Origin: Planctomycetota bacterium
GTDB lineage: Bacteria; Planctomycetota; Planctomycetia; Gemmatales; Gemmataceae
NCBI GenBank assembly: GCA_016872595.1
Contig: VGZJ01000028.1
Coordinates: 1 to 35,036 of the forward strand
DNA: 35,036 bases
Direction of reading: 5' to 3'
Under the pieces are notes generated by a model. It worked only from the letters and a program-made list of their open reading frames with translations. It was not told the DNA's origin and did no database searches. Positions within the stretch are counted from its first letter, which is position 1. Every line of letters begins with the position of its first letter. The position numbers were made by a program, and so were the translations under genes. This document shows, piece after piece, positions 1 to 35,036 of the stretch.

Positions 1-1
1 T

Positions 2-388
2 GAACATGCGGAACAACAACGGCTTCCGACGCAATTTCTCGTAATTCGTCATAACCCTATGAATAGGCCATCGATCGCTATTGCGCAACGAGTCTACTAA
101 CGCATCCGTAACATCACTACCCCCGAGGTGAAGTGTGGCGAGGCTCTTGAACGTGGCGAGTACCTTCAGTAACTCGTCCGTGAATTTCGGGTCGATTAGG
201 CCGAAACTGCTCGCCGTCAAGCTCACGGTAACGACGGGTTTCCCGGGTGCCTTCTCGTCGCGAGTGACCGTCCCGCCCAACTGCGCGATGAGCGCCGCGG
301 CCTCGTCTTCCGCGTCGTCGGCCCGGACTGGGGCGGACGAACACAGGAACACGCCCGCCATGAGACCGCACAGCATCAACCGCGACAT
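2..388 (-). CDS. Secreted leucine-rich-repeat-like protein, 3' end cut by window edge
   Basis: Reading leftward from an ATG at 388, 129 codons are open to the window edge. Residues 1-23 form a signal peptide (hydrophobic LMLCGLMAGVFLC core, predicted cut after APVRA). The mature part begins with an acidic stretch, then LIAQLGGTVTRD and PGKPVVTVSL, followed by LRR-like LATFKSLATLHLGGSDVTD. This resembles the secreted or periplasmic LRR proteins common in Gemmata (GGKVTRD...PGKPVVxVDL...LTxLDLxGTxVTD). A purine-rich CGAGGGG lies just upstream of the ATG. Beyond about residue 95 the reading (DSLRNSDRWPIHRVMTNYEK) departs from LRR consensus, and base composition drops to roughly half GC over positions 1-120. 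The end may therefore be rearranged or simply a variable C-terminal part. Function unknown. Confidence 0.62.
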   Translation of the reverse strand, partial: MSRLMLCGLMAGVFLCSSAPVRADDAEDEAAALIAQLGGTVTRDEKAPGKPVVTVSLTASSFGLIDPKFTDELLKVLATFKSLATLHLGGSDVTDALVDSLRNSDRWPIHRVMTNYEKLRRKPLLFRMF

Positions 389-528
389 GGTTGCCCCTCG
401 CATTGCGTGAACGACTCCTGAAACGGCCCCAGCATGACCGATCCGCTGCCGGATGCAAGCGTGTAACAGCACGTGTTCCGCGTCTGTCGCGACACCGGGG
501 CTAGCATTCGCGCGCGGCGGCGCGCACA

Positions 529-1716
529 ATGCCACCCATGAAGATCACGCGAGTCGAGACGCACGTTTGCAACGCCCGGATGCGGAACTGGGTGTTCGTG
601 AAGGTCGTCACCGATCAGGACGGGCTGTTCGGGTGGGGCGAGGCTACGCTCGAATGGCACACGCGGGCCGTGGTGGGGGCCGTGCAGGACTGCGCCGAGC
701 TGATCGTCGGCGAAGATCCGACGCGCGTCGAACACCTGTGGCAGATGATGTACCGCCAGCACTTCTGGCACGGGCACGGCATCGTGCGGGCCACCGCCAT
801 CGCGGGCATCGACCTCGCGCTGTGGGACATCCTCGGCAAGGTGTGCGGCGTGCCGTGCGCGAAGCTGTGGGGCGGACCGGTGCGCGATCACGTCCGCACC
901 TACTGTCACCTCGGCGGCGGGCGGATGGAAGACTTCTACGAGACCGCGGCCGAAGACGCCAAGCGCTTCGCCGACCTCGCGCGCCAAGCCGTCGCCGACG
1001 GCTTCACCGCGTTCAAGACAATGGCCGTTCCGCCGACGCTGCCCATCGAAGGGCTAAAGCCGATCCGTACCGCTGAGAAGTGCGTCGCGGCGATGCGCGA
1101 GGCCGTGGGCGAGAGCATCGACATTATGGTGGACTGCCACGCGCGGCCGTCGCCGGCGATGGGCCTTCAGTTCGCGAAGGCGCTGGAACCGTATGGCCTG
1201 TACTTCTTCGAGGAACCGTGCTGGCCGGAGAGCGTGGACGGCCTCGCGATGATTAACGCGGCCGTCAGCACGCCCATCGCGACCGGCGAGCGCGTCACGA
1301 ACCTCGCCGCCTTTCGCGACCTCTTCAACGCCCGCGCGTGCGAAGTGTGTCAGGTGGACATCACCCACTGCGGCGGGCTGAGCGAAGCGCGGCGGATCGC
1401 GGCGCTGGCGGAGGCGCACCGCATCGCGCTGGCCCCGCACAACCCGCAAGGCCCGGTCAGCACCGCGGCCAGCTTGGAGTTCGGGTTCAGCCAGCCGAGC
1501 TATATCATCTGCGAAACGGTTCACGCCGACGTGCCGTGGCGCTCCGACGTGGTGCAAGAGGGCTTCACCGTGGAACCGAAGGGCCGCATCGTGAAGCCGA
1601 ACACGCGCCCGGGGCTGGGCATCGTCATCAACGAAGCCGAAGTCAAGAAGCACCCATTCGAGCAAGAGATACCGCAGCGCGTGTTCTATTCGGACGGCAG
1701 CGTGGGGGATTGGTAA
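529..1716 (+). CDS. dgoD: D-galactonate dehydratase-like enolase-superfamily enzyme
   Basis: This is a 395-residue mandelate racemase/muconate lactonizing enzyme. It probably dehydrates a sugar acid such as D-galactonate to the 2-keto-3-deoxy acid, using Mg2+. Visible residues are D202 and H204 (VDCHARPSP), E228 (FFEEP), E254 (ATGERV), D277, H304 (APHNPQGP) and E329. Their spacing equals that of E. coli DgoD (D183/H185/E209/E235/D258/H285/E310, from memory), and the C-terminal SVGDW parallels its SVAEW. The ATG at 538 (MKITR) is the more family-typical start; the ATG at 529 adds three residues. No clear Shine-Dalgarno is seen. It is the first gene of a plus-strand cluster with an aldolase and a transporter, which supports a sugar-acid catabolic role. 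Other acid-sugar dehydratases of the same fold remain possible. Confidence 0.85.
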
Positions 1717-1723
1717 CTGTTGG

Positions 1724-1817
1724 CGAGCGGCGCGACGGAAGCCCGCCGGTAGCTACACAACTCCGACACGCAATGCGCGGATGTTCAGATACCGGCGGGC
1801 TTACGCCGCGCCGCTCG
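1724..1817. repeat. Intergenic inverted repeat ending at a Shine-Dalgarno
   Basis: Arms 1724-1751 and 1790-1817 (28 nt each) match at 26 of 28 positions, with a 38-nt loop. The right arm ends exactly where the ribosome-binding sequence GGGAGG of the next gene begins. As RNA this gives a long 5' hairpin between the dehydratase and aldolase cistrons. Its role is unknown; intercistronic mRNA stabilisation or a REPIN-like mobile doublet are both possible. Confidence 0.8.
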
Positions 1818-1831
1818 GGAGGAAACACACA

Positions 1832-2737
1832 ATGCCCAAGAAGCTCGCGGGCGTGCTGGCGATTGCGCACACGCCGTTCACTGATAGCGACGAGATCGAC
1901 GCCGGGGCGCTCAAGCGCGCGGTCGATTGGTCGTTCGGCGTTGGGGCCGACGGCATCGGCACCGGCATGGTGTCCGAAACGTTGAAGCTCACGCACGAGG
2001 AGCGACTCGCGCTGATCGGGATACTGGTGGAGTTCGTGGGGGGGCGCGGGCCGCTGTTCGTCGCGGTCGGCGCGGAGAGCACGCGGCAGTCGCTGGTGTA
2101 TGCGGTCGCGGCCGAACGCGCGGGCTGCGACGCGGTCATGGCAGTGCCGCCGCTGACCGCGAAGCTGAGCGTCGATCACTTGGTCGATCACTTCCGCGCG
2201 CTCGCGGACGCGATCAGCATTCCGGTCATCGTGCAGGACGCGAGCGGCTATGTCGGGCAGTCGATCCCGATTCCGGTGTGCGTGAAGCTGCTGGAGCGCT
2301 ACGGGCCGGAGAAGATTCTGTTCAAACCAGAAGCCGCGCCGAACGGCCCGACGCTGTCCGCGCTACGCGACGCGACTTCTGGGAAGGCGACCATGTTCGA
2401 GGGCAGCGGCGGCATCTTCCTGATCGACAGTTACCGGCGCGGCATCGCCGGCACCATGCCCGGCATGGACCTGCTCGACGGTGTCGTCGCCATCTGGAAG
2501 GCGCTCCAGCGCGGCGACGAAGCGAGCGCGTACCGCGTGTACTTCCCCGTGTGTGCGCTCGTCGCCCTGCAACTGCAAGCCGGCCTCGACGGGTTCCTCG
2601 CGGTCGAAAAACACCTGATGGTCGCGCGCGGGTTGTTTCCGTCGGCGCGGCGACGCAAGCCGTATGGATGGGAGTTGGATAGCGAGACTGCTGGCGAGGT
2701 TGATCGGTTGTTTGCACTACTCAAGCAGGCGCTATGA
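1832..2737 (+). CDS. DapA/N-acetylneuraminate lyase family aldolase
   Basis: This is a 301-residue class I aldolase of the dihydrodipicolinate synthase family, a TIM barrel. Next to a galactonate-type dehydratase it probably cleaves a 2-keto-3-deoxy sugar acid to pyruvate and an aldehyde. The start at 1832 (MPKKLAGVLA) is chosen because GGGAGGA lies just upstream and the family N-terminus begins there; the frame is open further 5' but runs through an inverted repeat. K165 (ILFKPEA) is the expected Schiff-base lysine. The position of the usual catalytic tyrosine (LYNVP in E. coli DapA) reads VIVQDASG, so Q135 replaces it; Y140 is close by. It is therefore unlikely to be true DapA. The stop overlaps the next start as ATGA (translational coupling). 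Confidence 0.85.
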   Translation: MPKKLAGVLAIAHTPFTDSDEIDAGALKRAVDWSFGVGADGIGTGMVSETLKLTHEERLALIGILVEFVGGRGPLFVAVGAESTRQSLVYAVAAERAGCDAVMAVPPLTAKLSVDHLVDHFRALADAISIPVIVQDASGYVGQSIPIPVCVKLLERYGPEKILFKPEAAPNGPTLSALRDATSGKATMFEGSGGIFLIDSYRRGIAGTMPGMDLLDGVVAIWKALQRGDEASAYRVYFPVCALVALQLQAGLDGFLAVEKHLMVARGLFPSARRRKPYGWELDSETAGEVDRLFALLKQAL

Positions 2738-3981
2738 AGATCAACCTCCTCTCCTTCCTGTGCGCCGCCACCGTCATCGCCTACCTCCAGAGGTCGGCGC
2801 TCAGTGTGCCATCGAAGCAGATCGAAGCCGATCTCGCTCTCAGCCCGCACCACCTCGGCCTCGTGTGGCTGGCGTGGTACGCGGGGTACGCGGCGTTCCA
2901 GATTCCGGCGGGCGTCGTCGCCGACCGGCTCGGCAGCAAGCGCGCGCTGATCGCGTTCGCGGTGCTGTGGTCGGTGCTGACCGCCGTGACCGGCGCGGCC
3001 ACCAACTTCACCGAACTGTGGGTGTACTGGGGCGCAATGGGAATCGCGCAGGCCGGCATCTTCGTGTGCGCGACGAAGGCCATTAGTGCCACGTTCCCCA
3101 AGACGGAGCAGGCGCTCGCGTCCGGGGCTCTGGCGTGCTGCATGGCCGGCGGCGCGGCCCTGTCGCAGTACGTCACGGGCAAGTTACTCGGCCCGCGCTC
3201 GTGGCCCGAAATCCTCGCGCTGTACATGGTGCCGGGCCTCGTGTGGGCGCTCGCGTTCGCGTACCTCGTGCCGCCGCCCGACGCGCCCCTGGTTCTTGGC
3301 GGCGCGGCCAAGGACCCCAACCCGCCGCCGGACGATTGGGAGCCGTCGCCGACCGTGGCCCCGGTGCCGTGGGGCCGGTTGCTCACCGACCGCAATATGA
3401 TCTTGCTCTGCACACAGCAGTTCATGCGGGCCGGCGCGGTCGCGCTGTTCTTCACGTGGTTCCCGCGCTACCTGCAAGAAACGAAGGGCGTGAGCGTGGC
3501 CGGGTCCGGGGCGATGGCCGCGTGGCCGCTGGTCGCCGGGATGCTGGGCGGGTTGCTCGGCGGCACCATCGCCGACGTGCTGCTCGCGCGCACGGGGCGC
3601 GCGCGCCTCAGCCGGCAAGGGGTCGCAGGCGTGTGCTGTGCGATGTGCGCGCTCGTGGCGCTGGCCGCGTACCGCGCCGAAACCGCCGAGACCGCCGTCG
3701 CGCTCATCTGCGTGGCCGCGTTCTGCGGGTACGCCAGCGGCGTCAGCGCCTACGCCACCGCGATGACGATGGGCGGCACGCGCGTCGCCCCGGTGTTCGC
3801 CACCATGAACATGAACGGCAACATCGGCGCAGGGCTGTTCCCGTTCGTCGTCGGGCGGGTCGTCACCGAAACCGGGAACTGGAACCTCGCGATCCTGCTG
3901 TTCGGCCTCATGTTCGCCGTGGCCGCCGCGTGCTGGGCCGTGCTAAACCCGAAGGGGCCGCTGTTCGAGGAGCCGAAATGA
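2734..3981 (+). CDS. MFS transporter, anion:cation symporter type (sugar acid uptake)
   Basis: This 415-residue inner-membrane protein has about 12 hydrophobic segments and belongs to the major facilitator superfamily. The loop after TM2 carries AGVVADRLGSKRAL, the MFS motif A region, and the N-terminal YLQRSALSVPSKQIEADLAL pattern resembles hexuronate and galactonate permeases (ExuT/DgoT, ACS family). A proline-rich central loop (residues about 188-208) separates the two halves. It overlaps the upstream aldolase by ATGA (2734-2737) and the downstream gene by ATGA (3978-3981), so the three are almost certainly co-translated. It probably imports the acid consumed by the dehydratase and aldolase; the exact substrate cannot be read from sequence. 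Confidence 0.87.
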   Translation: MKINLLSFLCAATVIAYLQRSALSVPSKQIEADLALSPHHLGLVWLAWYAGYAAFQIPAGVVADRLGSKRALIAFAVLWSVLTAVTGAATNFTELWVYWGAMGIAQAGIFVCATKAISATFPKTEQALASGALACCMAGGAALSQYVTGKLLGPRSWPEILALYMVPGLVWALAFAYLVPPPDAPLVLGGAAKDPNPPPDDWEPSPTVAPVPWGRLLTDRNMILLCTQQFMRAGAVALFFTWFPRYLQETKGVSVAGSGAMAAWPLVAGMLGGLLGGTIADVLLARTGRARLSRQGVAGVCCAMCALVALAAYRAETAETAVALICVAAFCGYASGVSAYATAMTMGGTRVAPVFATMNMNGNIGAGLFPFVVGRVVTETGNWNLAILLFGLMFAVAAACWAVLNPKGPLFEEPK

Positions 3982-5414
3982 CGACGACGCGCATCGACAC
4001 CCCGCAGGCCCGGTGCAAGGTCGGGTTCGCCCGCGCTGAAGTCACACCGCCGGTGGGCATTTACCACCGCATGTGGGGCGCGGCCCTGCACGACCGCGCC
4101 ACCGGCGTTCACAAGCCGCTGACCGCGACCGCGCTCTACCTCGAAGCGCTCGACGGCGGCGCACGGCAACTCGTCCTCGGCCTCGATCACTGCATTCTGG
4201 ACGCGCGCGAGATCGACGCGATCCGCGCCCGCGTCGTGGGCGTGGGCGCGAGTGACATCGCGGTGTCACTCTCGCACACGCACGGTTCGGGGTGGATGTC
4301 GCGCACCCGCGCGAACCTGCCCGGCGGCGACCTGATCGGCCAGTACCTGAACGAGTTGATCGAGGTGTGCGTTGCACTCGCGCACGAGGCCGCGGCGTCC
4401 GCGCGCCCGGCGGCGCTGGTGTTCGGCACCGCGCGCTGCGCGCTCGCGCGGCACCGCGACTTCTACGACGAAGGCTCGAAGCAGTTCGTGTGCGGGTTCC
4501 ACCCGGACGGCGCGGCCGACGACACCGTTCTTGTCGCGAGGGCCGTGGCCGATGACACCGGCGCGACGCTCGGCACCGTCGTCAACTACGCTTGTCATCC
4601 GACGACGCTGGCGTGGGCGAACACACTCATCAGCCCGGATTACGTTGGCGCGATGCGCGAGGTGATCGAGGCCCACACCACTGCGCCGTGCCTGTTCCTG
4701 CAAGGCGCGTCGGGCGATCTCGGCCCGCAGGACGGCTACGTCGGGGATACCGCGGTCGCCGACCGCAACGGCCGGCAGCTCGGCTTCGCGGCGCTGTCCG
4801 CGCTCGAAGCACTACCCGCGCCCGGGACGCACTTCGCGTTCGCCGGCCCCGTCGTGTCCGGCGCGATCCTCGGAAGCTGGGCGCACGCCCCCGCGAGCGC
4901 CGACGAGCGCGCCCGGTTCGCGACGTGGACCGCGGCCGAAGTCACGATCCCCCTTCCCTACCGGCTCGACCTACCCACGGCGGACGCGACCCGCGCGGAG
5001 TTGGCGAAGTGGGAGGCCGAAGAAGCGACCGCCCGCGCCGCCAACGACGCGGCCCGCGTGGCCGAGTGCCGCGCGCGGGCCGAACAGATGACGCGCCAAC
5101 TCACGCGCCTCGCGGCGATGCCCACCGGCCCCGCGTACCCGTACCGCGTCGCGCTCGTGCGCCTCGGCGGTTCGGTGTGGGTGTTCTGCCCCGGCGAGTT
5201 GTATCAGGTCTTCCAAACCACACTGCGCGCGCGGTTCCCGCGCGTGGCAATCGTGATCGCAACGGTAACGAACGACTGGCAACCGGGCTACCTGCCCGCC
5301 GCCGGCAGCTACGGCTACGGCATCTACCAAGAGGTCATCGCCGCCGTGGCCCCCGGCGCGCTGGAAACCGTGATCGAGTGCGTGAGTCGCGAAGTGAAAG
5401 CGCTGCTGGGGTGA
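3978..5414 (+). CDS. Neutral/alkaline ceramidase N-terminal-domain-like hydrolase
   Basis: This 478-residue protein starts at the ATG overlapping the MFS stop (ATGA, 3978-3981). The frame stays open far upstream, but only as an antisense-like shadow of the transporter. Motifs recall neutral ceramidases: KVGFARAEVTPPVG near the N-terminus, SHTHGSG (H100/H102) and NYACHPTT (H207), which are candidate zinc ligands, and LQGASGDLGP at 241-250. In true ceramidases the last motif is GDVSP with a catalytic Ser; here the position is G249, so amide hydrolysis by that mechanism is doubtful. There is no obvious signal peptide, unlike secreted ceramidases. Planctomycetes encode many such distant relatives. 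Its place at the end of a sugar-acid operon suggests hydrolysis of a conjugated substrate in the cytoplasm, but this is inference. Confidence 0.78.
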   Translation: MTTTRIDTPQARCKVGFARAEVTPPVGIYHRMWGAALHDRATGVHKPLTATALYLEALDGGARQLVLGLDHCILDAREIDAIRARVVGVGASDIAVSLSHTHGSGWMSRTRANLPGGDLIGQYLNELIEVCVALAHEAAASARPAALVFGTARCALARHRDFYDEGSKQFVCGFHPDGAADDTVLVARAVADDTGATLGTVVNYACHPTTLAWANTLISPDYVGAMREVIEAHTTAPCLFLQGASGDLGPQDGYVGDTAVADRNGRQLGFAALSALEALPAPGTHFAFAGPVVSGAILGSWAHAPASADERARFATWTAAEVTIPLPYRLDLPTADATRAELAKWEAEEATARAANDAARVAECRARAEQMTRQLTRLAAMPTGPAYPYRVALVRLGGSVWVFCPGELYQVFQTTLRARFPRVAIVIATVTNDWQPGYLPAAGSYGYGIYQEVIAAVAPGALETVIECVSREVKALLG

Positions 5415-5416
5415 AG

Positions 5417-5536
5417 TCTCTCTGTGGAGCGCGGGCGTCCCGCCTGCCGCTGCGCAAGTCGTCTCGCTGCACGAGAAGCGCAACGGACGCAGCATCCGCG
5501 AAGCAGCGGACGGGACGCCCGCGCTCCACAGAGAGA
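5417..5536. repeat. Perfect 26-bp inverted repeat between convergent genes
   Basis: Arms 5417-5442 and 5511-5536 are perfectly complementary over 26 nt. The 68-nt interior can pair further (GCxGCTGC-type segments). Each arm contains its own small palindrome, GCGGG-CGT-CCCGC type. The element fills the gap between the ceramidase-like stop (5414) and the DUF1501 stop (5539) and could terminate transcription from both sides, although there is no U-tract. Confidence 0.88.
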
Positions 5537-5538
5537 AG

Positions 5539-6825
5539 TCACATCACTTCTTTGATCGGCGTGGGGTCGTCGAGCAGGTACACGGGCCTCCCGCTGTGGT
5601 CGGGTAGCGTGGTTTGCGGGTCGATACCGAGGTGCCGGTAGATTGTGGCGAGTACGTTCTGCGGCGTGTACGGGATGCCGACGGGGCGCTCGCCCTTCGC
5701 GTTGGTCGCACCCACCGCTTGGCCGGTCGTGAAGCCGCCGCCGGCGAGGAACGCGAACCCCGATTGCGGCCAGTGGTCGCGGCCCCCGGTCGTGCCGCTC
5801 TGGGTGCCGACCCGCGGCGTGCGGCCCATCTCGCCCCAGATCACAACCGCCACGTCGTCGGACAGGCCGCGGTCGTGGAGGTCTGTAAGCAGCGCGTACA
5901 CGCTGCGGTCGTAGGCCGGCAGGATCGACTTCAGGCACTCGAACACGTGGTCGTGGTGGTCCCACTGGCCGTTGCACTTCTGCGGCACGCCGTGGTTCTG
6001 CGGGGTGATCGTCACCACGGGCACGCCGGCCTCGACCAGCCGCCGCGCGGTTATGTACTCGGTGTTCTTGCCGTACTGCTCGCGCAGCTTGGCCGGCTCC
6101 TTCGACAGGTCGAAGGCGTCGCGGGCCACGTCCGTTGTCATCATCTCGAGCGCCTGACTGGTGAAGCTGTCCATGCTGGCGCGCTGGCCCTTCGGGTCGT
6201 CGAAGTCCCGCTTCACCGCGTCGAACGTCTTGAGCAGTTCGCGGCGCTCGCCGAGCTGCGCGAGGGTGATCGCCTTCGAGCGGCCGAGCGACATGGCCTT
6301 CTCGCCGGGAATGTACGCCTCGTGCGCCTTGCCCAGAAAGCCGGGGTGCCCGACGTGGTTGGCATCGCCGAGGTACACATACGGCGGCAGCGGGGCGCGA
6401 ACGCCGGCGTCGGCGCGCAGCTTACTCACGACGGACCCGAACGCCGGCCGGTTGCCGCGCAGGAACCCGCTGTACAGTTCCGGCGCGGTGTGCCCCTGTT
6501 GCTCGAACTTCATGTTCCGAATGATGGCGAACTTGTCCGCGATTTTGGCGTGCAGCGGCAGGTGCTCGCTGATATGGAGGCCGGTCACGTTCGTTTGGAT
6601 CGGCTTGAACTCACCGCGGTACTCGGCCGGGGCGTCGGGCTTCAGGTCGTACATGTCCATGTGCGACGGCCCGCCGTTGAGGTAGACCATGATGACGCTT
6701 TTGCCGCGAGTCCGCGGCGCGGGCTGCGCCGCGCGGGCGCGCAGCAGGTCCGACAGCGTCAACCCGCCGACAGCGAGCCCGCCCGCGGTGAGGACCGACC
6801 GGCGCGAGAGGTGGGGCGTGTTCAT
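5539..6825 (-). CDS. DUF1501 family protein with Tat signal
   Basis: This is a 428-residue exported protein. The N-terminus has LSRRSVLTAGGLAVGGLTLS, a twin-arginine signal with hydrophobic core, then an ARAAQPAP cleavage region, so a folded, probably metal-bearing protein is exported. The body shows the DUF1501 hallmarks: VYLNGGPSHMDMYDLKPDAP, QTNVTGLHISEHLP, the GHTAPELYSG region and a C-terminal TGGRDHWPQSGFAFLAGGG. DUF1501 belongs to the alkaline-phosphatase/sulfatase-like superfamily; the biochemical role is unknown. It lies downstream of a second DUF1501 gene and a DUF1549/DUF1553 gene on the same strand, the classic planctomycete pairing. It is separated from the next gene by a perfect 27-bp hairpin. 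Confidence 0.92.
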   Translation of the reverse strand: MNTPHLSRRSVLTAGGLAVGGLTLSDLLRARAAQPAPRTRGKSVIMVYLNGGPSHMDMYDLKPDAPAEYRGEFKPIQTNVTGLHISEHLPLHAKIADKFAIIRNMKFEQQGHTAPELYSGFLRGNRPAFGSVVSKLRADAGVRAPLPPYVYLGDANHVGHPGFLGKAHEAYIPGEKAMSLGRSKAITLAQLGERRELLKTFDAVKRDFDDPKGQRASMDSFTSQALEMMTTDVARDAFDLSKEPAKLREQYGKNTEYITARRLVEAGVPVVTITPQNHGVPQKCNGQWDHHDHVFECLKSILPAYDRSVYALLTDLHDRGLSDDVAVVIWGEMGRTPRVGTQSGTTGGRDHWPQSGFAFLAGGGFTTGQAVGATNAKGERPVGIPYTPQNVLATIYRHLGIDPQTTLPDHSGRPVYLLDDPTPIKEVM

Positions 6826-6850
6826 GGTGGGCTTTGTAGTTGTGTGTAGA

Positions 6851-6910
6851 GTTAGCCGCGAGCCACCGGCGAGCGCGAACGTCCGCGCTCGCCGGTGGCT
6901 CGCGGCTAAC
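6851..6910. repeat. Perfect 27-bp hairpin between two DUF1501 genes
   Basis: Arms 6851-6877 and 6884-6910 are exactly complementary over 27 nt with a 6-nt loop (AACGTC). It starts with GTTAGCCGCGAGCC. A single arm of the same family with three mismatches occurs at 8268-8291. There is no poly-U on either side, so a simple intrinsic terminator is not obvious. This is the longest uninterrupted stem in the window. Confidence 0.92.
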
Positions 6911-6922
6911 GAAGGGAGATCG

Positions 6923-8254
6923 TTACGCCAGCGCTTCCTTAATCAGCGGGGCGTCTTCGACAATCAGTTTCACGGGACGGTTGGCGGGCGTGTGAACGAC
7001 GGTGTCGGGGTCGATGCCGAGCAGGTGGAACAGCGTGCGGCCGAAGCTCTCGATCTTGTAGAAGTTGTCCTTCACCCGCTCGCCCAGTTTGTCCGTGGAG
7101 CCGACGACGCACCCGCGGTTGAAGCCGCCGCCGGCCGCGATCACGAACTGCGCGTAGTCCCAGTGGTCGCGGCCCGCGCCCGCCGACTTCGGGTTGTCGA
7201 TCCGCGGCTTGCGGCCCATTTCGCCCAGCGCCAGCACGATGGTGCTGTCGAGCAAGCCGCGCGTGTCGAGGTCGTCGAGCAGCGCCGCCATGCACGAGTC
7301 GAACATGGGAATCTGTTGCCGGCCCGCGGTGAAGTTGTCGCCGTGCCAGTCCCAGTAGCCGAGGTTGAAGTGGACGACCGGCACGCCGGCTTCGACCATG
7401 CGCCGCGCGAGCAGGAAGTGCAGCGGGTCGCCGATGGGGTACTTGTGCTTCGCGGGCTTGTTGCGGGTGTACCGCTCGACGGACTTCGCCGGCTCCTTGC
7501 TCACGTCGAGCGCCTGCCGCAGCTTGGGCGAGCGCAGCAGGTTGAACGCGGTCTGTTGGTAATGGTCGAGGCCCGCGACCAGTTCGTCCTGCGCGTCGTC
7601 GCGGCGCAACTTGGTGTCGAGCAGTTTCAGCAGGTCGGTGTTCTTGTCGAGCGCCGGCACGTCGAGCTGCGGCGTCAGCATTTTGGTGACGGAGTCGGTA
7701 GTCTTCATCGGCTGCATCACGAACGGCGCGTGCGCGGAGCTGAGGAAGCTGCGCGCGAGCGCGTTGTGCGTGTGAACGTCGACCTCGTCCAAGACGACGT
7801 GCGTGGGCAGGTCTTTGGGGCCGGGGCGCAGCTTGTTGACGACGCTCCCGTACATCGGGTACTCGTCCGAGCCGGTGGTGAGCCGCGGGTTGCCGGTGAG
7901 CCAGTACAGCGGGGCTTGGCTGTGGTCGCCGGGCTTGTTCAGCGTGCTGACGCTGCGGATCACGGTGTACTTGTCCGCGCGCTTCGCCATCTCCGGCAGC
8001 AGTTCGCCCACCTGCAACCCGGTCACGTTCGACTGAATCGGCTTGAAGACGCCGCGGTACTCCTCGGACGAATCGGGCTTCATGTCGAACATGTCGGTGT
8101 GCGGCGGCCCGCCGCCGAGCCAGCACACGATCATGTGCTTGGCCTTCGGCGCGGCCACGGTGGGCGCGGCGCGCGCGCGCAGCACATCGAGCGTGCCCAC
8201 CCCGCACAGGCCCATGCCGCCGATCTTGAGAACGTCGCGTCGGGAAAGGCTCAT
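6923..8254 (-). CDS. DUF1501 family protein with Tat signal
   Basis: This 443-residue paralogue of the neighbouring DUF1501 protein has a Tat signal (SLSRRDVLKIGGMGLCGVGT, then ARAAP). Core motifs are VCWLGGGPPHTDMFDMKPDS, QSNVTGLQVGELLP, GDHSQAPLYWLTG and, near the C-terminus, AGRDHWDYAQFVIAAGGG. It contains the same GGGP and RDHW signatures as its neighbour but is clearly diverged, so this is an old duplication rather than a recent one. Enzyme activity is unknown; the superfamily fold suggests a hydrolase or phosphohydrolase-like site. It lies between the second DUF1501 gene and the DUF1549/DUF1553 gene, all minus strand with gaps of 69-97 nt, so co-transcription is plausible. Confidence 0.92.
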   Translation of the reverse strand: MSLSRRDVLKIGGMGLCGVGTLDVLRARAAPTVAAPKAKHMIVCWLGGGPPHTDMFDMKPDSSEEYRGVFKPIQSNVTGLQVGELLPEMAKRADKYTVIRSVSTLNKPGDHSQAPLYWLTGNPRLTTGSDEYPMYGSVVNKLRPGPKDLPTHVVLDEVDVHTHNALARSFLSSAHAPFVMQPMKTTDSVTKMLTPQLDVPALDKNTDLLKLLDTKLRRDDAQDELVAGLDHYQQTAFNLLRSPKLRQALDVSKEPAKSVERYTRNKPAKHKYPIGDPLHFLLARRMVEAGVPVVHFNLGYWDWHGDNFTAGRQQIPMFDSCMAALLDDLDTRGLLDSTIVLALGEMGRKPRIDNPKSAGAGRDHWDYAQFVIAAGGGFNRGCVVGSTDKLGERVKDNFYKIESFGRTLFHLLGIDPDTVVHTPANRPVKLIVEDAPLIKEALA

Positions 8255-8267
8255 CTCACGGCTCCTC

Positions 8268-8291
8268 GCTCGCCTGCGGCTCGCGGCTAAC
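8268..8291. repeat. Solo arm of the GTTAGCCGCGAGC repeat family
   Basis: This 24-nt segment (ending GGCTCGCGGCTAAC) matches the right arm of the 6884-6910 repeat at 21 of 24 positions but lacks a partner arm nearby. It shows that at least this arm sequence is present more than once and can occur singly, as REP elements do. Confidence 0.7.
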
Positions 8292-8323
8292 GGTGATGTC
8301 AGTTTGGTTATGTCAGTCGTACC

Positions 8324-10915
8324 CTAATGCTGCAACAGAAACTCTTTCGTATTGAGCAGTCCCCATAGCACGCCTTGTAGCCCCTTCTCGGCGCTCTCGG
8401 CGTCCTTCACGAACTTGAGGCAGGCGGCGCGCTCGGCCTCCGAAGGCGGGCGGCTCACGGTGGCGAGGAACAATGCCTCGATGCGGCTGCCGTCGTCCTT
8501 CAACTCCTTCATCAGCTTCGCGACGCGGCCGTTCTGGTCGCGAATCTTGAGCCACACTTGCGGGTGGTTCGCGAGACCCAGCACCTGCAACACCGACGCG
8601 CCGTTGTCGCGCTCGCAGTCGCACTGCACCGCGGAGTTGCGGTTCGGGCGGCCGTAGGTTTCCAGCACAAACGTCACGAACGGGTTGCTCGGCTTGTACG
8701 GCACCGCGACCGTCTTCACCTCGGCGGGCCAGTGGTAGTAGCTCATGTTCATTTGGTCGACGGTGCCGGTCGCGGCGTTGAGCGCGTCGAGCATCACCTC
8801 GGCTGGGAGGCGGCGCAGCGGGAACGCGGCGTAGTGCGTGCGGTCGGCCTCCGCACCTTTCGCGGGTGTGTTGCTCTGTTGGTAGGTGCGGCTGTTGAGG
8901 ATCGTGCGGTGTAGCCAGCGCAGGTCGTACTTGCTCCCCACGAAGCCGTCGCACAGTTCCTTGAGCAGTTCCGGGTGCGTGGCCGGGTTGAACGCGGACA
9001 GGTTGTCCGGCGGGTCAATGAGACCGCGTCCGAAGTAGTGCGCCCATACGCGGTTCACGATGGCCTTCGCGAAGTACGGGTTGTCGGGCTTGCGCATCCA
9101 CGCCACAACCGCTTCGCGCGGGTCTTTGTCGGCGTCGGGGGTGTACGCTTCGAGTTCGCCCAACAGCCGCAGCGCCTTCGCTTCGGCGGTCCCGAGCGGG
9201 CTGGTCACTTTGGCGGGCGTGCCCGGTGGTAACAGGCGGATTTCGGCTTGCAGCAGCCGGCGCGCGACTTCGGGAAGCTGCTTCGCCCTGCGCTCCATCT
9301 CGGTCGTCTCGGTGCGGTACTTGTCGGCCTTCGCCATCACGTCGCGGAGCTTCGTGATTTCGGCGATTTGCGCCGCCGAAAGCGGCTTCGTGTTGTTGAG
9401 CTTGTCCAGTTCGGCCTTTGCCTTCTTCCAGTCCTCCTCGTGCTTCTTGCCGTCGCCGTCCTTGCGCTTCTTCACGTCGCCTTCGAGGGCTTTGGCCTCG
9501 TCGTTGAACTTCTTGTACAGGGCCGCCATTTCGGGGAACTTCTTCTCGTTGTCGCCTTGAAAACCGACCTTGCGGACGCGCATGAAGAAGTTCGCGAATT
9601 CCAGCAGGTCTTCTTGCCGCCAGTTGTCGTGCGGGTGGCGGTGGCACTGCGCGCATTCGAGGCGCAGGCCGAGGAAGGCGTGCGCGACCTGTTGCGCCCC
9701 GCTGACGCCGTCCGCGCCGCGCCGTTGCCAGAACAGGTCGAGCGTCTGGCGCTTGGCGTAGAGCGCGAGGTCCGACCGACCGGGGGCAAAGCCCGCGAAC
9801 AGCGCCTTCACCTCCTCCGCGTACTCCTCCGGGGTGCGCCCCTCGCGGCTGGTCGCCAACAAGATGCGCTCGACGAACTGGTCGTAGGGGGTGTTCTCCA
9901 CCATCCGCGCGCGAATCCACGCCTGCATCCGCGGGGCGTCATGTTCGAGCGAGAGCGCGTCGGCGTACACGCCGAAGTCCGCGGCCTTGAGCAGATCGCT
10001 AAACCGCAGCGTCCACAGGTCCGCGTGGCCGGGGCGCAGCAGTAGCTCGTCGATCTTCTTCGCGCGCTTGTCGGTGCCGGAATCAGTGAGGAACTTCTGC
10101 ACCTCGTCCGGTGTGGGCAGTTCGCCGGTAATGTCGAGGTGGGCGCGGCGCAGGAACGTGGCGTCGTCCGCGAGCGCGGCGGGCGGCAGGTTCAGGCGCT
10201 TGAGCTTCGCGAGGACGTGCCCGTCCACGAAATTGTTGGGCTTCAGGTCGGGGAACGGCGTGGCGTCCGGGCGCGGCACGAGCACGCGCGCGAGCGCCGG
10301 CTGCGCCCGGTAGCGGACGATGATGGCGGCATCGCCAACGCCCTTCGCGGACACCGCGCCGGTTGCCTCCACGGTCGCGGTCGCGACGTCGAGCGACTCG
10401 AACGAGCAGTACGCGGTCACGTCCCCGGTCGTGCCGTCGGCGAACGCGGCCTCAACCTTCAGCTTGTATGCTTCGCCCTTCTTCGCCACCTGTTCGGCCG
10501 GCGACACTCTCAGTTCCTTCACGCGCGCCGTCGCCATGTCGTCGACCTTCGCGCCGCCGGCGATCCACTTCCGGATCAACTCGTAGTCGGGGCTGTCGGC
10601 GCGAAGGCGCACGCCGCCGCCGTGTTCGGCCTGCCCGGTCGCCTTGCGCAGGAGCAGGCTCGCGCCGGGGTCGGTGGCGTTGACGCGCCGGCCGCCGAAC
10701 TCACGCAGCAGGCGCGCATAGTCGCTGTCGGGGTCGGCCCCAAACAGCGACAGCCGGAACCCGTTCTGCCCCTTCACCGCGCCGTGGCAGGTGCCGCCGT
10801 TGCAGCCGAGTTTGCTGAACAGCGCCGTGACGTGCTTCTGATACGAAGGTTCGTCGGCGCGCGCGAGCTGTGGGAGCGCGAGGAGAACGAACGCGGGGAG
10901 AGCGTATCGCGTCAT
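8324..10915 (-). CDS. Planctomycete cytochrome-like DUF1549/DUF1553 protein with Ig-like domain
   Basis: This is an 863-residue exported protein. The start is placed at 10915 (MTRYALPAFV, cut after LARA), because the open frame upstream is unrelated to a signal peptide. Domain order: N-terminal C38-N-G-G-T-C-H44 motif (CxxxxCH rather than heme-type CxxCH); Big_2-like Ig domain about 145-225; DUF1549 (PSCyt2) about 235-440 with CAQCHRHPHD (C421/C424/H425), a possible heme or metal site; a charged, Lys/Glu-rich helical linker about 450-560; and DUF1553 (PSD1) to the C-terminus (AIVNRVWAHYFGRGL, PLRRLPAEVMLDA). Such proteins are paired with DUF1501 in planctomycetes and are probably periplasmic. 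Function unknown; redox or polysaccharide handling has been suggested. It is the first gene of the minus-strand trio. Confidence 0.9.
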   Translation of the reverse strand: MTRYALPAFVLLALPQLARADEPSYQKHVTALFSKLGCNGGTCHGAVKGQNGFRLSLFGADPDSDYARLLREFGGRRVNATDPGASLLLRKATGQAEHGGGVRLRADSPDYELIRKWIAGGAKVDDMATARVKELRVSPAEQVAKKGEAYKLKVEAAFADGTTGDVTAYCSFESLDVATATVEATGAVSAKGVGDAAIIVRYRAQPALARVLVPRPDATPFPDLKPNNFVDGHVLAKLKRLNLPPAALADDATFLRRAHLDITGELPTPDEVQKFLTDSGTDKRAKKIDELLLRPGHADLWTLRFSDLLKAADFGVYADALSLEHDAPRMQAWIRARMVENTPYDQFVERILLATSREGRTPEEYAEEVKALFAGFAPGRSDLALYAKRQTLDLFWQRRGADGVSGAQQVAHAFLGLRLECAQCHRHPHDNWRQEDLLEFANFFMRVRKVGFQGDNEKKFPEMAALYKKFNDEAKALEGDVKKRKDGDGKKHEEDWKKAKAELDKLNNTKPLSAAQIAEITKLRDVMAKADKYRTETTEMERRAKQLPEVARRLLQAEIRLLPPGTPAKVTSPLGTAEAKALRLLGELEAYTPDADKDPREAVVAWMRKPDNPYFAKAIVNRVWAHYFGRGLIDPPDNLSAFNPATHPELLKELCDGFVGSKYDLRWLHRTILNSRTYQQSNTPAKGAEADRTHYAAFPLRRLPAEVMLDALNAATGTVDQMNMSYYHWPAEVKTVAVPYKPSNPFVTFVLETYGRPNRNSAVQCDCERDNGASVLQVLGLANHPQVWLKIRDQNGRVAKLMKELKDDGSRIEALFLATVSRPPSEAERAACLKFVKDAESAEKGLQGVLWGLLNTKEFLLQH

Positions 10916-11124
10916 CGGTGGGCCTTTGAAAAGCGAACCAGCACCGAGAAAAGCGGTCGCGGGGCAGGCGAGCGACCGCGGGGGTCGCGCAGGCGGGTCT
11001 TTACCCCGTCTACGATACCACAGGTCGGCGGCGCGGCTCAACCGTGTTCCGCGAAAAGGTGGCCGCGCGGCGCGAATGTCCGGGCGGACCGACCCGCGGT
11101 TCGTAGGTTCGTGCGGTTCCGCTG

Positions 11125-11153
11125 TTTACCGTTGCCGGGGCGTAGGCTATACT
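11125..11153 (+). promoter_or_regulatory. Sigma70-like promoter upstream of metallophosphatase
   Basis: A -35 box TTTACC (11125-11130) and a -10 box TATACT (11148-11153) are separated by 17 nt. They match the housekeeping consensus at four and five of six positions. Transcription would start near 11160, giving a leader of about 43 nt before the GTG at 11203. It lies in the 287-nt divergent spacer with the DUF1549 gene; no convincing opposite promoter was found there. Confidence 0.5.
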
Positions 11154-11202
11154 TCACGTTTAACACCGGCCGCAACTGCCGGGAGCGCAACGGGAACCCG
11201 GC

Positions 11203-11949
11203 GTGAAGGCCATCATCAGCGACATTCACGGCAACATGGAAGCGCTCCAAGCCGTGCTCGCGGACATCAGGTCCCAAAACATCCGCGAGGTGTACTGCCT
11301 CGGCGACGTAGTCGGCTACGGGCCGAACCCGCGCGAGTGCATCGACCTCGTCATGGAGAGCAAGCTCGTCTTGCTCGGCAACCACGACCAAGGCGCGATG
11401 TTCGACCCGGACGGGTTCAACCAGTCCGCGGAGCGCGCCATCTTCTGGACCCGCGGGCAGCTCGAATCGCCGGCCGAGCCGCGGCCCAGCCGCGAGAAGC
11501 GATGGGAGTTCCTCTCCGAGCGTCCCCGCAGCCACCGCGAAAACGGCTACCTGTTCGTTCACGGCAGCGCCCGCAACCCGCTCAACGAGTACGTGTTCCC
11601 CGAAGACGTCTACAACCAGCGCAAGATGGAGCGCATCTTCGCGCTGGTCGAGCGGTACTGCTTCCAAGGGCACACGCACGTGCCCGGCATCTTCACCGAG
11701 AACATGCAGTTCCTCAGCCCGGAAGAAGTGGACTACGCCTACAAGCTCGACGGCCGCAAGACCCTGTGCAACGTCGGCAGCGTGGGCCAGCCGCGCGACG
11801 GCAACTGGCGCGCGTGTTATGTTGTCCTCGACAACGACACGATCAAGTTCCGCCGCGTCGAATACGACTGGCAGAAGACCCGTGACAAGATTTACAAGAT
11901 CCCCGACCTCGACAACTTCCTCGGCGACCGCCTCGGCGAAGGGCGCTAA
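11203..11949 (+). CDS. Calcineurin-like metallophosphatase (YfcE/ApaH-like family)
   Basis: This 248-residue cytoplasmic phosphoesterase has a dinuclear metal site formed by D7-x-H9 (SDIHGN), D35 ([10 protein letters not shown]), N60-H61 (GNHD), FVHGS and GHTHVPG. The start is GTG at 11203, chosen because [11 protein letters not shown] is the conserved N-terminus and no ATG lies in frame between it and the promoter. The substrate is not predictable; relatives hydrolyse phosphodiesters or dinucleotides. It precedes yidC with a 110-nt gap containing a hairpin. Confidence 0.88.
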
Positions 11950-11981
11950 AACACCAGCCGCGCACGTACGAATCACCCGTT

Positions 11982-12007
11982 GGCCCACGAACCGTGGTTC
12001 GTGGGCC
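11982..12007. repeat. 12-bp perfect hairpin upstream of yidC
   Basis: GGCCCACGAACC (11982-11993) pairs exactly with 11996-12007 with a minimal GT loop, so the tip base pairs probably open. A short T-rich stretch follows within about 10 nt (GCTTTCGT), but it is not a clear U-tract. It could attenuate transcription between the phosphatase and yidC. Confidence 0.7.
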
Positions 12008-12059
12008 GCGTGCTTTCGTAACATACCCGATATTGCTTCCGCCTCATTAGCCGCCACTC

Positions 12060-14471
12060 ATGCGCAAAAACGCTTTCAACATCGTCCTCTTCACGGTCCT
12101 CGCGGGGGGGCTATTCTTCGCGTGGCAACAGGCCGAGAAGAACCTGCCGAAGCCGGCCAAGAAGGACGAGGCCAAGGACGAGCGTACAGACGAGCAAAAG
12201 AAGAAGGACGAGCAGGCCAAGAAGGACGAGCCGAAAAAGAAGGACGAACCCAAAGAGAAGCCGAAAGACGAGCCGAAGATCGCGCCGCCCCCGCCGCGCG
12301 AGCGCGTGAAACCGACGCTCGTTCCGCTCGGCGACGACACCTTTTACAACCGTGTCCTCCTCACGACGCAGGGCGGCGGCGTGCAGCAGGTAGTGCTGCC
12401 GAAGTTTGGGCAGGCCGACCGCCTCGGGCGCGAGGTCAAGATCAAGGACGACGCCGGCAACCCCACCAAGACCGCGCTGCCGATGTACCTGATCCCCGGT
12501 GTGGTGCAGCCGCGCGCCAAGTACCTACGCGAGGAGTACCAGCCGCCGAAGCTCGGGCCGGGCAAGGTGGGCGACCCGACGGACCTCGCGGAGCCGTCGT
12601 ACACGATCTTCCACTACCCGGCCCCGGAGGACGCGCGCCCGGACCCGATGATGGGCGAGTTGGAATGGGCCGCGGCCGACGGCTACCGCGACCCCGCCGG
12701 CGCGCCGAAGCCGAAGGTGCTGCCCGGCGGCGAGCACGAGATGGCCTTCGAGTTCCCGCTCCCGGCCCCGTACTACTATACGATCCGCAAGACGTACACG
12801 CTCGCGCCGAAGGAGTACCACATCGGCCTGCGGGTGACGGTGACGAAGCGCGGCGACCCCGGTTCGAAGAAGGGCAAGGGCCAAGAGCTGCGGTTGCAAC
12901 TGTCCGGCCCGCGCGGGTTGCCCATCGACGGCGAGTGGTCGGCCACCAAGTACCGCGAGGCCGTCATCGGCTGGACCGAGAGCAAGGGCGCGGCCCGTCG
13001 CCAAGTCGAAGACGGGGCGACCGTGGGCAGCAAGCGCGGCGGTGAGATGGTCGAGCGCCGCGACAACACGTTCCGCTATATGGTGGTCGCCACGCAGTTC
13101 TTCGCCTCCGGCGTTGCCATCGACGACCGGGCCGACGACACGCCGGAAAAGGGCCGGCGTCACCCGTGGGACTACGTCCGCGCCACCACCGAACTGCCGT
13201 TCGACAAAAAGCAGGACTACAACCTGCCGTACTTCGACGACCTGACCGTGCGCGCCGCCACCGAGGTCATCGACCTCGAACCGGGCAAGACGATCACCCA
13301 CACTTACCTGATCTACAACGGCCCCTCCAAGCCGCGCTTGCTGAAGCTCACCAGCGGCGACCGGGCAGTCGATCACGCCCTCGTGGACCGCTACTCCGAC
13401 GCGCTGTACCTGCGCACGGTCGTCGACTTCCGCTCCGACACGTGGCTCGGCCGGTTCGCCAACTGGATCTACTGGACCGACGTGGTCATCGTGTTCACGA
13501 ACCTGATGCACTGGCTCCTCGCGGTCATCCACTCCGTCGTGCCGAACTGGGCGTTCAGCATCGTCATCCTCACCGTCATGGTCCGGCTCGCGCTGATCGT
13601 TCCCAGCCGCAAGCAGACCGCGATGAGCATGAAGATGATGGAACTGCAGAAGCAGTTGCAGCCGGAGTTCGAGAAGCTACAGGCGAAGTACAAGGACGAC
13701 ATGGGCACCTACAACCGCGAGAAGATGCGGTTGATGATGTCGCGCGGCATCAACCCGATGGCCCCGCTCGGCGGGTGCTTCCTGCTGCTCGCGCAGATGC
13801 CGATCATGATGGGCCTGTACTTTTGCCTCCAAGAGAGCGTGTTCTTCCGGCTCGAATCGTTCCTGTGGATCGACAACCTCGCGGCCCCGGACATGCTGAT
13901 CTGGTGGAGCGAGAAGATCCCGTACCTGAGCACGCCGGAGGACGTGGGTAGTTTCCTGTACTTGGGGCCGTTCTTCAACCTGCTCCCGGTGCTCGCGGTC
14001 GGGCTGATGATGTACCAGCAGGCGAAGATGATGCCGCCCTCGACCGACCCGCAGGCCGAGCAGCAGCGGGTGATGATGAAGATGATGATGGTGATGATGG
14101 CGGTGTTCTTCTACAAGGTGGCCGCGGGGCTGGCGCTGTACTTCATCGTGAGCACCGCGTGGGGCATCCTCGAACGGCTGCTCATCCCGAAGCCGAAGGT
14201 GAATCTCGACGACCCGGCGAAGGCCGCGGCCGACGGCAAGCCGACCGCGCCCGCGGCCCCGGCGCGGCCCCCGGGGTTCTTCGGCCGGCTGCGCGAGGCG
14301 CTCAAGAAGAAGATGGAAGAGATGCAGCGCCAAGCCGACGAGCAAGCCAAGCGCCAGATTCGCAACGACCCCAACCGCGGCGACGGCGGTCCGTCCGGCG
14401 GGGCCGACAGCCAAGAGCCGTCCCCCGGCACCCTCCCCCGCCGCGACAAGAAGAAGAAGCGCCGGAAGTAG
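12060..14471 (+). CDS. yidC: Membrane protein insertase YidC
   Basis: This 803-residue inner-membrane insertase/foldase works with SecYEG or alone. TM1 is at residues 5-22, followed by an unusual Lys/Asp/Glu-rich, KKDE-repeated linker (about 30-80), then the large periplasmic domain of Gram-negative YidC, and the conserved core: TM2 about 483-514 with the groove arginine R509 (VMVRLAL), cytoplasmic coiled hairpin MMELQKQLQPEFEKLQAKYK, TM3 about 566-595 (PLGGCFLLLAQMPIMMGLY), TM4 about 634-659 and TM5 about 671-706. The Met-rich segment before TM5 and a basic tail ending KKKKRRK are typical of long YidC and may contact ribosomes. It is longer than E. coli YidC (548 aa), mainly because of the linker, periplasmic domain and tail. 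The start ATG at 12060 directly precedes the TM1 segment. Confidence 0.95.
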   Translation: MRKNAFNIVLFTVLAGGLFFAWQQAEKNLPKPAKKDEAKDERTDEQKKKDEQAKKDEPKKKDEPKEKPKDEPKIAPPPPRERVKPTLVPLGDDTFYNRVLLTTQGGGVQQVVLPKFGQADRLGREVKIKDDAGNPTKTALPMYLIPGVVQPRAKYLREEYQPPKLGPGKVGDPTDLAEPSYTIFHYPAPEDARPDPMMGELEWAAADGYRDPAGAPKPKVLPGGEHEMAFEFPLPAPYYYTIRKTYTLAPKEYHIGLRVTVTKRGDPGSKKGKGQELRLQLSGPRGLPIDGEWSATKYREAVIGWTESKGAARRQVEDGATVGSKRGGEMVERRDNTFRYMVVATQFFASGVAIDDRADDTPEKGRRHPWDYVRATTELPFDKKQDYNLPYFDDLTVRAATEVIDLEPGKTITHTYLIYNGPSKPRLLKLTSGDRAVDHALVDRYSDALYLRTVVDFRSDTWLGRFANWIYWTDVVIVFTNLMHWLLAVIHSVVPNWAFSIVILTVMVRLALIVPSRKQTAMSMKMMELQKQLQPEFEKLQAKYKDDMGTYNREKMRLMMSRGINPMAPLGGCFLLLAQMPIMMGLYFCLQESVFFRLESFLWIDNLAAPDMLIWWSEKIPYLSTPEDVGSFLYLGPFFNLLPVLAVGLMMYQQAKMMPPSTDPQAEQQRVMMKMMMVMMAVFFYKVAAGLALYFIVSTAWGILERLLIPKPKVNLDDPAKAAADGKPTAPAAPARPPGFFGRLREALKKKMEEMQRQADEQAKRQIRNDPNRGDGGPSGGADSQEPSPGTLPRRDKKKKRRK

Positions 14472-14498
14472 CGGGGGCAGACGGTCTGATTGCCTTCT

Positions 14499-14527
14499 GT
14501 AGCCGGCCTCATCGAGGCCGGAGCTAC
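14499..14527. repeat. REP-like hairpin beginning GTAG, after yidC
   Basis: CCGGCCTC (14503-14510) pairs perfectly with 14514-14521 around an ATC loop. The flanking GTAG (14499-14502) pairs with CTAC (14524-14527) across a 2-nt bulge. A GTAG at the foot of an imperfect palindrome is the hallmark of bacterial REP elements. It may also act as the 3' end of the yidC mRNA. Confidence 0.72.
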
Positions 14528-14576
14528 ACGCGCGATTCGGCTACACCACAACGAAGGGCACTCGCGCACTGGACGA

Positions 14577-14781
14577 TCACTTGATCGCATCCCAATCCGT
14601 CTCTGCAACGGGTTCGGTCGGGCGGTCGGAGCGGAGCACGGTGCCACGAAGCGAACCGACCGCGGGCGCGCTCGCTGGGAGCACGATCACTTCAACGACC
14701 TGCCCCGCGCGGAACGGGAGCTGATCGAGGTTCAATTTCCCGTCTTCCGCGAGGACGGCTTCAACTCGGTGTGCGGGGCAT
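14577..14781 (-). pseudogene. Small antitoxin-like gene with a frameshift near its start
   Basis: On the minus strand an open frame ends at 14577 and reads EDGKLNLDQLPFRAGQVVEV, then IVLPAS and a C-terminal LRGTVLRSDRPTEPVAETDW. This resembles the small (65-80 aa) antitoxin-like proteins common in planctomycetes and cyanobacteria, which often pair with PIN-domain toxins. Upstream, the frame meets a TAG without any start codon. An ATG at 14781 followed by CCCC is one base out of frame; with CCC the gene would read MPAHRVEAVLAEDG and give 67 residues. So there is a 1-nt insertion in a C-run, either a real inactivation or a sequence error. No toxin gene fits in the 100 nt between it and yidC. 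It lies in the 387-nt gap 14472-14858, which otherwise holds only the hairpin at 14499-14527. Confidence 0.55.
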
Positions 14782-14858
14782 CGGTTCGGCTCCTACTCGG
14801 CTCAGTCTCGGCGGGCAGCCTGTGCGTCATACGCGCGCCTGGGCGGCCTCTCAACGGG

Positions 14859-15392
14859 TCACGGTTTCGGCTCGGTCGCGCTCTCTTTGAACTCTACATC
14901 GACTTCGATGTCCTTGTCCGAGTTGATCCACAACTCGATGTGGAGCGGTTCCTTGTTGTGAACGACCATCTCAACGCCTTGGGTCTCTTTACTGCGCAAC
15001 CGGATCTCTTTAACGTGCGGCGTGACTTGGAAGTAGGTGAACTTGTTGTTCTTCTTGTTAACCACCATGATAACCGGCACCCCCTTGGCCGGGGGTTGAG
15101 CAGACGGCTCGCCGTCCACAATCTCGCGATAGATTTGCTGCGCGTCGAGGATCAACCCCTTGACCTCTTGCAGATCGACGCGAAGACTCGCGACGAGCGG
15201 TTGAAGCGAGATGAGGCAGGGCACGCGGCGCAACGTGGCGCGCGGCCCAGTCGGGGCGTTCTTCGGCCCTTGCGCGGAAGGAGTGCCAGTGGCCATGGGT
15301 TCGGCCGGCTTGTTGCCAAGCCCCAGTTTCTCACACCCGCACGTCAGGACGAGAGCGCATGTGAACGCGACGAAGGCAGTAAGGCGGCGCAT
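14859..15392 (-). CDS. Putative lipoprotein of unknown function
   Basis: This protein has 177 residues. The start is at 15392 because GGAG sits nine nt upstream and the N-terminus is a signal sequence: MRRLTAFVAFTCALVLTCGC. The LTCGC segment is a loose lipobox, so lipid attachment is likely but not certain. The rest has a flexible Pro/Ala/Gly region (residues 25-50) and then a soluble domain with LQPLVASLRVDLQEVKGLI, PVIMVVNKKNNKFTYFQVTP and a charged end rich in Glu/Asp. No family is recognised. It is probably envelope-located. It stands alone on the minus strand with a 352-nt gap upstream, and there is no sign of co-transcription with its neighbours. Confidence 0.72.
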   Translation of the reverse strand: MRRLTAFVAFTCALVLTCGCEKLGLGNKPAEPMATGTPSAQGPKNAPTGPRATLRRVPCLISLQPLVASLRVDLQEVKGLILDAQQIYREIVDGEPSAQPPAKGVPVIMVVNKKNNKFTYFQVTPHVKEIRLRSKETQGVEMVVHNKEPLHIELWINSDKDIEVDVEFKESATEPKP

Positions 15393-15589
15393 GACGGAGT
15401 TCTCCAAATGGCCGGTTGCGCGGGCACAGATTCCGCCCTCAGCGCACCGACGGCTGAGGTACGCGACCGAGGAACCTGTCTGAAAGATACCCAGACCCGG
15501 CGCGCCTAACAAGTACCCTGTCGCACGCGCCACCGCGCACGGTAGTTATCGGGTTCACCGTACTCTCAATCGCCCACCCGCGGTAGCGC

Positions 15590-15652
15590 GCTTGGGGTGG
15601 CGCTCGCAAAGCCTCGCTGACCCCAAGCTATCGAGTACAACGCCTTCGGCGT
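15590..15652. repeat. Composite inverted repeat in a 352-nt non-coding gap
   Basis: GCTTGGGGT (15590-15598) pairs with ACCCCAAGC (15620-15628); immediately after comes ACGCC-TTC-GGCGT (15640-15652). This is the only structure seen in the gene-free stretch 15393-15744. A short open frame running over it on the minus strand (15566-15748) reads like translated repeat, not protein. Confidence 0.65.
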
Positions 15653-15744
15653 AAAGAGGTGTGGCCTTGCCTCAGCCCCTTTTTCCGCGCCTCCGTCATG
15701 CGCGTACCGCTCACGTACCTCATTTCGATGCCAAACACGACCCC

Positions 15745-16242
15745 TCACTCTATGACTTTGAACTCAACTGTGGCCACGTAGGGCAGGTCACGCAGCTTCT
15801 CGTGGATCGGTCCCCAGATGCGGCAGTGAGAAACGACCTCGCAGACCTTGAAATTGGCGGGTTCGTAGTCGCCGCCGAGCACCGGCAATTGAAGATAGCA
15901 GTAGCACTCGCCCGGCCCCAACACGTTGCCGGCGGCGCACAACTGATCGACTAGCACCGCCCAGAACCAGTTGGTCGCGTTGTCGGTGTCCGCCGCGACC
16001 CGCGCGAACTCGGCTTCACTCGCGGCGACCACGTCCAGAGTGCCACAGCCGACGTCAAGCCACCACACCTGACCGCTTGCGTCTACGAGGAACAAATTAC
16101 CGAGGGCCGTTGCGAACAACGGCCGCGCCAAGTCGGGTACGAGCCACCGCCAGAACTCCAGCGCGCGCACGGCATCGGCGTCGGAGAGCGGCACGATCAG
16201 ATCACTGCGAGCAGGTGGCAAGCTCAGAGGAGTCACGTTCAC
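15745..16242 (-). CDS. DUF1851 (Tdi1-like immunity C-terminal) protein
   Basis: This protein has 165 residues. The start is the GTG at 16242, which overlaps the upstream cyclase stop as GTGA (translational coupling); the frame continues upstream only inside the cyclase. The C-terminal half fits DUF1851, found in type VI secretion immunity proteins and in many orphan genes: ARPLFATALGNLFLVDASG, VWWLDVGCGTLDVVA, GECYCYLQLPVLGGDYEPAN and a final DLPYVATVEFKV. No signal peptide, so cytoplasmic. No effector gene is visible nearby, so a role as orphan immunity protein or a house-keeping DUF1851 cannot be separated. Coupling to a metabolic cyclase is unusual for an immunity gene. Confidence 0.74.
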   Translation of the reverse strand: MNVTPLSLPPARSDLIVPLSDADAVRALEFWRWLVPDLARPLFATALGNLFLVDASGQVWWLDVGCGTLDVVAASEAEFARVAADTDNATNWFWAVLVDQLCAAGNVLGPGECYCYLQLPVLGGDYEPANFKVCEVVSHCRIWGPIHEKLRDLPYVATVEFKVIE

Positions 16243-17113
16243 CCCCACAGGGCCAGCACTCTCGTCGGGCCGCCGGAGGCGGTGGCGACCTTCGGCGCGC
16301 CCACGAACACCGTCGCGCCGCTGGGCGGCACTTTGCCGAGGTTCGCCACGCACTCCACCGCCCACTTGCCCGCGCCCAGCCACACCTTGTGAACCGCGAA
16401 GTCGGTCGCCGCGCCGGTGTCAATGGACAGCGTGTCGACCAGTAGCCCGGCCACGTCGCGCTCGATCGCGAGGAACTCGGCCGCGGGCTTCGAGAACCCG
16501 GGGAAGTGCAGTTTGTTCGCGCCGTCCGTGCCCAAGAAGGCCTTGGCGTCGCCGGCCCGCGCGTCCCACCCGCTGTTGAGGCACACGGCGCAGCCCTTCG
16601 GCAGTCGGCCGTGGGCCTTCTCCCACGCCTTCAGGTCGTCAATGCTCACCGCGGCGTCGGTGTCCCGCTTCACGCGCTCGCGGATGTCGATGACCGCGGC
16701 CGGGGCGACGAACGACGCCGGGTCGATCTTCTCCGCGGTCACGCCCGGCGAGCAGTGGGCGGGCGCGTCGAGGTGCGTGCCGTGGTGCTCGCCACGTCCC
16801 AGCGGTTCGAGTAGAACCCGTTCTTGGCGAACGTGCCCTTGTTGGTGATCTTGATCGGCTCGTTGCCGGGCCAGATGGGGAACGCGGGCGAGAGCGTGTG
16901 CGTCAGGTCGAGAATGTTGTCGGCGCTGATGGTGCGCTTGCGGCCCGGCACGCCGGGGGGCGGGTTCGCGTCCATCGGTTCGTCGGCCGTGGCGCTCGCC
17001 CCGGTGCTACACGACACGCACGCGATGCCGGCCGCGACGCCCGCGGCGAAGTGGAGCGCGTCGCGCCGGCTCATCCCGGCAAGGGCCGCGGCAATAACCG
17101 AAGGGGCACACAT
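16239..17113 (-). pseudogene. Cyclase/kynurenine formamidase-like protein, frameshifted
   Basis: Two overlapping minus-strand frames join into one protein of about 290 residues of the cyclase family (PF04199). The first (17113-16739) begins MCAPSVIAAALAGMSRRDALHF, a Tat-type signal with SRRDAL, and carries ILDLTHTLSPAFPIWPGNEP. Just after GFYSNRWDV it slips out of frame. The other frame resumes with EHHGTHLDAPAHC, the metal-binding HxGTHxDxPxH motif, and runs to the stop at 16239 (AGLLVDTLSIDTG, PSGATVFVGAPKV). One missing G in GTGGC (expected GTGGGC, around 16783-16788) restores the whole. GGAG lies upstream of the 17113 ATG. The gene is either recently inactivated or mis-sequenced; sequence on both sides is intact. 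If functional it would be an exported metal-dependent amide or lactone hydrolase. Confidence 0.82.
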
Positions 17114-17252
17114 GGGAAGGCTCCGGGGGAAGCGGTGCGCCGATGCTACCCGCGCGCCGCCGGCGCTTCAACCGCGCGGCGCACAGTTCGCCTTTTCCCG
17201 GACCGCGCAGTTTGCTACAAGCACGCACCTCGCGCACTGGGGAAGGATTCCC

Positions 17253-18734
17253 GTGTACAAGCTGTTGCTCTGCGTTCGCTACCTGCAAACCCGTTACCTC
17301 GCGCTCATTTGCATCGTGAGCGTGATGCTCGGCGTTGCCACACTGATCGTCGTGAACGCGGTCATGAGCGGCTTTTCCACCAAGCTGAAGGACCGGCTCC
17401 ACGGGGTGCTCTCGGACATCATCGTTCACAGCGACCGCACGGACGGCATCGAGGTGCTGGACGACAACCCGGACCCGCACAAGCGCCGCCCGCTGACGCC
17501 GGAACAGACTGTCGCGAAGATCATGGCCAGCCCCGCGGGCGACATGATCGAGGCCATCTCGCCCACCATCGACACGTTCGCGATCCTCCAGTTCCGTTAC
17601 CGCGGCACCGTCATCGCAAAGCCGGTGCAGGTCATCGGCATCGACCCGGCCAGCCGCGCGCGTGTCGGGGGGTTCAAAGAATTCCTCGTGCGCCAGCGCG
17701 ACCTGCCGGGCGCGCCGACCTTCGACCTCACGCCCGAAGCGCGCCAGCGCCACACGGACAACGTGAAGCAGTACACGCTGCGCGAGGGCGCGAACGTGCC
17801 CGCGCCGAAGTTGGGGCCGCTCGTCAAAGACCCGAACGCGATCCCGGAGCCGGACGAGAACGCTATGACCGGCGGCATCGAGAAGCCGCAACTGCACGGC
17901 ATCATTCTGGGCTTCGCGCTCGCGCACTACCGCTTCGATCAGGACGGCGTAACGGTCGAAGAGGCTATGCTGAAGCCCGGCGACAACGTCCGCATCACGA
18001 CGGCCGGCGGCGAGGAACTGAAACCGGTGTTCGGCGACTTCCTCGTCACCGACTACCTGAAAACCGAGATGAGCGAGTACGACCGGAACTTCGTGTACGT
18101 CCCGCTCGACCAGTTGCAGCGCATCCGCGGGATGCTCGGGCGCGCGACCTCGTTCCAGATCAAGCTGAAGCACTACGACCGCGACAAGGTGGCCGTGAGC
18201 CGCGAACTGGCGAAAATCTTCGACTCGCCCGACGTCCACATCGCGACGTGGGAGCAGCACCAAGGGCCGCTACTGGCCGCAATCGACGTCGAGCGCGCGA
18301 TCCTCAACCTGCTGCTGTTCATGATCGTCGGCGTGGCCGGGTTCAGCATCCTCGCCATCTTCTCGATGATCGTGAGCGAGAAGTTCCGCGACATCGGCAT
18401 CATGAAGTCGCTGGGCGCGTCGAACTGGGGCGTGATGAGCATCTTCCTCGGCTACGGCCTGCTGCTGGGCACCGTGGGGTGCGTCGCGGGCACGGGGCTG
18501 GGGCTGTGGATCACGGCGAACATCAACGAGATCGAGATGTTCCTCTCGAAGCAAACCGGGGTCGCGGTGTTCCCGCGCGACGTGTACTACTTCAAGGAAA
18601 TCCCGACGAACGTGGAGCCGCTGCGCGTGGCCGCGGTGAACGCGGGCGCGGTGCTGATCGCCGCCGCGTTCAGCCTACTGCCGGCTTGGCGCGCCGCCCG
18701 CCTGCACCCGGTGCGCGCCCTGCGCTTCGAGTAG
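17253..18734 (+). CDS. LolC/LolE-family ABC transporter permease
   Basis: This is a 493-residue inner-membrane permease of the MacB/FtsX superfamily. The start is GTG at 17253, preceded by GGGGAAGG; the open frame upstream is antisense to the cyclase. TM1 (ALICIVSVMLGVATLIVVNA, about 20-42) is followed by a large periplasmic domain (about 45-345), then three TMs: LLLFMIVGVAGFSILAIFSM, the YGLLLGTVGCVAGTGLGLWI region and a final AAVNAGAVLIAAAFSLLPAW, ending in RLHPVRALRFE. This topology and VMSGF after TM1 match LolC/LolE, which extract lipoproteins from the inner membrane. The cytoplasmic EKFRDIGIMKSLGAS coupling segment is present. The next gene, 29 nt on, is the matching ATPase. Only one permease is present, so a homodimer or a second gene elsewhere is implied. 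Confidence 0.87.
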   Translation: MYKLLLCVRYLQTRYLALICIVSVMLGVATLIVVNAVMSGFSTKLKDRLHGVLSDIIVHSDRTDGIEVLDDNPDPHKRRPLTPEQTVAKIMASPAGDMIEAISPTIDTFAILQFRYRGTVIAKPVQVIGIDPASRARVGGFKEFLVRQRDLPGAPTFDLTPEARQRHTDNVKQYTLREGANVPAPKLGPLVKDPNAIPEPDENAMTGGIEKPQLHGIILGFALAHYRFDQDGVTVEEAMLKPGDNVRITTAGGEELKPVFGDFLVTDYLKTEMSEYDRNFVYVPLDQLQRIRGMLGRATSFQIKLKHYDRDKVAVSRELAKIFDSPDVHIATWEQHQGPLLAAIDVERAILNLLLFMIVGVAGFSILAIFSMIVSEKFRDIGIMKSLGASNWGVMSIFLGYGLLLGTVGCVAGTGLGLWITANINEIEMFLSKQTGVAVFPRDVYYFKEIPTNVEPLRVAAVNAGAVLIAAAFSLLPAWRAARLHPVRALRFE

Positions 18735-18763
18735 GGCTTGTTACCGTTCGCTGAAAGGCCACC

Positions 18764-19510
18764 ATGCTGACCGCCAAGAACCTGTGCAAGTTCTACCGCC
18801 GGCACGCGGTCGAAGTGCGCGTGCTGAACGGGCTAAACCTCGAAGTGCGCACCGGCGAGTTCCTGAGCATCGTCGGCGCGTCCGGGTCCGGCAAGAGTAC
18901 GCTGCTGCACCTGCTCGGCACCCTCGATGCGCCCGACGCCGGCGAGGTGCGCCTCGACGGGGCGCGCATCGACAACCTGCCGGGCCGCGCCCGCGACGCG
19001 CTCCGCAACCGCACCTTCGGGTACATCTTCCAGTTCTACCACCTGCTCCCCGAACTCTCGCTGCTCGACAACGTGCTGATGCCCGCGTACATCGGGCACA
19101 GTGTGTTGAGTTGGTGGCAGACCCGCGCGCAGTGGCGGCGGCGCGCCACCGACCTCGTCGCGAAGGTCGGGCTGTCGCACCGCATCAAGCACCGCCCGCG
19201 CGAGTTGTCCGGCGGCGAGATGCAGCGCACTGCGATTGCCCGCGCGCTGCTGATGAACCCGCGCATTTTGCTCGCGGACGAGCCGACCGGGAACCTCGAC
19301 GCCGCGGCCGGCAGCGAGATCGTGCGCCTGCTCCGCGAGATCAACCGTGAGGAGCGCGTCACCATCGTGATGGTCACGCACAACCTCGATATCGTCGCCG
19401 CGACAGACCGCGTCGTGCGAATGGTGAACGGCGTCGTCACCGAGGACACCAGCGCCGGCGAGAAGCCGTGGCAGCCCCCCTTTCCGCAACCGCGGTTAGC
19501 CGCAGTGTAA
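18764..19510 (+). CDS. lolD: ABC transporter ATP-binding protein, LolD-like
   Basis: This is a 248-residue ATPase subunit of the LolCDE/MacB type. It carries Walker A GASGSGKST (38-46), the signature LSGGEMQRTAIARAL (from 148), Walker B ILLADEPTGNLD and the switch VTHN. The LSGGEMQR and GNLD forms are typical of the LolD/MacB/FtsE group. It lies 29 nt after the permease, so they form a two-gene operon powering release of lipoproteins or another envelope substrate. A short insertion with WWQTRAQWRRR precedes the signature region. The C-terminus is slightly extended and proline-rich. Confidence 0.88.
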   Translation: MLTAKNLCKFYRRHAVEVRVLNGLNLEVRTGEFLSIVGASGSGKSTLLHLLGTLDAPDAGEVRLDGARIDNLPGRARDALRNRTFGYIFQFYHLLPELSLLDNVLMPAYIGHSVLSWWQTRAQWRRRATDLVAKVGLSHRIKHRPRELSGGEMQRTAIARALLMNPRILLADEPTGNLDAAAGSEIVRLLREINREERVTIVMVTHNLDIVAATDRVVRMVNGVVTEDTSAGEKPWQPPFPQPRLAAV

Positions 19511-19515
19511 TTCCC

Positions 19516-19610
19516 GATTGCAGATTTATGATTGAAGATTGAAAGACACCGCGCCCCGCGAGCGCGGCCGGCTATTCTGTCTTGAAATCGTCAATCATAA
19601 AGCTGCAATC
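19516..19610. repeat. 32-nt inverted repeat abutting a start codon
   Basis: Arms 19516-19547 and 19579-19610 match at 28 of 32 positions (GATTGCAG...TTTATGATTGA core) with a 31-nt GC-rich loop. It is AT-rich, unlike its surroundings. The right arm ends four nt before the ATG at 19615, so the folded RNA would bury the ribosome-binding region. Confidence 0.82.
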
Positions 19611-19614
19611 ACCA

Positions 19615-20424
19615 ATGTCCCAAGTCTGGCTCAACGGCACCCTGACCGACAAGCTCGACGCGCGCGTGAACCCGTTCGATCACGGGTTCCTGTTCGGCGA
19701 CGGCGTGTGGGAACACCTGCGCCTCTTCAACGGCGCGCCGTACGGCGCGGCCCACCATTACAAGGTTCTCCGCGCCGCGGGCGACGCGCTCGCCATTGAC
19801 ATCCCGCTGTCACTCGACGAGTTCGTTGCCGCGATCCGCGCGACCGCGGCGGCGAACGCGCGCGCCGAGGGCTACGTGCGCGTGATCGTGACTCGCGGGC
19901 CGGGGACCATCGGCCCCGACCCGCGGAAGTGCGAACCGCAGGTCGTCATCACCGCGGAAGAGTACCGGCCGTTCCCCGACGAGTTGTACAGCCACGGCCT
20001 CTACGCCGCCGTTGCGCCGCTCGCGCTCGACCCGGACAACCTCGCGCACCGCTACCGCACGCTCAACCAACTGCACGTCGTCCACGCGAAGCGGTTCGCG
20101 CTCCAAAACGGTTGCCTCGAAGCGCTCTTCCTGAACCGCGTCGGCCACATCGTCGGCGCTACGGAAGGAGCAGTGTTCGCGGTGAAGGACGGCGCGATCC
20201 GCGCGCCGAATGCCGCTTGCAGCTTCGCAATCGCTGCGATTGAGAGCGCGCTCACACTCGCGGACCTGCACGCTTCGGACGAAGTGTTCCTCGCCGGCAC
20301 CGCGTGCGGCGTCATCGGCCTCGTCCGCATCGACGGGCGCGACATTGGCCCCGGCAGCGAAGGCCCGGTCACACGCCGCGCCCGCGCGCTTTATCAGCAG
20401 CACACGCGCGGTGAACTGGCGTAG
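19615..20424 (+). CDS. Class IV aminotransferase homologue lacking the catalytic lysine
   Basis: This 269-residue protein has the PLP fold type IV of branched-chain/D-amino-acid aminotransferases and aminodeoxychorismate lyase. The start is at 19615 (MSQVWLNG). Fold features are present: NPFDHGFLFGDGVWEHLRLF (19-38), VRVIVTRG, ALFLNRVGHIVGATEGAVFA and E184. At the place of the PLP Schiff-base lysine (K in KSLN/KTLN of D-amino-acid aminotransferase) the sequence reads HRYRTLNQL, so R148 replaces Lys; the TEG-SN-F region is also shortened. Ordinary transamination should be impaired. It may be a pseudoenzyme or use PLP differently. It follows the Lol-type genes on the same strand but is separated by an inverted repeat and has no Shine-Dalgarno. 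Confidence 0.82.
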   Translation: MSQVWLNGTLTDKLDARVNPFDHGFLFGDGVWEHLRLFNGAPYGAAHHYKVLRAAGDALAIDIPLSLDEFVAAIRATAAANARAEGYVRVIVTRGPGTIGPDPRKCEPQVVITAEEYRPFPDELYSHGLYAAVAPLALDPDNLAHRYRTLNQLHVVHAKRFALQNGCLEALFLNRVGHIVGATEGAVFAVKDGAIRAPNAACSFAIAAIESALTLADLHASDEVFLAGTACGVIGLVRIDGRDIGPGSEGPVTRRARALYQQHTRGELA

Positions 20425-20427
20425 AAT
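20422..20427 (+). promoter_or_regulatory. Possible -10 box (TAGAAT) for the universal stress gene
   Basis: TAGAAT overlaps the stop codon of the upstream gene and lies 31 nt before the ATG at 20459. A similar GGCGTAGAAT string precedes the aldehyde dehydrogenase gene (24631-24636). No good -35 box at 16-18 nt is seen, so support is weak. Confidence 0.3.
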
Positions 20428-20458
20428 ACTCGTGTTCCCTTCGCTCGGAGGAACACCG

Positions 20459-20899
20459 ATGATCTCCATCACGCGCATCCTCGTACCCACCGACTTTAGC
20501 GCGTGCGCGCTGCCGGCCGTGCGGTACGGGGCCGAACTCGCGGACAAGTTGAGCGCGGAACTGATCCTGCTGCACGTCGTCCCGGACTCGGTGCTCGCTC
20601 TGCCCGACGCGGTGATGCCGAACCCCGCGCCGACCGCGGACCTCACCGCGCTGATCGACGCCGGCAAGCAGGCGCTGGCGAACCTGATCGCCGCGGAGAA
20701 GCTGACCGCGCGCGCCGAAGTGCGGATCGGCTCGCCCGCGGGCGAGATCGTAGCCGCGGCCGGCGACCTTCAGGCCGACCTCGTATGCATCGCCACCCAC
20801 GGTCGCGACGGTCTGGCCCGCGTGATCCTCGGCAGTGTGGCCGAACAGGTGGTACGCCACGCCCCTTGCCCCGTGCTAACCGTGCGGCCCAAGTGCTAG
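20459..20899 (+). CDS. Universal stress protein (UspA family)
   Basis: This is a 146-residue single-domain Usp. The ATG at 20459 has GGAGGA seven nt upstream. It starts ITRILVPTDFSACALPAVRY, with a beta1 strand and D for nucleotide contact. The ATP-binding signature THGRDGLARVILGSVAEQVV is complete (GxxG...GS), so it probably belongs to the nucleotide-binding subgroup, and it ends HAPCPVLTVRP. Cytoplasmic; role in stress tolerance inferred from the family only. It is placed between the aminotransferase homologue and the PQQ propeller, with no clear functional link. Confidence 0.93.
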   Translation: MISITRILVPTDFSACALPAVRYGAELADKLSAELILLHVVPDSVLALPDAVMPNPAPTADLTALIDAGKQALANLIAAEKLTARAEVRIGSPAGEIVAAAGDLQADLVCIATHGRDGLARVILGSVAEQVVRHAPCPVLTVRPKC

Positions 20900-20932
20900 T
20901 GCGAAGCCGCGAGCGGCTCGGAAAGAGGCAAC

Positions 20933-22201
20933 ATGCGTATTGCTCTGCTCATCACACTCACACTCACGCCCACACTCCGCGGCGCGGACTGGCCGCACTG
21001 GCGCGGGCCGAACCGCACCGGCGTCACCGACGAAGCTTCTGGTTGGGACGGCACCTCGTGGCTCGCGGACAAACCCGCGTGGACCGCGCGCGTCGGCGAG
21101 GGCGCGAGTAGCCCGGTTGTGGTGGGCGAACGCGTCTTTTTCCTCGGCTACTCGGACGGCAAGGACACGCTGTTGTGTCTGAGCGCGATAGACGGCAAGC
21201 AACTCTGGGCGCAGAGCTACAAGTGCCCGCGCTACGGCCGCCACCGCGCCGGCGACGAAGGGCTGTATTCGGGGCCGTCGTCCACACCGGAGTACGAACC
21301 CGCGACCGGCTTCCTCTACACGCTCAGCACCGACGGCGACCTCATCTGCTGGGACACGAACGCCGACGGCAAGCGGCTTTGGAGCAAGAATCTTTACGAC
21401 GACTACAAGGCCGCGCGCCGGCCGAAGCTCACGCCGGCCCCCCAGCGCGACTACGGCTACACGTCGTCCCCGCTCGTCCACAAGGATTGGCTGTTGGTCG
21501 AAGTCGGCAGCACGTCAAGCGGGAGCGTGATCGCCTTCGACAAGAAGACCGGGAAGGAAGTGTGGGCGTCCGAACTGAAGGACGAAGCCGGGCACACCGG
21601 CGGCATGTCGCCGATGACGGTCGAAGGAGTGCCGTGCGTCGCGGTGCTCACGCAGCGCAACCTCGCGGTGATCCGGCTCGACGCCGGCAACACCGGCAAG
21701 ACGGTCGCCTCGTTCCCGTGGGTGACGGACTTCGCCAACACCATCGCCGGCCCCGCGGTCCACAGCGACAGCGTGGTGATCGCGGCCGACTACAACCACC
21801 GCGCGATGGTCCGCGTGCGCTTCACCTTGAAAGAAGCAACGGAAGTGTGGCGCGCGAAGTTCGCGTCGAAGGTCTGCACGCCGGTGATCCACGACGGGTG
21901 CGTGTACGTCGCGTGGCAGCGCGTCCGCTGCATCGACTTCGCCACCGGCAAGCTGAAATGGGAGGGCGGCGCAGTGGGCGACCCCGGCTCGTGCGTAGTC
22001 ACGAGCGACGGCCGGCTCGTGGTGTACGGCCTGAGCGGGAAGCTCGCGCTGATCGAGGGCGCGAAGCAGTCGCCCGGTGCGTACAAGGAACTCGCCGTAA
22101 AGGACAAGCTGTTCAAAACGCAGGCGTGGCCGCACGTCGCGCTCGCCGCCGGCCGCTACTACTGCCGCGACCGCGAGGGGAACGTGATGGTGTTCAAGTA
22201 G
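20933..22201 (+). CDS. Secreted PQQ-like beta-propeller protein
   Basis: This 422-residue exported protein has a signal peptide (MRIALLITLTLTPTLRGA), followed by DWPHWRGPNRTGVT, the N-terminal signature of planctomycete outer-membrane/PQQ-like propellers. Repeats of about 45 residues carry blade motifs such as LLCLSAIDGKQLWAQS, IAFDKKTGKEVWASEL, CIDFATGKLKWEGG (A-x-D-x-x-T-G-K-x-x-W). The fold is a seven- or eight-bladed propeller; true PQQ binding is not implied because no dehydrogenase motifs are seen. It probably acts in the periplasm. It ends at 22201 (TAG), where an inverted repeat begins. Confidence 0.9.
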   Translation: MRIALLITLTLTPTLRGADWPHWRGPNRTGVTDEASGWDGTSWLADKPAWTARVGEGASSPVVVGERVFFLGYSDGKDTLLCLSAIDGKQLWAQSYKCPRYGRHRAGDEGLYSGPSSTPEYEPATGFLYTLSTDGDLICWDTNADGKRLWSKNLYDDYKAARRPKLTPAPQRDYGYTSSPLVHKDWLLVEVGSTSSGSVIAFDKKTGKEVWASELKDEAGHTGGMSPMTVEGVPCVAVLTQRNLAVIRLDAGNTGKTVASFPWVTDFANTIAGPAVHSDSVVIAADYNHRAMVRVRFTLKEATEVWRAKFASKVCTPVIHDGCVYVAWQRVRCIDFATGKLKWEGGAVGDPGSCVVTSDGRLVVYGLSGKLALIEGAKQSPGAYKELAVKDKLFKTQAWPHVALAAGRYYCRDREGNVMVFK

Positions 22202-22274
22202 GGTGGGACAAGGCTCTGCGCCGTCCCACCATCGCGCCGGAAGAAGGTGGGACGGCGCAAAGCCTTGTCTCACC
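22202..22274. repeat. 29-nt inverted repeat filling a convergent gene junction
   Basis: Arms 22202-22230 and 22246-22274 match at 27 of 29 positions with a 15-nt loop. Each arm alone is a hairpin: GGTGGGAC pairs with GTCCCACC within the left arm. The pair exactly fills the gap between the stop codons of the propeller gene (22201) and ygfZ (22275). REPIN-like, and a candidate bidirectional terminator. Confidence 0.87.
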
Positions 22275-23243
22275 TTACATCGCCGCCACTTCCGCCACCG
22301 CGCCGGCGGCGTCCACCTTTGTGCCGGGTTCGTGGTGCTTCCACTTCAGGTACGCGAGCGCGATCGGGCCGAAGCGCGGCGAGTGACAGCTCGATGTCAC
22401 AACGCCCACCTCCGCGCCGTCGCGGAGCAGCTTCGTGCCGGGCGCGGGCGGGTCGCCCTGCACGGTCAGGCGCGCGAACACGCGGTTGACGTGCCCGGCC
22501 CGATCGCGGGCCATCACGATTGGCTCTTGCCCCAAATAGCAGCCCTTCGAGTAACTCACCGCGCGCGCTGCGAACCCCACTTCCATCACGAAGCGGTTGT
22601 CGTCGATGTCCTTCCCGAACACAGGCGTTCCGGCCTCGATGCGCAGAATCTCGAAGGCGTCCGCGCCGCCCGGCACCGCGCCCGCGGCGGTCAGCATCCG
22701 GCGCCCGCCGTCGGCCACATCGGAGCGGCACACGAGGTCGAAGCCCGGCACGCCGAGCTGGTCGCGCCGCCGGATGCTGCACGTCGCATCGCGCCCGAAG
22801 GTGCGCTCCATGTGCGCGAACGGCGGCAGGTCCGGCACCGCCGCGCCGAGTGCCGCGGTCAGCACATCGGCGGCATTCGGCCCGGCCAAGTGCAGCTGCG
22901 CGAAGTCCGCCGTGCGGTCGGCGATTTCGACCTGTTCCGAGATGATGTAGCGGTCGAGGTACTGAACCAGTTCCGTGTTGCGGCCCGGCGTCGTCTCGAC
23001 CCACATCGCGTGGCGCTTGTCGCCGAGGAGGACGTGGTAGACCCACGTCTGGAACTTCACCTTCGCGCGGCTGTCGCAGAAGTACGCCTCGCACCCGCCG
23101 CCGAGCGGGAGGTTCTTGGTGTCGTTCGTGCTCATGTTGCCGAGGAACATCGGAGCGTCCGACCCGGTCAGCACCAGCTTCGCCGCGCCGGACGTATCGA
23201 ACAGCGCCGCGGTCGTAGTAGCGGCGGCGTAATCGGGAGTCAT
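22275..23243 (-). CDS. ygfZ: Folate-binding protein YgfZ (Fe-S cluster maintenance)
   Basis: This 322-residue member of the GcvT/YgfZ family carries the diagnostic YgfZ motif KGCYLGQE at residues 233-240. YgfZ binds tetrahydrofolate and assists Fe-S enzymes such as MiaB. It starts MTPDYAAATTTAALFDTSGA, with the FDxSG-like folate-binding N-terminus and LTGSDAPMFLGNMSTND, and LQLHLAGPNAADVL-type GcvT segments follow. Length is near the usual 320-330 aa. It lies downstream of the LarA-like gene on the same strand, separated by an ACAGGAT-type inverted repeat. Confidence 0.88.
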   Translation of the reverse strand: MTPDYAAATTTAALFDTSGAAKLVLTGSDAPMFLGNMSTNDTKNLPLGGGCEAYFCDSRAKVKFQTWVYHVLLGDKRHAMWVETTPGRNTELVQYLDRYIISEQVEIADRTADFAQLHLAGPNAADVLTAALGAAVPDLPPFAHMERTFGRDATCSIRRRDQLGVPGFDLVCRSDVADGGRRMLTAAGAVPGGADAFEILRIEAGTPVFGKDIDDNRFVMEVGFAARAVSYSKGCYLGQEPIVMARDRAGHVNRVFARLTVQGDPPAPGTKLLRDGAEVGVVTSSCHSPRFGPIALAYLKWKHHEPGTKVDAAGAVAEVAAM

Positions 23244-23268
23244 GTCGTGGCCTCAGTCAAGCAGATGA

Positions 23269-23357
23269 GTTTCGACTGGATTACAGGATGAAACACGATG
23301 AGGAGACCACAGCCCCATTCTTCATCCTGTCTGATCCTGTGATCCTGTCAAACCTCT
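23269..23357. repeat. ACAGGAT-type imperfect inverted repeat
   Basis: Left segment 23269-23306 and right segment about 23320-23357 are imperfect inverted copies with one indel, built from tandem ACAGGAT/ATCCTGT units. A second member of the same family lies at 27681-27773. The element sits upstream of ygfZ and downstream of the LarA-like gene. Confidence 0.72.
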
Positions 23358-23369
23358 TCTGCACTGGTG

Positions 23370-24575
23370 TTAGTTGTTCGGCTCGACGGCGACGCGGGCC
23401 TTGTGCGCGTCGGGGATGACGATCACGCTCGCGGCGGAGTCGATCAGGCGCTGCGCTTCGGACGGCGTGCGGATCGGCGTGGTGAACAGTTCCTCGGCCA
23501 CGTCGCCCGGGTAGCCGCTGGCGAGGAACACGCTGACCTTTCCGGTCGCGAAGCACCACTGCTTGCAGTCAGCCCAGTCCGCAGGCTTCTCGTATGCCAG
23601 CCGCGAGTTCGGCGCTTTCGGCTCGTCCATCTGGCGCACCCACTCGACCGCTTCGCCGAGGGTCGGGGCCGCGTCGGTCAGCAGCGCGACGCGCCCACCG
23701 GGCACCGCGGCGCGGGCGGCGTTGGCCGCGGCGCGCGCGAGGTCGGTGAAGGTGATCCGCTCGCGCGCCCCGCTGACCGCGGCGACCACGACCTCCGCGC
23801 GCTCGCCAGCGACGCACTTCCAGCGCGCGTTCTGGGCGTCGCGCCCGGTGTCGCTGCTGTCCACCATCCCCACGACCACCTGTTGAATGGTGTCGCCCGC
23901 GCCTTCGATGGCTTGGACGAAGAACGGTGTGCCGAGCAGCCACGCGACTTCGCGCGCCTCCTCGCGCCCGCCCCACGGTGCTTCGCGCGTGTACGGCCCG
24001 GCGTGCGCGGCCCGCGTTTCGGCGTTCGACAGTTCGGGGAACAGCGCGACCTCGGCCCCGCCGTAGAAGCGGGCAAGGTCGTACCGCCGGCCGGTTAGGG
24101 CGATCATGAAGTCCGCTTCGACGAGCGAGCGGTTCATGTACACGCGCCGACCGCCTTGCGTGGTCGCGAGGTAGGCGTGTTTCTTGGCGTCGGCCGGGTC
24201 GTGCGTCTCGGCGGTCACGTCCGCGAACTCGTCGGGCAGTTCGTCGATCCACGTTTGCGGCACGCCCGGCGGCGAGATGATCGTGACCGCGGCCGGGGCG
24301 ACGCCGGCGGACCCGATGTGACGCAGCACTTCGGCCAGCATCGGCGCGAGGTGCGGCAACCGCGGATCGATGACGACGGCCACGTGATCATCGGGCGTGA
24401 GGGCCCGGCGCAGGCCTTGCCCCTCGAACTGCGATTCGAGCGCGGCGCGCACGAGCTGGTCCGGCGGCGCGGCGGGCGGTGCGAACGGCTCCCGCGCCAG
24501 CGGGCGCAGCCGCCCGTTGGGAACGGTCAGCGCCCACGGTTCGGAACCGACGACGAGTTGAACGGGTTCGGCCAT
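23370..24575 (-). CDS. LarA/lactate racemase-like (DUF2088) protein
   Basis: This 401-residue protein starts at 24575 (MAEPVQLVVG), chosen because GGGAG precedes it and an ATG at 24599 overlaps a TATAAT box. Family features: a LarA-type N-terminal domain with ALTPDDHVAVVIDPRLPHLA and MLAEVLRHIGSAGV, the HAYLATTQGGRRVYMNRSLVEADFMI region, and a C-terminal part with AVSGARERITFTDLARA. Lactate racemase proper carries a nickel-pincer cofactor on a lysine; here HDPADAKKHAYL offers lysines in about that region, but the DxTR motif is only partly kept (IDPR). The substrate is unknown. Nickel-pincer synthesis genes (larB/C/E) are not in the window. Confidence 0.78.
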   Translation of the reverse strand: MAEPVQLVVGSEPWALTVPNGRLRPLAREPFAPPAAPPDQLVRAALESQFEGQGLRRALTPDDHVAVVIDPRLPHLAPMLAEVLRHIGSAGVAPAAVTIISPPGVPQTWIDELPDEFADVTAETHDPADAKKHAYLATTQGGRRVYMNRSLVEADFMIALTGRRYDLARFYGGAEVALFPELSNAETRAAHAGPYTREAPWGGREEAREVAWLLGTPFFVQAIEGAGDTIQQVVVGMVDSSDTGRDAQNARWKCVAGERAEVVVAAVSGARERITFTDLARAAANAARAAVPGGRVALLTDAAPTLGEAVEWVRQMDEPKAPNSRLAYEKPADWADCKQWCFATGKVSVFLASGYPGDVAEELFTTPIRTPSEAQRLIDSAASVIVIPDAHKARVAVEPNN

Positions 24576-24597
24576 AACGCTCCCTGTGTCATGGGGC

Positions 24598-24636
24598 ATT
24601 ATACGCTTCGTGCGTGTTGACGAACGGGCGTAGAAT
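24598..24636. promoter_or_regulatory. Divergent promoter region between LarA-like and aldehyde dehydrogenase genes
   Basis: On the minus strand a consensus TATAAT lies at 24603-24598, which would start transcription near 24590, about 15 nt before the ATG at 24575; its -35 is weak (TTCGTC-like). On the plus strand TAGAAT at 24631-24636 lies 24 nt before the ATG at 24660 without a good -35. The two genes share an 84-nt spacer. Confidence 0.45.
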
Positions 24637-24659
24637 GCAGTGGCTCATCGGAGTGACAC

Positions 24660-26174
24660 ATGACCTCTCCCAGTACGTTCGCGCCGGTCGCGGGTCGCCT
24701 GTTCGTCGGGGGCGAGTGGCTCGCCCCGCGCGACGACTTCGCCAGCCGCAACCCGGCGAACCTCGACGAAGTCGTCGGCACGTTCCCGCAGGCGACGGAA
24801 GCCGAGGTCGCGTCGGCCGTCGATGCCGCGCGCGCGGCGTTCCCCGCGTGGCGGCGCACGTCGCGCATCCTGCGCGCCGAAGCCTTCGACCGGCTCGCCC
24901 AACTGGTGAAGCGCGACACGGACGCACTCGCGACGCTCATGGCTCGCGAGTGCGGCAAGAACCTGACCGAGTGCCGCGCCGAAGTGATCGAAGGCCTGCA
25001 CATGATCCAATACGTGTTCGGCGTCGGCCGAACCGGGGTCTACGGCGAGGTCGTCGCGAGTGAGATCGCGGAGAAGGACGCCTTCACTCGCCGCAAGCCG
25101 TGGGGCGTGGTCGCCGTCGTCACGCCGTGGAACTTCCCGTTCGCGGTGCCGCTGTGGATGCTGGGGCCGAGCTTGCTGGAAGGCAACACCTGCGTCTTCA
25201 AGCCGAGCGAAGAAACGCCGGCCATCGCGCAGCGGTTGGTCGAGTTGTTCGTCGAAGCCGGGTTTCCAAAGGGCACCGTGAACCTCGTGCAAGGCAGCGG
25301 ACCGGTGGGCGAAGCGCTGGTGAAGAACCCCGCCGTGAACGTCGTGTGCTTCACCGGCAGCTACGCGGTGGGCGAGCGCATTCAGCAGGTGTCGGCGACG
25401 ATCCCCAACCGCATCGTCGCGGCCGAGATGGGCGGTAAGAACGCGGTGATCGTATGCGACGACGCGCGGTTCGATCTCGCCGTGAACGCCGGCATCCTGA
25501 GCGCGTTCAAGACCACCGGCCAGCGGTGCGTGAGTGCAAGCCGTATCATCGTTCACGAATCGCTGATCGACCGCTACGCGCGGGCGTTCGTTGAGCAAGC
25601 GGCGCGGCTGCGGTTCGGCGACCCGCTGGACGCGAGCAACTTCGCCGGGCCGCTCGTGAACCGCAAGGGCGTCGAAAAGGTCTTGAGCTACAACGCGCTC
25701 GCCAAGAAAGAGGGCGTGAAGGTACTGGCCGACGGCGGCGAGTTGGGCGGCAAGGGCTGCTTCCTGTCGCCGTTCATCTATCAGGCGAACGCGAGCGCGG
25801 GCACGCGCGTCACTCACGAAGAGGTGTTCGGGCCGCACGTCGCGCTGATCCCGTTCAAGAGCGACGAAGAGGCCGCGGCAATTTACAACGATACCGAATA
25901 CGGCCTGTCGATGGCGGTCATCACGGAGAGCTACCGCAAGATGCGGTTCTTCCGCGACGAGTGCGATTACGGCATGGGCTACGTGAACCTGCCGAGCATC
26001 GGCGCGGAGGTCCACCTGCCGTTCGGCGGCGTGAAGAAGAGCGGCAACGGCCACCCAGCGCCGCGGGCGCTGGTGGACGCGGTCACGCACCGCACCGCGT
26101 TCACCGTGAACCACGGCACCGACATCAAGATGGCCCAAGGGCTGGCAACGGCAATCGACGGCGCGCCCGCGTAG
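24660..26174 (+). CDS. NAD(P)-dependent aldehyde dehydrogenase
   Basis: This 504-residue ALDH-superfamily enzyme oxidises an aldehyde to a carboxylate. Visible elements: VTPWNFPFAVPLW (oxyanion Asn), KPSE (cofactor-binding Lys), FTGS (Rossmann), E256 in EMGGKN (general base) and C290 in TTGQRCVSASR (nucleophile), then EEVFGPHVALIPF and a C-terminal LPFGGVKKSGNG. GGAG lies nine nt before the ATG. It is followed by a class III aminotransferase, a pairing typical of omega-amino acid degradation (e.g. GABA or lysine via semialdehyde). The two genes are 134 nt apart with an inverted repeat between. The substrate could also be an amino-adipate-type semialdehyde. Confidence 0.93.
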   Translation: MTSPSTFAPVAGRLFVGGEWLAPRDDFASRNPANLDEVVGTFPQATEAEVASAVDAARAAFPAWRRTSRILRAEAFDRLAQLVKRDTDALATLMARECGKNLTECRAEVIEGLHMIQYVFGVGRTGVYGEVVASEIAEKDAFTRRKPWGVVAVVTPWNFPFAVPLWMLGPSLLEGNTCVFKPSEETPAIAQRLVELFVEAGFPKGTVNLVQGSGPVGEALVKNPAVNVVCFTGSYAVGERIQQVSATIPNRIVAAEMGGKNAVIVCDDARFDLAVNAGILSAFKTTGQRCVSASRIIVHESLIDRYARAFVEQAARLRFGDPLDASNFAGPLVNRKGVEKVLSYNALAKKEGVKVLADGGELGGKGCFLSPFIYQANASAGTRVTHEEVFGPHVALIPFKSDEEAAAIYNDTEYGLSMAVITESYRKMRFFRDECDYGMGYVNLPSIGAEVHLPFGGVKKSGNGHPAPRALVDAVTHRTAFTVNHGTDIKMAQGLATAIDGAPA

Positions 26175-26184
26175 CGAAGCGTGT

Positions 26185-26287
26185 GCCGCACGATCGACGC
26201 AGACAAGACACGATCAAGACAGAATGCGAGTTTGGAGCCAACTCTGTCTTCCTCTGATCGTGTCTTCATTGGTGCTGATCGTGCGGC
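26185..26287. repeat. Imperfect inverted repeat between dehydrogenase and aminotransferase genes
   Basis: Three consecutive blocks pair: 26185-26195 with 26277-26287 (11 nt), 26205-26216 with 26255-26266 (12 nt, AAGACACGATCA) and 26217-26223 with 26243-26249 (7 nt). The arms are offset by small bulges. It lies upstream of the GGAGGG ribosome-binding site of the aminotransferase. Confidence 0.75.
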
Positions 26288-26308
26288 GAAAACCGGAGGG
26301 CCTCTCTC

Positions 26309-27667
26309 ATGTTCGCGTTCGATCACCTTCAGGTTCCCAACGTCCGCACGGCGCTGCCGGGGCCGAACGGCTCCGAGATGCTCGCGCGCGACAAGCTATA
26401 CGTGTCGCCGTCGTACACGCCGGTGTACCCGCTGTTCGTCGAGAGCGGCAGCGGGGCCGTGATTCAGGACGTGGACGGCAACCTGTTCCTCGACTTCACC
26501 GCGGGCATCGCGGTCACGAACACCGGGCACTGCCACCCCGAGGTGGTCGCGGCGATTCAGGATCAGGCCGCGAAGCTCATTCACATGAGCGGCACCGACT
26601 TCTACTACCGGCCGCAGATCGACCTCGCGGAGCGGCTGGCGAAGGTCGCGCCCGGCCCGACGCCGAAGAAGGTGTTCTTCTGCAACAGCGGCGCGGAAGC
26701 GCTCGAAGGCGCGCTGAAGCTGGCCCGGTTCCACACCGAGCGCAACCGCGTCGTCGCGTTCTTCGGCGCGTTCCACGGCCGCACCTACGGGGCCATGTCG
26801 CTCAGCGGGTCGAAGCTCGTCCACCGCCGCGGGTTCTCGCCGCTCGTGCCGGACATTCACCACGTCAACTTCCCGCGCGCCTGTCCCGAAGGAGGAACCT
26901 GCGCCGACAAGTGCAAGCTGATCGCGGAGATTGAGGACACCATCTTCAAGCGGACGTGCCCGCCGGAGGAAGTGGCCGCGATCTTCGTCGAACCGATTCA
27001 GGGTGAGGGCGGCTACCACCCGATCGCGCCGGGGTGCTTGCAGGCGCTCCGCGCGCTGTGCGACAAGCACGGCATTCTGCTCGTCGTGGACGAGGTGCAA
27101 TCGGGCATGGGCCGCACCGGGAAGATGTGGGCCGTGGAGCACTACGGCGTGGAACCGGACATCGTCTGCAGCGCGAAGGGCATCGCCAGCGGGATGCCGC
27201 TCGGCGCGATCATCGCCCGCGCGAACGTGATGGACTGGCCGCCCGGCAGTCACGCGAGCACGTTCGGCGGCAACCCTGTGAGCTGCCGCGCCGCGCTCGC
27301 CACCATCGACCTGCTCGAACGCGAGTACATGGCGAACGCGACCGCGCGCGGCGAGCAACTGCGCGCCGGGCTGCGCGCACTCGGCACGAAGCACAGCGGG
27401 CTGACCGGCGTTCGCGGGCTGGGCCTGATGACCGCCGCCGACCTGCCCACCGCCGCGACCCGCGAGAAGGTGATCCAAACCGCGTTCCACCGCGGCCTGC
27501 TGCTGCTGGGCTGCGGCGACAGCGCGATCCGCTTCTGCCCGCCGCTGTGCGTGTCCGCGGCGCAGGTGGAAACCGCGCTGGCGATCCTCGACGGCGTGCT
27601 GGGCGCGGTCGAACCGGCGAAGCCGGCCGCCGCGCCCGCCAGCAGCGGCGCGCTCCCGGTGGTGTGA
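26309..27667 (+). CDS. Class III PLP aminotransferase (acetylornithine/GABA aminotransferase-like)
   Basis: This 452-residue fold type I enzyme has K290 in CSAKGIASGMPLGA as the PLP lysine. Other motifs: FCNSGAEALEGALKLARF (phosphate), FFGAFHGRTYGAMSLSGS, EPIQGEGGY, VVDEVQSGMGRTGKMW (D binding the pyridine N) and HASTFGGNPVSC. The overall pattern (SPSYTPVYPLFVESGSGAVI, SGTDFYYRPQIDLAERL) is that of the broad 'acetylornithine aminotransferase family', which includes GABA aminotransferases and amino-acid racemases of Thermococcales. With the aldehyde dehydrogenase upstream, transamination of an omega-amino acid followed by oxidation of the semialdehyde is likely. GGAGGG lies eight nt upstream of the start. 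Confidence 0.9.
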   Translation: MFAFDHLQVPNVRTALPGPNGSEMLARDKLYVSPSYTPVYPLFVESGSGAVIQDVDGNLFLDFTAGIAVTNTGHCHPEVVAAIQDQAAKLIHMSGTDFYYRPQIDLAERLAKVAPGPTPKKVFFCNSGAEALEGALKLARFHTERNRVVAFFGAFHGRTYGAMSLSGSKLVHRRGFSPLVPDIHHVNFPRACPEGGTCADKCKLIAEIEDTIFKRTCPPEEVAAIFVEPIQGEGGYHPIAPGCLQALRALCDKHGILLVVDEVQSGMGRTGKMWAVEHYGVEPDIVCSAKGIASGMPLGAIIARANVMDWPPGSHASTFGGNPVSCRAALATIDLLEREYMANATARGEQLRAGLRALGTKHSGLTGVRGLGLMTAADLPTAATREKVIQTAFHRGLLLLGCGDSAIRFCPPLCVSAAQVETALAILDGVLGAVEPAKPAAAPASSGALPVV

Positions 27668-27680
27668 GAGAAAGAGACTA

Positions 27681-27773
27681 GTTTTGACAGGATCACAGGA
27701 CACGACAGGATGAGGAGAGGCAGGAATGCGGTCCGGTCTTTCCATCTCGTTCATCCTGTGATCCCGTCGAACC
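27681..27773. repeat. Second ACAGGAT-type inverted repeat
   Basis: GTTTTGACAGGATCACAGGA (27681-27700) pairs with 27754-27773; the 17 of 20 match differs only by transitions, which still pair as G-U in RNA. It belongs to the same ACAGGAT family as 23269-23357, four kilobases away. It lies after the aminotransferase stop and may mark its mRNA end. Confidence 0.75.
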
Positions 27774-27877
27774 TCTTCTCTCCTTTCTGGTGGTCACTGC
27801 GGTGAATCGGCTTTGATTTGACTCCTCCCCGGTTCCGACTTAGAACCTCCTTCGGGCGCACGCGCGAAAGGGGACAC

Positions 27878-28888
27878 ATGCCGACCGTTCTCGTTACCGG
27901 CGGTTGCGGGTTCATCGGCTCGAACTTCGTGCGCCACCTGCTCGCCACCGATCCCGGCGCGTCGGTCGTCAACCTCGACGCGCTCACCTACGCCGGCAAC
28001 CTCGCGAACCTCGCCGACCTCACCGGCCACCCGCGCTACACTTTCGTGAAGGGCGACATTACCAACCGCGACGACGTGCGCGGTGCGATGCGGCGCGGCG
28101 TCACCGACGTCATCAACTTCGCCGCCGAGAGCCACGTCGACCGCAGCATTCAGGACAGCGGGCCGTTCGTCCGCACCAACGTCATCGGCACACAAGTGCT
28201 GCTCGACGCGGCGCGCGAGTTCAAGGTCGCGAAGTACGTTCAAGTTTCGACCGACGAGGTGTACGGCAGCCTCGGTGCGACGGGCTTGTTCACCGAAGAA
28301 ACGCCCCTTCACCCGAACAGCCCGTACTCCGCGAGCAAGGCCGCGGCCGACCTGCTGGTGATGGCGTACCAGCACACGTTCGGTCTGCACGCGGTCGTGA
28401 CGCGGTGCTCGAACAACTACGGCCCGTACCAGTTCCCGGAAAAGCTGATCCCGCTGTTCGTGACGCGGCTGCTGAACGACGAGAAGGTGCCGGTGTACGG
28501 CGACGGCCAGCAGGTGCGCGACTGGATTCACGTTCTGGACCACTGCCGCGGGATCGAGGCCGCGTGGCGCAAGGGCGCGTCCGGCGAGGTTTACAACTTC
28601 GGCGGCAAGTGCGAGCTGACCAATCTCGCGCTCACAAAAACGCTACTCGCCGCGCTGGGCAAGTCCGAATCGCTGATCGAGTACGTGAAGGACCGCCCCG
28701 GCCACGACCGCCGCTACGCCATCGACTGCGCGAAGGCCGAGCGCGAACTGGGCTGGGCACCGCAAGAAACCTTCGCCGCCGGCCTGCGCGATACCATCGC
28801 GTGGTATCAGGCCAACACCGCGTGGGTCGGGGCGATCAAGAACAAGGAATATCTGGCGTACTACGAGAAGCAGTACGGCACGCACTAA
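27878..28888 (+). CDS. rmlB: dTDP-glucose 4,6-dehydratase
   Basis: This 336-residue short-chain dehydrogenase/reductase is the second enzyme of dTDP-rhamnose (deoxysugar) synthesis. The start is at 27878 (MPTVLVTGGCGFIGSNFVRH) with GAAAGGGG upstream; the frame upstream is unrelated. Motifs: NAD-binding GGCGFIG (8-14), NFAAESHVDRSI, STDEVYG, catalytic Y150-x-x-x-K154 (YSASK), TRCSNNYGPYQFPEKLIPLF, DWIHVLDHC and DRPGHDRRYAIDC. All are characteristic of RmlB rather than other NDP-sugar epimerases. The next gene encodes the nucleotidyltransferase. RmlC and RmlD are not in the window, so the product (rhamnose or another deoxysugar) is open. Confidence 0.93.
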   Translation: MPTVLVTGGCGFIGSNFVRHLLATDPGASVVNLDALTYAGNLANLADLTGHPRYTFVKGDITNRDDVRGAMRRGVTDVINFAAESHVDRSIQDSGPFVRTNVIGTQVLLDAAREFKVAKYVQVSTDEVYGSLGATGLFTEETPLHPNSPYSASKAAADLLVMAYQHTFGLHAVVTRCSNNYGPYQFPEKLIPLFVTRLLNDEKVPVYGDGQQVRDWIHVLDHCRGIEAAWRKGASGEVYNFGGKCELTNLALTKTLLAALGKSESLIEYVKDRPGHDRRYAIDCAKAERELGWAPQETFAAGLRDTIAWYQANTAWVGAIKNKEYLAYYEKQYGTH

Positions 28889-28890
28889 CG

Positions 28891-28963
28891 GGCGAACGGC
28901 CGGCGTGAGCCGGCCGGTGAGGGCGCGAACCTCTCACCTGCCGGCTCACGCCGGCCGTTCGCC
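28891..28963. repeat. 31-nt inverted repeat ending at a Shine-Dalgarno
   Basis: Arms 28891-28921 and 28933-28963 match at 30 of 31 positions, 11-nt loop. The left arm starts two nt after the rmlB stop; the right arm is followed directly by GGAGG (28964-28968) of the next gene. Each arm can fold alone (GGCCGGC-GTGA-GCCGGCC). Same placement as the repeat at 1724-1817. Confidence 0.88.
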
Positions 28964-28974
28964 GGAGGCACACA

Positions 28975-29703
28975 ATGTCCATTCGCGGCGTGATTCTGGC
29001 GGGCGGCAAGGGCACCCGCATGGGCGAGTTGACCCGCGTCACCAACAAGCACCTGCTGCCGGTCGGCCCGTGGCCGATGGTGTACCACCCGCTCAAGAAG
29101 CTCACCGGGGCCGGGTTACAGGAAGTGCTGCTCGTGTCCGGCACCGAGCACATGGGCGACTTCGTCGAACTACTCGGCAGCGGGCGCGACCACAACTGCC
29201 GGCTCACCTATCGCGTGCAGGACGAGGCCGGTGGCATCGCGCAGGCGCTGGGGCTGGCCGAACACTTCTGCATGGGTAGCCGCTCGCTCGTGCTGCTCGG
29301 CGACAACATCTTCCGCGACCCGCTCGTGCCGCTGTTGGAGAAAGCCAACTCGCGCCCGGACTGGGCATGGATCGGCCTCAAGGAAGTTCACGACCCCGGG
29401 CGGTACGGCGTCGCGGAGTTGCAAGGCGACAAGGTGATCGGCATCGAGGAGAAGCCGCAGAACCCGAAGAGCAACTGCGCCGTGGTGGGCATTTACATTT
29501 ACCCGCCGGACGTGTTCGGCCTCATCAAAACGCTCAGCCCGAGCCGGCGGAACGAACTAGAAATCACGGACGTGAACAACCACTACATCAAGCAGGGCCG
29601 CATGGGGTGCTTCAACCTCGACGGCTACTGGACGGACGCCGGCACGCTCGACAGCCTCGACCTCGCCAACGAGTTGGTGCGCAAAGAGCCGCCGCGGTTT
29701 TAG
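28975..29703 (+). CDS. Sugar-1-phosphate nucleotidyltransferase (RmlA-like, short form)
   Basis: This 242-residue protein starts MSIRGVILAGGKGTRMGELT, with the nucleotide-binding GGKGTR motif, then KHLLPVGPWPMVYHPL, LLGDNIF (metal D), VHDPGRYGVAEL, IEEKPQNPKSN and YWTDAGTLDSL. These match glucose-1-phosphate thymidylyltransferase. It is shorter than classical RmlA (about 290), as in RmlA2-like or archaeal forms without the C-terminal allosteric part. It probably makes the dTDP- or UDP-glucose used by the upstream dehydratase. GGAGG lies six nt upstream. It ends TAG directly before an inverted repeat. Confidence 0.88.
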   Translation: MSIRGVILAGGKGTRMGELTRVTNKHLLPVGPWPMVYHPLKKLTGAGLQEVLLVSGTEHMGDFVELLGSGRDHNCRLTYRVQDEAGGIAQALGLAEHFCMGSRSLVLLGDNIFRDPLVPLLEKANSRPDWAWIGLKEVHDPGRYGVAELQGDKVIGIEEKPQNPKSNCAVVGIYIYPPDVFGLIKTLSPSRRNELEITDVNNHYIKQGRMGCFNLDGYWTDAGTLDSLDLANELVRKEPPRF

Positions 29704-29806
29704 GTAGGTGCCGCGAGCCGAGCGGCACCGCGATACCCGCCCGGTTGCGACTCCTGTTTGTGCTTCACCCATGCCATCGCGGTGCCGCTCGGCTCGTGGC
29801 ACCTAC
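29704..29806. repeat. REPIN-like 31-nt inverted repeat sharing a stop codon
   Basis: Arms 29704-29734 and 29776-29806 match at 30 of 31 positions with a 41-nt spacer. Each begins (outer side) with GTAG and contains a perfect sub-hairpin (GGTGCCGC...GCGGCACC). The left arm starts right after the RmlA-like stop; the right arm includes the TAG stop of the kinase (29803-29805). Two inverted GTAG-led palindromes are the exact layout of a REPIN. Confidence 0.88.
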
Positions 29807-32800
29807 TTCTGAGCCGCCAGCGGCAGCTGAGGGCCGATGTCGGCAGCGGGGCGCACGTCGGCGCGCCAGCGCTTCACGGCCCCGTCGCGGCCCACTGTTA
29901 CCAGCGCGGTTCCGTCGGCGCTGAACGCCACGTCCAGCACGCGGTCGGCGTGCCCGCTCAGCGTCAGGCGCTCTTGCCCGGCGACCGGGTCCCAGAGGAT
30001 CACGGCCCGGTCGTCGCCACCGGAGGCGAGGGCGCGCGCGTCCGGGCTGAAGGCCAGCGCGTGGACCGCGGCCGTGTGACCGGGCAGGTCGCGCTGGTAC
30101 GCGAGCCGCCCGCCGGTGTCCACGGTCCACAACTGAATCAGCCCGCTGGCGTCGCCGGTCGCGAGCGCGCCGCCGATCCGGTCGAAGGCCAGCGCCTCGA
30201 CGTTCGGGCGCGCGCCGCCCGCGCCGGGCGCTTCGCTCAGCACCTTCCCGTCGAGCGACACGATCCGCACGCCGGGGCCGGCGGCGACCGCGAGCCACGG
30301 TTGCGTGGGGTGGAACGCCAGCGCGCGCGCGCCCGCGGCGCTAAGCACCACGGCCCCGCCGCGCGCGTCGACGGGTTGCTCGCTGGACGCCGGGAGCGCG
30401 TGCAGGTCGTAGGCGCGCACGGCGTCGGGGTCCGCGGCGGCGAGCCAGCGCCCCGACGGGTCGAGGGCGAGGGCGTGGGCCGGGGCCGGGGTGCGCACGA
30501 ACACGCCGCGCGCGAGGGTGCGACCGCGCGGCCCGCCGGGCCGGGCCGGGCCGGGCTGCCAGATGATCAGCCCGCCGTCCACCGCGAGAACGAACGTGCG
30601 CCCGTCCGCGGACACGGCCGCCGCGCGGGCCGCGCCCTTCAAGGTCGGCAAGCTGTACGGCATGGGCGTCAGGCTCAGCGGCCCCGGCGGACCGGGCGGC
30701 GCGGCGCGCGTGGGAGGTACGTAGTCCGCGACCAGCACGCGCACGCGCCCGGTGTCGTCGGCCACGAAGAACACCGTGCCCGCCCCGCCGATCGCGACCG
30801 CGGTCAGCCCCTGCGCGGTGGCCTTGCCGAACGGGTCGCGCGCGAACCGCAGCGCATCGTCCGGTTCGTGCGTGCGGGCGCTCGTCTGCCACACCACCGC
30901 CGCGCCGTCCATCCCACCGGAAACGAGCGTGCGCCGGTCGGGGGCGAACGCCAGCGCGTTCACCTGCTGGGCGTGGCCGTGCAGCACGCCGCGCTCGCGT
31001 CCGTCGTCCGCGTCCCACAGCCGCACGGTCTTGTCGAACCCGGCGCTGGCGAGCAGTTGGCCGTCGTCGCTGAACGTGAGGGCGAAGATGGACTTCGTGT
31101 GCCCGAAGAAGCGGCGGTCGCGCCACGTCTGGGTGTTGAACACGCGAACGACGGGCGGCGTGCCGTTGTTCGCGGTCGCGACCGTTTGGCCGTCCGGGGA
31201 GATGGCGACGGCGCGCACGGCGTCGGCGTGCGCGGGCAGCACGCGGACCAGCTTCGCCCCGTCCCCGGTCCACACCCTCGGGTACACATCCGCCCCGCCG
31301 GACACCACCAGCTTGCCGGTGTCGGCGACCGCGAGCGCGTACACGCCGCCGGGGTGCGCGCTCACCTCGCGCAGTTGGACGACGCGCCGGCCGTCGGGCG
31401 ACTGCGCGGCGCGGGTCAGCGCGACCGCGCCGGCCCCGGCCCCGCCGAACAGCGCGAGGTCCGGCCCCGCGGCGCGCCAGCCCGTGAGGTCCCACCAGCG
31501 CAGGAAGCCGTCCGCGCCGCCGGTCACGAGCGCGCGGCCGTCCGGGGCGAACGTCAGGCACGTGACCGCGCCCGCGTGCGCGTCCGGCACCGTTACCGCC
31601 GGGGCGACCGTGGGCACCTTCAGCAGCGGGCTGACGATGGGCCGGAGCCACGGCACCGCGTTCATCGTCCACCGCGCGGTGTCCAACACCTCGACCGGCA
31701 GCACCCAGAGGCGCACGGTCCCGTCCGCGCCGGCCGAGGCGACCACGCTCCCGTCGGCGCTGAACGCCAGCGCGTGAACGGTCCCGGTGTGGCCGTCGAG
31801 CGTCACCCACGTGCGGTTGGTGCGCGGGTCCCAGACGCGGATCTGGCCGGCGTCGCCGGCGGTGGCGACGAACGTGCCCGCGGGCGAGTACGCGACCGCG
31901 CGGAGCGGGTCGTTGGCCCCGTGCCCGGTGTACAGCAGGTCGTCGCGCTGGCACAGGCGGCGCAGGTAGTGCCACGTGAAGTCGCGCAAGTTCTTGGGGC
32001 ACCGGGCCTCGTCTTCGAGCAGGGCCGCGGCGCGCTGCGGGTCCCGCTCGCACAGGATCGCGACCTGCGCCAGTTGGAGCGCGTACGCGGCCCGGCGCGT
32101 GCGCTCGGCCTCGCGCGCGAGGTCGTCGGCCTGCTTCACCGCGTCGAGCCGGCGTTTCTCGTTCTCGGCCGCGAGGTCTTCCGCCCGCTTCTTCTGGCCC
32201 TCGGCACGCTCGCGCTCGCGCTGGGCCTCGATCCGCTCGTGCTCCTTCGCGGCCACCGCGTCGCGCACCCGGAAGTACGCCACCGACAGCACCGACACCA
32301 GCGCGACCGTCGCGACAACGGTGGTGGCGAGCAGCACCGCCAGCGCCGGGTGCCGCCGCGCCCACTTCACCCCGCGGCCCCACGCCGACAGCGGGCGGGC
32401 CTTGATCGGCTCGCCGTTGATGAACCGGCGCAGGTCGTCGGCCAGCGCCGCGGCGCTCGCGTACCGCTTGGCCGCGGACTTCGACAGGCACTTCAGGCAG
32501 ATCGTTTCGAGGTCGCGCGGCACCAGCGGGTGCAGGCGCTTGGGCGGAACCGGGTCGTCGTGGAGCACCTGCAATACGGTGTCCAGCGGGGTCTCGCCGC
32601 GGAACGGCGGGCGGCCGGTGAGCAGTTCGTACAGGATCGCCCCGAGCGCGTACACGTCCACGAGCGGGCCGACGTCGTGGGTCTTGCCGCTGGCCTGTTC
32701 GGGCGCGATGTAGCTGGGCGTGCCCATCACCGCGCCGGTGCGCGTGCCGCCCCCGCCCCCGTCGAGTGTTTCGTCGAGGCGCTTCGCCAGCCCGAAGTCG

Positions 32801-33669
32801 GTGATCTTGGGATCGAAGGTCAGTGCGCGTAAGGTCGCGGACGAGTCACGCGCGGCGCGCGAAGCATCAGGGGGCTTTCGCCCCGCACTTGCCAGCAACA
32901 CGTTCCCCGGCTTGAGGTCGCGGTGGACGATACCGGCGTCGTGAGCGAACTGGACCGTGCGCGCCAGCGCCTCGACCAGTTCGGCGGCGCGCCGCGCGTC
33001 CCACGGGTCGCCGCTAAGGTTCTGTGCGAGGCTCCCGCCGTCCACGAACTCCAGCGCCAGATACGGGTGCCCGTTCGCCTCACCGATGTCGAAGATTTGG
33101 ACGATGTTGGGGTTCTGAAGGGCCGCGACCGCCTCGGCCTCGCGCTTGAACCGCTCGCGCTCGGCCGGCCCCGCGTGGACCCCGCTCAGGATCATCTTCA
33201 GCGCGACGAGCCGGTTCAGGCTCAGTTGCCGCGCCTTGTACACGACGCCCATGCCGCCGCGCCCGACCTCGTGCATGATCAGGTAGCCGGGCACCAGCGG
33301 CGGCGCGAAGTCGGCCGATTCCCCGGTCCCGAACGGCACGACGCTGCTGGCCGAATCGCCGGGCGCACCCGAGCCGGACGCGGATTCCGGCAACAGCACG
33401 ACGAGCGAATCGAACGACGGGTCCGGGGTGTCGGCGCCGGGGGGGGCCGCGGGCGGCGGTAGGAACTCGCGCGTGACGGCATGGTCGGCGTCGCGCGGGA
33501 CCAAGATGGACTGCGTCGCGCCCTGCCCGTCAACGGCCGCGCTCGCGGCGACCACGAACACCGGGCCGCCGACGAGCGTGGTGTCGCCGCACACCGGGCA
33601 GGCGGTGGCCGCGGCCCCGTCGGGCGGGTTCCACGTGTGGCCGAACGAACACCGATAGCCGCCGGACAT
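29803..33669 (-). CDS. Membrane Ser/Thr protein kinase with zinc ribbon and C-terminal WD40 propellers
   Basis: This protein has 1288 residues. The start at 33669 (MSGGYRCSFGHTW) is preceded by GAGG and by a promoter at 33699-33726; a TTG further upstream falls inside that promoter. Domains: treble-clef-like zinc site C7/H11/C24/C27; flexible Pro/Ser region 45-125; kinase about 129-415 with GRGGMGVVY, K158, HRDLKPGN (D251), DFG (D291), YIAPEQ; TM about 441-466; Arg/Glu coiled coil about 467-530; then WD40 repeats from about 580 to the end (blades such as AVHALAFSPDARALASGGDD, AVILWDP), probably two propellers. This is the planctomycete PknB-WD40 architecture, with the propeller outside the cytoplasm. 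A 23-residue insertion (S261-L283) sits between HRDLKPGNVLLA and TFDPKITDFG and corresponds to a DNA element. The target is unknown. Confidence 0.93.
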   Translation of the reverse strand: MSGGYRCSFGHTWNPPDGAAATACPVCGDTTLVGGPVFVVAASAAVDGQGATQSILVPRDADHAVTREFLPPPAAPPGADTPDPSFDSLVVLLPESASGSGAPGDSASSVVPFGTGESADFAPPLVPGYLIMHEVGRGGMGVVYKARQLSLNRLVALKMILSGVHAGPAERERFKREAEAVAALQNPNIVQIFDIGEANGHPYLALEFVDGGSLAQNLSGDPWDARRAAELVEALARTVQFAHDAGIVHRDLKPGNVLLASAGRKPPDASRAARDSSATLRALTFDPKITDFGLAKRLDETLDGGGGGTRTGAVMGTPSYIAPEQASGKTHDVGPLVDVYALGAILYELLTGRPPFRGETPLDTVLQVLHDDPVPPKRLHPLVPRDLETICLKCLSKSAAKRYASAAALADDLRRFINGEPIKARPLSAWGRGVKWARRHPALAVLLATTVVATVALVSVLSVAYFRVRDAVAAKEHERIEAQRERERAEGQKKRAEDLAAENEKRRLDAVKQADDLAREAERTRRAAYALQLAQVAILCERDPQRAAALLEDEARCPKNLRDFTWHYLRRLCQRDDLLYTGHGANDPLRAVAYSPAGTFVATAGDAGQIRVWDPRTNRTWVTLDGHTGTVHALAFSADGSVVASAGADGTVRLWVLPVEVLDTARWTMNAVPWLRPIVSPLLKVPTVAPAVTVPDAHAGAVTCLTFAPDGRALVTGGADGFLRWWDLTGWRAAGPDLALFGGAGAGAVALTRAAQSPDGRRVVQLREVSAHPGGVYALAVADTGKLVVSGGADVYPRVWTGDGAKLVRVLPAHADAVRAVAISPDGQTVATANNGTPPVVRVFNTQTWRDRRFFGHTKSIFALTFSDDGQLLASAGFDKTVRLWDADDGRERGVLHGHAQQVNALAFAPDRRTLVSGGMDGAAVVWQTSARTHEPDDALRFARDPFGKATAQGLTAVAIGGAGTVFFVADDTGRVRVLVADYVPPTRAAPPGPPGPLSLTPMPYSLPTLKGAARAAAVSADGRTFVLAVDGGLIIWQPGPARPGGPRGRTLARGVFVRTPAPAHALALDPSGRWLAAADPDAVRAYDLHALPASSEQPVDARGGAVVLSAAGARALAFHPTQPWLAVAAGPGVRIVSLDGKVLSEAPGAGGARPNVEALAFDRIGGALATGDASGLIQLWTVDTGGRLAYQRDLPGHTAAVHALAFSPDARALASGGDDRAVILWDPVAGQERLTLSGHADRVLDVAFSADGTALVTVGRDGAVKRWRADVRPAADIGPQLPLAAQK
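32822..32889. repeat. 68-nt element with inverted ends inserted in the kinase catalytic loop
   Basis: The ends AGTGCG (32822-32827) and CGCACT (32884-32889) are inverted copies. An internal GGGGCTTTCGCCCC hairpin spans 32870-32884. Removing the encoded S261-L283 restores the usual kinase spacing NVLLxxDxxPKITDFG. Length and frame keep the reading frame open. Confidence 0.6.
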
Positions 33670-33698
33670 GCTGGGCCTCGTGCGCGAGCGTACCCCCA

Positions 33699-33726
33699 AT
33701 TATCCCGGTGCGCGCCCGCGATTCAA
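33699..33726 (-). promoter_or_regulatory. Sigma70-like promoter for the WD40 kinase
   Basis: On the minus strand, -35 TTGAAT (33726-33721) and -10 GATAAT (33704-33699) are 16 nt apart, matching consensus at four and five of six positions. The start point near 33692 gives a 23-nt leader to the ATG at 33669. This supports that start over the upstream TTG. Confidence 0.5.
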
Positions 33727-33829
33727 GCGCGCGGGCGCAACGGTCCCCAAGTTGGTCTGGTGCGCCGGGGTGGGCCGGAGTAAAGGGGCAGCCTCGACCG
33801 ACCCGCGCCCTTTGCGGAAAGGAACCGCC

Positions 33830-34678
33830 ATGCCCCGCCCCGCGCGCGCCCACCCGACGGCCATCATTTCCGACGACGCCCAACTGCCGGACGACACCGT
33901 CGTAGGGCCGTTCGCGCTGGTGGAGGGGCCGGTGCGGTGCGGGCCGGGGTGCGTCATCGGCCCCGGCGCGCACGTCCTCGGTGCGGTCACGATGGGCGCG
34001 AACAACGTGCTCCATTCGGGCGTGGTCCTCGGCGGCACCCCGCAGCACCTCGGCTACAAGGGCGGCGACACCCGCGTCGAGATCGGCGACGGGAACACGT
34101 TCCGCGAGCACGCCACCGTTCACCGCGGGATGCCGGTCGGAACCGCCAACGCCGACGGCGCGACCCGGATCGGCAACCGCGGGTACTTCATGGTCGGGTC
34201 CCACGTCGCCCACGACTGCACCGTAGGCGACGACGTGATTCTGGCGAACAGCGCGCTCTTGGCGGGCCACATCGTCCTCGGCGACCGCGTGTTCCTCAGC
34301 GGCAACACCGCGGTGCATCAGTTCGTTCACATCGGCCGCGGGGCCATGCTCGGCGGCGGCGCGGTCGCCACCCAAGACGTGCCGCCGTTCTGGATGATCC
34401 AGAACGTGAACGGGGTGCGCGGGCTGAACGTGCTGGGGATGAAGCGGTCGGGCGTCGGCCCCGCGGACCGGGCCGCGGCGCGGAAGGCGTTCCGCACCAT
34501 CTACTACACGCGCCCGGCGCTACCGATGAGCGAGTCGCTGGCGCGCGTCGAGGCCGAACTGGGCGGTAGCCCGCTGGTGCGCGAAATCGTGGCATTCATC
34601 CGCGGCTCGAAGCGCGGCGTCGGCGGCCCGTCCAAGTTCCGCGAGGGCAGCGAAGACGAGCTTTCCACCGCCGCCTGA
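33830..34678 (+). CDS. lpxA: UDP-N-acetylglucosamine O-acyltransferase
   Basis: This 282-residue cytoplasmic enzyme does the first step of lipid A synthesis, moving a 3-hydroxyacyl chain from ACP to UDP-GlcNAc. The start is at 33830 (MPRPARAHPTAIIS), with GGAAAGGA seven nt upstream; the open frame farther 5' crosses the kinase promoter. The left-handed beta-helix is seen as hexapeptide repeats (VVGPFALVEGPVRCGPGCVI). GTPQHLGYKG and GYFMVGSHVAHDC follow, where H128 corresponds to the catalytic His125 of E. coli LpxA. The C-terminal helical domain ends ELSTAA. Spacing and length (262 in E. coli) agree. It is divergently transcribed from the kinase with a 160-nt spacer. It points to an outer membrane with lipid A in this planctomycete. 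Confidence 0.93.
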   Translation: MPRPARAHPTAIISDDAQLPDDTVVGPFALVEGPVRCGPGCVIGPGAHVLGAVTMGANNVLHSGVVLGGTPQHLGYKGGDTRVEIGDGNTFREHATVHRGMPVGTANADGATRIGNRGYFMVGSHVAHDCTVGDDVILANSALLAGHIVLGDRVFLSGNTAVHQFVHIGRGAMLGGGAVATQDVPPFWMIQNVNGVRGLNVLGMKRSGVGPADRAAARKAFRTIYYTRPALPMSESLARVEAELGGSPLVREIVAFIRGSKRGVGGPSKFREGSEDELSTAA

Positions 34679-34917
34679 CGGCGCTAACGGCCTGTATCGC
34701 CCGCGGCCACGCGATAACTATACAAGAATGTACATCAACGCGGCCGGGCGCGCGCATTTGGCAATTTCAAAACGGGTTGCACAACGCCCGCGCTCCGCGA
34801 ACTAGCCGTTTCAAAAACAACGATCCGCGAGAGGGCTAGAAGGTAGCGTATTCTGTGTGTAAACTCTTGCGTGATCATCTTTTCGCTGGAGGCGGCTCAA
34901 ACGTGGAGGTCGGCAGG

Positions 34918-35036
34918 ATGCCTTACCACTGGCCCAAGGATACCGATTTCGCCCTCCTGGAACTCGACGTTCTCGATCGGGATTGCCCCTTCTGCGGGCG
35001 TCTGATGCACATCTGTGACCACCGATACCGGCACTT
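34918..35036 (+). CDS. N-terminal fragment of a zinc-ribbon protein, possibly transposase-like
   Basis: From the ATG at 34918, 39 codons are open to the right edge. GGAGG at 34905-34909 is a good ribosome-binding site, which decides against the in-frame GTG at 34903. The peptide MPYHWPKDTDFALLELDVLD is followed by RDCPFCGRLMHICDHRYRH, with a CPxCG...HxCDH metal-binding pattern. A resemblance to the N-terminus of transposase-like proteins scattered in planctomycete genomes is from memory and unverified. The 239-nt spacer upstream (34679-34917) is distinctly less GC-rich than the genes, with two TTTCAAAA copies and an AAACGG/CCGTTT inversion. This would suit a mobile-element end but no terminal repeat can be defined. 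Confidence 0.5.
   Translation, partial: MPYHWPKDTDFALLELDVLDRDCPFCGRLMHICDHRYRH

Follow-up and report, generated by a model that had tools for sequence, protein, structure and literature searches.

In-frame copies of a small dispersed palindromic repeat in a planctomycete genome, with a probable decayed copy in a pre-existing loop of a protein kinase

How a long stretch of extra residues came to lie between the catalytic loop and the DFG motif of a planctomycete protein kinase, and whether mobile DNA was its source, is the question raised by this locus. The window, i.e. the whole stretch of DNA that was analysed (35,036 nucleotides), forms a single contig in a draft assembly of 6.8 Mb, and the genome has a GC content of about 68%. 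The kinase was recognised by Pfam matches to Pkinase and WD40 repeats, and its best named relatives are for the most part planctomycetes, Gemmatales included, which points to a planctomycete of the Gemmataceae type. Its likelier start, judged from the sequence comparison, is the ATG at 33667-33669, because orthologue matches begin at residues 3-10 of the longest form. The features of the gene that are relevant here are as follows.

29803..33699, minus strand: Ser/Thr protein kinase with WD40 repeats (longest form 1298 aa, TTG start)
32902..32925, minus strand: catalytic loop HRDLKPGN (coordinates derived from a 365-aa construct, window:32281-33375)
32812..32892, minus strand: variable β7-β8 linker of 27 residues, ASAGRKPPDASRAARDSSATLRALTFD, defined by orthologue comparison and an AlphaFold2 model
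32791..32799, minus strand: DFG motif of the kinase (coordinates derived)

The linker separates HRDLKPGNVLL from PKITDFG. The first-pass annotation had described the region as a mobile-looking element of 68 nt (32822-32889) with AGTGCG/CGCACT ends and an internal hairpin, read in frame as 23 extra residues at a position where kinases rarely tolerate insertions. A linker of 27 residues is indeed present. Modelled with AlphaFold2, the kinase domain (mean pLDDT 81.5) has an intact fold and matches PknB structures with TM scores to the target of about 0.82-0.90. The linker is placed between strands 159-161 and 189-191, i.e. in the β7-β8 turn, and pLDDT falls below 50 for most of residues 166-185, so that the loop is predicted to be disordered.

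Part of the linker DNA belongs to a dispersed palindromic repeat of this genome, which is referred to as family A (GGCGAGCGGGGGGCGTAAGCCCCCTG / CAGGGGGCTTACGCCCCCCGCTCGCC). The 15-nt hairpin core GGGGGCTTWCGCCCC, i.e. GGGGGCTT(A/T)CGCCCC, occurs in 62 exact copies in the genome, and 75 copies are found when any loop base is allowed (GGGGGCTTNCGCCCC); the reversed controls of both searches gave 0. The genome-wide search proposed for the element has thus returned many DNA copies. Family A copies align to CAGGGGGCTTACGCCCCCCGCTCGCC over 27-30 nt, and GAA or AT often stands in front of them. Of the 68 units examined, 23 consist of a divergently oriented pair of halves, and the others are mostly single halves of about 27-30 nt. 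In the 23 pairs, which measure 69-117 nt, the spacers comprise 11-60 nt of unrelated sequence and the identical flanks do not exceed 0-2 nt, i.e. no target duplication was observed; a classical MITE with target duplication was rejected on this basis. Within the genus, the core is present in 36-155 copies in six genomes (G000, G001, G004, G015, G016 and G018) and in 16 copies in G003, and the remaining genomes have nearly none. At least one exact core was found in 44 of 297 genomes of the class, mostly of the same family. The window also contains six further strong inverted repeats (1724-1817, 5411-5542, 6851-6910, 22198-22278, 28891-28963 and 29704-29806) with arms of 30-45 nt that are 86-97% complementary. 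Those at 28891-28963 and 1724-1817 appear to be sisters of family A (GGCGTGAGCC, GGCGGGCTTACGCCGC), and those at 22198-22278 and 29704-29806 start with GTAG, like GTAG REPs.

Within the kinase linker the repeat can be delimited as follows.

32864..32893, no strand assigned: diverged family A half-copy, 26/30 identical to the consensus GGCGAGCGGGGGGCGTAAGCCCCCTGATGC (gene strand)
32870..32884, plus strand: hairpin core GGGGGCTTTCGCCCC, an exact member of the dispersed repeat
32818..32863, no strand assigned: rest of the linker, which takes in most of the leftward portion of the proposed 68 nt

The identity of 26/30 was equalled by none of 1000 dinucleotide shuffles, and the internal hairpin reported earlier proved to be the exact core. 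The left part behaves differently: 817 of 1000 shuffles matched the second half of family A equally well as 32818-32863 did. The AGTGCG/CGCACT ends are present, but as a 6-bp match only, and the self-complementarity between the right and left arms was equalled by 629 of 1000 shuffles. Therefore, the 68 nt as one element was rejected, since its second half does not rise above shuffles; what is secure is a half of 30 nt, which reaches 4 nt past the end originally proposed. The whole linker folds moderately better than its shuffles (z about -2.3). There are two readings of 32818-32863: a second half eroded past recognition, or ancestral linker. An eroded pair in the window kinase is plausible in view of the nearest orthologue (L050, 82% identity), in which a near-intact inverted family A pair, SGGRKPPVRDGEDERTGGLHPPLAV, with a stem of 15 and a folding z of -6.7, lies one codon from the same position.

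Comparison with other kinases determines how the insertion site should be regarded. All 20 orthologous or near-orthologous kinases compared have 25-53 residues at this spot, and between most of them the linkers share no sequence similarity; the distant planctomycete kinases L062-L064, in contrast, have the canonical short turn. Removal of the extra residues thus restores normal spacing with respect to canonical kinases such as PknB, but not with respect to the protein's own orthologues. The claim that the site rarely tolerates insertions does not hold in this clade, where every orthologue has a long and variable linker. Such linkers, unrelated in sequence and predicted to be disordered, indicate that the site is ancestrally permissive in the kinase clade and that the linker predates the family A copy. 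Most outgroup linkers have no inverted repeat in the folding comparison, and outgroup linkers of equal length occur without a palindrome; the idea that family A created the linker is therefore unsupported. Orthologous linkers also have LRA-type residues similar to the left part of the window linker. Many DNA copies exist and protein-level similarity among the orthologous linkers is lacking, so an insertion conserved as protein and without other DNA copies is not what is seen here. The orthologue of G016 (L055, G016:C1:5933380-5937308) contains several in-frame TGA codons and two open frames, and it is possibly a pseudogene or affected by assembly errors.

The same comparison bears on the view that a fast-evolving, low-complexity loop has become GC-rich and self-complementary by slippage or template switching, the match to the family being a convergence of G/C runs. 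The variation of the linker in all orthologues, the scarcity of inverted repeats in outgroup linkers and the high genomic GC content are in accordance with it. The identity to a defined 30-nt consensus, unmatched by dinucleotide shuffles, the specificity of the 15-nt core, of which the reversed control yielded none, and the near-perfect pair in the sister orthologue L050 speak against it, and we consider this disfavoured reading highly improbable.

The kinase is not the only gene that contains family A. Most copies are intergenic and a minority lie in coding DNA, where at least 14 units are in frame inside genes of the genome; a copy was called in frame from the codon-usage score on both sides of the unit together with an open frame through it. 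Hosts confirmed by Pfam are a prenyl synthase (L010), a sigma-54 NtrC-type response regulator (L079), Mfd (L107), in which the copy lies inside the CarD/TRCF RID match, and SMC (L089), which has two sites, one of them inside the hinge match. Further hosts were assigned by reading the sequence: UvrA with two in-frame sites (L090), a GlnE-like protein (L091), a dihydrolipoamide acyltransferase linker (L095), a MobA-like protein (L017) and an ECF sigma factor (L088); L099 and L082 are additional in-frame cases. Unrelated conserved proteins thus have the family peptide ASGGRKPP or GGLRPPLA in common. The frames are used unevenly (GGRKPP 8, GGLRPP 3, GAYAP 2, GGVSPL 1, GLTPP 0 and the TAA-stop frame 0). 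Moreover, about 9 further copies contribute to Sec or Tat signal peptides as GGLRPPLA or QGAYAPRS, and family A halves may supply the cleavage region of these peptides. Copies in signal peptides were noted in L027, L034, L075, L077, L080, L084, L098 and L005, directly before the mature protein.

These observations are also relevant to a selected function of the kinase insert, for instance as a regulatory linker, a docking site or an mRNA hairpin. In its favour, a linker of at least 25 residues is kept in all orthologues of the clade. Its sequence is unrelated between orthologues and predicted to be disordered, however, and the same peptide recurs in unrelated proteins and in signal peptides; a selected function is improbable for these reasons, though less so than slippage.

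REPINs are inverted REP pairs mobilised by RAYT (TnpA-REP). Family A resembles them in its divergent halves, found as pairs in 23 of 68 units, in the short variable spacer and in the absence of target duplication. It differs in that no RAYT gene flanked by family A was found in the genome or in the genus loci examined. The source genome has 5 Y1_Tnp genes, and none of the 33 Y1_Tnp loci examined in this genome and the genus had family A within up to 1.5 kb on each side; an association with RAYT was rejected on these grounds. Two RAYT-like Y1_Tnp genes of the source genome (L036 and L037) appear to be flanked by different inverted repeats of their own, with peptides repeated on either side.

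In Rickettsia, the RPE are dispersed palindromes, some of which lie in frame in unrelated conserved genes and each encode a recognisable peptide (PMC2229807, PMC10969869). The in-frame copies of family A likewise encode a common peptide in unrelated conserved genes, and the proposal that small elements of this genome lie within coding sequences and are read through in frame, in the RPE fashion, is borne out, as is the search for the peptide in other proteins. As a sequence family, however, family A is set apart from RPE by its planctomycete host, its GC-rich sequence and its unit size (halves of about 27-30 nt or pairs of 69-117 nt, against 105-146 nt for RPE), and by the occupation of one orthologous loop by several unrelated families. 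Intragenic GTAG/CGTC REPs have been described in Opitutus terrae, Thioalkalivibrio, R. conorii and others as short hairpins, occurring as singles and inverted dimers, in uvrA and other repair genes; a dimer corresponds to 20-30 codons, and in recB of two Xanthomonas species nearly the same site is occupied by different REPs (PMC3733652). Family A hairpins are also single or in inverted dimers and also occur in uvrA, but the consensus and the listed copies have neither tag beside the hairpin. The in-frame colonisation is thus RPE-like and already described for Rickettsia and Opitutus.

Taken together, the data are very probably explained by the spread of a small non-autonomous palindromic repeat, the coding copies of which survive in disordered loops, the kinase copy having decayed in a loop that already existed. 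According to this explanation, short hairpin repeats would spread in the genome singly or as divergent, REPIN-like pairs, and the absence of target duplication together with the divergent pairs suggests insertion by transposition of single-stranded hairpins. Coding copies would persist only where the frame is open and the loop is disordered and solvent-exposed, a survival that would reflect purifying selection, and they would be translated, as read, into Pro/Arg-rich linkers (ASGGRKPP, GGLRPPLA) that are assumed to be functionally neutral. The kinase copy has probably landed in a permissive loop that was already there, the β7-β8 turn of a kinase family specific to this clade, and decayed afterwards. 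Against this explanation count the single recognisable half in the copy of the window, the failure to find a precise empty site for the kinase, the 33 Y1_Tnp loci, none of which has family A nearby, and the non-random choice of the genes compared below.

The same loops were followed across the genus in orthologues of the prenyl synthase and Mfd, with the kinase as the third gene compared. These three genes were picked for their family A copies in this genome, which means that their loops do not sample loops at random and that the rate is not a general one; that other families occupy the same loops does not depend on this choice. The prenyl synthase loop contains families A, B, C or D, and the Mfd loop families A, B, C and others, depending on the species. 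The kinase linkers of L045 and L054 carry family B and that of L044 family C. Family B consists of inverted heptamers CAGTGGG/CCCACTG, family C of GCGGAAC/GTTCCGC, and family D of CCCCCTCCCTTCTTAGGG and its complement. In families B and C tandem heptamers are set as inverted pairs, an architecture unlike that of family A. Both are dispersed repeats, family B with 42, 58 and 53 matches in G000, G015 and G007, and family C with 55 in G003, 26 in G016 and 0 in G000; several of these matches fall inside the compared loops themselves. In many orthologues the loop DNA folds far better than its shuffles; the mean z was -5.2 in the prenyl synthase, -3.4 in the first Mfd set and -1.3 in the kinase, against an average of about 0 in flanking coding windows. 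With a wider search pattern, 10 of 18 Mfd loops had z < -2. In the 104 kb of the three genes, 36 inverted repeats with perfect arms of at least 11 nt were found, and 16 of them start in loop zones, which by our own estimate cover about 11% of the bases.

Such a distribution may also arise if an older palindrome offers the next family a landing site or a partner for recombination, so that the loop is a true hotspot and not just tolerant. All three loops compared hold different families in different species. Strong inverted repeats also occur in a second Mfd loop, about 615-700 nt upstream of the one with HGIARFRG, in six of the 18 genomes (L248, L251, L254, L258, L263 and L265); both observations are in line with such serial replacement. 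The same pattern would be expected from plain survival in tolerant loops, however, and in several orthologues the loop is present without any palindrome; we regard serial replacement as rather unlikely, though clearly less so than a selected function. In the source genome the second Mfd loop appears to read PTPRPPSLQGGGLNSPLPEGKGAGG, a repeat family other than A.

That unrelated families have repeatedly refilled the same loops across a genus looks new, as no description of it was found in the literature searched, which was mostly outside subscription journals. The peptides GGLRPPLA, ASGGRKPP and QGAYAPRS were absent from that literature, and family A was not found described in the Gemmata and planctomycete repeat literature; subscription papers lay outside the scope of both searches, and these absences are therefore weak evidence.

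As a tentative and somewhat doubtful extension, certain loops of conserved proteins in this genus might be long-lived landing pads, successively overwritten by the active family of each lineage, with an existing palindrome possibly attracting the next. If so, the kinase, the prenyl synthase and Mfd would keep a rapidly exchanged segment encoded by DNA repeats. In-frame insertion of palindromic repeats, for which Rickettsia and a scatter of intragenic REPs have been the main examples, is extended here to a planctomycete lineage and to several families at once. With different families in one orthologous loop, nature has in effect tested how core proteins tolerate insertions, and the loop set allows a direct test of whether repeats choose their sites or only survive there. 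It likewise allows one to ask whether new linkers of proteins and segments of signal peptides regularly come from selfish DNA.
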